From assembly GCF_025024155.1 (NCBI RefSeq), contig NW_026251817.1:32781-96780 (forward strand): a stretch of 64,000 nt of DNA. Reading direction: 5' to 3'. The stretch is from Gamsiella multidivaricata. Its lineage: Eukaryota > Mortierellomycota > Mortierellomycetes > Mortierellales > Mortierellaceae. Below, one piece after another: positions 1 through 64,000 of the stretch. The notes below the pieces were generated by a model that made no database searches, had not been told where the DNA came from, and was given only the letters and a program-made list of their open reading frames with translations. The position numbers were made by a program, and so were the translations under genes. Numbering within the stretch: the stretch's first letter is position 1; every line of letters starts with the position of its first letter.

Positions 1-688
1 TTTATGTACGTTTGCATGGAATCGAATAGAGCGTATCCGCCCGGGTGCGGGACCCAAGGGTATCAACTTTGCCCTGGGATGTGCCACGGCCCTGGGTTTC
101 ATGGGCGGTTTCTTGTACTCGTACCAAAAGTCAAGTCGTAAGTTTCATTTCCTCGCGCGTTCCTCGCTTTCTCTTTGATCCCTCTGTATTGCACTGACAC
201 CCCACTTGCTGCCCCCTTCTTCTTTTTCTTCTTCTTGATTATTTCATGTCTTCTTTATCTTGAAATATAATTAGTCCGCTTCTGGGGCTGGGATGAGAAC
301 GCGCGCGAGCAGGGGATGAACCGCACAGAGATGCAGGCCCGTGCCGACAAGGGTCTCCCCGCCTACGGCGAGGCTACCATGGACGAGGCCGCCCAGGCTG
401 CCGCCGCACGAAACTCCAAATACGCCGCCCTCAAATTCTGTAAGCGCTGCACACATTCACCCTTGATCATACTCAAAAAAAAACCCCCCCCCCCTTCCCC
501 CCATCCAATTCGTCTTGTCTACGATGACTATTTTTTTTCGCTAACCGTCAAGCAACGCTTTTTTTTTTTTTTTTTTTTTTTTTATGTGGGGAACGATAGC
601 TGCAATTCCTTGGTTTAACACCACGAACCACAAATTCCACTTGTCGGAGAATACCACCAATGCTGCTGCTGTCCAGAGCGACAAGTAG
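1..688 (+). CDS. NADH:ubiquinone oxidoreductase 20.9 kDa / NUXM-type accessory subunit, 5' partial
   Basis: Three exons are visible: 1-137, 275-439 and 600-688 (stop TAG). The start lies left of the window. The readable protein begins WNRIERIRPGAGPKGINFAL, followed by a hydrophobic glycine-rich membrane segment, then the motif SSLRFWGWDENAREQ, a charged stretch (about residues 60-95) and a C-terminal KFSAIPWFNTTNHKFHL. As I recall the family, the 'RFWGW-EN' and 'PWFN--NH' signatures belong to the fungal complex I membrane-arm subunit called 20.9 kDa in Neurospora and NUXM in Yarrowia. It would sit in the mitochondrial inner membrane as a non-catalytic accessory subunit. Both introns have GTAAG donors; the second carries 25 consecutive T (559-583) just upstream of its acceptor. 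Phases agree (1 and 1). The identification rests on motif memory, so the family name is less certain than the gene itself. Confidence 0.72.
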
Positions 689-1021
689 GAGTATTCAGTC
701 GAGTCTTCTTTTTTTTTATTATTTTGTCTGCAGGATGGAAATTTGCAAGATCAAGGATATACCGAAAAATATCCAGATGATGGCGCTTTTATGATGATGG
801 ACTCTAGGAACGAGATGAAATAAAGGGATCGATTCAGCATGGAATTTCTTCCCCTTCTTCCCTTCCCCATCGTGCTGGATCGTAATAAAGAAAAAAAAAA
901 AGAACACATGACCAGATAGGCACAGCGTAAATACTCACATTAAACACTCAGAAACTGTCGCCGATCTGATTCTTCTAATGCTTTTATTGTTTATTTTTAG
1001 TTTATGAGAATCTCTTGGGTC
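689..1021. other. Convergent 3' intergenic region
   Basis: This 333-nt stretch lies between two genes whose 3' ends face each other. It is AT-rich, with poly-T near 708-722 and poly-A near 888-900 (AATAAAG-like signal at 883-889). It presumably holds both 3' UTRs. I see no gene in it. Confidence 0.6.
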
Positions 1022-4000
1022 CTATTGCTGTTGTTGTCTATCCTTCTTTTCCTTGGCCTCAGCGAGCGCCAGGAGCGTGTCAAACTCTGTAGAACGCTCA
1101 CACATCGACCTAAACACACCATTCTCCTTCCTCATCAACGCATACGGCGTATCAAACTCTGCAATCTCTCCCTGGTTCAACACCAACACCCTGTCGAAAT
1201 CCGCAATCGTCCTGATCCTGTGTGCGATCGTAAGAATCGTCGCCTCCGCCATCTCCTCCCGGATCGTCGTCTGGATCCTCAGATCCGTCTCAAAGTCCAC
1301 ACTCGCCGTCGCTTCGTCCATGATGATCACCTTGGGCTGACGCACAAGCGCACGGGCCAACGCGACTAGTTGACGCTGACCTTGCGAAAAGTTCGAGCCG
1401 TTCTCCTTCACGGCAGTGTCCAATGTGATCCTAGATGGGTCCACAATCTCGCTGTCACCGGAGGTAGAGCCTTTGATCGAGCCAGCGGGTGACACGGCTG
1501 CAGGCGCATCCTTGCTATTGCTTGACGACCCTGCAGCAATCGCCACAGGAGCCAGAGTCGGAGCACTGTCCGCAGGGATCAAATGGCTGCGTCGCAGAGC
1601 TTCCCAGAGCTCTCGGTCCTCACGTTCGCCAAACGGATCGAGGTTCGAGCGCAGCGTACCCTTGAACAGAACTGGATCCTGAGGAATAATCGTCAAGTTT
1701 GTTCGCAGATCATGCAAACCAATCTTGCCGATATCAATGCCGTCGATACGGATACTGCCTCGTACTGGCTCCATGAACCGGAACAAACTGATCGCCAACG
1801 TCGACTTGCCAGATCCAGTACGGCCAACCACACCGACCTTCTCTCCAGCCCTGATCTTGAACGAGATATCCTTGAGCACATCGGGTGTATCTGCCGCGTA
1901 CTTCACAGTCAAATGCTCGACTTCAATCTCACCAGCATGGGGCCACGAGGCCGGGGGACGGGAGCCCTCAATGATTGCTGGAGGTTCTTCTTCCAAATGC
2001 ATGTACTCGGCCACACGCTCGACTGCGTTCATGTTCATCTCGTTCTGCGCATACATCCGGATCACCCACACCATCTGCATCGTGAACGTAAGCGAGTAAG
2101 ACAAGCTCATAGCTGCCCAGCCTGGCTCGATACTATCCCACTTGCGGAGGATCAGCATACCGGTACTGAAGGATACCAGAGCGCCTGTCAAATCCACACG
2201 CCAGTGCAGCCATCGGTTCGTTGACCAAAGCAAGAAGAACGTCCGGTTGTTGTTGTCAAGGTTCGTCAAGTTCGTCGACAGAAATCGGTCCTGGAATCCA
2301 AACGCTCGGATGGTCGCAACACCGTTCAGGGTCTCGTTGAAATGGTTCAGAATCGGCGAACGAGAGTTTGAATTCAGGCGCTTGAGGTCGCGTGAGATAG
2401 GAACGAAGAGGATACCAATGACAACATAGATTCCGACAATAAAAACCGCAGAGATCAAGAACGCCGGCATGTTGATCGAGATGACAAGGACAAGGCCACT
2501 GATGGAGATAATGGTGTTCATAAATATGTTCAGACCAAAGAGCACCTGCTCATCGATCGTTGACATATCAGCGCTGAATCGGTTGATGATACGGCCGATC
2601 GGGGTCGTGTCAAAGAAGCGGATCTTGGCGCGCGAGACCTTGTAGAGCAGTTCGGCGTGTAGCACCCTTGAAGCGGTGACGTTTCCGACGACCATCGCAT
2701 AGTAGTTGGTCGCGACATTAAACAGCATCTGAACAACACCGATCAAGGTGTAGATGCCCAGGTAGTACTCCACATTGACAGACTCCTGTGTGCCCTTTCC
2801 AAACAAGGCCATCGTCATTATGCCATACCCTCCACTGTTCTTGGGACCGAAAGCCGAATACAGAGACAGAGCAATAGACTCAGGTACGACCGCCTGGAAG
2901 GCCTGGATGACAAACGATCCGGTCTCTCTCGCCACAGCGTTGGCCCACATCGCCAACCAGGTATTTTGTGCAAGGTTGCCTCCTTCGCGAAAGATTTCAA
3001 ACAGAAATAGACTGATCCAGAAAGGCCAACCGCCCGCCGCAGACAAGTAAACCTTGTAAACCCTGAATGGAATCGATCCCTCCTCCTTCTTTTCATCCTC
3101 CGTGAGCTTGGGCGCGACTCTTTTCTTGACATCGGTCTTCTTAGCCTTCTTGGCGGCCTCCTCGCCGTCCAAGGTGCTGACCTCGCTCTCGTCGTCGCCA
3201 ATAGGAGTCGCCAGAGCAACGCGGTCGACCCATCCGCTGCGCATCACTGTCTCGGGTGTTCCCGCGCCCAAAATCTCGCCCTTCTCCAGGACAACGACGT
3301 AGGAGGCTGCATTCAGCGTCAGCTGGATCTGGTGAGTAGCCATGAGGACGGTGCGGCCCTCGAGGAGGGGTCCGGTCAAGGTCTGGAAGAGCTGCTTGCC
3401 AGTGTGGGTATCCACAGCCGAGAGACAGTCATCGAGGAGCAACACGTTCGCATCAGAATAAATCGCGCGAGCAAGGGCAAGTCGCTGCTTCTGTCCTCCA
3501 GACAAGGTGATACCCTGGTCTCCGATCTCGGTCGCGTCCCCGCCCTCAAGGATCTCAAAGTCCGTTATCAACGCACATCCCTCGACAACAGCGTCGTAAC
3601 GCTCTTGGTTGAACTCCTTGCCAAACAGAATGTTTGCACGGATCGTTGAGTTCTGGAGCCAGGCCGTCTGAGAGACATAGGCGATACCGGATCCGCGCTC
3701 ATAGTTGTGGATCTCATCATAATCCAGGCGGGGCAGGTACATGTGTCCCTCCAGACGTTCGAGCTCACCGAGAAGGGCCAGCAGCAGGGCGGATTTTCCA
3801 GACCCCGTAGGACCGACGATCAACGACAGCTTTCCGACAGGGAAGTCAGCGGAAATGTTCTTCAGCTTGAATCGTTCCTGGACAACATCGGATTCAGCAG
3901 CAGGTTCTACAGGTGCAGCCTCAGGCTTCTTGGAGAACCAGCCCTTGATCCTCTTGGATAAGGGTTCTTTCTTGAAAGCCTTAGTCTCTGCAGCCTGCTC

Positions 4001-6370
4001 CTGCTCCTTGTTGGGCCAGGCGTACGTGGCGTTGACGAATCCAATTACGGGGTGATCCTGAGGTGCCGAGGCAACACGGGCCTTGCCATCAAGCCTGGTG
4101 ATAGTCGTATCCTTGACTATCTCCTCATCAGCTAGGAATCTCGAGATACGCTTCAAACTGACTACTGCACGCATCGAGCCCATGATAATCCACGGAATCT
4201 GATCCAGAGAACTGCGCATGATGTTGAAGAGCGACAGGGTCGTAAACAGGACCGAAGCCGTGATCTCGTGTCCATAATACTTGGTGTAGCTCAGAATCAA
4301 GACGAGGATGTTGAGCAACGGCACAATCGACCAGGCAATGTTCGCGACCGCTCCCTGGACGAACGTCTTCTTGATCTGAGAAAGCTCGCGCTCACGAGCC
4401 GCTGTGATCTTTTCGACAAACTTCGATTCCCAGCCAAAGAACTTGACAATACGGATTGCAGATAACATCTCGGTCAGGTAGTCCATACGGTCATCCTTGA
4501 TGCCCATGATGCTTTCGAACAGTTTGTTGAGAGCCGAGTAGAGAATTCCTGGGATAGGAAGAGTGATGACCATGAAAACGATTCCGATGATCGAGGCAGC
4601 TCCCAGGAGATTATAGAGAAGGTAGGTAGACAGACCGAACTGGATGGGAAAGCCATAGATCTCGTGCAAATAGCTCACCGTGTTCTCCATCTCCTTGATG
4701 TCCACTCCAACCAAATCTACACAGGTCAGCAGAGGGAAACAGCAGCCATTTCAATTAGTGAACACATTTCAATAACGAGCCATAGACGAATCGATTTGTC
4801 AACGACGAGTCCTCTGTGGCTCAACTTACTGGAAATGTTCATGGTACGGTCCTTCTTTGGGGCGGCAGCGGCATCTGCCTGTTCACCACCGCCTTCTTTT
4901 TCCTCGGGCTTATCATTCGCAAGCGTGGCGACGTCCTTTCGAAGAAAGACCTTTGCAAATACGGCCGCATTACAGATCGAGACCAAGTGCATATACAGAC
5001 GACGACTGCGATGAAGGACCGTCTGCTGAGCAGCAGATTCGAGGATCGCGCAACCGAGCAACGCAAAGACCCAGGCGTAATTTTCGTACGTCGGTGCACC
5101 ACAATCTTTGCATTCGATGTACTTGACAATCCTGTTCAGGAAGTAAGGCTGTGCAACGATCAAGATGCTGAAAGGAATCGAGCACAGGAACTGCATAATC
5201 AAGTCGCGCCGAAGAGCCATGAAGAGCGACTGAGTAAACGACTTTTTCCTAAGAAAAGCACAATGTCCATTTACAGATTAGCACAGGAAAAAAAAAAATG
5301 GAAAAAAGAAAAGCCCTCCTCTCACCTCCTCTTCCTCATCAAGCCGGAGATCTGTATCGCAAAAGGAGCATTACTTACTGAACAGCCTTGTACTTGCGAA
5401 CCGAATATTTGGACTGATCCGTCGGCTCCAGCTCCGGCAAATCCTCATCCTGGATCGGCCTCCTGTACCTCAGATACACCAATGAATTCACCCATGCGAA
5501 GGCGCACCGCCCGTACAGCGAAGACGCATATTCCATCGATGGGGTTCTCACCTTCTCCCCTTCCTTCGGAACCTTCATCTTCACCAACTTTTGCATCGGC
5601 TTCGTCAGTAGAGTCACCCAGACCAACGACAGTATCGTCAACCACGCCGCGCTTTCCATCTTTAGCCACACGGGCCATTCTGTGAACGGCAACGTCAAAA
5701 CCTCGGCCCTGTAAAGCGCCATGGACGACAGGATCAAGGATAGAATATAGAAACCATCCATCTGTGGACGGATCCAGAATTTGGATGCGACGGCCGGCCA
5801 GATCAGATACACGAACGACAGCGCCAGCGCATAGAACCATGTCATCGCTTGGATGCCATCGTCCAAAAGACTGTAATGCGGATCCTGCGGCAATCGTTCT
5901 TCTCCGTCATGATCTGCGTTCCCAAAGTGAAACAGAGCCAAGGTAAAGACTGCAAGGCCGAGTCGGAAGGCTGTGAGGCCCAATCGTGCGAGATGGAGGC
6001 TCAATCCTGAAGCCCGCTGAGCCTGGTACTGCGTCTGGATCGCATCTATGGCTGTGGAGTCTGTGAGTGCGGTGTTGCCTCGATGGTGTTGGTTGTTTTG
6101 GGCGGCGGTATTGTTGTCTTCGTTGGCGTCGTCTTCATGGTCAAGGGTATCGCGAAGGGGCTCGTACTGGTCCAGATGCACGGGTTTCGTTGAGAGATAG
6201 ATGATCAAGCCCGCCGAGGCGAGCGAGTACGCCAGCGGCAGAGCAGTCTCGACCAATCTGGGGAAGCAAATGGATGATCTCGGTCAAGGGGCCTTGTCTT
6301 TTGAAAGAAGCCATTGTTATCCGACAAAGACGAAGAAGAACAAGAGGTCTTACTGGGCAGGAGAACTCAT
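1022..6370 (-). CDS. ABC transporter, ABCC/MRP subfamily (full length)
   Basis: Four exons: 6370-6354 (MSSPAQ), 6257-5379, 5248-4830 and 4716-1022 (stop TAG), giving 1669 aa. Order: TMD0-like N-terminus with several hydrophobic segments, a first ABC membrane domain starting in exon 3, NBD1, a second membrane domain, NBD2. NBD1 has Walker A GPTGSGKSALL, signature LSGGQKQRL and Walker B VLLLDDCLSAVD. NBD2 has Walker A GRTGSGKSTL, signature FSQGQRQL and Walker B VIIMDEATASVD. Asp instead of Glu after NBD1 Walker B and the 'SQGQ' NBD2 signature are typical of ABCC proteins, which have one degenerate ATP site. The family exports glutathione, glucuronide or metal conjugates across vacuolar or plasma membrane; the substrate cannot be read here. 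NBD2 carries an inserted Ser/Ala-rich loop of about 45 residues before its signature. The 17-nt first exon is inferred from an ATG plus GTAAGA donor and is the least certain part; the in-frame TTG at 6256 is not a plausible start. Confidence 0.92.
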
Positions 6371-7924
6371 TTGCTAGAACGGCTCTTTTGTTTTTCTCCG
6401 AGACTGTTGCGTCTGAGAGCGAGTGAATAAAAGTATAGCGGGCTGTTGTAACGAACAGATGCACTCGGTCCCGGCCACCCTGCGATGTGTATCTGTATCT
6501 TGCGGACCCAAGGGTGCGAGGGTGTAAAGGGTCAAGAGACAAGGAGAGCGAAGCTGTTGAAGCAGAGCAAAAGAAAGAAAGAGAGAGAGGGCGGGAGGGA
6601 AAGAGAAAGAGAGAGAGAGGAGAGGCATCTTTTTATATGAAATTGAAGGGAAAAAGGGAAATATAAACAACGAATCAGCGGCACAAACAAAGCCCAACAA
6701 GGTTCGCAATGGACCAATGGACAACTCCTTCGAACCGGAAACTTCACACTGCTACTGCTGCCCCCCTCGCCTCCGTCGCTCCTCTTTATCCGCCATTGCA
6801 GCAACAGTGCGAAGGGAGATCGAGTCCTTGCTGCAAGACCGCATCCTCAATGGCAACACCATTCGCTCGGCGCCCTCTTGACGAGCAACGAAAAAAAATA
6901 ATCCTTCTTGGCCCTGTCCGTCTCTCCTTCCCCCGGGGTCCGTTCAATTTGTTCTTGTTTTCGTACCTTTGTTTGCAGCATTCATCATGTGCATGTTATC
7001 ATTATTGTTGATTCTTGTGCACCATAAACGCTGCGCTGCCTGAGCACTCCGCAATTTCCGTGCTCTGGAAGGGTCCGTTTTTCTTTCCATCTTTGTTATT
7101 CTCTTAGCTCTCACTCTGCATGAACCTAGTGCCCAGTAATTGTTTATGGAAGAGAGGGGGGGGGGGGGGGGGCACGCGGCGGATCGAATCGAATGGAGCT
7201 CGGGAGTCCTGGGAACCAACGAACTCAAACCCCAGCCTACAGTGAAGTCTCTCTTGTGTACAAGTACATCAAACATCCGAGCGAGTGGACGCCAGATGTG
7301 AATGGTGCTGGTTCACAAAGAGTATATCCGGTGCACCTACAACACAGTATATCAAGTATATTAGTCTGTACCCGCGTGGATTTTTTTTTCTTTTTTTTTG
7401 CCTTTAGGGCGAAGCAAATTGCGCATTGGCTTACATCGTGTGTATTTTTTTTTTTTTTTTTTTGGAACGCGCCGCACATTTCCATAGCCAAATATGGCAC
7501 CGATATATCGATCCAATGACATCGCCCCCAGACACCGCCCACTTTCGCAGGAGAAAAAAAACCCTCCCCACTGGTGCTTTGTCCGCGTGTCAAATTAGTC
7601 GACACTCGAATAAGAAGCGACACAACTGGCCTATGACCTAGTCTAGTACCCTTGAAATGGACGCGAAAGTTCCCCTGTTGAGGGGAAAGAACGAAAGATA
7701 ACGCTTTGAACAGCTCTCGCTTCACCTGACAATGGGCTACCAACTGATCTTTTTTAGTCGTCGTAATATGTTTATTTTAATAGTATCGTCCAGTGTTGCC
7801 ATGCTCCTGCTCATGATGTGAAATACGGGACCTAATGTTGTTGTTTTCTTTTTATCGTGAATAGTAAAGTGAAAAACAACCTTGATATGCTGGCGTTGAG
7901 GAGGGTCGAACAGGTTCTGCCATT
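6371..7924. other. Intergenic region between two minus-strand genes
   Basis: About 1.55 kb holding the ABC transporter promoter side (near 6371-6900) and the 3' flank of the VAP gene (near 7600-7924). The ABC-proximal part is GA-rich on the + strand (6560-6630), i.e. CT-rich in the transcribed sense, like other promoters in this window. A 17-G run sits at 7156-7172 and long T runs at 7380-7399 and 7445-7463. Short open frames here have low-complexity or unconserved composition, so I call no gene. Confidence 0.5.
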
Positions 7925-9331
7925 CTAAAAGAAGAGGTATCCGAAAATGAAAGCAGCCAATGCTGCTCCCGCAACATATGTAAGAGGATAACCGCCCTGG
8001 GTCTGGTTCAGGTGTACTGCCGAATACGTCGGTGCTGAAGGAGAACCTGACTCTGGTTGGCGTTGACGAAGCTATGCGAGTTGTAACAAAAAAAAAAAAA
8101 CACGAACGAGTCGATCAATATCCCATCGGACAGACTTCTTTTTTTCTTTTTTTCCCCCCTTCAATTGCGCGTCATCGGCCACCAAGGAAAATTTCCCAAG
8201 GGACATACAGTGTTGCTCTCCCGTTGCAGCTTCTCTATAGTGCTTTGCAGGTTATGGATAGTCTCCTGAGCAGACTGGAGTTCGCGTCTCAAAGGCTGCA
8301 CATCCGCACTGCTTGCGGTCGTCGTCGTCGTCGTCGTCGAGGCATTGGTGCTGATCCTGTCGGGTTGGTTCTGAACAGGCGATCCTGGGAAATGAGCTGG
8401 TGCAAGTTCCGACTGCTGCTGTGGCTGTCGAGAAGAAACAGGTGCTGTTGCTGAAGGAATCTCATCGTCCTCCGTCTCTGTGACACCTTGCTGACCCGTT
8501 GCGGGCAAGAATGCGCATCGAATCTTCTTCTCGCGGATCTGATCCCTCGCATCCCGCTCTATGGCTGGCCACTAGTTTGAGAGTATTGATTAGTAAACAA
8601 TACTTGGTTCAGTCATAGTGCCTATGTCTATGGAGCAGATCCATGTTACAGTGTAGACTTACCAGGTCAGCAGGGGCCAGCTGCTCGCGCTCGGCCGTGA
8701 TGGCAACACTCTGAACCAAGAACTTGTCCTTGCACTTGAAGTCTAGAGGGGGTTCCTCCTTCATGGCCTGCATTTGGACTACATATCATCAACATGACGT
8801 GTCTGTTAGTCGGAATGCCCTGATGTATTTGTCATCAACCCAATTGTGTTCCATCTGGTCAACCCCATGCACAGCCGCAAGATCGCACAAATAACAATCC
8901 TGATCTACACGCGCGATGGCATCCTGTCATTGTCTAATAGTCTCCAGCTTGTCCTTTATGGCATCCGGTAGTTGTTGTTGTTGTTGTTGTTGTTGCCACG
9001 GTCGTACATTTCGTCACCAAAAAAAAAAAAAAAAAAAACCACTCACCCTGAACCTCTAGTTCCTGGCCTGGCTCAACACGACCCGAGTTGGGTCGGACAC
9101 AATACTGCTTGGGGGCAGTGGTCTTGACCTTGAAGGCGATGGGCAGCTGGGTGGGGTTGCGGATGATTAAGGCCTCCTTGATGGCCTCGGTCAAGGGTCC
9201 TACATGGTTTCCATCAAGGATTTCGTCAGGAAGAGGGATGTGCAAAGCCGGAAAGCAAGCAGGTCCAGTGTGGACAGGGTAATCTTACTCCTGAAGGAGA
9301 GCTGGGTGGCGGGTTCGAGTTCGATCGACAT
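7925..9331 (-). CDS. VAP/Scs2-type ER membrane protein (MSP domain, coiled coil, tail anchor)
   Basis: Five exons: 9331-9289, 9199-9047, 8778-8663, 8571-8209 and 8071-7925 (stop TAG); 273 aa. The start MSIELEPATQL fits VAP N-termini. Exons 1-4 encode the major sperm protein fold; KVKTTAPKQYCVRPNSG (about residues 40-57) is the VAP signature that forms the FFAT-motif binding face. A Ser/Thr/Gln-rich linker follows, including a Thr run encoded by a CGT/GTC repeat (8318-8341), then a short coiled coil (about residues 205-228), and a C-terminal hydrophobic anchor ending in AALAAFIFGYLFF. VAPs are tail-anchored in the ER and recruit FFAT-containing lipid-transfer and tethering proteins to membrane contact sites. 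It is divergent from the WASP gene, with 617 nt between the start codons. All splice phases close. Confidence 0.93.
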
Positions 9332-9948
9332 TGGCAGGTGTGGGTGTATTTGAAGCGATGGAGCGATGGAGCGATGGAGCAATGGAGTGATGAAGTGATG
9401 ATGATGAGGATGATGAGGATGAGGATGTGATGCCGGTGGATTCAAACTCAATTGCGAGATATGCAATTGAGTGTGTGGGCAGCAAGCAGTCCCACCCCCC
9501 CCCCCCCTCTTCCTCCCTGTAGTCTACCTGCCCATGCGCGCCTTTTCTTTCTTTCCACTGCACTGCACATGGATGTACACGCGCAACCACTCCCTCGGTC
9601 TTCCCCCGATATCTCGAAAGGGGGAGCATGTGCCGCGTCTCCAATGGGTCGTGGGGGAGAGGGGGAGATGTCGGATGGGGATCTGCTGTTTGCTTTCCCC
9701 CTATTTTTTTTTTTTTGGCCACCAACTTACTTTTTCTTTTCTCCCTTTCCTTTCCCTTTCCTTTCCTTTCTTTTCCTTTCTCTTCTTCTTCTTCTTCTTC
9801 AAATACTTACTCGCTACCCATCTCTTCTTTTTTCCCTCCCTCGCGCATTCAACAAAGACTCAGCGGACAACCATCCGCTCCAGAAAAGCAGAGGAAAGCG
9901 GTCGACGGAACACCAACAAACTGCAGCAAAGGGCATCCAGGGGCTAGA
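9332..9948. promoter_or_regulatory. Divergent promoter between VAP and WASP genes
   Basis: 617 nt separate the two start codons. The VAP side has GATG-type short repeats (9355-9428). The WASP side has a long pyrimidine tract (about 9695-9840, TTTCC/TTC repeats), a common fungal promoter/5' UTR feature. A 14-C run lies near 9494-9507. No TATA box is obvious. Confidence 0.5.
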
Positions 9949-12165
9949 ATGCCGAGCATTACTTTAAGCAATCCCGAGGACAAGGCCACAGTCAAACGGT
10001 TTCTCTCCTCGCCCAACACCAGGATCATCACCGCAACGGTGGCCAGGCTCTATGTGGCCTATCCAGACCCCCTTCGATGGACATACACAGGCATCATGGG
10101 TGCTGTCGCGCTCATCCAAACAAACAACACCTTCTTTCTCCGTATCGTCGACCTCTTGGTAAGCAAAGAAAAAAAATTGTTCGCACGCTTGAACGGAAAA
10201 AAGATCGAGACTCGTAACCATGGTCAAAACGCGATGATGCTGACGACGCAGTTAACTGTTCGAATCACTTGGACTTGGATAGTATGGCAGAGGCGTCGTT
10301 TGGGAACAGGAATTGTACGATGGGTTCATCTACTCCCAAGACAAGCCGTTCTTCCATTCGTTTCATGCAGAGGTGAGCACGCATATGGAGCGCTTTCAAA
10401 CAGGCCGTCTCTTAACCAAGTATGAAGTACTCATCTGGTCCTCCTCTCCGTCGTGTCTCGCCTCCTTATCTGTTGCTAGAAATACATTGCAGGATTCTCG
10501 TTTGCGGATGAATTGGAGGCAGACGTCTTTTACGGCAAGGTCCATAGACGAGCGCTCTTGCGACCATGTGAGTTATCAGGATGTATACATCCACACACAT
10601 ACCACTCTCTCCTTTTAGTCACCGCTACTCTTACTGCTATGCTACTATTGCTGCCCATCTCCCTAACACTCCTTTTCCCTTTCATCTCTTTTAATGTGAT
10701 GCTTGTGGGTCATGCAGTCAAACCTGTGCCGTCTACAGGGGCATTGGTCAGATCAGGAAAGGCTGGAGGAGCACAGGGTCGTGGACGGATTCCGCTTCAC
10801 AATGGCAAGCTCGACAAATCAAGGATCGGTCTGCCTTCAGACTTTCGACATGTCGGGCATATAGGGTGGGATCCAGACGTTGGGTTTGATGTAAGTCAAC
10901 ACCCCACCCCTATGTCCACTACCAACAGCAGCAATGAAATGGAAAAATGAAAAAAAAGAGAGCAGAAACAAGAAGAGTCCACGGGGACATAGGGGGCTCC
11001 TGCGTCATGTGTGCATCCGTCATGTATTCCCACCGCTCTGTTGCATAACAGAGGAGGGGTATCCTGACAATCATGACCACAGGTCCACATCAAAGACGCA
11101 GGCTCAAGAGATGCAGTGTCGGTAACTTCAAATCACTGACTCTGACTTTTTTGTTCGCGTCTTATTTTTGGTTTATAGGCACAAAATATCGACCCAGCAT
11201 GGCGGGAATTGTTTGAACAGCTCGACACGTGCGGTGTGAGTCGCCAACAGATCAACGAGAACGCAACCTTCATCACCGAGTTTATCAGCGCCCATGGCGG
11301 ACTACCCAAGAATGCCTCCAAACAAAAGAAACCTGACCTCTCCAGGATTGACTCGCCCCCTCCATTGCGGCCACAGTCTCCACAACAACAACAAAAACGA
11401 CCTCCCCCACCACCTCCACCACCTGGCCATAATAACGTTGCGTCATTACCGTCACCCACGGCGTCAATGGCCTCTCCGGTGCCCTTCCATGGATATCTAC
11501 CTAGACCATTGGCGCAAGTGATGGCGAGTCTCTCGTTTGGGTCATCATCCTATTATGGCACATCCAATGCCAACTCACAATCACCGCCTTCTCCGCGTGC
11601 TTCGGAAGCGCTCATCAACTCAACTCTATCACCAGCCAATAATGCGCCTGCCGAAATCAGCGCAGCAGCAGTACCTCCTGCACCCAGTACCGCACCGCCC
11701 CCTCCTCCCCCTCCTCCTCCGCCACCACCACCACCACCACCACCACCAATGATAAATGCCACCGCAAAAGACACAAGATCACCTTTGGCGATATCTGGAT
11801 CGATCCAGACGGCTAGCCACGCAAAGAATAAGGCCTATAACAACATCAACAACATCAACAACATTAACAAAGACAATAATAACACTGGCAACGTAGTGAA
11901 GAGCCCTGTGGAGAGCTCCCTGCTGGCGAGTATCCGCGAATCCGGTGGATTACAGGGACTGCGCAAGACGGGGGCACTTCGATCGCCTCGTCCGATCCCC
12001 GCACGGCCGCTCTCACCGCTGGGAGGACCATCGAGTAGTAGTCAGGGGGATCTTGTGTCGGCACTGGTGGCGGCGCTGCAGCGACGACAGACTCGACTGA
12101 CATATAGCGATGATGAAGGACAGGCACCGAGCGAGGACGATGATAGCTGGGATGCGGATGAGTGA
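9949..12165 (+). CDS. Wiskott-Aldrich syndrome protein homologue (Las17/WASP), Arp2/3 activator
   Basis: Exons 9949-10158, 10283-10372, 10480-10567, 10718-10890 and 11179-12165; 515 aa. WH1 domain: residues 1 to about 125 ([12 protein letters not shown]..., [50 protein letters not shown]). [25 protein letters not shown] (about residues 165-185), matching the Cdc42-binding consensus. A proline-rich middle follows, with two poly-Pro blocks (the longer at about 11693-11750). Next come a WH2 actin-binding segment [19 protein letters not shown], a connector, and an acidic tail ending [11 protein letters not shown] with the conserved Trp. These parts bind WIP, Cdc42, profilin/SH3 proteins, G-actin and Arp2/3, and drive branched actin assembly at endocytic sites. 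Upstream in-frame codons exist, but homology puts the start at 9949. A CRIB domain is present, unlike in budding yeast Las17. Confidence 0.95.
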
Positions 12166-12526
12166 AGTACGGATGACTGGATATGAACGCTCCTTTGACC
12201 AAGGTCATTTGCCATTGTCTGTTGTGCTAATACAACAAAATAAAATAAACTAAAAAATTAAAATTAAAAAGAAAGAAGCGGTGTAGGATGGTTCCGTGGC
12301 CGGAAGGAAAGATCGATTTCCTTTTATGACAAACAATCAAGGGATCGCCAGGAAAGGGGGAGGGCTGCGGAGCCGAGCATGTTCGTGTACACACTCCGCT
12401 CCGATTTTATTTCTGACAGAGCACTCTCGTTTCATCCTCGTTGATGTCATAACAAGTTGCTGCATGGTGATACACAGCCTTTAACGAGTCTGTGTGTCCT
12501 GTGTGTCCTGTGTGCATGGGTCTGGG

Positions 12527-12527
<1 letters not shown>

Positions 12528-12560
<33 letters not shown>
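12528..12560. repeat. 33-nt poly-G homopolymer
   Basis: Uninterrupted run of 33 G on the + strand, about 320 nt upstream of the AOX start codon and about 190 nt upstream of its TATA box. Its length makes both length polymorphism and assembly error likely. Confidence 0.9.
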
Positions 12561-12561
<1 letters not shown>

Positions 12562-12749
12562 GCAGCCAGTGCAGCCGGTGCAGCCAACGATAAATAAAGA
12601 AAGACGAAGGAAGCCTCGGGATGGGTGTGGAGCAATTGGGGAAAAGGGGGGGAGTCAGACAGAGGTAAGAATACATCCCTTCCGTTCGGCGGCGGTGTCT
12701 CTTCCTTCAAAGGAAGGAAGGAAGGAAGGAGGGGCCTGTGCTGAGGGCG

Positions 12750-12757
12750 TATAAATA
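12750..12757 (+). promoter_or_regulatory. TATA box of the alternative oxidase gene
   Basis: TATAAATA lies 127 nt upstream of the AOX ATG, followed by a pyrimidine-rich leader. It is the best TATA match next to any gene in this window. Confidence 0.6.
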
Positions 12758-12883
12758 GTCCTCCTGCTGCCCTTTTTTCCCCTCCTCCTCTTCTTCCTCT
12801 CATCTCTGTTCCCACGCACACACATTTCACAAAAGAACACTCCTCTTTGCTCTCTCCCCTTTCTGCTCCTCACTCCTCACACA

Positions 12884-14051
12884 ATGGCTTCCTTGGCCCC
12901 CCTCAGATCCTCCAAACCCACGGCCGCCCCCCTCAGATCCATCCTCCTCCGCCACTGCCGCCCCCTCGCCCCCTCGCCCTGCGTCCCCTGCTCCCTCGTC
13001 GCCCCCGCAGCCACCATCCGCTACCGCCAACTCCAGTCCTCGGGCCAGACCCGCGCCTTCTCCCTCTTCGGCAAGGCCAAGGCCGACTCCTCCATGATCC
13101 CCAAAGCCGTCCAGAACGACATCCCTGACTCGCTCCGCCACCTGCACCATCCGGAGCCCATGCGCGACGAATTCAAGGGCCAGAAGAAACTGACCACCGA
13201 AGACCTCGAGGCCATCCCCATCGACCTTCAGTTCCATCGCGAGCCATCCGGCGCTTCCGACTGGGTCGCTTACCAGGTCGTCAAGAGCCTCAGGATCCCC
13301 GTCGATCTGTTCTTCAGAACAAAGTACATCCATCGCGTCGTCGCCCTCGAGACCGTCGCTGCCGTTGTAAGTGGGCTCTCCCCCTCGCTTCCCTTCCCTC
13401 ATCCTTATGCAATCCTGTGCTACACAAGCCTAATCCTCTCTCTCTCTCTTTTCTCTCTTTCGTCTGCTGAACTCTATCTATTTTTCATAGCCCGGAATGG
13501 TCGCAGGAATGCTTCGCCACCTGCGCTCGCTCAGGAAATGCTCTCACGACGGCGGCTGGATCTCGCATCTGCTGCACGAGGCCGAGAACGAGCGCATGCA
13601 CCTCCTCACCTGGATGAAGGTCGCTCAGCCAACCCTCTTCGAGCGTGCCTTGGTCACCGCCGTCCAGGGCGTCTTCTTCAACGTCTTCTTTGCCCTCTAC
13701 ATGGTCTCTGACCGCACCGCCCATCGTGTCGTCGGCTACTTGGAGGAGCAGGCCGTGATTTCCTACACACATATGCTTGACGAGATCAAGACTGGCGTCC
13801 TCGAGAACGGTCCCGCTCCCAAGATCGCGATCGACTACTGGAACCTGGCCGACAACGCCACCATTCGCGACGTCTGTCTCGCCATCCGTCTGGACGAGGC
13901 CGTTCACATGCACACGAACCACCATCTCAGCGACCGCATTGCCCTCAAACAAGAGGACCTCCGCGTCGACATCCAGAAACTACAGGAAGAGCATGGTATG
14001 GTCCCCAACCATAACGCAGAAGAAGTATGGACCAAAAAGGGCAAGTACTAA
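12884..14051 (+). CDS. AOX: Mitochondrial alternative oxidase with variant LEEQA motif
   Basis: Two exons, 12884-13366 and 13491-14051; 347 aa. The first 65 or so residues are Arg/Ser/Ala/Pro-rich without acidic residues, as in a mitochondrial targeting peptide. Diiron ligands are all present: E156 (LET), E195 and H198 (NERMHL), E246 (LEEQA) and E297/H300 (RLDEAVH). The enzyme oxidises ubiquinol and reduces O2 to water on the matrix face of the inner membrane, bypassing complexes III and IV without pumping protons. Two departures from the family are visible: the near-invariant LEEEA is LEEQA (Q248), and RADEA is RLDEA. Neither change removes a metal ligand, so activity is likely but not certain. 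Regulation by respiratory or oxidative stress is usual in fungi; the TATA box and AGGGG motifs upstream are compatible with that. Confidence 0.95.
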
Positions 14052-14570
14052 GCTTGCACACCCATCCATGCACCCGCACCTGCACCTGCACTTCAATCAA
14101 AAAGTAATGATGTACTCTACATACGCACTTTGCAAATCTCTTTCGGAAAGACGATCGCATGTATTTCATATCCAAAAATTATTTAGTAAACCATTCAACA
14201 AAGGAATAAATAACTTTAGTCGCATTTGACCATCGGATCTCTATTGCCGTTAACATTAACGTTGCATCAACCTGCTTTGCTGTCCATTCATAAAAGACTA
14301 TTGATTGTATTGTGTTTTATTGTATTGTACAATGATATGTTGGTTGCAGAAAAATATCAAAAAGGCAGAAAACAGAATGATAGTAGATAATAAACAATGC
14401 ATGGTCTGGATACGCGTGCAAAAGGTCTATCGTAAAAACACGCACACACTCTCACACACACAAAAGAAAAAGCGAGAAATGAACAAACACCCTTTTTTTT
14501 TTCTTTTTTTTTTTTTTCTTTTTCTTTTTTCTTTTTCCCTCTGTACACATAAACCCCGTCCTCCTCAGAC
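14052..14570. other. Convergent 3' intergenic region
   Basis: 519 nt between the AOX and TCP11 stop codons, which face each other. AT-rich, with GGAATAAATAA at about 14202-14212 as a possible AOX poly(A) signal and T-rich tracts at 14492-14538. No gene seen. Confidence 0.55.
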
Positions 14571-17500
14571 TCATAACGCATCAACCGTGTCCCTGTCTTT
14601 CTCCAGCCAATTCTCCGCACGTCCTTGCTTGATCATCTCGCAGTACCACAATCCATACACCTTCTTATTGAACTCGGACACCGATCGAATCTTCTCCAAC
14701 AGCGCAACCATCTCGTCTTCCAGTCCCGTCAATCCGTGCGCCTCCATCTCCGCCGTATTGAAACTAAGCTTTGCTGCCAACGCTTCTGCCGCTGCCTTGT
14801 TCGCCTCCTCCGGCGACATTGGAGGAGATGCCGGCGATGGTGCTGGTGCCGGTGCCGGTGCCGGTGCAGCTAAAGTAGCTGTCGCCTCAGTACGATCGCT
14901 GGGGCCGTTTCCATTTCCGTTCTGACGATCCTGATCCTGACCCTGCTCCGCCTTCTCCTTGCTAGTGGCTGTTGAATCATTGCTACGTACTGCTAGTGCT
15001 GCTGCTGCTGCTGCTGCTCCTGCAGTCGCTCCGCAGCTCTCGTCTCCCTCCTCATCCTCATCCGCCTTGCCACTATCCTCCGGACTCGATGAAGACGAAG
15101 ACATCGACATCGCCGATGCCAACGACGCGCACGACGCCGAGAGCACCATCATCGATGAACTCGAGTGCAAATACAACCACCGCCGGAAATGAATCAACAA
15201 CCGCTTCTGGATCAACATATACAGTGTCGACGTCCTGCTCAGCGCATTGTCAAGCCATGCCGTAAGCAAGTTCGTGTCCGAAGCCGATAATCCGTTCGCA
15301 GGAACAGTCGGCGCCGCTGTCGGTGCTGTATTCTCCTTGACGTCACCGCTTCTGGATCCAGACGCCTCTACCCCACGAGGATCAGGCTTTGGAGTCAAGG
15401 TCTCGGACGCAGGGGAGGGTCTTTGGCCTGCATTCAACGCTCCCACCCCCAATGATCCACTTGCAGTCACAGTTGAAGATCCCGCCACCGCAGAGCCGTT
15501 CTTGCTCCTCTCCCGAACCTTTCGTGCCGCAAACTCGATTTGGACAACAATATCCTTCATACCGCTACTGCTTCCTGAAGCGGCATCAGCATCCACTTTG
15601 CCTGCAGCCGCCGTAGCTCCTGGCCCTGGATTGGTGTTTGCTCCGAAATTCGCGTTCTCGTCCGTCAACAGTAGCCAGACAACCTTCTTGATTTCGATCA
15701 AATCCTGCGTTGTCCAACAGTTGTGCGCGAGCTGACGGAATAAAATCAAAAGCGTGCAGAGAATCGTCAGATCCTGAAAATCATTATGAAACGACAACAT
15801 CCGGTAATGGTCCAACTCGAAAGTCTCCGGCATCGTATTGGTCGATCCATGCGGACGCAGGATCATTTCGAGCAGACCTATAAAAAAAAAAATCCTCGTT
15901 ACGTTAGCAAGAATCACAAACAACAGAAGTCTTGCAGCCCAAAAAGATCGCAGTACGTACCTTCGTTCACCACACCGTCCAGGATGTTCTCTCCAATGTC
16001 GGCTCTGACAACGCTGGACCGTCTCTTGGCATTAAAGGATGAAACCACCGGCACCACCAAGGCCTTGGACTCGTACCCGCTCTGCTCCGGGTCGCTCGAC
16101 GAGAAACCGGCGGACGAAATACTGAGCTGTTTTGAATTCGTATCTGACGAACCAGACACTTCATTACCCGATGTCTGCGGTCCAATCACAGAGCGCTTGA
16201 CTGACTCCCACTGGATCCAGGACCGCTTGAACCACTCCTTAGTTCTATGGATAGTTCCTCCGCGAGCGAGAGTCTCCGTGAAGAACTTTTGCTCGAAATC
16301 CACAGAGTTGTCTAGGAGCCATGGCCTCAAAGTCCGCAATTGGTGGTTGGCGATATCCTATCAGCACATGAAAGATTTTAAATGCGATAAAAAAACCATT
16401 AGAGCGACCATCCCTATCGAGTTGAACGCACTGCCATGACAAAAAAAAAAAAAATCAAGAATACACATACCAGCTTCATCCATTCCAGAATCTCAAAGCA
16501 CATACGGATTCCACGCACAATCTCGTCAAAGTCGACAACAAAATTGACCATAGACTCGACCAGGGCATCTCGCATCGGGGCACAGTGGCCCTTCAGTGAA
16601 TCACCAAGGAACCTGAAGAGAGCATGGACATCCAGTACACCGTGATCGAGTTCCTGGAGCAGCATGTCCGGATCCAGCGTCGACTGCAACAGGGCTCGCT
16701 CCGGATTGACTGGGGGCGCACCCCCATCTTGGTTTGCTACCGCTGGTGGTAGAGCAGGCAGAAGTGATATCAAGATCTCTCGGAGTTCATCAATTAATCG
16801 CGGAAGGAGAACAGCCTTGGGTAGCGGACACATCTGTTGTGCTTGCTGCTGAACCAATCTGCTCGTGGGACTGGAAGAGGACAGTCCAGCCAGACTGAGC
16901 ATCGTTGCGGCGGTTTCACGTCGAGCTGTAAGGATCGCTCGTCGATTCGACAGCTCGATGCCAACCTCGCGCCAGAACCGATCCGCCTCCCGCCGCTTGA
17001 CAAGGCCACGCTCGCCGTCAAAATTGGGCCGGAACTGGAGGTGAGGGTCAAAGACAATATCATGTCGCAGCTGCGGGTTTTTGAAGATCTCGAGCATGTC
17101 CAGCTCTCGCAGCGTCTCACGAGTAATGGGTAGCGACAGTGTTGCAGGGTTAACTGTAGGTGCCAGCGCAGGTGCCGATTTCGATGATGGAGCAGCTGAT
17201 GGCGTTCGAGTAGACGGCAGCATTCCAGTCGCGGACTTGCTGGTCTGGGATGAGTGCTGAGTCTTTGATCTTTGCTGAAGTTGACTTTGAATGATCTGAT
17301 CTTCCTTCTGCATAGGTCGGGTAGGTTTTGGTGCATGAGCTAGGATTGGGGCTGGAGCTGGAGTTGGAGTTGGAGTTGGAGCTGAAGCTGGAGTGGGCTG
17401 GGGGTTCGATACAGCTGTGCGCTCAGATGCATGATGAGTGGCTACTGACGCAAGGGTGTCAACCAATTTGGCGCTGGCGGTACTCCTCTGTCCAGCCTCA

Positions 17501-20500
17501 AAAACAGCGGGCTCCTTGGACACGTCGGCGTCGAGAGGGTGGATGGAAGGCTGCATGTGAGGCTGGTTACTTGCCTCGGGTATAATGGATGCATTTCCTG
17601 AAACGGGCCTTGCAGGCTCGCTATCGAAGGGGTGTATCCGTGTAGACTGCTCCAGACGATGATGGATTGATTGACTTGCTGTGTGGGCTTGTTGGACGTG
17701 ATGAACAGCCGATTCACTATGCCGCTTGAGCTGATCATGATCCTTCGGATTCTGCAGAGACATTGTCGTCTGGTGGTCGCTGAGGATCGAATCATCCTGC
17801 ATGACTGACGAGGTTTGGTGCCGGGCTCGCTTCAGACGCTCCATACTGCTGGCAGTTGGTGAGGTTGGGGAAGACATTGACGACTGGAAGGACGTTGTTT
17901 GTGCAGGGGGACTTCTCTGACGCTTGTGGTGTAGATCGCGCTCTGGGTGGACCTGGATGCGGAGTGGATGTTGAGGAGCTAAGATATGCTGGTCGTGTGG
18001 GCTCTCGGCACGATTGTGCTGGGTATCTTGCAATGCGGAATGCGAGGCTGATGAAGATTGGCGCTGCTTATGTTGATGAGAATGCTGGATATGGCGCTGA
18101 TGATGGGTTGCGATAGATTTCTGTACCTGGTTGTGGTCCTGCTCAGCCCCTTGATCATGGGCCTGTTGATGGGACGACTGCCGATTCCTGGACTGCCGGC
18201 GTTGGTGCAGAAGGCGATGCGACGATGAACTCCGATCTGACATCGACAGCTCCGACTCGGATATCGTCCGCACGCGTCGTGTTGATTCCATCGTATTTGT
18301 ATCGATGTGTTCCTGTAGAGACTCTGCCGCAACCTCACTATGAGTGTTGGAACAGCCACAGGAGGAAGTGCAAAGGTTTCGTGGAGTCTTTGTCGAAGAA
18401 TGAGACGACTTTTTGATCCGCTTCCGACGCGATGCTGAAGGAAGAGAGACCGTAGAGGTGGAGGCGGAGGTACTGCTGGCTGATGAGACTACTGATGCTG
18501 GCGAAGATGTATAAGAGAGGCTGGAGTTGCGTCTCTTGGACCGCTTGTGGCCAAAAGTGGTCAGCGTGGGCACGGTCGAGATGTCGCGGAAGCTGATGCT
18601 CCTGACGTCTGTTACGACGATATGCGGACGACTTGTGGGAGGAGGAGAGTGGTTTTCAACGCCGCTGCTCTCTACTGGGTTCTGCAGGCTGTTCTTCGAT
18701 TGACTGTGGTGATTCAAAAATGCTTCGCCCTGTGAGATTGAAGAGCGAGGCCCAGAGAGGAAATGGGGGAGAAAATGAGCTCTGCGCCTAGAATCGCGCT
18801 GAGCCTGGTCCTTTGCAGGGGCGGAAGATGATGAGGGTAGCACTGAAGAGTCGTTGTCCTGGTCGACGGAGAGGAAAGAGCCTTTTTTGAGGCGAAGGCT
18901 ATCTGAGGGAAGGGTGGTGGATGGCTCTGTCTCTGCTGAGGATGAGGATGAGGATGAGGATGAGGATGAGGATGAGACAGACGAACTTGAGGGTGATAGC
19001 GAAGGTGCAGTGGAAGGAGGAGATGCTGTTGGCGATGAAGAAGAGCGTTTGGTAGAGGCAGAAGCAGAGGTCGCTCCTGATGAAGTCGACATATGGCACA
19101 TATCACTGCCAGGAGATATCCTGCCCCCAGTATGTGTAGCTTCAGCGGAGGACGAGGAAGGTGTGGCTACAGCACAGAAGCACACGAAGAAGAGCGATGG
19201 ACGATGGTGGTAATGACGGTGACGATGACGACGTTATAGGAGTTCAGGAGAAGGGGCGATGAAGAAGATCAGGACGAGTCGGAGCCGCAGGAGGAGATGC
19301 GAATGGAGAGCGAAGGAGGAGACAAAGAGAAAGGAAGAAGAGAAGAAGAGTATGTGGTGAGTATAGGCATCTTGTTCCGACGGGATCATCATTGTCATGG
19401 ATAGCTGGGTCAATGGCACACACACACAGCCCATTCTTTGTTTGATCGCAGGATGAACAAACCACCATCGGCGCCACCATCGGCACCACTACCACCACCA
19501 CCATCGACACCATCACCACGGTTCGTTCAAGTTAGCGACAAAGAAAGAATGACATTTAGATTCATCGAAAAGGGGTCCAAAGGAAGACAAGTTAAAATAA
19601 TGCACCACAGCTCAGAAGCAAAAGGTATGCAGCAATGCATCTGCCGGACAGAAACACAAAGAGCAATTCAAGAAAGTACCACGGTCCGAACGCGTCGCAG
19701 ACTGAGTCGCACCACCAACAACAAACTCTAGGAAAAATATATATAAATCTGTGTGGTACGTGTGTGTGTAGACATAGATGTGGATTGTGTGTGCAACATG
19801 CTGTGGAGACATGATCCCAAGGAGGACCCGTGGTGATTATTTCCCCTTAGCCACCTCTTGCTGCCACGCTGCCATCTCCAAGTTGGCCACCCTATGTGCA
19901 GCATGACATGGGCCCACCAGGAAGTAACCGCCATTGGCCCGACCCCCTCCATAGTACGTGTGCAAGAGAAGAAAAGGAGGGACGCGGAAGAAGTGGATGT
20001 GGAGGTGGATGTAGACGAGGGTAAAAGGAAATGTAGGACCAAACATGGATACTTGGTCCTCCTAGTCTTCTTTGTTTCTCCGTTCTTACCTCTGTCATTC
20101 GAATAGATCTGTGTTTGAGTGTAATCCGCGGCCTTCTTGGATTGGTGGCGCTGCACTCCTTCGCCAATGTCATCACGACCTGCACCTGTCCGTTCACTGT
20201 CGTATCTCGGTCTCTCTGATTTGAGGTTAGCTCTGGCAGTGGTAACAACGACATCGACATTGACGGCACTTCCGGTAGACTGGGCCGGTAAGGCATCCCG
20301 GGTCATTGGGGCGACTGCAGAGATACGCTTCCTTTGTGCTGTATGGACAGGGACATTATTGTCCATGGACTGCAATAAAGTATGGGGATGTTGCTGTTGG
20401 ATGATTGAATTGGAGTCATTGTTGTAGTTGATGCTGCTATTGCCTCTGTCTAGACCGCTGAGGCGGCGGCCCTTGCCCGAGCAGCGGTTGCTTTCGCTGT

Positions 20501-21191
20501 CAATGTCGATGTGTCTGTACTTGTCGCCGTCAGCTGCATGGTTTTCCACAGCTTGCGCCCGGTCCCTTGGGAAATCTCGAAGGGAGAGAGCAGGTTTGGC
20601 GTTGTATTGGGACCAGCCATGGTGGTCTCTGTGGTCCCTAGCTTTGGCCTGCAGGGTGGCAGGTGAGGAGGAAGAGAGAGATATTGACGGGGGCGAGGAC
20701 AGGTCAGGGTCGGACGAGGCTGAGGAGTGGTACGCGGTGATGGCGTTGATAGAGTCGAGATGGGATATGGGGGATGAGAGCGGGGAGGAGGGGGAAGCGG
20801 GGGAGGTTAGGGCGGCGAGGGAGTCTGGCGAGGGTTTAGTGAGGTCGAAGCTGGGGTGGATGGCAAGGACGTCTGCGTTGGTGTTTGTATTGGGCCGCAC
20901 ATGGCTGGAGGTGAGACAAGGCGTCGAGGCCGAGGATCTCGAGTGAATGGTGGCGGTGGACGGCAGGGCCGAGGAGGAGGAGGAAGAGGAAGAAGAAGAA
21001 GGAGCGGAGGAGGAGGAGGAGGAAGAGGAAGAAGAGGAGGAAGCGGCTGAGGCAGTGGCGGAGACGGAGGAGTGGGTGGCAGGGGCAGCAGAGGTGGCGG
21101 AGGTGGTGGCGGTGGCGGTGGCGGAGGTGGGTGGGGAGGGCTTTTGGCGGAAGAGGAGCGGGTTATTCCAGGAGGAGGGATCCTGCTGCAT
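14571..21191 (-). CDS. TCP11/SOK1 family protein with long Ser-rich N-terminus
   Basis: Model of four exons: 21191-20090, 19166-16471, 16357-15961 and 15877-14571; 1833 aa. Exons 2-4 are secure. From about residue 1050 on they encode a helical region (LLPRLIDELREILISLLPAL, DHGVLDVHALFRFLGDSLKG, FEILEWMKLDIANHQLRTLR, HNDFQDLTILCTLL) typical of the T-complex protein 11 domain found in yeast Sok1, a suppressor of PKA loss; biochemical function is poorly known. Exon 1 encodes a Ser/Ala/Thr-rich disordered segment. It is joined here because a GTAAGA donor at 20089 and a CTGTAG acceptor before 19166 agree in phase (1) and nothing else explains the exon. The intron would be 923 nt, long for this window. 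If the join is wrong, the protein would start at ATG 19101 and exon 1 would be a separate Ser-rich gene. Ser runs are encoded by GAGGAT/GGA repeats (18938-18978, 20950-21060). Confidence 0.75.
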
Positions 21192-22583
21192 TGCGAGGTC
21201 GAGTGGACTCGGGGCTGGTTGACAGCAGAGACACGCCCTCGTCGGTTGCTGTGTCGATTGAGAAGAGGGAAAAGGAGGGATGGGTGGGATGGCAATGGCA
21301 ATGGCAATGGCAATGGCAATGACAATGGCAATGACAAGGATGACAAAGAGAGCAGGGTATGTGCTTTGGTAAGAGAAAGAGAGAGCAAGAGGGAGAGAGA
21401 GGGAGAGAGAGGGAGGGAGAGGGAGAGGGAGAGGGAGGGAGGGAGGAAGAGAGAGAAATAAAAAAGAATCCGAGGAAGAAAAGAGAGAGAGAAAAAAGTT
21501 GGCTCTGCTCCTTCTTTAGTGTTGGTTGATGCGAGAGAGTGGAAGGAGAGTGGGAGGAGAGTGGGAGGTGGAGGGCGAGCAAAAGAAAGAGAGTGGGGGT
21601 GGGGGGAGAGAAGAGGAGTGAGAGTAGGACAAGAGACAGGAGAGAAAGAGAAGAGTGCGAGAGAGGTGACAGGGGACTGAGGTGTGCATTCAATGGTATG
21701 CAGCTTGTGGTATGGCCATGGTCTGAAAAAGGCTGTTTATTGTTGTTGCCCTGCCCCTGCCTTTGCACCTGCACTCACTCGACTCGCTGTTGTTTTGATT
21801 AGGAAAGAAGTGGGTCGAGCGATGGAATGAATCACTGCCGACCCGCACCCCCACGCTACCGAATGGAATGAATGAATCTGGGAAATAGGAGGGCAGCGAA
21901 CAGGTCATATGCAGTCAGTTAGCCAGCCATTGGATGGTATCGTCATTCTACCGACGATGACCTTGACCAGCAGGATAAAATAAAGCAACGAATGCACTCC
22001 TCTGCTGTAAGGCAGGGTCCTTTTCCAGTGGCAGGGCCGAGGTTACAGCGCCTGCAGCCATACAGTAGGAGCCTTAAACCTGCAACCCTGACCAGCATGC
22101 AGCTGCATCTGTGGAAGCACAAAAGCAAAGATGCAGGAAGCAAGAAGAGGAAGGGAGAGAAGGGTGTGTACCATGTGTGGCCGGCTCGAATGCCAAATGC
22201 CAATAGTCCATCGATGTAGAGTATAGACACAGAGACATGTAGACTCGTAAACATGCGAGTAACCTGTAGCTTGCAGGGCCAATGCATATTCCTGTGCTCG
22301 TATGTACTTCCGTACCTCCGTACTTCCACCCAAACTGCACTCAGCTGCAGATGGCGGTGAGGAGAGGTCCGCCACTTTCCTTCCTGGATCCCGCTCTGCT
22401 CATTTCATTTCCTTTTTTTCATTCGTTCGGTTCATTCGATTCATCTTGATCCTGGCTAGCTCCTTCCCTCCTTCCCTCCTTCCCTCCTTCCTTCCTTTCC
22501 CTCCCTTTGGTTGGTCCCTGCGTAGCTGATTATTTTTATTCCCGCGCCTCTTCCGAGAGAGACAGACAGACCCGTTGACTAAT
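21192..22583. promoter_or_regulatory. Divergent promoter between TCP11 gene and acidic DYW-rich protein gene
   Basis: 1.39 kb between divergent starts. It contains a long GA tract, an A/TGGCAA hexanucleotide repeat (21290-21329), and TTCCTTCCC repeats on the right-hand side (22460-22510). No open frame here looks conserved. Confidence 0.5.
21371..21458. repeat. Polypurine (GA)n tract
   Basis: About 90 nt of almost pure G and A on the + strand, so CT-rich in the sense of the minus-strand TCP11 leader. It starts about 180 nt upstream of the inferred TCP11 ATG. Confidence 0.8.
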
Positions 22584-24769
22584 ATGAAGACCCCGTCTGC
22601 CGACTCTGCACGGGCACTGGTAAAAAGAAAAAAAAGAACTGTATCTGAATGAATTGATGAATGAATAGTGTGAAGATAAATAAAAAGAGGCGAATCCATG
22701 CTCTGTTGGATGCTGTTGAATGCTGTTGGATGCTGTTGGTGCCAGCTGTGCTGAATATAATTTTCTCTAGCCAGTGGTTTCTCACCCCTGCAATGGTTTC
22801 ATGAGCAAAGCATGCCGCCCTACGCTTCCTCCCCTGTGCTGCTCCGACATACAATGCATCCACCGCTAGACTATCCATCATCATCACTATCAACCCCACT
22901 ATCGCCCTCACTCATTTACACAGCATAAATTGCGGTACATGTACATGAAGTGAACCACTAATACATAGTGTCAATGCTCAAGGCCCATGCGAAAGAACAC
23001 CTCTTATCGGTATTCAAATCCCATTGTCCTTCCCGACAATTAAAAAAGACGCCTTCTCCTCTCCTTCTCTTTCTCTTTCTCGCTCTCTCTCTCTCGTTTT
23101 CTCAATGAGCCCTCCCCCCTCCCCTCCTCCATCTTCATCTTCACCATCTTCATGGCTCTGAAGAGCGTTGGCTAAGCACACCACTTGACTTAGCGCATGC
23201 TGGATTTCTTTGCATATATGTGATACATATGTGATAAATATGTGTGTGTATGTGTGTATGTGTGTATATCCGTGTATATGTGTGTGTGTATGTGTGTGTA
23301 TGTGTGTGTATGCGTGCATTTGTATACAGTTGTTATGAATGATATATCCGTTGCAATGCTCACATTCCGCGCGTCCTAACACCGCGCTTTTCCTTTCCTT
23401 CTTTATTTTTTTCCTTCCCTCCCTCCTCTTCGTGTAGGTCCAGGCGGCCCTGTTAGCCCGCCTCTGCAACCGATACCACGATCTGGGCGCCTTTGCCTCC
23501 GAGCCCCTCCAACAGCGGATTCATTTCCTCGTCAAACCCGATGCCTCCAACCTCAGGGACCTTCTCATCTGGGACTTTCCTGCCTTTACCGCCACTGGCG
23601 CCGATCCAACCACAACTACGGCTACGGCTACTACTAATCCGACTACGCCTGCGTCATGGACTCCCGTGCAGATGCAAGACTTCATTGACCAACATTGGTC
23701 TGCAGACCAGCTCCCGCTCGACCCTCCCAGTTGTTTTTCCAGATCTTGGGAAACCACCCCCGTCCTTGTCAAGGCCTTGGATCCAGAAACTGTCCAGGCC
23801 ATAGTCCCCATTGGTCAACAGGACGGCACCATCTTAGTCATCGTCTTGCTCGCTGAACTCGACAGGAACCAGAACTCGCCCGCCACGGAATCGGTTTGGA
23901 AATACCATAACATGGTCACCGTGCCAGCCCAGGTTGATCTCCAGACACGGGGGTGGAATCTTCTGACCGACCAGTCTCAGCTACCCATTACAATCGAGAA
24001 GCCTCCAGAGCAGGTTTCTTTTGATTCTAAGGAGGAATGTACTAAGGAGGAGGAAGAGGAGGAAGATGATGAAGATGATGACGATGATTATTGGGGCCAG
24101 TACGGCGACGCAGCGGATGATTCCTCCGCAGAAGAGACCGTTGACCAGGAACAGGCCCCTAAGCGACCTTCAGACGCTACTATCCCCAACGTAACCACGC
24201 AAGACGACGACGACGACGACGACGATTACTGGAGAAAATATGCTGAGCGCCAAGAAGAGCACGAGAAACTCGAACGGAAAAGACAGCTACAGCTACAGCA
24301 ACAGGAACAAGAACAGCAGCAACAGCAACAGCAACAGCAGCTACGAGACCACGACTCAACTGTTGAAGAGACAATTGCCGCAACCCATGAGCAGGACATA
24401 AAAGCCGGCTTGCTACCCACATCATCCACCCCACTCGGCCATGTTGATCCAACCATGCTCTCATCCTTACTAGACATGTTAATCGAGAAATCGGGACAGC
24501 TCCCGCCCGACAGTCCTTCCTTACCAACGGAAACCGTACCGTCGCAGGAGCAGCTGCAGGATATGATGCCGGGCCACACGCGCATCCCAGCCCACGCGTC
24601 CGTCGTCGTTACACCAAACACAGGCACGTCCTCGTTCTCTCGGGATGAGAGCGCTCGTACCAGGGTCTTTCAATCTTTACGATCCGCCGCCCAGCAGGCT
24701 ATGCTCGCTGGACTCTCCAAGGACGATGTCTTTGGTATTCTTAGCAACGTATATGATTCTTTCGAATAA
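22584..24769 (+). CDS. Unrecognised acidic protein with two poly-Asp-YW-x-x-Y motifs
   Basis: Two exons: 22584-22619 (MKTPSADSARAL) and 23438-24769; 455 aa. I do not recognise the family. The N-terminal 200 residues look globular (VQAALLARLCNRYHDLGAF, IHFLVKPDASNLRDLLIWDF, DFIDQHWSADQLPLDPPS). Then come two acidic runs, each ending in a similar motif, DDDYWGQYGDA and DDDYWRKYAER (about residues 275 and 330), followed by a Gln-rich coiled-coil-like stretch encoded by CAG/CAA repeats (24286-24345). The conserved-looking C-terminus (RTRVFQSLRSAAQQAMLAGL) ends in NVYDSFE. The first exon is inferred: its ATG, GTAAAA donor and phase 0 fit the GTGTAG acceptor at 23437, and the joined peptide reads smoothly. 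The intron would be 818 nt and contains a TG/TATG microsatellite. It is divergent from TCP11 and its 3' end faces the lipase gene. Confidence 0.75.
23240..23317. repeat. (TG)n/(TATG)n microsatellite
   Basis: TGTGTGTATG-type repeat inside the long first intron of the acidic DYW-rich protein gene. Confidence 0.8.
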
Positions 24770-24972
24770 AGCATTTCCTCAGCGGAACCAACCACTCAAG
24801 GGACAGATATTAGTGCTTATGAAATCCAATATACATGTATTATTACTATTAGGTTGTGTGGTTAGTGGTCGTTAGTCTATGAACTAGCCTATGTCCTCCC
24901 GACGACCCCCACCGCACGATCTCAAAGAGCCTTCCTCCTCCTCCTCCTCCCTCATACAACTATTTTACGGTC

Positions 24973-27012
24973 TCAAAAGCCCTCCTTGTACAACCGTGTC
25001 GCGACGTTCATATACAGTTCGACCGCATCAAACGGCTTCTGGTTATATCCAATCTTCAATCGCCAGCGATTGTTCAAATCCCAATGGTCCGCCTCCACCG
25101 TGTCCACATATTGCCCCCAACGCGCACTCATCGTCGACACCAATCCGTCGTTCTCCCCCTCCTTTGCCTTGATTACCTCCCATGGGAATCCCAACGGCGC
25201 CCACAACGGGATCTGCGGCACTGACGCTCCGTACGAATAATAAGATACCCTCGGATCATCCGGCGTATTCGGATTAAACACCTCCCTGCAATAAGTCGTT
25301 GTCAGATTCGCGTACGCGGGTGTGTCCAAGTATGGGATCAATCGATCCAACAGAGGGGTGATCACTCTCGCATAAGGTGCCGCACGTTTCGCGGATGGAT
25401 GCGCAGGTTCTGTGGCGTTGACCATCATCGAATGTAGCGCTTCCGAGGCCTCCTGGACCACTGCTCCCGACAAGGCCTCTTGGACCACTGCTCCAGACAT
25501 CATCGCTGCTTCGCCAAGCTTGCGCATTGCTTCCTCCTCAGACTTTGGGAACAATCCCACACCAACGTTGTCCCTGAACCAGTCCATCACGGGCGATCCT
25601 CTATGAGGGGTCGACAGTGTCGTCAACGATTGCACATCATAGTTCTTGTCATGGATATGGCTGATCAAGTATCGGCAATCAAGGCCACCCTAAAGATGCC
25701 CAAAAAAAAATATCCAAAAAAAAATACCCAAAAAAAAGTTGATGTGTTAGCAGCCAAAGACATTGACTTGCATGGGAAAGTTGACGAGCGATGTAACACA
25801 TACCATGGAATGAGCAACAAAGTTGATGGACATGCCTTGCATGGTCGTCGACAGGATTTTGTGCAGATCCTCTGCGCGTTCCTTGATCGAGCCCGTTCTA
25901 TACAAGAGCATATTCAGAAGCATCGTCCACGGTTTAATGACAACGATAATAATAATAGTATTTTTTTGAGAGCACCATAGGACGCTTGTCAGGAGGGAAC
26001 ATCTGGAGCTCTCACCATCCCACACCCCACACCTCACATCCCACATCCCAGAACCATAGCCTGCAGCCTGCACAAACCTGAATGATCCAACTTCGCCCAA
26101 CAAAAAAAGAGAAAAAAAATTGTCCTAGTCATGCACTCGAAATCATATGATCGATACATGACCATGGTTCGATATACAAAGTTGACCCCACAAAACAAAG
26201 ATTTCCCAAAAGCAGCCATGTCGCACCATGGCAGGACGAAGAGCAGATCCAATATACCCTGGCCACATGGGGTCATATGTCCTCCCTCCTTGCTCCCTTT
26301 CCATTGTCAATTCCAGATGATCTCATGGGCAGAGGAATGGGGCTATTATTTACCTTGGCACCTTCGCAACTACGACCTTGGCCCCAAGCTTCGTTAGGGC
26401 CTTTTGAATGCCGTTCCAATAGTGGATTTGTAGGTGGGGTACCGCATCAGGCCCCATCTTGTCAAACCCAAACAGCCCTACAACGCGTTATGACGTGAAC
26501 AAAGGGAGAAGCATTGTAAGACAAAATTGTCCAAAGAAATAGGGCATAGTCCTGCATTTGGATATGCCGAATAAGAAAATTGGCGCGTCTCTATACCACC
26601 AACACAAAACTAGAGAAGAGAGAAAAGAAAAAAGTCCCTTCCCCTCTCCAAGCATAAGGCAATGCAGACACATACCATGGCACAGCACAACGGCATGTCG
26701 CGGGGCAGTGTAGCTCGAACTCACTGGCATCGCGTATCCATAGTTCTTTATCCGTCGATCAAGACCTCTCCATGGTTGCAGCGAGGGGTACTGCTCATGA
26801 CGGAGTCGAATCTGCATTCCCTCTTCGACCTCTCGACTGTAGACCGCAGAGGAAGAAGACTTTGAGGAGTCATCCTTGGAGGACGAGGCTCCCTTGCCGA
26901 CAAGTCCAAGACTGGCCTTAATGGAGGTGACAATATGGTTGGTCGAGTGGACTGTCGCGGCGACAGAGGAGCGGATTTGGGATGCGATAAAGGAGGTCGT
27001 ACTCATCAACAT
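24973..27012 (-). CDS. Alpha/beta-hydrolase lipase (triacylglycerol lipase, LipA/Tgl2-like)
   Basis: Four exons: 27012-26676, 26477-26354, 25897-25804 and 25689-24973 (stop TGA); 423 aa. The fold is clear: HAVVLCHGLFGFD supplies the oxyanion-loop HG, VAKVPRTGSIKERAEDL follows the second strand, and INFVAHSMGGLDCRYL carries the nucleophile elbow with Ser184 (AHSMG, a GxSxG variant with Ala first). LSTPHRGSPVMDW is a lipase signature. Asp366 in NDGLVS and His387 in EADHWDL complete a likely triad. The N-terminal 60 residues are Ser/Lys-rich with no obvious signal peptide, so an intracellular enzyme (mitochondrial or lipid-droplet, like yeast Tgl2) is more likely than a secreted one. It would hydrolyse acylglycerol or other esters; substrate chain length cannot be read. 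The 3' end faces the acidic protein gene 204 nt away. Confidence 0.9.
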
Positions 27013-27639
27013 GGCTTCAGTTTATATGTATATATCAAGAAAATGGAGAAATGGAGAAATGGCTGGCGGGGCTGGCGGTGATGGCGGAGTAGATGCGTGT
27101 TGCAGTGTAAAAGAAATGAGGAGACGTAGGACCAAACGATCCCGTATGGACTAGGGGGAGAATCAGGCGCCGTGGAAGGTGAACCAGCCTTGACAGGGGA
27201 GCAAGCTGCAATCGGAAGAGTGAGAGTGGAAGAGAGCGGAGCGGAGGAGTGTTTGGAATAGGTGGTGGTGGTGGTGGCGGTGGGTGGGTTGAAATCCTGA
27301 TGTGTGTTGAGAGAAGAAAGAGATGTAATCGTTCTCCACCACAGTGCTCTTGTCCACTTCCGTTGCTTCGCGGTCCCTGCACTTTGCGTCCCCCTTAATG
27401 ACAACTTAAGTCCAATCGTTCAACGTGCCCGAAGGACGGGCCCCCGACGATCATTTTATTTTCGGCTATGTTACAAATGGTGGCAACGACGACAGACTGC
27501 TAGGATACGGTGTGAGATTGGAAGGAAAGGGGTATCTGCGGAGAAAAAAGGAGAAATGTCATAGGAAAATGCCAAAGTCAGCTTTGGAGGACGTCTTTTT
27601 TTTTTTTTTTTCTTGTTCTTGTCAAATAAAAAAGACTAT
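27013..27639. other. Lipase upstream region and zinc-finger gene 3' flank
   Basis: 627 nt between two minus-strand genes. It contains the lipase promoter (GGTGGT repeat at 27260-27290) and, on the right, T-rich sequence (27596-27611) beside the zinc-finger stop. No gene seen. Confidence 0.5.
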
Positions 27640-29028
27640 TTAGTCTTGTCTTTGTCCTACACCAAGTGGACTCAGGAAGGGCGTAAAGTTGGAAAACGGC
27701 TTTGGATGCGTCTTTTCCCTGTCGTGGCGATGGATTCGAATGTGCTGATTCAAGTTATCGCTACGCGAAAAGCGCTTTGTGCAGGACAACACAGGACACC
27801 CAAAAGCTGGGAAAAGCGAAATGGCATAACGTGCCGCGTTAATACACTGTTCTGTTTTTTTGTCTTCCTGTCGATATAGCAAGAGAACCAAAGCGGCGTC
27901 TAGCGTCTAAAATGAGAAATGCTCGCTCAACTTACGTTTCTCCAGTGTGTGCACCGAACGCACATGGCGCTTCAGATGTTCTGACCGCTTAAACAGCCTG
28001 CCACAGTCTTCAACATTGCAGGAGAATACCTTGGTCAAGGCATCAGGATTCAAGGATGCCCGACGCGATCGTGGCTTGGCTGAGGTGTTCGTCGGAGGCG
28101 AGCCAGAGGCCGACGATGAGCTCGACGTGCTGGAAGTCACTGAAGCCATGGAGGCAACAGAGGCGATCGATGTTATAGAAGTCGAGGACGCCGTCGCAAG
28201 CATCGGTGCGCTCTCCATTGGTCGAGATTCTGGCGCATGAATAGGCTCCAAGAGCTCATGGGAATGGGTCATGGGGTATAGAGAGCCCAGGGAGCCGTGC
28301 CGAGGAAAGAGGTATGCGGGGTATTCGTCTGGGACCTCAAACTGTGTGAGAGCTCCATCCAACATCGAGGTTGAGTAGCCACGAATAGACCGGAATGGCG
28401 CTTGGAATGAATGCATTGGGTGGCCAAGCGGTGGACTGGAAGAGGAGCAGGATAGGGAGGTGTTTGAAATCTGGATATCATCCATGGGATGAACAAGACC
28501 CAGGTGGCGGGCAAGGCTCTCGCTTTGGTACTCAAATTTAGTCTTTGTAACTGTGGCAGCTTCCAGGCTGTTGATGGATGAGGATAGCTGGTCCATCTGA
28601 AAGGGATGTATCGGCTGCTGATAGCTGTTGCCAGGCATGTTACTGCTGTGATGGCCCAAGGCCGTTGCGGGCTGCTGGACTGTGGTATTAAAAGCCGGTG
28701 TAGATCCTGTGTAGGGCAGGGCAGATACTGAAGACGGTTGGGGGACTAAACTCTGGTCGAGCGGAGCCGGAGTGAAGTGCTGGATTGACGATTCTTGGAC
28801 ACTACTGCTACTGAAGGCTGTGTCCATGTGGTTGTGGATCGTGAGACCCTGTCCGAGCCCTTGGACAGAGGCTCGACCAGGGACGAAGAAATCTTGTGGG
28901 AGACTAACGAACTGGAGGTGTGGGGCCGATAGCGACCGGGCAAACATAGGGATGGCTGCTGTAGCGGACGAGAAGGCAGCGGATGCGGCTGTTGAGGTGT
29001 GCTGCTCGTTATGGTCGAAGAAGGGCAT
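27640..29028 (-). CDS. C2H2 zinc-finger transcription factor, Msn2/Msn4 type
   Basis: Two exons, 29028-27936 and 27806-27640 (stop TAA); 419 aa. The first 340 residues are Ser/Ala/Pro/Gln-rich and probably disordered activation sequence. Two adjacent C-terminal fingers follow: CNVEDCGRLFKRSEHLKRH..., CX4C-X12-HX4H, and CPVLSCTKRFSRSDNLNQH..., CX4C-X12-HX3H, joined by a short linker interrupted by the intron. The recognition helices (KRSEHLKRH and SRSDNLNQH) match the yeast Msn2/4 helices at the base-contacting positions, so the predicted site is the stress response element AGGGG. Msn2-type factors shuttle to the nucleus under stress or low PKA and switch on protective genes. After the fingers only a short basic tail remains. 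Upstream lies the first of two long gene-free stretches. Confidence 0.9.
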
Positions 29029-32000
29029 TTTGCGAGGGAGGGAATATGTTGGGTAAAGGGGGGGGGGGGATGCGGCGGATGCCAGGGCACTCTGTGGAGA
29101 GCGGGAGGGTGTCTGCTGTATCCGGGGAACGAGATATCTGTGCTTCGATCCGATGCACGCGAGCCTAGCCTGGGGTCAAAGTCCAATGGATTTAGTCGCT
29201 TCGCTGCTGAATGTATGTCCGTCAACAGAGGGACGTTGGTGCGCACAAAGACGGGGCCGGGTGGGACTGCACTGCAGATGATGGTGGCGAAGGGAGGATA
29301 GGATTATATGCCGAATACACAACAGCTAGCTGCAAGAAATAAAGAGGAGGAGAGGCGAGCTCGGATGACCGGGTCTTTGTCGAGTGACCAAATGGAGTAA
29401 GTCCTAAGGCGAGGACGTTTCAAAGTAATAAAACCAACAACGAATAGGAAGTAGCAGGTAAAATGAGCCAGAAGGTGTTCGAAATCCTGTGAGAATGTGG
29501 TGGTGCAGTCGAAGGAAGTGCACCACGGTGAGCGTGATGAAGATACGACGGAGAGGTGAGAGCTGAAGGATGGGGGGTAGAGGGAGCGTTTGAAGGAAAC
29601 AGAACAGGAAAATGCGTTCAGCGAGGATGTGCATTGCTTGGGGTATTTATGCCACTATTTTTTTTCTCCGGTTTGAGCGATGTGAAAAAATGGAAAAGAG
29701 AGAGGGCAGGAATGGGATGCGGGGGTGCGGGAAAGGTGCATGCGCGGTTGCATTGCCAGTGCAAGCCGCAACCATAGACCACCAATTAGAAAAGTGAGAA
29801 AACAGAGCAGACTGTTGCCTTTCCCATTTCTGTTGACCAGAGAAGAACCCTTTCCTGCTGAGCGAATGCGCTATGGGATAAACAGCACGAACACACGGTC
29901 TGCTGTAGAAAAGGCAGAAGTGAGGGAGCAATTGAATGGGTTTTGTTGTGTAGTCTATGATACAAGCACAGAGTGTGGTGCGGTGCTTGGTCGCAATGCT
30001 GATTGTCTTTCTTTAGTTTGCTTTCCATTGGACGAACAGTATCCATCTATTAAACGCGAACTTTAAAAGGCGGGTGAGTCCGATTGAATAGAACGACAGA
30101 AAAGACACAAGAGATTGGCTTTGTGCTTCGTTCCGCTTTATTATGCTTTTGCGCTTTGCGCTTGTTTGTTGACGGCGGGCGAATGGGGAGGGATGGTGTG
30201 CGTGGACCCAGGCGGCAATTCTGTTTCCGTCCGCAGGTTAGTCAACAAAGTCGAGTCTTGCGGGCGGGCCACCCTCATGCCTGTCGTTCCTTGCGATGTA
30301 TGAAAAAAAGATGGCTCAATGTGTGTTCTCGGGCCAGGTCATCAACGTGAACACAACAAACACCAGTGAAGCTCAAGACCCTGGCCAACTCCCACATAAC
30401 GTCTTGAACTGCGACAGGCCAGGCGGGAGAGACCTCGCTGTTGCCTTTATCGGTCAACTCAATCGCTCTGCCATCGAGATTTTCACGCAGCAATGTACAT
30501 CCCTCCTGTACTAAGAACGCTCTATTTTCTATCCAATTGACTCGCCTTTGACCTCCTTGAAATTGTTTACTTGAATCTTTATATAAGTGATTCGTTCTTT
30601 AAGTGCAAGGCATCAACGTCTGTCGCCATTCCTGACCACTTTGGTAGGGCAGCCATACCTGGATTGTTTGGTGGGTGCGACACGCTGCCGGCCCCATACT
30701 CATGATATGTCTCTGGACTCTTTTCAGCTTATCCTCCGTTACTCATACCAGTCTTACCCGCCCCGTACACGACCTGAGGACGCATTTTGCTTGTTTTAAC
30801 AAATAGGATGTCCTGGTTCGATATTATCTCACTGTCGGACATCGCCTTCAAAATGTGCTTGCCTTGTAGACGATACCAAGATCCACTGCCACACAAGTAC
30901 AAGCATGTTGCCTGAAACATATTTGCATTTGGCGCTGGTATCCATGTAGCCGTGTTTATACACCTCGATCCATGGCATTGCAGGGTCTAATTACTCTTTG
31001 TTGATGTTTGTATTTTCTCTGGTTTTTTTTTTATTTTTTTTTTATTTTGGGGTGCATGTGTATGTGCATGTAGGGATGTGGTGGTGCAACAGATCTCTAT
31101 ACGATATACCCACGGTTCAGTCTGAATGGCGATAGCGCTACAGTTGGGTGACTCGGTAGTTCCCGATGGTGCCACGCCAGGATCTTTCATGTAACAATCG
31201 ATGTGCTTGCTCCAGAGTTGACCAACTGTCGTCGTGAAACAGGAGCTCCCTGTATACCCTATGACGCCGCAGCATGCTCGTCCAAGGTAACTACCTATTA
31301 GTGAAGAGAAGGGATTCCGGTGGTTTCTCCTCGGGCATTAGTTGGCTCAATTATTCGCGTCGTGAACATGGACTCGGGTAGAAGTGTACTAAAAAGCGCC
31401 AGCTATTCTGTACTGTGGTTTCGGCTCCCAACTGGTGCACCGTGTCTCTTCTATGGGGTGTATTACATTTCTCTCCTCTCCCCCCCCCCCCCCCCCCCCC
31501 CCCCTATCACGTAATCAATACACGGAGCAGATGTGGGAACCAGTGCGCGCCAAGAGCAGTACTATGTAAATTACTCTCGATCTGCACGCGCGGACATATG
31601 AAACGCGTACCAGCAGCTCTGGCGAGGACCAAAAAAAAAAAAAAAAAAGGCTACATGGGTAAATTACATACAGCGACGCGCCGTACTAAGAAAACGTATC
31701 TATGATCGGCGACCCGGGAAACCCCATGTGTATTTCCCAAACATCAAGATGAACAATACAGGTGCAACACGCTTTTCTGGAGGCATAGCAGTAAACAATC
31801 TCAATCAGATAAATTTCCGTCCACGTTGCTATCCTAGCCATATGTCTGCTCCATTGAAGACTTCTATTAGCTCATGAGCTGTAGTGGGTATCATTTTGAG
31901 CTTTGTTCTTTCGGGTAATCATCGTGCCAGTAGAGGCGCGTCGACGACGGAGAGCTCCATACCGCCGTGGCATAATCAGCCATTCCCCTCCGTATGTCAT

Positions 32001-34865
32001 CTCAAGACATCCGAAACACATCAGCCTTGAGTAACGCAACATGTAGCGACAGATAACCTGCTCATTCCAATCTGCACTAACAGTCTACTCTACCACTAAG
32101 CATTGCTGTAGTGCAGTTGCTTGGATCCCAGTAAAAACTGTGTCCCTTGAACGTACCCGCGTTTCAAGCTTGCGCATACATGCTCTACCCTTAGCTCTTT
32201 CTGAAATCTGAACATGTCATAAAGGAAACCTACTTATTTACGATTCCAGTTCGCCATTACCATTCTCTATACAATACCCCTATTTGCCAAACGATTGAAT
32301 CAACGACAACTCTGCATTGTTGTTTAGGAATATTTTTTTTTTGTTTATCTGCATCTATGCACTGTGTGCGTGTCTTCAAGGAGGTGCTGTATTTCTATAT
32401 GGATACTTGGGTCTGGACTGCATGCGTGTAGGATAGTAATTTTTGTCGCAATATCATATTAAAGCATCAATCAGGGGTAGTTCGCATCGGCACCTCGATC
32501 TCGATGCGGTAACGAAAACTCGGTTAGTTGAGAGAGATCAGGATCAAATTTGATATTAGGTTCATTTTCATGCGGCACACTTGTACGAACAGCGAAACCT
32601 TCTAGTCTACCACGCGTCTAGGTGTTCCCAGTTCAGCATAAAGGAACGCGCTCTGTTTTATGACGCGCCTGTATTGAAAGAACTCGGCTTACAATAGAAG
32701 TATAGGCATTTTAGGATAGCAGTAAACTAGGAGACTTTTCGCTTCGCCGCGTTAATCTACCAGGACAAACCGCAGTAGTCAAGTAGCTGAGTAGTCACTT
32801 TGCGTCTAATTGAAATACTGCAATCATGCACAGGCCTTGAAGGCATCACAGCATGCCCTCTCTGTGGAATCTGGAGGTGGGCTGGGTATCTCGCTTTCAC
32901 GCGCTTACTTGCTTACTCCGAATGCCCCGGATGAGGCGCGAGACCCTATTCTATTTGTCTTATTTTTATTTTTGTCCGCCTCTGTACAAAAATCTGCCTC
33001 ACCTATATCGTTGCTAATGCAGAGCAAAAAAAAAAAGAAAACTACCAGTTAAATATGCAACAGGTACATGTGTCAATCGTACTTGGACAGCAAAAAAATT
33101 CTGATCTTAGATTTGTATTATCCCGCTGTACCTATTTGTTGCTATTGCGACGGTTTTTGTACAGATCTCTTGTTATTGTTATTGTTATTGTTGTTATTGA
33201 AGGGACGCATGCAGGTTTGTTGAGAGTCAAAGGCAGAAAAGGGTAGTGGCAGAATTATGCACCTGGATGGATGAAATAGCAGAAGTTATAGGCTCGGACC
33301 ATTTTATAAACTAATAAATAGGAATAACATCAACCATTTTCCTGGTGCCGCGAGTGAGCCGTTGCACTATATTGACTACGTACAAGTACCCTGCGCGTGG
33401 TGCAGACGGGAACCGCCTTATAAGGTACCGTCTGCCCTGAAAATAAAGACCCTCTCTTGTCTTGATTTTCTTGGAAATATCGCAACCATCTCTCGCGCTC
33501 AACATTAAAAAGGCATTGTTTAACGGCACCTGATGAAAACCCTACTACTCTACAGGAAGTCAGGTCGCCGTGACCATGACTATGATCACGACCATGAAAA
33601 AAAAAAAAAAAAAAAAAAGACCATGGACATCTGTCGCCTGTTCAAGAGATGCAACATAGTATCTTATTACATAAAGGAGTTTGCGTTATAGTTTACAGCC
33701 CAGCTTCCGTTTGAAGGTCCTATTTAATGCCACTTTTATATAACCTTCGATCGGATAAAACTAGGTGCCAACTTTGCATTTTCACCCCGTCCTTTCTCAG
33801 GTATTACAAGGAGTAGTGTGGCAGTCTTGGGACATGTATGCATTTGTTCGAACCAAGTTTCTTTGAAATCTATTTGCCTTCCTGCTACTACCGATGGAAG
33901 GAGTCCGTCGGACAAAACTTTCTTTAATTATTTCTTGCATGTCGGCTATGTTAACGGCGCTCTCTTTCTTTCGTTATCTTTGTTTTTTTTTTATTCCCTT
34001 TGTTTATCGCTTTGTACTGTCTGTCGGGATGGAAGCCGTGGCTCGTCAGTTGCAACAGATCATTGATGAAACTCCTTTTCAGTTTGTTCTGTAGAGAAAG
34101 AGAAGAGCTGGGTTTAGTGCTCTTCTACAAAGCCTTTTTTTTTTTTTTTTTGCATGAATGCTTACTGTGTATAGACCGTATGCCTTTTGGATGCGTCGCC
34201 AACAGACTCGCTCTCGGCCAGGGCGAATCGCATTGCTTGGCTGACTTCTAACCAATGGGTACTGCCGACAATCATTCCGAGAACATTTGGAATCGCAGAA
34301 AAGATCTGGAAATATGAGTTTTATTAAAGATCCTTCCTTTTCCCACCGGGATTCGTTTGCTCGCCTTCTGATGCATCACACTCCAATGCCCGGCAGCGCC
34401 CAGACAATTGTCCTCCACGTTTTGTTACTGTGTCCTGCACATAAATTAAAGGGGTAGCAGGGGGTTAGCGCTCGAACCAAAAAAGAAGGACGCCGGCGGG
34501 ATGGGAAGCTGGGGGTAGGAATTGCTTATCATTTTTGTTCTTAACCAGGATTGCGGATAAAGCATACATGTTTGTACCGTGCGAGTGCAGGCTACAATAG
34601 CCTGAACGACTCCGTCTGTGGTAGCCCCTACAGCTGCAAGCTTCAAAAACATATTTATCCATTTCTGGTCGAACAACAGCACTACATGCCAATTCTTTTG
34701 GATAATGAGCAACAGCGCGCACGTCAGTGGCGAGGGAAATCATAAGGGGCATAAGTTATGGGCAAACGAGCTGCGTGTACAAAATGGCATGAGACAGCCG
34801 CAGTTTCTTTACATCAACTTCGCCATTCACATACAAGCACTAAGGAACCCGGGATCAGATTCAAC
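29029..34865. other. 5.8-kb gene-poor interval
   Basis: Between the zinc-finger start (-) and PNG1 start (+). The first kilobase is plausible zinc-finger promoter and leader. The rest is AT-richer, with scattered homopolymers (25 C at 31480-31504, A tracts at 31630-31647 and 33596-33619, T tracts at 34135-34152). Open frames are short, overlap on both strands and show no conserved motif. I found no rRNA, no convincing tRNA A/B box pair and no transposase or reverse transcriptase motif. It may contain non-coding RNA or decayed repeats that cannot be recognised by eye. Confidence 0.5.
31480..31504. repeat. 25-nt poly-C homopolymer
   Basis: Uninterrupted C run preceded by a CTCTCCTCTC tract, in a region without genes. 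Confidence 0.9.
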
Positions 34866-37063
34866 ATGGACCAACAACAAATCAGTGATCTGGCCCAGCA
34901 GCTGGCTAGCCAGTTTGCAGCAATGCGTCCGCAGCGGAATCAGCAAGCCTCCACGGCAACCACCAATCCTGCGGTGAACAGCGGCCAACCAAAGACGCCT
35001 TCAGAAGCCGATATCGCGCAATTGGCCAATCGACTTGGGAGTCTATTGCATCAGGAAGCAGGGATATCATCATCAGTCGCTACCCAAGAAGCTGCTGCTG
35101 ACCCTTTCGCATCCGTCTCTGACCCCTCCATTTATGAAAAGGAATTTGTTGATAAATTCCTGCGTGTCAATACGGCTGTCTTGGCATACGAGGATCGGCA
35201 GCTTCTAGTAAGAAAAGTAGCACATTCAGGAAAAACGGACTACTGGCGACAATGGAAATCTGAATGGATTGCTGGTGCTAACCATCGATATAATGGTATA
35301 GGACCAGGCCTACGAGCAAATCCCCGTCGATAAATTTTACGAAGACATAGAGGTCATGGCCAAAGAACATCCGGACGATAGCACGGACGACATTGTCATA
35401 AGGTAAAGGAAAGTGCAATTTGCCGGCATGGAAATTCGAGATTGGATCTAATGACTTGAGCCTCACCTTGTCAGCTCGTTGGTTTATGTGAGACGTACCC
35501 GGTATTGTTTCCCTGCCAAGGAGAGGTCTTCCTTTCAAAATATCTATGGGTTGTTGCAGCCAATGAGATCAATCGGGCCTCCATCCACCTTCATTTGATA
35601 CGCAGGAAATAACCCCGACATGAAAAGTACAACACTAGTAGACATTAACGAAGCTCGCCCCTTGCTCTTGGCCCATTCAACTAATTACCGCTAGGCGGCT
35701 CTTGCATTGGTTCAAGAACGATTACTTCGTGTGGGTGAACGAGCCGCCATGTGTCAGCTGCCAGGTACGGCACGCGCTGAATGACTCAATAAGAACCTAC
35801 TGGAAAACACACATATTTATTTTGATTGGTTTTATCTGATCGTGTTCAAGGGCAAGACAGTGTTTGCAGGAGGTATTGCACCAACGGACCAAGAGAGGCA
35901 GGATGGAGCAGGATTTGTGGAGACCTACAGATGCACCCAGTCATGTACAGCAATAACTCGCTTTCCTCGATATGGAGGCGTATCCAGAATCCTATTCAGA
36001 ACGCGTCGTGGTCGGTGTGGTGAGTGGGCCAATGTAAGATGCTGTCGGAACGTGAGCCAATTTCATGCAACGGGACGTCTCTTCTTGTTTCGATACTGAA
36101 TGGCCATCCATGACTCTTTCCCCTACCTCCTTCTTCCTTGAAACTAGTGCTTTACGCTGTTCTGTCGCGCACTAGGCTTCAAAGCGCGATATGTACATGA
36201 CACGACAGACCATGTCTGGACCGAAGTTTGGAGCGAACACAAACAACGATGGATCCATTGTGATGCATGTGAAGCTGCATATGACCAACCGTTGCTTTAC
36301 ACCACCGGCTGGGGCAAGTCATTGAGCTACTGCGTCGCGTTCTCAGGCAAGTGTTGAATGAAATGATAGACAAATGGGTGTAGTCTAGACCTGGTTATCA
36401 TATCGGGGTTCTCATCAAGCGCTGTGTTTCTTTTTTACTCATGCAGCTGAGGAAGTTGTTGATGTGACAAGACGTTATACAGTCGAATACGACGAAGTTG
36501 TAGTGCAAAGACGAAGATCAATCCGAGAACCCGTTTTGGCCAGGGTAAAAAAGCTGGGAATGCTTTAGCCTTGCATCCTTTCTCGTGTATTCAAACTCGT
36601 TAGCGCATCAAACAATCTCTAATCAAACCTTTAGTTTTTACATCGACTGTCCGAGTCAAACTTGGGACGATTAGGCCTGGATCAAACAGAAATCCAAGCT
36701 ATCAAACAAAGACAAGTGCTGGAGATGGATGAGCTCTTAGGGAAGACCGGCGACAATCGGTCCATCGAAACAAAGGATCGAGAAAGCGGTATGTTGTCAT
36801 GACATTCCTCTCGATATTTCTATGATACACTTATGGGTTGCTGTCTTCAATTTGCAAGAAGGAGCAAATACGTACGCGGTGTTGTCTTCTTATCGATTCC
36901 ACTCAAATAATCGTTCCTTCGACGTCTTGCCTCTTACCTTTTCCTCCTCTTTTTCTCTGCGCATTGTCATGAAACTGACGTATACTGAACTTGCACTATC
37001 CTCCATTCTCAACCTCTACTAGGTTCGGACGAATGGGCCAGGGCCCGGGGCGAGAGGCGTTAG
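34866..37063 (+). CDS. PNG1: Peptide-N(4)-(N-acetyl-beta-glucosaminyl)asparagine amidase
   Basis: Eight exons: 34866-35207, 35302-35402, 35695-35764, 35851-36033, 36148-36346, 36447-36544, 36635-36788 and 37023-37063; 395 aa. The transglutaminase-like core is intact. [10 protein letters not shown] holds catalytic Cys227, [10 protein letters not shown] holds His254 and RWIHCDACE holds Asp271. The spacings 27 and 17 equal those of the yeast triad (C191, H218, D235). Zinc cysteines are the CVSC pair and a second pair written [15 protein letters not shown], i.e. CX3C, where I expect CX2C. The enzyme removes N-glycans from misfolded glycoproteins in the cytosol during ER-associated degradation. 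The N-terminal 110 residues are Gln/Ala-rich. Intron 5 (36347-36446) uses a GC donor (AG|GCAAGT). The start at 34866 ([13 protein letters not shown]) is preferred over an upstream in-frame codon because the upstream peptide is unlike a protein N-terminus. Confidence 0.95.
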
Positions 37064-37770
37064 AGATCACATTGTTTACAAGTGGCAGTTATGGAATTGC
37101 TTTCTTTCGATGTCTACAGAACAAGACGCGCATTCTACAGCTGTCCAACTACTGAGCAACGTAGAGAGTGTAGAGCTATCTATTCATATTCTTATATCCT
37201 TATATTTTCTTCTTGTCGAGCTTTGGTACGAAAAACACAGAACTGAAGAGCGCATTCGTCCAAACATGTATATTATTTTGACGAATATTGACCGAGTTGA
37301 AGAAGGTACTCTCCGAGAAGTTTAAGGTGGGTCAAAGGCTGATGGTCGTTGTCATATAGCATATAAAGAAAAACCAATGTCTGGTGCTTCTTGATATGAA
37401 GTCTGACATATTTATTATTTTACAGGACTCACGTATCATAATAACATAAAAGTCGATAAGCAAAGAGCTCATACTCTATACCCGACAGCAATCCCTTCGT
37501 GACATCAAGTCATATTCTATGTAGGGAACTGAAGCCGATTATGGTCGAACTTTTGAATATGGCTCTGGCATGAACACTCGTTTATGGTTGGAGCACTCAA
37601 TAGAATATGGCTATAACTGATTTTATGGCTCAGGAGAATCTGCATCAAGGTCAGATGGGTAGGAAAGGGTGCGCAATAAAAGGATGTTCGTGCATTTGAG
37701 GAATGCGAAAATCTCGAAGTGCTCATTTCAGGCTTCAGGTAATCTTCATTATCATATGTGGCACCACCAC
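37064..37770. other. Convergent 3' intergenic region
   Basis: 707 nt between the PNG1 stop (+) and the WW-protein stop (-). AT-rich, with AATAAATAT-like sequence in either sense near 37409-37425. It presumably holds both 3' UTRs. No gene seen. Confidence 0.5.
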
Positions 37771-38425
37771 TTAGCACCTAGCGCGACGGTTTCTGGAGTT
37801 CCGGATGACGGATCCTGCCATGAGGCCCACCACTGCTCCCTTGGCTAAGCTTGCCCCTTCCCGATTGGACCTACCACCAGCCACCGTAGCGTTGCTAACA
37901 TTGCTAGTCTGCTGACTCATCTGCGGACTCATCTGCGGACTCATCTGAGGAAGTCCACCTCCAGCACCAGCGCCGTACAGGCGGTTGTAGGCTGCCAGGT
38001 TTTGCTCATAGACAACCATTTGTTGTCGAAAATTGGCAGAATCATTGGCAGCAGCCGCAGCTCCATTAGGATGCTCCCATTGCCGCATACCAGTAAATCT
38101 ATTGACATAGAAAAGGTGTTTGCTTAGAGGATCGTACTGACAGACCCTGGAGCACAGTCGTTTATGAGAATTCAATGATTGTACGGTGTGAGATTAAAAG
38201 GTGCTTTAGTTATGAAGAACATGCTGCGCAGAGGTTCTCATCTTTGACGTGGGACATTCATAGGCTTTACCATTCTTTGGGGAGATCGTAGGATAGAGGC
38301 GCGGGCATAACTGGTGGGGGAGGGGCGCTTTGGAGGTATATAATGCTCCCTTGGGGAGGAGGAATGCTTTGGGAATGGATCATAGTGCTGCTGGAAGATG
38401 CAGGTTTGCTTGAACAAGATCCCAT
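37771..38425 (-). CDS. Small WW-domain protein with predicted N-terminal acylation
   Basis: Two exons, 38425-38271 and 38146-37771 (stop TAA); 176 aa. The N-terminus MGSCSSK fits N-myristoylation (Gly2, Ser6) with a palmitoylatable Cys4. A Pro/Ser-rich stretch follows, then one WW domain split by the intron (LPKEWVCQYDPLSKHLFYVN and RFTGMRQWEHP), with both signature Trp residues and the final Pro. Next are a Gln/Ala-rich stretch, three QMSP/QMSQ repeats, and a C-terminal segment (SLAKGAVVGLMAGSVIRN) with small-residue spacing like a glycine zipper, ending RRARC. WW domains bind Pro-rich ligands such as PPxY. A membrane-anchored adaptor is a reasonable inference; I do not recognise a named orthologue. 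The start was chosen because it gives a sensible N-terminus and uninterrupted phase; the upstream in-frame sequence is not protein-like. Confidence 0.82.
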
Positions 38426-41400
38426 CTCGCGATGGCGTATATATATATCGTTTTTTTGTAAGAAGTGAATAGTTGCCTTTTTTTTACGCGAACCTTTAAA
38501 TAAGGAAAGTGTATAGTAGCCGCGGGCCAGGCTTGCCCTATTTTGCGTCTCCAACCAGCACTCCATTTGACGGTGATTGGGTGCTTGGGCCGCGTGAAAC
38601 ACCCTAGATCCTGGGTGAGACTCACCAACCCACGAGGTGCATGAATTTGGGTTTCGACAATCCGGCTCCAATGACCGGCTAAGGGTATCCGGCGTCTAAC
38701 GGCATGGTTTTGTTAGAAAACGCGAGAATGCAAAGCGCCTGTGCTATACCTGGAGTTCCCACCGCGAGATTGTAGCACTATTAGGGGTCTCAAGATCATA
38801 ATATGATTAAGGATTTAGAGATTGTTAGAACGCGCGTGTCTAACCTGCACGGACCACCTACCACATCGAGAACAAAAAGCGCGACAATGATTGGCTGCAG
38901 ACGACAGTGCATAGCTTTTCGAGGAGTGAACTTAATCGAGGCCAACAAATTCGGCGCCCTGCACCAGCGTAGTGCTACAGACCCTGCCGCCCCATCCTCG
39001 ATGCTTGATGAAATCCACATTAACGTAGCCACATGGGCTAATTCATTTCTTATGGTACAGGAAAGGATAACAGCTCGCCATCTACGATCATTAGAATTAG
39101 AGCATTGTTGCTCCTGACGGATTGCTAGGGCTAAGGGTGAGCTGTTGCGTGCTGTTGTGAAGAACGTGTTCAATTTTTATTTTAGTATAGGCTGCGCTGC
39201 CGGAACCTCCATGCGCATAATTCGAATCCCTTCATTTTTACAAAGGCGCAGTACTCGACCCCAGCAATGCGTTCATCTCATCCACAGGTCGACAAACTTA
39301 TAAGACACGCATGACAAAATATAAATAGTAAAGACGATAAGAATGTTGTTTTGTTCTCGAACTGAAGATGTTCTCTTCCCATTGGTGCACCGGCGGTTTC
39401 TTTCTACCAACTGATAGTGGTAGGCTGTCATGCGGCGCGTGTCATCTCTTACACTAGTCAACAGCGCTTTGTACCTGAAAGAGTGTGCTGTCTTTTTGTT
39501 GAGCGCCAACATTGACCAAAAAACCAAGTTGTTCCACGCGATACATGCAAGACCTTTGCTGCAACCTTTTTTTTTTTATTCCGAAAGAATATTCCTTCAA
39601 ACTTTACTACGCACGATCTTTGGATTGTCAATGCCAACACGGGAATTTCTTCCCACTCTCCTTTTCCCTCATAAAATGATACATGAAAGTGCGCTTCCTT
39701 ATCATGGAACATTGGATGCACCTTCATGTTCCCTTGTGTGAACAGCGAGGGCATAGGAGGAACCTAGCTAAAGCATACTGCGATCTTTGGACATCAATCT
39801 TTGCAAAGGGGCGTCCGCCCAGAACGCGTTTCGACTTGCGGTACGTCTCCCCCGTGCTCTTCAGCAGAACATAGGTCGGTACTCCTTGATCAGCTATCAA
39901 AAACGAAGAAAAAAAAAAGCACGGGAAGTTGAATTCGCTGTGCGCACTAAAATGAGGAATATTTTTGTGCAGCTGCTTACGTCTCGCTTGCAGCAAGCCA
40001 ACGTGAAAATATTATCTTAAGCTACCATGTGTTGTCTAGAGCGCTAACATACGGAAACTGTGGCTGTTCAAAAAAAGACACAGGATCATTAAACGTCCGA
40101 GGTAAGAGGCCGTTTTGTGAACTACAAACCTTCATGTTACCGTTCATCCACAAAGTTCAAACCTTCTCATAAGCGGTAGCGGCTGGTTGAAATGGGAGAA
40201 TTTGCTTTTTTTTTTTGTGTCCGTGGTAGTCTAGAGTGGACTACATACCCGGAGAGTGTGCGGCGGTGTGATACGAATCGGTCGGAGCTGGTGTAGATAG
40301 TTTCCATGTATCCTTTAGAAGTAAGGCTGAATACCATCAGTTTGCAATGTCGAGCAACTGCCTGCAGAAATATCGCTCCGGAGAAACCAAAGGCCAGAAA
40401 CAGAATGTTCGACATCTATTTAAGTGAACCAACTTTAATTCAACTAGCACGCGTCTCCCTTAAACTAGCACAGAGCAGTGAAGCACAATTCCTTCTCAAG
40501 GTAGACTATAGCTGCAGCCCACTGTCGGGATCTGTCTATGGTTGCCAATTTGCTATGCGACTTCACAACATTTGTCTATTCATTCTGTGGAACGGTGTAG
40601 TCTACCAAGGTTTCCCGTCCAATGACATGCATACGAGGATCGTTAGGAAAGATCACATCAAAGTTCCAGGCCATTGAGGATAGGGATGCAGGCAGCGGCA
40701 CCATTGCTTTTGTGCCTGTATAACTACACAACGGGAAGGAGGATTTCTCGTATAATCCGATCTTTGACTCGGATATGCCATGCGATCGAGCAAGGGATTG
40801 CACTTAAGGAATGACTATGCAGCCGAAAACGACGCCAAATGCTTGAGCCATTGCCTCGCCAAATCTGCTGCGTCACTCACTCTGCGTCGCGCTTTTCCCT
40901 TTTGCCTTCCGAGTCTGAATATATACTTCTGCACTCGTTAAGCTGTTGATGTTGCTGTTGCTGACGAAAATATATTCAAGCAAGAAAGAAAAAAGCATGG
41001 AAAGCCCCTCGCCTGGTCGTTTTGTACCATCTCTCTTGGTGCTTTGTTGCGTAATATATATATTGAACAGAGGCCACAAATAGTAGACTATGTAGGCTGG
41101 AAACTTTGTAGCTAGGTCCCTGTTAGGCTAGTTGGGGACGGAACGAGAATGCGAGGAAGGTAAATAAAAACATGTCAGTTCTTTGGATGTGGGCCATTTT
41201 TTGTTGGACTTTTCTAGATCTCTAAAACATGGCTGTTGTCCAGTCGGACCTTATTCTGTAATCAGATGTCTCGATGTCTCTCGCTGCGCTTTACAGATGA
41301 TTTTGCGAGAGATAAATCAAGTACCCGGGCCATAGCTCGGTCAAATAACAGGAGATGAGAAGCGAAAGCGCTATCTGAACGAACAATGTTTTATTTACAG

Positions 41401-42867
41401 TTCGCAGTATCTCTTGTTGGCCACAGACTGGGAAAAATACCGTCTAAGGAACGAGAGGAAGGGCCGAGCGATTTCTCATGCCAAACGTATACATTTGAAA
41501 AGTTGGAAACACAATCGATGATTACGTCCAAAGGATTTATGGCCTGTCAAAATATCGAATTTTTTTGGCCTTTGTACTCCAGATTTCCCACTCGTAGCAC
41601 CGCCTGGGCTCGAGGTGCTTATCTCTTGTGCGAAGAGGCTACTGTGGTGTACATTTAAAGCGGATTATAATATGGACAATTCCCATGAACGGGTGCTGCT
41701 GCAGGGTAAAGAGCCGATTCTTGGTCTATATCATGCTTTGGATGTGCCATTCGGGGGTTCAGAGAGCGAGGGGGAACACTGCCTCCTGTTTTTCCTATCG
41801 CAGACGACATCGTTGAGTATTTTGCACTTTGCTGAATGGGAATGACATTTGTCACGACTTGCGACATGTGGTGCGCTAAGCCAGATATTTGTTCGTGTTT
41901 GCGACCAATCCTATTTTCGGATGGATGGCGAATGGACGTATCGCGTGGACATCTATTATGCCGTCAAAGATGACGCAGTCGAGACTACTATCGAGGCTGT
42001 GCGGCCTTTCAATCATCGGCACTGAGGGAGTGCTTACAATCGACGCCAAAAGGAAGGCCCTGAGACCGACCGCAGAGTGTGGGCCCGTATGGTTCCCCAG
42101 GATGCGATGCCTCGCTGCCATGGATGTTGGTCCATCCTCGGCTTCCTTAGTCCATTTCCTAATGCGGCGCGTATTGCGGTAAATCCTTTACAAACAAATT
42201 ACCCCAGTAAGACGAAGAATGATGGTCTTGTGTATGTAAGAGGTAAATCATTGTAGGTATGGAGAATACATGTTTACGTCCTGACCTTCCTGTCTCTTGG
42301 CGAGTATACCAGCAAAGGCCAGAAAAAGGAAGGGGGGAGGGTCGCATGAAGTATTGCTATGGTGAGCGCATGTGTTTGCTTATAGAGCGTCTGAAGGACA
42401 GTGGTGGTGCCCCTTGACTGCGAAGGAGAGGCAGCCAGATTATCGCACGCATAGGGATGCGTCAGCATATACGGCTCTAGGGCATTAAGTGCATGTATTC
42501 TTGTCCATCGGAGCAGACGGGGTCAGAATTGTCGGGACTAGGGTGTCGATTGCTTGGTTCGTGCGCACGATCAGACAAGACCCGAGAAGGTTTACGCGTG
42601 GGTAAATTCACCCTCACATACTCACATGTGAGGTGGGCTAGACCATGACACGTGTAATCCTCACCTTGTTAAATATTTAATGGAGGGGTGCGATGGTTGG
42701 GTGCGTGTGTATGTGCACATTGTGGAGAAAATTAAGAGAGGAAGGAATGTGCTGACAGGGGACGAAGAGACTGCCTGCGTGTGGCGGCAGGACCGAGAGA
42801 GACCATCGGAAGCGACCAAGTCCATATCATGATCAACAACATCCACAGGGGCCTCCGTATCACATGC

Positions 42868-42917
42868 ATTATTATTATCATTATTATTATTATTATCTTT
42901 ATCATATTACTATTATT
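42868..42917. repeat. (ATT)n microsatellite
   Basis: Imperfect ATT/ATC trinucleotide repeat of about 50 nt in the gene-poor interval. Confidence 0.8.
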
Positions 42918-43574
42918 TTATGAGCATAAACATGGAAGGAAAAAAAAATAAAAAAAAAAAGAATGGGGAGCACTAATTGCCCCTGGACGTATTTTCGGTG
43001 GTGTAGAGTGTCTACAACAACAGAAAGCAAGAGTGCGTGCATGCATTTGAGGATGTGGAAGTGAGAGAGCACCACGCGCTTCGCTCTCGACACATCGCAT
43101 CGACACCGTACCAGGGTGTGTCTGTGTGTAGGTGGTTTATTTGGGTTCGTAATGAAATTTGTAAAGGTGTGTGCATGTGTGTTGCACATGTGGTGCATGT
43201 GGTGCATGCGATGAGGCGATGGATGGGGGCACCAGAAGGGATTCCAGATTATAAAGACGGGCTCTCGCACAGTAAAAATGCCCCGGTCGCTGCATTCCAC
43301 GCAAGCAAAGGACACCCCCGAGGCCGAAGACGGCCAGGAAGGCCTTCGTGGTCCACGCGTGCTTATTGGCTGCTGCTGCTTTCAGGTGGGGGGGATCCTT
43401 CACTTCATTTGATTTCATTTCATTTCCCGGTGTTACTTTGGCGCATCCCCCCACACCTCCGCATCCACAGTCCCGCCATAGACACGTTGGCAGCCCCTCT
43501 CGATGGACCCAACACTCCTCATGATTGCTTCGTCTTTGGCGCACCCTTCGATTTTTTGTATTTCCTTGTGAGCC

Positions 43575-43647
43575 ATCGTCAATCATCATCATCGTCACTC
43601 ATCATCATCTCCATTATCATCCCCATTATCGTCTCCATCATCATCGA
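43575..43647. repeat. (ATC)n microsatellite
   Basis: Imperfect ATC/ATT repeat of about 70 nt, about 570 nt upstream of the bHLH start codon. Confidence 0.75.
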
Positions 43648-44212
43648 TGCCTCGACTGACAAGGCTGACTATGCTTGCTTGCATCTCTGTCATCACTTCC
43701 AATCGAACAAGTGGCTCCGCTCACCCACTAGATCCCATTTCTTGGGCATGCCGGATGGCTCTCAATCATGAGCACGGATGTGTGCGTGGTGGCATGTGTA
43801 ATATATGTTTTATAACGTGCATCGATGTGTATGTGCGTATGTGAGCGTCTGCGTGTGGACATGGCACATAGCCGATCGGGATCCCATGCGCTTATCGCTT
43901 GGCTGTCTTGGCTGCGATGGTGATGGTGATGACAGGGGGCGACGGGGGGAGACAGGTTGGGAACAGGAGCACCAGAGCACATGCTTGATCCTGTGTTGAA
44001 GATATAAAGCGTGGACGTGCACCCGTCTTAATGTGGCACTTGCTTTCCTATCCTTCCCTCACCTCCCTCACCCCTGGCTTCCTGTCACCTCCTTACCCCC
44101 TCTTTTCTTCATCCGTGTCTAGCTCTCCATCGAGTCCTCCTTGATACTCCCAGCATCCCGCGATATCTCCGTCACCAGCGATCCAGTCTGCCATTGCACC
44201 AGCCACACCGTC

Positions 44213-45353
44213 ATGCCACTGTCCTCATTCGAACGCAACTCGTCTTACTCTCCACTCCAGCACATGTCCGGCCCCGAGTCTCCAGAACCGTATGTGACAC
44301 AACATCAGCAGCGCAATGATCAGTACTCGGTCTCGCCACCTCCAGTCTCTCAGCATTACCCAAGACCCCATCCACAGGACAATGCTGAATACAACCCAAC
44401 ATCCCCTGCCCCACAACGGCGGCCATCTTATCCAGTATACCACGGGGCTTCACGTCATGATCCCTATGAACAAGCCTCGCACACTGTGGACACCCTGCCA
44501 GATGTCTATGGGCACCACAGGAGTCAGTCATACCACGGCCCCACCCCTGATATTCGACATGTATCTCAACCATCATCATCCGACACATTCCCTGCGTACT
44601 ATGCTCATCAGCGTTTCCCAGATCCAAACTCCCACCATGAGCAGATGTCAAGGAACCGTCAGCAGTTGCCGCCGTCTCGAAGATCGTTCGCAGAGGAGAC
44701 TTCGCATTATGGTCAAGAAATACCACACACGTTCCAGGGCAGGCAGCGAAGCCAGAGCAGTGTAGGACCAATTTCAACATTCCATTATCAAGACTCTTCT
44801 TCAGGATCAATTTTGCCGCCCTCACGGTCCTCACAATCGCCACACTCTCTAAGCTCACCGCCTCCACAGCCTCACTCGCGATCACCCCAGACCCCGCCGC
44901 TGACACCTTCGCCGAGAGAGTACAGTGGCCGGGCGCAGAACCATCAACCTCACCAATACCCCTCTCGTCCAACAAGATCGACTAGCGGCAGAGTGGTGCA
45001 CAAGACTTCTACACGTGAATCGACCGTGGCACCGAACCGAAGAATGGCCCATATTCTCTCTGAACAGAAGCGGCGAGAAAAGATCAACGGCGGTTTTGAT
45101 GAACTCAAGAGTGTCATCCCCGAGTATGTCATACAAACTGATCCATACCCAAGTCGTGCTCCATGCTGGCCTTCTATAAACTGACATGGTATCTTTACAT
45201 CCACCCAAATAGCTGTGCACAGAACACGGATTCAAAAGCAACTATTCTGCGAAAAGGTACGTGCCATATATACATGCTGCTCCAGAAATGAACCTGTTGC
45301 CCTCAATTGCAAGCAACCTTGACTTATCTTCTTTCTTGTTCTCACTCGTTTAC

Positions 45354-45385
<32 letters not shown>

Positions 45386-45505
45386 TCGCCAGCCGTGTCA
45401 TACATTCTAATGCTTGAAGACGAACTGCGAAAGTACACCGGCACATACGATCAACCTATCGGCCACCCGGAGCCCTTACATAGCGACCATGGACACGAGC
45501 AATAA
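44213..45505 (+). CDS. Basic helix-loop-helix transcription factor
   Basis: Three exons: 44213-45123, 45213-45256 and 45393-45505 (two stop codons in tandem); 355 aa. The first 270 residues are disordered and rich in Ser, Pro, Gln and His. The bHLH starts at RRMAHILSEQKRREKINGGF, with His, Glu and Arg at the positions that read the CACGTG E-box. Helix 1 is FDELKSVIPD, the loop CAQNTDS, and helix 2 KATILRKAVSYILMLEDELR; both introns fall inside the HLH. There is no clear leucine zipper and only a 25-residue tail. It would bind E-boxes as a homo- or heterodimer in the nucleus; targets are unknown. The second intron ends in 28 T (45355-45382) before its acceptor. The frame stays open upstream to an acceptor-like CTAG at 44117-44120, so an extra upstream exon is possible; 44213 is the first ATG. 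Confidence 0.9.
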
Positions 45506-45704
45506 TAAATTCCTCTCATGTCGATCAGAACAACAAATCCTATCACTTCGCAAAGCAAAGGCCGTTACACCGGAGAGATTAAAAATGTTAATTAGGGGCA
45601 CTACGGAAAGAGATTTTGGAGCTGTGCTGATCTCTGGGAGGGGATGCTGTAGTATACACGTGCATGTTTGCAATTTGGTTCATGAGGTTGGCAGAAGGCG
45701 AATC
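45506..45704. other. Short convergent 3' intergenic region
   Basis: 199 nt between the bHLH and kelch-protein stop codons, which face each other. It holds only AT-rich 3' flanks. Confidence 0.5.
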
Positions 45705-47944
45705 CTATCGGATAAGTGATGAACCCGCCGTGTCACTACCGTGCGCAGAGTCCGGCATTGAGTACGTTGCCGAAAATGCAGGCGAAGACATGTAGGGGCT
45801 TTGATAGGTGCCTCCGTATTGAGTGAATGATGTGGATGAGGTTCTGGTGTACGGGCGAATATCGAGAGAGGAGTCCCGCTGGGTATGCGGAGTACCGAGC
45901 AATGTTTGGGAACTGCCGTCGAGACTCGCTCGTAGGGTCCTGAGGTTCTCAAGGTCTTCCAAGGTTGATGGCTCTAGAGGCTCGGGAGCAGAGACAATGT
46001 CTGTGAGTTCCTGCTTCGCGATACCATATGAGCCCATTCCGTACAATGGGCGTCCAGGGACACTGACTACAGTCTGGTAATGCGACGGCGACCTCGATAT
46101 GTCGCCGCTCGAAGCATCTTCGTTAATTGTGCTGGACGGCGGGTACTCTTGAGGAGCATGCGGAATGCGCGTCGCTGTAGCTGCCTGCGTCGCAAATTCG
46201 TCCATGATCGACTCTGCCTTGGCGTAGGGGTTCTGAATTTGACTGTAGTTTTGTTCGCTGGGGAGTCCGTTCGAGTACTTCAGTAGGCTATGCGTCCCGG
46301 TTTCAGCGTGGGGGTATCCGGCCAGCAGCGGATGCGCAAAAGCGACTACGGGAGTGGTACCGCTGCTTGGGTTGCTATCACCATTGCGGCTGACCCTATG
46401 CTCCTTTTGCAACATGTCCTCGCTCTTCAACACCATGCCTTTGGTTTGCCGCTCCTCCTCCTCATGCATGCGCATCCGTCGTCTTCTCCTGATAAACCAG
46501 ATTCCAATTACGATGAGCAGTACCAATGCAACGCCCCCAGCAATCACTCCAATCATCAATGAATTGGACTTCTTTGGGGTGTAAATGTCGACGGTGTCGC
46601 CCCATTGTTGAGATCCACCATTCCAGACACCGACAGATTGGTCCAGATAGTCGAGCGGAGGAGATTCCTGTGGGGCACTGAAGTCCAGACTTTTGAGCCC
46701 GCCATGCAGAAATATCTGCTGTCCTTGTCCGATGACTGTCGCGCCGCGGAACATTGTGTTTCTAGGTCCTCCTGTGATCCCAGACAGCATTGTCGCCACG
46801 TTTTGGTTCTTATCAAAGACCACAATCTGCTGCTGTGTGCTCGACCCACCACCGTTTCCAGGGAAGATGTCGAGTTGCGAAGGTGATACTGGATATGCAG
46901 CGGACCCCCTTGTTATCTTTGGAAGTGAACCCATGTTTCCAAACATGACTACCACTATTTGGTTCATGAATTTGTGAAACTGATTAGATTCTTGATAACC
47001 GTTTGCTATGATTTTCTATGCTTCTTCCATATGCGCTTACCGTTTGATGGCGCTTGCTGAACAGGAAAAGACGTAATTGCATCCCAGTCCTGGACCTGGC
47101 CCGTTACTAATGTCGAGTAACCTCCTATGATGAACGCTCGCCCGTTGCCGTAATTCTTTTTAGGCTCATTTTTATCCTGTCCCAAGATGGCAAGTGTATA
47201 GTGTCGGAAACCAGCCGGCGGCAGCAAGGTTCCTCCGCCTGGGATGGCGCCCCAGCCGCTCAAGGCCCCCGTGGTGCCTGGAGGGGTTGTTTGAGATGTC
47301 CCAATTGCGAGCGTGACCAGCCATGTATTCGTGTCCAGATAGTACGGCTGAGGTTGGCTGTTCCATGTGAGAGTGCAGACGACGAGGGCCGTAAATCCGT
47401 CCGCCAGGATCCTTGACTGAATGTAGACTGGGTTCAGGAACATGTTCGAGGATACATTTGGGCCGAATATGATGGACGAGGCCGGTGTGGCAGTGTCGCT
47501 CCAGGAAGATGTACCGATGTTGTAGACAAGCAATTGGAAACCCCCGCCTACTACGATAATACGCCCATCATCTGTTGCAAAACAGTCGATCCACGAAGGT
47601 GTAGATGTTGGAGTCTGGCTTGAATAGGTCATCGTAAGGTTTGTGATTTGAATGGGTACAGGAGAATCTGGCAGGTCAAGCCAAGGGAATGTTTCTGGGT
47701 CTGCAGTGGAAGCTGCGGTCAGGGGTAATTTGAGGGACGTAAATGCAGCATAGCCGTCGGAGGTCGGTGCAGTGCCTCCTAGGAAATAAAGGGTGTTTTT
47801 ATGTTCAACCACGCAATGACCCGCACGTGGCCCTGGTCCTTTGGACTGAGCATGGGTATGGAAATGGGGCGTAAAGGCGAGGATGGCTGAGAATATGAAT
47901 AGTTTCGTTACTCCCTCCCGGATACTGGGGATACGACAGAGCAT
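45705..47944 (-). CDS. Kelch/galactose-oxidase-like type I membrane protein
   Basis: Two exons, 47944-47041 and 46990-45705; 729 aa with a 50-nt intron. A signal peptide is likely at residues 1-32 (KLFIFSAILAF core). The extracellular part has kelch-like beta-propeller motifs: GPRAGHCVVEHKNTLYFLGG, DDGRIIVVGGGFQLLVYN, PPAGFRHYTLAIL, GRAFIIGGY. A single transmembrane helix (SLMIGVIAGGVALVLLIVIG) is followed by an RRRRR stop-transfer signal, and a 220-residue Ser/Thr/Pro-rich cytoplasmic tail follows. No copper-ligand set of galactose oxidase is recognisable, so I call it propeller-like rather than an enzyme. Proteins of this layout are common in early-diverging fungi and thought to act at the cell surface; the role is unknown. 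The donor is GTAAGC; the acceptor TATCAAG was chosen over ATCAG because only it keeps frame. It is divergent from the PP2C gene. Confidence 0.85.
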
Positions 47945-49493
47945 TGACGATACTAAAGCAGTATGACCAGTGTGAGGAGAGTGTAATTAATGGAGAATAG
48001 TTTTGGAAATGAGCAGGATAAGATGCGTATGAGAAGAAGGGGCCTTAGGGGATGGCGGAGATGGATGGAATAGTGGATGGAGCCGGGGACGGGAAAAAGA
48101 GAAGGAGAGAAGTCGAAGGACAGGAGAAAGAAAAAGCGACAGGAACGAGAGAAGATTGAGAGCATAGTCTACTTTGAATGTGACCAGCCGAGAACAGAAA
48201 GCTGGAAGGGCGAATGGCGGTCAATGGGTCGGCGCAGTGCACAAGGGAGGGGGTGAGTGGCCAAAAGAGAGCAAACAGCGCGGCGTGTACCACGCTCGAG
48301 GATGTCTTTCGAAAACAAACAACAAAACATTTTGTCCGTGGAAAGAAACACAGTGCTCTTCGGTGGAGGGTGGGGAGAGACGCATTCCGTCTTTCTCGTG
48401 GACTCTTTGTCCTCTTGTACTAGTGTAATGCGGACGTGTACTTGACAGGGCCCATGCTAGGGCTGCAGAACAAGGCCAGGGCCAAAGCATAGAAATCTAC
48501 GCGCGTGTAAGAAGCGCCAAAACGCGTCATGACGCGCCTTAAGGTGGTACTTCAGCGCGTAGAGGGGAGTTCAGAATGTCGGAGCGCGAAAGTTGGGCCG
48601 TGTCTGGGCTATGGCACAGATTGAGTGGACTGACTGACAGCAGTGACGATGACCGCGTGTTGTGCTGTAATACTGTAGCCTACTGTAGACTATCGCAGGT
48701 ACGGTTGATGTGACATCAAAAGAGCGAGATTTGCACGCGATCGCTCATTGGTTCCTTGCTTGTTTCACAGGTCTCGCCACTACATCTCGGCTCAGTCCAT
48801 CTGACTTTCCTCATCCCACACTCTTCCCCTTCTCCCTCTCTCTCTCTCCCTCTCTCTCCCTCTCTCTCTCCCCACCTCTGTTTCTTCTGTTAGAGCCCTC
48901 TACCGCGCCAGGACTCATGTAAGGACACCGGACACTCTCATATAAGATGCTGGTCGCTTGTCGCCTGCCTCTGGAATCAGATCGCACCTTCCTGTGCACA
49001 GGACGCTTTCTTGCTCTGCGGCAGAGGGCTTGCTACTCAGGACGAGCAACCACCAGCCTGGAAGTTCAGTTCAGTACAGTTCAGTCAATCAGTCGACGAT
49101 TAGTCTCCTGCCGCTTGTAACTCGGCAGTCAATAAAACGATTTGCAGCTTATCAAGCGGTGGATCGTGGATGTCATGGCACACCTCTGTTTTCAGACCCC
49201 TTCCTTTTGTCCGTTTGACCGTTGCGGTTTACCACTGAAACACAATCCTGAGTGGGATTTTTGGACTTTACTACTTTTGGCCACCAGGCTGGTTTGGCCC
49301 TGAGAACGCGCCTCATCCCAACCCCTTTCTTCATTCTGATTCACGAGGAATCATCGCCCAGAGATGCTGCCTACAGCTAGAAGTTGGGCCTGTCGTACTA
49401 ATCGTCGTTGATTTCCTCCGTTACCTTCACCAGACCAGCTCCACTACTACCTTTCCAAATACCTATCCCTTTGTACGTTACGCCTGATAATCG
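47945..49493. promoter_or_regulatory. Divergent promoter between kelch protein and PP2C genes
   Basis: 1.55 kb between start codons. It contains a cluster of ACGCG motifs around 48496-48563, including a perfect 14-nt palindrome, a CT tract (48822-48873), and AGTTCAGT repeats (49064-49085). No conserved open frame. Confidence 0.5.
48523..48536. promoter_or_regulatory. 14-nt palindrome CGCGTCATGACGCG
   Basis: Perfect inverted repeat in the divergent promoter. It sits inside a looser pair of inverted arms, CTACGCGC (about 48498-48505) and GCGCGTAG (about 48554-48561). Both halves contain ACGCG-like (MCB-type) sequence around a TCATGA core. A dimeric factor site is plausible but unproven. Confidence 0.4.
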
Positions 49494-51194
49494 ATGGGTC
49501 AGACACTTTCCGCACCCATTACGGATAAGCACTCAAGTGCTGGCCACGATGGACGCTTTGCCTACGGAGCCTCGGCTATGCAAGGATGGCGAATCAGTAA
49601 GGGTCTTCGCTTATTTGAGCTGCACATTGTGGTAATCGGCCACTAGTGTCATGCAATTGCTAATATTGGCGTATATGGTCGTCATTTCATCGAAATAGCC
49701 ATGGAGGACGCTCACACAACCTTGCTGGAGGTAGAGGATGCCAAGGGAACCGCGTTTTTTGCCGTATATGATGGCCATGGAGGTTAGTCATGTGGTCACA
49801 GTTATTAAAGTGAAAGTTGACGCTTCAATGTGTCAGAAAGAGCAATACACTTAACTGACTCTTTGATTGTGCGCAGGCGCAAATGTGGCCAAATACAGCG
49901 GCGAGGGACTACACAAAAGGATCATTGCTGACCATGCGTTTTCCAAGGGAGATTATAAGACGGCCATCAAAAACGGGTTTCTAGAGATGGACAGGGCGCT
50001 TCGCCATGGTAATGAAAAGCAACATCAAAAGTTCGACATGATCATTAACAACGCCATCTTTCAAGTCGACATGACATACTGACAACTTCTTTCCCTTATC
50101 TTTCATAGATCCTGAATATGGCGGCGACTCTTCAGGATGTACAGCTATAACGGCTACTATCACGGATAAAAACATCCTCTTTGTGGTAACGTCTCGTCAA
50201 GGATGCGATTTTGCAAACAATGACTCTGAACCAGAACTACAACTCATTTGTCAACATGGACTCGACACCATTCTAAATGACTCTAGGGAAACGCCGGTGA
50301 CTCTCGAGCGGTCCTTTGTAGTGATGGAGCCGGTATTGCTCTGTCGAACGATCATAAACCTGTGAACAAAGGTAAGGAAACTGAAATTGCAGGCTTTCAC
50401 TTACTGGGAGTGCTCTGAGTGAACTGACCGACTAATTTTGCGGCCATCTCATAGAGGAATCCAGAAGAATCGTCGCTGCAGGAGGATTTGTAGAGTCTGG
50501 TAGAGTTAACGGTAGTCTTGCGCTCTCTCGTGCATTGGGCGATTTTGAATTCAAGATGAACTCCACTTTGGGGCCGGAAGATCAGATCGTCACCGGTATG
50601 CGAAACGGAGTGTATTTTGTGTAGGAAACCAATCAATGAGCTGTCAGGACATACTTATTGACTATTGAATGCCGTTGCCACATTAGCCAACCCTGTTATC
50701 ACGGAACACCCCTTGACTGACGTTGACGAATTCTTGGTTCTTGCTTGCGATGGTATGGCTTGCTGCCTTTGAGCTCAAGCATTATGCCTTTGTATCTAGC
50801 CTTTTGACTAATGGTATTGCTACTAAAATACACAATAGGCATCTGGGACTGTATGAGCTCGCAGGAGGTGGTCACCTTTGTCCGCAAGGGAATCGCCGAC
50901 AAAATTCCTCTTAATACGATTTGCGAGATGACCATGGATCATTGTTTAGCATCCGACAGCGACATGAGCTACATTGGCTGCGACAACATGACCATGCTTA
51001 TTATCGCCTTCTTGAATGGAAGGACGGTCGAGGAATGGTACGAGAATATCAGCAACCGTGTCGCTGTACGACTCGGACCCGCCGATCCATCAATCTCCAG
51101 ACCTAACGGAGATGAGGATTCCGAGGCCGCAGCTGATGAATACTCTACTACATCGGAGCAAAAGACGGAAGAGACGACAGCAGTCGCAGAGTAA
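49494..51194 (+). CDS. PP2C-type Ser/Thr protein phosphatase (Ptc2/3-like), N-myristoylated
   Basis: Eight exons: 49494-49596, 49699-49782, 49877-50008, 50109-50185, 50287-50371, 50455-50595, 50687-50752 and 50839-51194; 347 aa. Start [15 protein letters not shown] is the acylation-type N-terminus of yeast Ptc2/Ptc3. PP2C motifs in order: [27 protein letters not shown] (metal-binding DG), [74 protein letters not shown] and [11 protein letters not shown] (second metal Asp). All metal-coordinating Asp positions are present, so an active Mn/Mg-dependent phosphatase is expected. Family members switch off MAP-kinase, DNA-damage and unfolded-protein signalling. After the catalytic core a Ser/Glu/Thr-rich acidic tail ends TTAVAE. 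The reader should note the intron 50186-50286, which is open in one frame and hides the GNAGDSR motif join. Confidence 0.95.
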
Positions 51195-51484
51195 CCTTAC
51201 CAGGGTCACTCTCAGGCATCTTTTTATTTTAGGCATCGCGTCCATCTGAAACGCATTCAGGTTTATTTTCTTCTCGACTGTGCAAGCAAACAAGCAAGCA
51301 CCCATTCATGCATTTGAAACATGTACCTTTTGTGCCTTGCCCACCACTATTTTACAAGTATTCCAACCTGTATTCATATCAGCATTTGGCAAGCGGATTG
51401 TTTCCCTTTTAGGTGCGAGCAGCTTTAAAGATTGATAATAAATTAGGTGGTTCGCTCGTTCGCCACACCTTTCCGTCTATGGTT

Positions 51485-52481
51485 CTATGCCAGCAAGGGC
51501 TTCTTGACACAGATCGAATACATCAAGGGCAGCATGGGGCCATCAAAACACCATCGGACGCCTTCCTTGACCTTTTCTGGAGTCATACACTTGTAAATCT
51601 TGTAAAAGTTGGAGTAAGGATATTCCTTGAAATGCGAGAGCTGTAGGCCGGTCTCTGCCATGGATCCAATTACATCTGCAAGGCCCCAGCAAAACTCTGT
51701 ACTTGGGTTGCTGTTTTTGAAGTCCTTGATGCCCTCGGCGTACGTGAGGTTCGGCATGACTTCTCTATCTTCTGTCGATGACAGAGCCACATAGTCGCCG
51801 ACGCCATCTTCGCTGTGGATGGGCTCTCCGGCGCTCGAGTATGGGTACTCATGGACCATATCTGGGTTGAAGATGTACCCTACGGGGTGAAACTCGACTA
51901 GGCAATATCGTCCGCCAGGTTTCAAGATCTTGCTGACACCAGCAGCGTATTTCTATGAGGGGGGGGGGGAAGGAAGGATTGTTGTTCAATACTGGTTAAT
52001 ACGGGTGACAAAGCAAAGCGATGTGTTTGACGGGGTCCGCTGATTCAAAGTTGTCTTTTACCTGCATGCTACTGAGCCAATTGAGGGCGCCATAACTCGC
52101 GAAGACGACATCGAATTGATCTGGCTCTGCGGTATTGAAGTATTCGAAAATATCCGATCGGATAAAGGTTGCATCGATGCCAGAGTCCTTTGCGAGCTGG
52201 GTTGCGAAATCTACGGCGGTGTCACTGATGTCGATGCCGACAGGGTTTTCTGCACCGAGCGTGGTAACAAGACTGAGGGTATCCTGACCGCAGTTGCACT
52301 GGAGGTGGCAGACCGAGAGGCCGGCGAGATTCCCAAGGAGATCCATTTCTTCCCTGAAAAGAGTTGAACCCTTATTCTTGAAGAATAGATGCTGGTCGAC
52401 CTTGTGGCTGTTGTGAGCAACAATGGCATGGTTCCAGGAGGCACGGTTTCGTTCGTGGGATTCAATGTTGGTTGAGGCCAT
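51485..52481 (-). CDS. SAM-dependent methyltransferase (class I)
   Basis: Two exons, 52481-52062 and 51952-51485; 295 aa. The Rossmann-fold signature is visible: motif I region SVCHLQCNCGQDTLSLVTTL, the acidic strand end VGIDISDTAV, ATFIRSDIFEYF, then FDVVFASYGALNWL and ILKPGGRYCLVEFHPVGYIF. This arrangement is typical of Methyltransf_11/25-type small-molecule methyltransferases. Motif I has CNCGQD where ExGCGxG is more usual, a known variation in this subgroup. Substrate cannot be predicted. The N-terminal RNRASWNHAIVAHNSHKVDQ recurs in bacterial-type uncharacterised methyltransferases, so an origin by horizontal transfer is possible, but it already carries a fungal intron. It is divergent from SART1 with 543 nt between starts; a run of 12 G/C (51959-51970) lies in the intron. 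Confidence 0.88.
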
Positions 52482-53024
52482 TGTCGATGGTCTGACGGCG
52501 ATGGTTGGCTATTGGATATTATGTCAAAAAAGAGGAATGGAACTCCCCCAGGGTTTATATAGGTTGTTTGCTTCTCTCCGAAAATCCGTGCTCCATTGAA
52601 GTCCAATGGCCCTTCTAAAAATTGCGCCGCTAAAGTATGACATATTCAGGAACGAGTACCATTGGATCCTTGAGAGCCGGACCGGACTATCGGCCAGTCC
52701 AAAGATTTTGAGATCCAACGCTATCGCTGTTGTCCGCTCGTCCAGAATGTTTGGAGTTATGCTGCTGCACCTACACGGTACCAGTTACCGGGTCTGTACA
52801 CACTTTTTTTTGGTTGGCTGCAAAATCAGGGTCCTTGCGTGGGAAACAACCGCAGATGGATCGATTGGCGGGACTGTCGATTCCATTCTCTTGTTGCAAG
52901 GCCTCTGTGCAATTAAAGAAGGTAGATAAGCACCGCGCCACAGCGCCGTTTCAAAGATCACATCCCAACACATCCCTCCATTCAATTCTCTGTCCCAACA
53001 TCCACACACAGCAACACCAGGAAC
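52482..53024. promoter_or_regulatory. Divergent promoter between methyltransferase and SART1 genes
   Basis: 543 nt between start codons. No strong TATA box; the methyltransferase side has TTTATATAGG (52555-52564, reading CCTATATAAA on the minus strand), which may serve that gene. Confidence 0.45.
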
Positions 53025-55952
53025 ATGTCTGAGATATCGGCATCCATCCAAGAGACCAAGTACGCTATTTACTCACTTTATCCCATTCGTTCGTTCGTCA
53101 GTCGCTGTTTTTGTGTTCAACGATTCCTGGTTCATGTTGGTAACGATATTTTCTATGCTCATTTCTCTGTCACCTAGTGCCATTCGTGCTAAGCTTGGCC
53201 TCAAGCCTCTGAAAGAGGGCCCAGAAACAAGCGGCGCCAAGCTTGCTGAAGATAATTTGAAGCGGCAGCGTGAGGAAGAGGCCCAAAAGGCGCGCGAGGA
53301 TGCGATCAAGAACAAGATCGCAAAGGCCCGCACCAAGCGCGAACTCAGCAAGGTCCTTTCAGGAAAGGGGCTCGGTGAAGCCAGCGACGAAGATGATACA
53401 GAGGATGTCTACAAGTGGACCGTAAAGTCCAGGAACAAGGAGAAGGAGCGACGGACAGCTGAGGCAGCGCGGCGGGAAAGGGAACTACAGGAGTTGGACG
53501 AGGTTTATCAACAGGAATACGATGAGAATCACCTGGCAGGACTTCGTGTGGGCCACGACATCACAGACTTTCAGGAGGGCGAGGAACGAATTTTGACGCT
53601 GAAGGACAGTACAATCCTTGAGAACGAAGAGAATGGCGACGAGCTGATCAACATTCAGATGAGCGAGCGAGAAAGGTTGGAAAAGAACCTAGAGAACAAG
53701 AAGAAAAAGAACAGACCTGTTTATTCGGGATACGACGACGACGAATTCTTAATGGGGAAGAAGAAGGGGATCCTGTCACAATATGATGAGGTTTTGGGAA
53801 CCGAGACTGGAAATGACGGATTCGTCCTTGGAAAGGTCAGCCGACCAAAACGAACAACAGATAGCCAACGTGGATCGACTTCTCAGCAGGCTGGCTTGAG
53901 CGCCAAGGAGATCATGAACCAAAAGCTTAAGGAATCAGCGATTGCACTGACATATGACAGTACGTATTGCGCTCTACTAGATACCAATAATATCGATGGT
54001 TTTTAGTCTTAATCGCTTACTAACGCACTGGTTTTTATTCTAATTTGTTTCATAGAGACCCAGCAGGCCCAGGATTACTATACCAAAGATGAGGCGGAGG
54101 TATCATTTAAGAAATCCAAGGTAAGCAGCGCCGAGGGCTCGATTGGCTTTTCTTCTCGATGATACAATGCAAAAATTGCCGCTGCTGATGATTGCTAATA
54201 CAATTTCTCTTGCTCCTTTGGCAAACACAGAAAAAGAAAAAGTCAAGATCGAGGAAAACCGATAGCTGGGAAGACGATGAGAATCAGGACGACGACGCTA
54301 TGCAGGTGGAGAGGTCACAACCCGTTGACATTTCGGAGCTGAACTTTGTTGATGACGAGGATTTGCAGGCATCTCTCACAAAGGCGCGGCGAGCCGCAAC
54401 TAAAAGGACGCTCAAAACGTTGACGCCGGAGCAGATTGCCAAAAACAGTAAGAACCGCTCGTTGTATGAGACGCATTTGCTATTATTCCAGCATCGTGCC
54501 AACTAACCAAGTGTTTCTCGCTTCTTTTTTACTCCTCATAGTTGCTGAAAGCATGACCATGGAGATGGACCAGGACGACACCCAGAAAGGAGGCTTGGTC
54601 ATTTCAGATGTATCAGAATTCGTCTCCAATCTCTCCTCTTCTGCGGTTCAAATTTCTTCATCCCGTCCAACACCATTGACGAGAGCACGGGAGCAGAGTG
54701 CGGAAGCTGGAGATATCGCATCTCTTCCTGTGGAGGAAGGCACAAAGCAGGACTCGGACATGGAGGACGTTAATGGTAGGGATGAGGAAACTGACTCCAG
54801 ATCTAGGACGAGAGCAGCTTCAGAAGACTCCGTGGACAAGGATGTATCCATGAAGCCATCGTCCGAGGAGGAGCAATCGACAACGGTATGTTACTTCGCA
54901 TGATTCGATGTGTGTGTGTTTTGATATTCTATTGTTAACATTCAACCTGCTTCTTATTAATACTTTAGGAATCTGTACTTGTTGATGAGCCGCTGGTCAG
55001 CAGAGGATTGGGTTCAACTTTAGCCTTACTGAAGCAAAAGGGCGCTTACGAAACGGGATCCGCTGAGCAGGCCGAGAGGGCCAAGGTACAGGCTGAAAGG
55101 GCCAAATGGCTTGCGGAGTCGAGACTTCGGGAGGCCAAGCTAGCCAGGGAGATGGTACGAGACAAACAGCGGGACAAGGAGCGGTCGAAAGACAAGAATT
55201 ATTCCATTCGAGATCGCGAGAGGGACCGCGAGTACGAGAACCAGAGGAGAGAACAGCAGCTCTTGGATGAGCGCGAGGCTCGCATGAAGAACTACAAACC
55301 GGATATCAAACTGGAGTACATTGACGAGAGCGGCAACCGTTTGAATACGAAGGAGGCATTCCGTCAGTTGAGTCACGCCTTCCACGGAAAGACTTCTGGC
55401 AAGATGAAGACTGAGAAGCGCATGAAGAAACTGGAGGATGAGAAGCGATTGTTGGGCATGAGCAGCACGGACACGCCGCTCAACATGGTATCAGCCTTCC
55501 AGGAGCGACAAAAGGCTGCTGGATCCGCTCATATTGTATTAGCCGTTGGAAACCGCAAGTAAGTACTTTTTTTTTCTTTGTGTTTTAATCCGGGCATCTA
55601 TTCAGCTTCGCCTTGACTGACCCCTCTTGCTATCAACTACGCTCCTCTCTGTGGTTCCAGTGCTGTGCCTTCAAGTTTTACTGCGATGACTATGGGTGGT
55701 ACGACATCAACGACCGCCACAGGCTCCGTTTCAGGAACGGCATCTACGAGTGGGGCATCTACGAGTGGGGCAACAAAACACCAGTCTACGTTTGCGGCAC
55801 CCAACCAAGTGACGCAGCCAAACATGTCAATTTCTGGGATGCATGCGCCTAACCGCGAGAAGGTGACCTTTGGGCTGAAGCGCAAGGCTGACCCCGTACC
55901 TGGGACAAGTCAGAATGAGTCTGCGACCAAGAAGACCAAGCACGACAGTTAG
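53025..55952 (+). CDS. SNU66: U4/U6.U5 tri-snRNP-associated protein 1 (SART1/Snu66)
   Basis: Seven exons: 53025-53059, 53178-53959, 54056-54120, 54231-54447, 54542-54885, 54969-55558 and 55661-55952; 774 aa. The family pattern is clear: N-terminal AIRAKLGLKPL, a long Arg/Lys/Glu coiled coil, LAGLRVGHDITDFQEGEERI (the SART1 'VGHD' block), GYDDDEFLMG, LSQYDEV, and a C-terminal block FRQLSHAFHGKTSGKMKTEK followed by KRLLGMSSTDTPLNMVSAFQ. SART1/Snu66 bridges the U4/U6.U5 tri-snRNP and is needed for spliceosome activation in the nucleus. The central acidic Ser-rich section (exon 5) is variable. The last exon is Ser/Thr/Gly-rich with a GAS-TSG repeat and ends in a Lys-rich, nuclear-localisation-like tail. 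The gene is followed 207 nt later by ALY/Yra1 on the same strand, another mRNA-processing gene; shared regulation is only a guess. Confidence 0.95.
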
Positions 55953-56159
55953 AACGACGAACGGACCATCGATGTTTTCAGAGCCAATAAAAATTGAAGT
56001 GGGCCGGTGACTGGTTTCCTGAGCCAATATCAATTCAACCATAAACCCCCACGCCTCTCATCGTACTTTTTCACCCATCTTGGCCTCCCGCTTCCACTCA
56101 CCATCTACCTTCCTGCCCTTTTCACTCAGTCTATTTGACAGACCAGTATCTATTTCACG

Positions 56160-57819
56160 ATGGCTGCAAGATTCCTGGACATGGCGCTTGATGATGTCGC
56201 TAAATCCCGCGCCGCCAACAACAGAAGCCCTAATCCTCGACGTGGTGGTCGTGGTGCAGGACCAACTGGACGAGACAGCCCTGGTCGCTCCAACCGTTCT
56301 TCGCCTTACACTGTAAACGCCGTCTTTTCCTTTTTCTTTTGTTATTTACAACATGAACTGCTGTTTCTATATGTTTTTCGGGACGAAAATTGACGTGTAA
56401 TATCAATAATAGCGGAACACGCCCGAGGACCGCTGGACGCATGACAAGTTCGATGAGACAGCTCAAAGGAGCTCAGGAGGACGCGGCGGTGACCCCAAGA
56501 GGGCAAACGATGGAAATGCCGGAAATGCAGGAAACGCAGGAAACGCAAAGATTGTTGTCGAAAACCTCCACTATGCTGTCACTCTGGAGGATATCAAGGT
56601 ATATTATGCGGAAGATCGAGCGTGAGGCTATGCTGAAGATGGATGATGGGATTTCGATCGACTGACCATGGACCTTGGGTTCTCTTCTTGCTCTTAGGAA
56701 CTTTTTGACACGCATGCTGGTCCAGTCAAGGTACTAGCCCTATAGGAGTCGCAAAAACTAACGATGTCATATCTGGGATATGAGAGCAGATCAAGTGTGT
56801 TGTGGTTATCGCGCCGACAATCGCAGCTGCAGCGATAACGACGACGAGACGATAATGGGGAGGAAAAAATTTGGCTGAGCTGTGTCTTATTGCTGGAAGA
56901 CACAAGCACTCAGCCGAGGATATCGCCTCTCTCTACCTCCTTGCCTCGCTGACTGTGTGCCCGAGTATCTCAACCTATCCTTCCCTCGTTCTTTGCTTCT
57001 CGTTCCCTGCTTCTCGTTCGATTCTTTGCACCTGAATAATCGACGCAAACAACAATTAGTTTGCAGAGGTCAAGTACGATCTTTCGGGACGATCGACAGG
57101 CGTTGCTACGGTTCTATTCAACAATCCAGCGGATGCTGCCACTGCCATCAAAAAGCTTCATGGAATCGCTCTTGATGGTACATGTTTTTTATGTGATTTT
57201 ATTGCTCTTCTGTTTTCTCTGGTGGAAGCTGATATTCAGCATGATTTGCTTGTTTCCAGGTCAGCCCATGAAGATCGCTTATGCACCGCTTCCTGCGAGT
57301 CGCAACCAGCAAGACAAGCGACAGGGTCCTTCTTCGAGAGATGGACCAAAGAGAGATGTGTTCTCACGGTTGGGTTCAAGGTGAGAACCAACAGACTATT
57401 CATGTTTTATAGATCGTCAGTTGGTCCTCAAAAACCACAGTTGCTGACCGCCTTGATATGTGTGCGATACAGCGAGGCCGATATTGCTTCGCGACTTGGC
57501 AAGTTGAACCCTGTCTCAAAGCCTACAGGTGGTCGCAATCAGGGTTCATCGAACCAGGGATCATCGAACCAGGGATCTTCGAACCAGGGATCGTCGAGCC
57601 AGGGACGTAGACAAGGAGGGCAGCGTGGGGGACCACCCAAAGATAGACAGAAGCCTCAGGTCAAGACAGCAGAGGAGTTGGATGCCGAGATGGACACATA
57701 TATGGGCGATGTAAGCTCAATTGTATTCTTTTTTTCCTACTCAGGAGCTATCTACTTATCAAAATGGACACTAACACTATTGCTTTCTATATTCTAAACC
57801 ATTACAGGGAACGGCATAA
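56160..57819 (+). CDS. YRA1: ALY/REF (Yra1) mRNA export adaptor
   Basis: Seven exons: 56160-56312, 56413-56598, 56698-56730, 57060-57177, 57260-57380, 57473-57710 and 57808-57819 (only GTA before the stop); 286 aa. N-terminal motif LDMALDDVAKSR is the conserved REF-N box; the arginine-glycine stretch RRGGRGAGPTGRDSPGRS follows. One RRM: RNP2 KIVVENLHYAV, then LEDIKELFDTHAGPVKFAEV and RNP1-like GRSTGVATVLF, and LHGIALDGQPMKIAYAP. C-terminal are four tandem NQGSS repeats in an RG/Q-rich region and the REF-C helix TAEELDAEMDTYMGD. The protein couples transcription (TREX) to Mex67-dependent mRNA export. Intron 3 is unusually long for the gene (329 nt). In yeast a long intron in YRA1 mediates autoregulation; whether that applies here is unknown. 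Confidence 0.95.
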
Positions 57820-57983
57820 ATAACGTATTGACTTGAACCCGTGCCATGGAGACGCTCAGCAGGGATTTACTTTATTTGTCAATAAAAAAAAATTCTGAAA
57901 GGACAAATGGATCCAACTTTGTAGTCCTACAACCCAGAGTTGAACTGTTAGTAATACGAGAGCACTGAAACAGCATCCACTCT

Positions 57984-58211
57984 TCACTTTGGAGGCCCTC
58001 GTGGCATCGTCCTCGGATGTCGAGAGCTTGAAGATGACTTTAGTGCCTGTTGAGTGGCGCTGATACTGGTGCTAGCGGCGCTAGGATAGGGAGTAGCTTA
58101 GAAAAAAAGCACGAGCTGGTCGTGTCGAGCCTGGGCCTGCAGGACATTCAAGGCTTTCGTATGTCGCCCGAGATCAGAGATAAACGTCAGGTTTTGCATC
58201 GTAGCATGGTT
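57984..58211 (-). CDS. Possible very small gene (about 49 aa), unrecognised
   Basis: Minus-strand reading at 58199-58113 (MQNLTFISDLGRHTKALNVL then QAQARHDQL) and 58046-57984 (ALKSSSSSRHPRTMPRGPPK, stop TGA). The two pieces join in phase 0 through a 66-nt GT-AG intron (GTGCTT donor, CAACAG acceptor). Upstream, a CCTACAG acceptor-like site precedes 58211 in the same frame, so there may be an earlier exon. The composition looks like protein rather than random translation, but the piece is short and I know no family for it. It lies between the ALY and seipin 3' ends. It could equally be part of a longer seipin-side 3' transcript. Confidence 0.33.
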
Positions 58212-58855
58212 CTGTAGGAGAAGGTGGGAATGTGAAGGTGAAGGACTGATAAAGTCAAAAGGTGTGCTTTAGTGAAATAAAGGAGTGGGGAATTGCCAAA
58301 AAGCGCGGATTTAATAGGCATCAACGCATGCGTGTATGCACTGCCAAGAAAGCAAGAACGCGAAGCCTTTTCTTGTGTTTCAGCAGGCCTGGATAGATGC
58401 GGGGAAATAAGAGGACAAGGAGTGATTGATAGCCTGAGGATAGCATTCATATTAGGGAAGCGTTTTTTTGTCACGTTCAATCCAACTATCGTTGGTGGGT
58501 GGGGTTTACACATGTAAAGCGTTGTTAGCACGACGTTCTATTACTAAGCTACACGAGCTAGGATATGTCTGTCGTCCATTACCCGCTACACATAGATATT
58601 CTATGAACTGCACCATCGCACAGCACGCAGCAAGTATTCTTGAAATATCATGCAGCAACATTCCAGACGTGTCTCGCACTTAAACATCTGAGATGAACCA
58701 AAGACCAATCGAGCGCGTCAAGCTATGCCCAATAGCTCTGCGTTCCTGTACCTCAATGGTCGTTGTGAGACCGACTATCCTGCGGTCCCAGTGGGGGTAG
58801 GAGAGCGTGTTTCAGCAGTATTATCTACTTGTTCCAGCGCGCCATCATATCCAAA
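58212..58855. other. Intergenic region downstream of seipin
   Basis: 644 nt holding the seipin 3' flank and, possibly, the leader of the very small gene. An open frame on the minus strand (58187-58531) has no protein-like pattern and no splice partner. Nothing else was recognised. Confidence 0.4.
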
Positions 58856-60370
58856 TTAAAAGCCAGTCCCTCCGCTGTCGCGTTGTATTTTTTCATCCGA
58901 GGTATCTGTCTCCAACCATCCCGGAAGGCTCTGAAGCTGCGGCGAAAATTGATGGTGCGGTGCTGCCAAAGACTGAGGTTGCGACTGTGGATTGTTGAGC
59001 CGTTTCTGATCACGTACAACCGTGAGGGCCTGAGATCGAAACTTTGGACATAACCCCCAGCGTGAGAGAAGACGCCAGGTGATGATGTAAAATACGAGTT
59101 CCCAGAAGGTGAAGAAGGGTATCAAGATAATAGGTGTTGAAACCGGGTGATAGTACATGAAGTACCTAGAGGAGGATAATGTTAGTTCACGAACGACACC
59201 ATTTCCTCCCATTCCGCCGTCTCTCTCTTTTTTTTTTTTTTTTTTTTTTTTAGCAAGGATGAAGGATTTACCGCAGTCCACTGAAATGCGCGTCAATATG
59301 GAGTGTCGTCTTGTAGACCTGTAATCTTGGGTCCGATATCTCCACAAACACTTGGACGACCGGGTTCGAGGAGTCCTCAACAAAATCCGTAATCATCGGC
59401 ACTTTGATCGTCTGGGCTTCTTGACTCCATTGTAAGATAAGAGGTATGGCTCTCCAAGCAGTACGTAAAAATCGCACGGCCATCGACTCGTACTTCACAA
59501 TTGCCTAAGGACGAACAGCAGCACACAAGGGGGGGGGGGAGGTTTCAGTCATTGAAGTTGATCAACCTAGTTTTTATACAAAAAAAAAAGAAGGGAAGAC
59601 TTACAGATCGACTGGAGCTCATGATGCTGTTTCCACCAGCGTTCAGTAACTGCACCTTGACCATGAAATTACCCAGCCCAGTATTTATTTCCGAGGTCGG
59701 CACCGTCAGAACTACAGATAGATGGTATGCTTGACCATCGCGAAGAAACTAACGCGCGCGTGATAATAAACGAGAAATATGGAAACCACAAATTTTCATT
59801 TAAACGCGACATTCATGCTCATGCTATAAAATGTTTAGGGGAGAGCTATACATTCAGTTAGTCTACCTGTGCATGCCGCCCACCATGTGTGAAATCCACG
59901 AGCGCCTTTGGTCCTGTTGCTATTGTGTTCGATGTTCTACCCGGATCCAAGGAAAAAGTCAGTCAAAAGCAAAAGACAACGAAACACATCAACAAACATC
60001 TTATATTCATCACCCCTCCCCCCTCCCCCCTCCCCCAAAAAAAAGGCAGATAAAGCCTTACCTGGACTGACTGTACTGCAGATAAACGTCTCCAACATGG
60101 TCTCGCTGTGGAATATAGATCCAATAGAACACCGTGTACACACAGAAGGATATACCGACTAAGAACCCCACCGCCAGAATCGCAACCAACAATTTGATGA
60201 CCTTACGCAGCAGAGGCGTTGGAGCATTAAAAACGCACCAACTACGTCAGCAAAAGGCGACGCGATAGAATTTTTTTGGTGAGCATAAGCAAATACATGC
60301 AGTAAAAGAATTTCGGCGTGCAATAACAGAATTATGCAGCTTTAGGATATAAATTACACCTACCGATCAT
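58856..60370 (-). CDS. SEI1: Seipin (lipid-droplet biogenesis protein)
   Basis: Six exons: 60370-60360 (start inferred), 60241-60062, 59936-59867, 59748-59605, 59504-59272 and 59165-58856 (stop TAA); 315 aa. A first transmembrane helix follows LLRKVIKLLVAILAVGFLVG. The lumenal domain has the seipin core GPKALVDFTHGGRHAQFLRD, AYHLSVVLTVPTSEINTGLG, FMVKVQLLNAGG and DSSNPVVQVFVEISDPRLQV. A second helix (STPIILIPFFTFWELVFYII) precedes a basic, Gln/Pro-rich cytoplasmic tail. Seipin forms ER rings that trap neutral lipid and set the site and size of lipid droplets. Only exon 1 is uncertain: MIGS through a GTGTAA donor keeps phase, and an in-frame ATG at 60394 would extend it. The gene begins only 19-43 nt after the Fanzor stop codon on the same strand. 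Intron 5 has a T tract at 59228-59250. Confidence 0.92.
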
Positions 60371-60412
60371 TTTTAAATGTGCTTGCGAACACATATATGG
60401 TTGAGATGGGGT

Positions 60413-63400
60413 TTAGGCACTTCCTGGGGCCTGGCTAGTTGCCGATTCCTGCCCTGATGCCGCATTGGCCGCACGCTTGCGCCTTGGAGCTCCTTCTTGT
60501 TCTGCAGCCGCGGTTGATGCTGTCCTCTTTCGGGCCACACTGCCCTTGCTGGCGCTGGTGCTGCTAGTACTACTGGTGCTATTGGTGCTGCTAGTGCTAC
60601 TGTTACCATTGATGCTGCTGCTACTGGTGCTCGCGCTATCGGTTACTGTCTGTGTAGCTTCCATCCAAGGATATCTACCATTCTCATCTACAGGCTGAAG
60701 ATAGAGTGGCCTCTGTTGCTGAAGCAAGTGCCCTTGAATAACGTTGCAAATATTGTGGCCCGCCATGATATCGCGGTGCATGTATGTCTTGCAAGTCTTG
60801 CAATACAGCCGACGTATTTGAACCTGGCCGACAAACTCCTCGCACATCGGACACTTCTTTGACGTGTAGTACTCATTGACGCCCACGACAATATACCCGA
60901 GCGCCCTTGCCTAACGGACACAGAACGTAAGGCGCCTCATTAGCGTCATCAGTAGTTTTTTTTTTTTTAAAAAAAAAAAGAAATCGAATGTCTTGCAATG
61001 AAGCACTAACCCTTTGAACAAAGTACGATTGGAAGGACTCATGTAACGAGGAAAGTCGTCTCGTGGATGAAAACTTGCCTAGACCAATGCCGATTACAAC
61101 CTTGTCCTCTTCATCTCGCTGTCTACCAAGCGATCCTCCAACCATATTGAGCAGGCGATCTGCGATGATGTCGAATTCTGCCTCTCTAGCTTTTCTGGCA
61201 TCCCACTGGTGCTTTTTGAATGTGGCGCTTTTGTTGTAGAACTCGTCGAGCTGCTCCTTGACGCCTGCTAATCCCGCAACGTACTTTTCAACGCTGGCAT
61301 CCTTTCCGCGAAGGGCTGGTAGCTCGCTTTCGATGTTGCTGATAGATTTTGCTGCGCCTAGCGGGATCGACCGTTTGCGTTCTTCTAACCAACGTCGAAA
61401 CTTGAATGTTGGTTGGTATACGGCCTTCTGCTTTACAGCTAGGTTGTAAAAGACCTGGGAGCTGCGGGCGGAAGCCTCGGTGTCATTGTCATTGTCAGGT
61501 TGTTCGGTACCGACGGCACTGTTCTGTTGATGGAAGCTCCCCTTGGATCTCGGCATACTCGCTCCTGTAACACATGCTTGCTCTGGATTATAACTGTCGT
61601 TGCGTGGCTTTCCATTTTCGAGGCTGACGGATTTTTTCATGTCATCTAAGGTCTTCTCAGGCAATAGAGCGCTCGCTCCAACCACAAACGCTTGACCAAG
61701 ATCGAGACCTAATATCTTGATTTTCTCTGGTTCACAGTCCCAAAGAACTGCGACATCCTGCTTCGTCTTGACAACGTTCCGAACCTCAGTTAGGTAGTAG
61801 TCGACTCCACCCACAGTGGACGTAATCCGAGAAGGCAATATGTCCGTGGGATGCCGCCTGTACCGAACCGAGAGAAGCTCCTTCAGCTTGAATGCCGTTA
61901 ACTGGAGACGAAAGCCATCGGTCCGAATAGATCCGCGAATAACGTAACCGCGTTCCTTATAAGTGCGGGGGTCGAAATCCTCGTTCTGAATGATTCTCAG
62001 GTGCTCTTTGATCTCTGCAAGTGAAGGTGTCGCGAGGTTGTTGAATGATTTGCTGATTCCGGGCATGCGACGCTTTTTATGACCCAGTCCTGCGTCGGTG
62101 ATGAGTGTCGTGAGGAGGTAGCCTGGTGCTTGGTTGGCCAGCCAGTACGACATGTCAGACAACGCAGGACGATAGTCCTTGGCTCCATGAAGACTCTGCA
62201 GCTTCGCCTTGAGTGTGTCGCTCTTCCAAAAGATTGAAATCAATTCCAGCTCCGTGAACGCGACGAACGGCTGCGCGGAAGGCGTACACGCCATTAACTT
62301 CCGAGGGTTCTTGGTCAGCGGGTTCAGACGGTAAAAGTTCTCGACCGCAGAGACGTCGCCACGAATGTCAATGCATGTCCCAGCCGGCAAGAGCCCTTTG
62401 ACCAGTTGTTTCTTGAGCTGTTTTAAAGTTGCCGTGTGTAAGGTTCGAGTTAGCGGAATAGAACCTTGTAACCTTGAACCTTGTGTCCCTTGTATGTACA
62501 TGTACATATGTTGTTCCCCCCTCTCTTTTTTCTCTCTTTCTTTCTCCCCATTTCGCCACAGAATACCTTCACTCTCAGTCATTCATTGTCTATGTCCAAC
62601 ATCGCCACTCCGGCATCCCTTACTCTTTCCTTCTCACATTTACCTTTTTATGGAGTTCCTTGCAGCCTTTTCCGTACAATCGCTTGAGATCAACCGACAG
62701 CTGCGCGATTATGCTTCGCAGTATGACTGACCCCGGGTATGGCATTCTCGTGTTGATGATAGCAGCATCTTTTCGTTCCAGTAAGTGTAGCTCCTGCGCT
62801 CGATCGATGAACCTCCGCGTGCACTGTATACTCTTCGTTTTGCCGCTAGGGATGATGCCCGAATACACATATGTTGTTAATATCCCAAGGAACCTTTGAT
62901 GATCGTCCTTATCGACCTCCGAATCTGCGTCTCTATCCTCCTGCTCCTTGTCGATCTCCGAATCTATGTCCTCCTGCTCTTCGCCATCCTTATCACCATC
63001 CTTATCATCATCCTTATCACTATCCTTATCACCATCATTGTCCTTATTCGTACCCGGTATGCGCGGGCAGATGAGATCCAACAAATCCCTATCCGTTTCC
63101 TTAAAGATGGCTGGATCAGAGACACGCTCGATGAACCGACCAAGGAGCTGTTGGCAAGTGCGTTTTGTATCGGCTGCAAGGCGGATGGCTTCCCGGAGGC
63201 ATCGGAGTACTTCAGAAGCTTCATCAGGGCTCAAGTCTTCAGCTCTTCTGACATTCGCGGATAAAGTCCCAACATCAAGTGTAACTGTTGGATGCTCCCA
63301 GTCAAGAGCACGCGTGAAGTCAGCCTTGTTCATCTCGTCAACTGACTTAACTTTCTTGGCGGTTGCTGGTTCAGGTTGCGTCGTATTCTGTGGAGGAATC

Positions 63401-64000
63401 ACTGGCGCGGACGGTGCCATCGGAGTTGTCTTCCAGGGCTTCCATTGGTATTGTGTCATTGACTCTGGTAAGTCGTGTTGTATCTTGCGAGTCCGCACCT
63501 TCATAGAATACCGTGGGCGATGACGAGGTTTTTCTTGCTGTGAAACCGCTTGATGAAGTGTCGAAGACGTGGGCGCTACCGCAGGTTGAGGAAATGTTGA
63601 GGGTGAAGGTGCTTCCGTGAGTTGCGTAAGTGTCAAAAGCGGGGGTGTAGCCGCGGGCTGAGGATGTGTCGAAGGCGGATGTTCAGGTCGATCAATTGTG
63701 CGGTAGCGGTTGAATGTTTGTGAAGACTTGTGCCTTTGGGATTCATTATCATGCGTCTCACTAGATGCATTGCCATAGTACGTAGACTAGAGTTAGTAAT
63801 GGACGCATTCAAGCGAAGGCAGAAGAATGAAGACTACAGGAGTAAAATTTTTTACCGTTTCCTGGCTTGAATGTTATCGCGCCGTTCTTTCCCATTGTCA
63901 ATGCATTCTATTTGCAGACGGCGAAACGTAGACCAAAGTTCCTCGTATTGCAGCATCTGGTGGGACTGAGCTTGCTGCACATGCTGCAATGGTGTCTGCT
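60413..64000 (-). CDS. Fanzor: eukaryotic TnpB-type RNA-guided nuclease, 5' partial
   Basis: Four exons: 64000-63856 (incomplete), 63760-62644, 62417-61011 and 60910-60413 (stop TAA); at least 1050 aa are inside the window. The N-terminal part has Gln-rich and Pro/Ala-rich sequence and a Lys-Asp repeat (62960-63060). The catalytic part has RuvC-I GLDLGQAFV (Asp codon 61701-61703), a RuvC-II strand VVIGIGLGKFSS without Glu, NEYYTSKKCPMC with Glu at 60872-60874, zinc-ribbon cysteines CPMC (60851-60853, 60842-60844) and CKTC (60800-60802, 60791-60793), and RuvC-III HRDIMAGHNI (Asp codon 60770-60772). A Ser/Thr-rich tail with basic RKR clusters (possible nuclear signals) ends the protein. Fanzors are RuvC nucleases guided by an RNA encoded next to the gene and descend from IS200/605 TnpB. 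Here all catalytic and zinc residues expected for the rearranged-Glu type are present. Mobility and guide RNA are not shown by the sequence. Confidence 0.88.

Follow-up and report, generated by a model that had tools for sequence, protein, structure and literature searches.

At the end of the window (the 64,000-nucleotide stretch of DNA analysed here, C12:32781-96780) we find a minus-strand gene, at 60217-64000, encoding the C-terminal part of a Fanzor1-type protein of at least 1054 residues (Table 1); it is incomplete at window base 64000 because contig C12 stops there. The four exons, the first of them partial, join into one open frame of 1054 residues that ends with TAA, across introns of 95, 226, and 100 nt that all have GT-AG borders, and the splice positions recur in diverged copies of the gene. 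The RuvC triad consists of D659 (in GLDLG, codon at 61701-61703), E902 (in NEYYTS, codon at 60872-60874), and D936 (in HRD, codon at 60770-60772), with a CxxC-x13-CxxC zinc ribbon between the latter two; there is no glutamate at the usual RuvC-II position (GIGLGKF), and the one in NEYYTS is six residues ahead of the first CxxC, an arrangement shared with the clade of Yoon et al. (PMC10711439). The last exon matches Pfam PF07282 (Cas12f1-like_TNB) with 44.1 bits (cut-off 26.3, E 2.3e-11); the RuvC exon by itself gave no match in a Pfam scan, and its single-sequence structure model, with a mean pLDDT of 39, is too poor to be used. The serine-rich tail (60413-60700) is a trinucleotide-type repeat, in which the copies vary by insertions and deletions.

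Table 1. Features at the Fanzor-bearing end of the window (window coordinates).
Feature	Position	Strand	Evidence
3′ part of MULE-type Fanzor element	60217..64000	-	exact boundary common to 12 compared copies and a 13th; cut by contig end
Partial exon, C-terminal end of XPG-side region	63856..64000	-	open frame, in-frame donor; aligns with the C93 exon following the XPG core
Intron, 95 nt, phase 2	63761..63855	-	GT-AG; donor placed identically in all 8 loci by eye
Exon encoding a basic linker (RPRYSMK...) and the N-terminal region of the Fanzor	62644..63760	-	joined frame; 92 own-genome matches
Intron, 226 nt, phase 0	62418..62643	-	GT-AG
Exon: WED-type TDG motif, RuvC-I (D659), RuvC-II region	61011..62417	-	joined frame, motif comparison
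Intron, 100 nt	60911..61010	-	GT-AG; splice position the same in diverged copies
Last exon: alternative glutamate E902, C4 zinc ribbon, RuvC-III D936, Ser-rich tail, stop	60413..60910	-	PF07282, 44.1 bits
Non-coding 3′ end with TGACGTAGTT motif; candidate scaffold of a guide RNA	60217..60412	-	13 copies nearly identical over the final 193 nt
Presumed 9-bp target-site duplication, one side	60208..60216	.	by comparison with the 3 copies that have an identified left end; other side off contig
Seipin gene, with the element interrupting or bordering the N-terminal end of its coding region	59260..60216	-	PF06775, E 4.5e-47, joined pieces

The initial annotation had described an intron-bearing, four-exon Fanzor with a RuvC aspartate, a zinc ribbon, and HRD, and a protein of more than 1000 residues. 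The GT-AG joins, the 1054-residue frame, and PF07282 (over the cut-off on the last exon in the proposed HMM check for the ribbon) bear this out, and the length is reached already within the cut gene. The exon joins hold, but what had been taken for the first exon is a partial internal one; the extent given for the feature (60413-64000) is right for the coding part, but the element runs beyond the stop codon to 60217. The description as an intact copy stands as far as the window reaches, where the triad is kept and the frame is open, although the contig end cuts the gene.

The Fanzor1 motif of Bao and Jurka, D-X(125,275)-[TS][TS]-XX-C4 finger-X(5,50)-RD (PMC3627910), is found in the window gene as X = 245, TSKK, the C4 finger, X = 5, and RD. 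The second half of the pattern of Yoon et al., which describes an alternative RuvC-II glutamate, ExxxxxxCxxCx(12,18)CxxCx(4,8)D (PMC10711439), is likewise found as E902, six residues, CxxC, x13, CxxC, x6, and D936. The first half, D-P-G (or D-x-G) followed by 120-160 residues to the glutamate, differs: the window gene has DLG instead of DPG, and its D659 and E902 are 243 residues apart. Since this pattern was written for TnpBs (PMC10711439), and SpuFz1 itself carries an asparagine at the third position (N385; PMC10432273), we do not count the mismatch against Fanzor1. The TDG motif, described as a Fanzor1 feature of the WED domain (PMC10711439), reads GSIRTDGF in the window gene, RTDGF in locus L052, and KDG in locus L053. 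A profile of three cores matches the solved structure of the TnpB-like protein L79 (E 3.6e-5); no entry named Fanzor was among the 16 PDB matches up to E 10. Taken together, PF07282, the Bao-Jurka motif, and the L79 match support the TnpB/Fanzor membership that had been proposed at the outset, with an apparently intact RuvC triad. Pattern searches of viral contigs gave 124 and 18 matches, none of them confirmed.

The gene is carried by a repeated element. A DNA search of the own genome, with 40 of 88 candidates scored, gave at least 10 copies at 95-100% identity and at least three at 87-92%; the 3′ end of the element alone matches at 14 places, including a 3′-only relic on C32 (72446-72587, 94% identity over 141 nt). 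Similarity ends at the identical base in 12 compared copies, and a 13th copy ends the same way. One copy, on C93 (locus L040), is complete (about 7.9 kb) and has the target duplication AGCGCTTGT; the copies on C131 and C126 have 9-bp duplications of their own (that of C126 with one mismatch), and a 9-bp duplication is present in all three copies in which the left end was found. MULE/MuDR elements make target duplications of 8-11 bp. The left end was searched for and not found in C98, C19, and C105, where both flanks are present; the C140 copy is cut by its contig. Internal deletion has left the C126 copy about 2.1 kb long with the same ends, and in locus L043 (C131:127001-136000) about 3 kb of other sequence separates the first 1.06 kb of the element from its last 2.3 kb. 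In a test for terminal inverted repeats, 13 of 27 positions match, and 107 of 20,000 shuffles reach as many.

The 5′ half of the C93 copy encodes, divergently, a probable transposase with a SWIM finger (25.3 bits, cut-off 19.6), and a MULE match to the same protein is below threshold (20.5 bits, cut-off 27.6). By these sequence features C93 is probably a Mutator-like (MULE) element with a divergent transposase of SWIM-MULE type; with the 9-bp duplications and this transposase, the carrier of the window Fanzor is a eukaryotic DNA transposon other than IS607. The C-terminal part of the transposase has ten matches of 96-100% identity, and seven of these are at places where no Fanzor match was found among the 40 of 88 scored candidates of the DNA search; thus, Fanzor-less relatives of the element exist. 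It is odd that 12 of the 13 near-identical copies are on the minus strand of their contigs, and seven of the 13 run to a contig end. For these two reasons we considered telomere-directed copies; no telomeric repeat is present in the locus ends inspected, which we read as assembly breaks in a repeat, and both the strand bias and the placement at contig ends are probably an assembly effect.

Between the transposase and the Fanzor in C93, on the Fanzor strand, there is an XPG-like domain (MGIEGLW, TEAD, DSD, and NDY). A profile of five XPG-like segments matches an XPG/FEN1 chimera (7.7e-7) and ERCC5 (3.2e-6) in the PDB, as well as structures of Rad2, FEN1, EXO1, and GEN1, mostly in the I-region. 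PF00867 has five weak matches over the cut-off in the genome, all about 3 kb upstream of a ribbon and on the same strand. The eight XPG-Fanzor loci studied in detail represent about six subfamilies; two comparisons between subfamilies gave dN of 0.40 and 0.51 with saturated dS, and within subfamilies dN/dS is 0.25 (L058 versus L057) and 0.47, values compatible with past selection on the protein. A search of prokaryotic genome contigs with the XPG profile gave 22 pattern matches, none of them confirmed.

Whether this domain is a working DNA nuclease can be asked, since it might instead bind DNA, process the guide RNA, or regulate the Fanzor. PF00867 scans of single copies score at or near the cut-off or below it (25.3, 24.6, 18.6, and 17.4 bits, cut-off 24.9), the XPG part of L058 alone matched nothing in the PDB, and broken frames are common. 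All seven FEN1-type acids, at what we take to be the catalytic positions, are nevertheless present by eye in seven of the eight loci (one of them as Asp for Glu; L055 is without one), falling into different frames in broken copies, and the dN/dS of L058 versus L057 also argues against a non-nuclease role, which we consider doubtful.

The association of the XPG-like domain with Fanzors extends well beyond the near-identical copies. Genome-wide there are 100 merged XPG-like loci, which include ordinary repair nucleases, and 109 ribbon hits. In 57 of the 100 XPG-like loci a Fanzor ribbon lies downstream on the same strand (at 2.4-3.4 kb in 45 of these), compared with three of 100 in the control with the ribbon upstream and 10 of 100 in the control with the ribbon on the opposite strand. 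Similarly, an XPG-like domain is the divergent neighbor, within 5 kb, in 15 of the 25 transposase loci that remain after merging, and 13 of these 15 also have a ribbon; an XPG-like neighbor on the same strand, or in convergent orientation, was found once each. The module of transposase, XPG-like domain, and Fanzor is therefore recurrent across diverged subfamilies. No ribbon lies within 8 kb of the remaining 43 XPG-like loci, and 53 of the 109 ribbons are without an upstream XPG-like domain; some of these unpaired cases are due to contig ends. On C1, C44, C113, C134, C170, and other contigs we observed XPG-like open frames of at least 400 codons (about 30% identity) with no ribbon within 8 kb, which may form a separate XPG-like family.

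The RuvC exon was recoverable in nine of the 13 copies: six are open (that of the window included), two have one stop, and one is frameshifted. Silent divergence from the window copy in this exon is 0.3-0.9% in seven of eight comparisons (codon alignment fails for the frameshifted exon), and by this measure the element has multiplied recently. The window copy could instead be an inactive product of recent transposition, mobilised in trans by a transposase, in a genome that no longer has any Fanzor activity: all eight XPG-Fanzor loci read in detail have some stop or frame change (the XPG part of C93 included), the internally deleted C126 copy keeps the element's ends, and transposase-only relatives exist. 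We consider this unlikely, given the open Fanzor part of the window copy and the six open exons among the nine recoverable ones; the window copy may be functional, as the initial annotation had suggested.

The XPG-like domain and the Fanzor are likely made as one protein, judging from related copies. In C93, removal of a 94-nt intron puts the I-region half of the XPG-like domain in frame with the next exon, which in turn joins in frame to the linker and the Fanzor. In L057, a single frame of 483 codons connects the exon that follows the XPG core with the N-terminus of the Fanzor. By eye, all eight loci have the donor ahead of the linker at the identical place, and a relaxed intron search found an in-frame join from this donor in L040, L052, L055, and L057; by eye, L053 likewise keeps the frame beside the linker junction, and the sequence near it is disturbed in L054, L056, and L058. 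This relaxed search was used after a stricter one, which missed the linker motif of L053, had found the join in only one of the eight loci (L040), a result that would suit two co-oriented, separately translated genes in one element. A methionine in the linker motif KMKxY of several copies (by eye) could start such a separate Fanzor, and several in-frame GT-AG joins are available per locus, which makes an in-frame join alone weak evidence; for this reason the donor position outweighs the frame. With the donor placed alike throughout, the L057 frame open straight across, and coding similarity reaching upstream of the linker methionine to the intron, two separate genes seem quite improbable, and a single XPG-Fanzor protein is the reading that we retain. 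For the window's own copy the XPG part would lie off the contig. The N-terminal extension of the initial annotation does exist, but is larger than described, continuing into the XPG/FEN1-like nuclease in related copies; given the architecture of C93, it would therefore comprise the linker and, by homology, a second nuclease.

Chance or a frameshift artefact is ruled out, with frame, introns, and motifs recurring across many copies, and so is prokaryotic contamination, because the gene has introns and adjoins a seipin gene.

The frame of this seipin gene, which has one match in the assembly, runs straight to the element boundary. On the other side of the boundary, the 193 nt before the element end have 0-7 mismatches to the window in the other 12 copies (C140 is also without 11 nt). 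The last 60 nt plus 9 have a fold z of -3.0 in the window and -2.0 in C93, and longer pieces have values of -1.0 to -1.9. Across 38 loci the motif TGACGTARTT is present in sense only, with 12 occurrences against 0.28 expected per strand; eight of the 12 are in window-family copies and three in one other subfamily. The shorter TGACGTA is present in sense past the ribbon region in eight of 17 diverged loci, and outside the window family (23 loci) there are nine sense versus two antisense occurrences. RNAalifold gave no consensus pairs on alignment A4, whose rows were picked for having the motif; Rfam gave no match up to E 1 in window 58000-64000; and no target-adjacent motif was seen by eye across 13 flanks. 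The 3′ end is thus far a suggestive candidate for a guide-RNA scaffold. Characterised Fanzor1 systems have their guide RNA from the right end of the element (PMC10432273, PMC11423790), and characterised Fanzors take the guide from the flank (PMC10432273); if the same holds here, the window copy would target the uninterrupted seipin site.

Beyond the observed anatomy, in-frame joining at a conserved intron, active-site residues, element ends, and recent multiplication, we favor, on balance, the following model. The window would hold the 3′ half of a MULE-type transposon that has recently multiplied and would carry, as cargo, a gene for one large protein made of an XPG/FEN1-like structure-specific nuclease, a basic linker, and a Fanzor1. 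The transposase would move the element, leaving 9-bp duplications; RNA from the 3′ end and the flank would provide the guide, which would match the DNA next to the insertion; in complex with this RNA, the Fanzor may then cut the empty site of the sister or homologous chromosome, and repair would copy the element back. The fused XPG-like domain would presumably act on branched DNA (the R-loop bubble or a 5′ flap), trimming ends such that recombination is favored over rejoining. In its most specific form this would be a two-nuclease OMEGA system on one polypeptide, in which the Fanzor opens and cuts the empty site, the fused XPG/FEN1-type nuclease processes the R-loop or flap, and a eukaryotic cut-and-paste transposon is recopied by recombination; we put forward this form only tentatively.

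The closest known relatives are the Fanzor1 of MuDr-type elements in Rhizopus, Phycomyces, and Mucor (PMC3627910), which are likewise of MuDr/MULE type with a 9-bp target duplication. That account describes them as encoding no MuDR transposase, and its text on these elements mentions no XPG-like domain; C93 has a probable MULE-type transposase and an XPG-like domain. SpuFz1, GtFz1, and PpFz1 (PMC10432273, PMC11423790) have a RuvC D-E-D with the glutamate before the ribbon, as in the window gene. Most Fz1 proteins are described as having 600-700 residues (PMC10432273, PMC11423790), whereas the protein here has at least 1054, plus the XPG-like domain in C93. The TnpBs of IS200/IS605 and IS607 similarly place an RNA-guided nuclease beside a transposase, with a guide from the flank (PMC10432273), which for the present element is a proposal; for TnpB, the element is retained by RNA-guided cutting of the empty site (PMC10432273). 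Unlike those TnpB systems, the element described here has a eukaryotic MULE-type transposase, a target duplication, introns, and a second nuclease domain. MULE-Mucorales elements (PMC6446971) have a SWIM-bearing MULE transposase in Mucoromycota, as is probable for the present element, but their description gives a 10-bp duplication and lists no further ORF, compared with 9 bp and an XPG-Fanzor gene here. With XPG, Rad2, FEN1, EXO1, and GEN1 nucleases the XPG-like domain shares the I-region and (by eye) the catalytic acids; unlike them it is transposon-borne, divergent, and apparently fused to a Fanzor. We recognised neither an XPG-Fanzor fusion nor a MULE with both transposase and Fanzor in the literature searched; Fanzor1 in MULE-type elements is already known, the XPG fusion with a resident transposase was not found in these papers, and we claim no priority for it.

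For the question of what Fanzors do for their transposons, the MuDr-type ones described so far came without a transposase (PMC3627910). With its resident transposase, its Fanzor, a candidate guide RNA, precise ends, and recent copies whose sites are identified, the present element makes the idea of retention (cut-and-copy) directly testable. A natural fusion of an RNA-guided and a flap- or bubble-type nuclease, if true, would add a new architecture and offer genome editing a precedent from nature for end-processing fusions.

Elsewhere in the window there are an ABC transporter frame (1025-4750, minus strand) and Tcp11-family frames (14574-19233, minus strand), all ordinary genes of fungal type. 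In addition, beside Fanzor loci on C1 and C107 we observed two to three tandem units of about 300 bp that are 98-99% identical (L001, 2144-3042, and L003, 2203-2820, in gene orientation).
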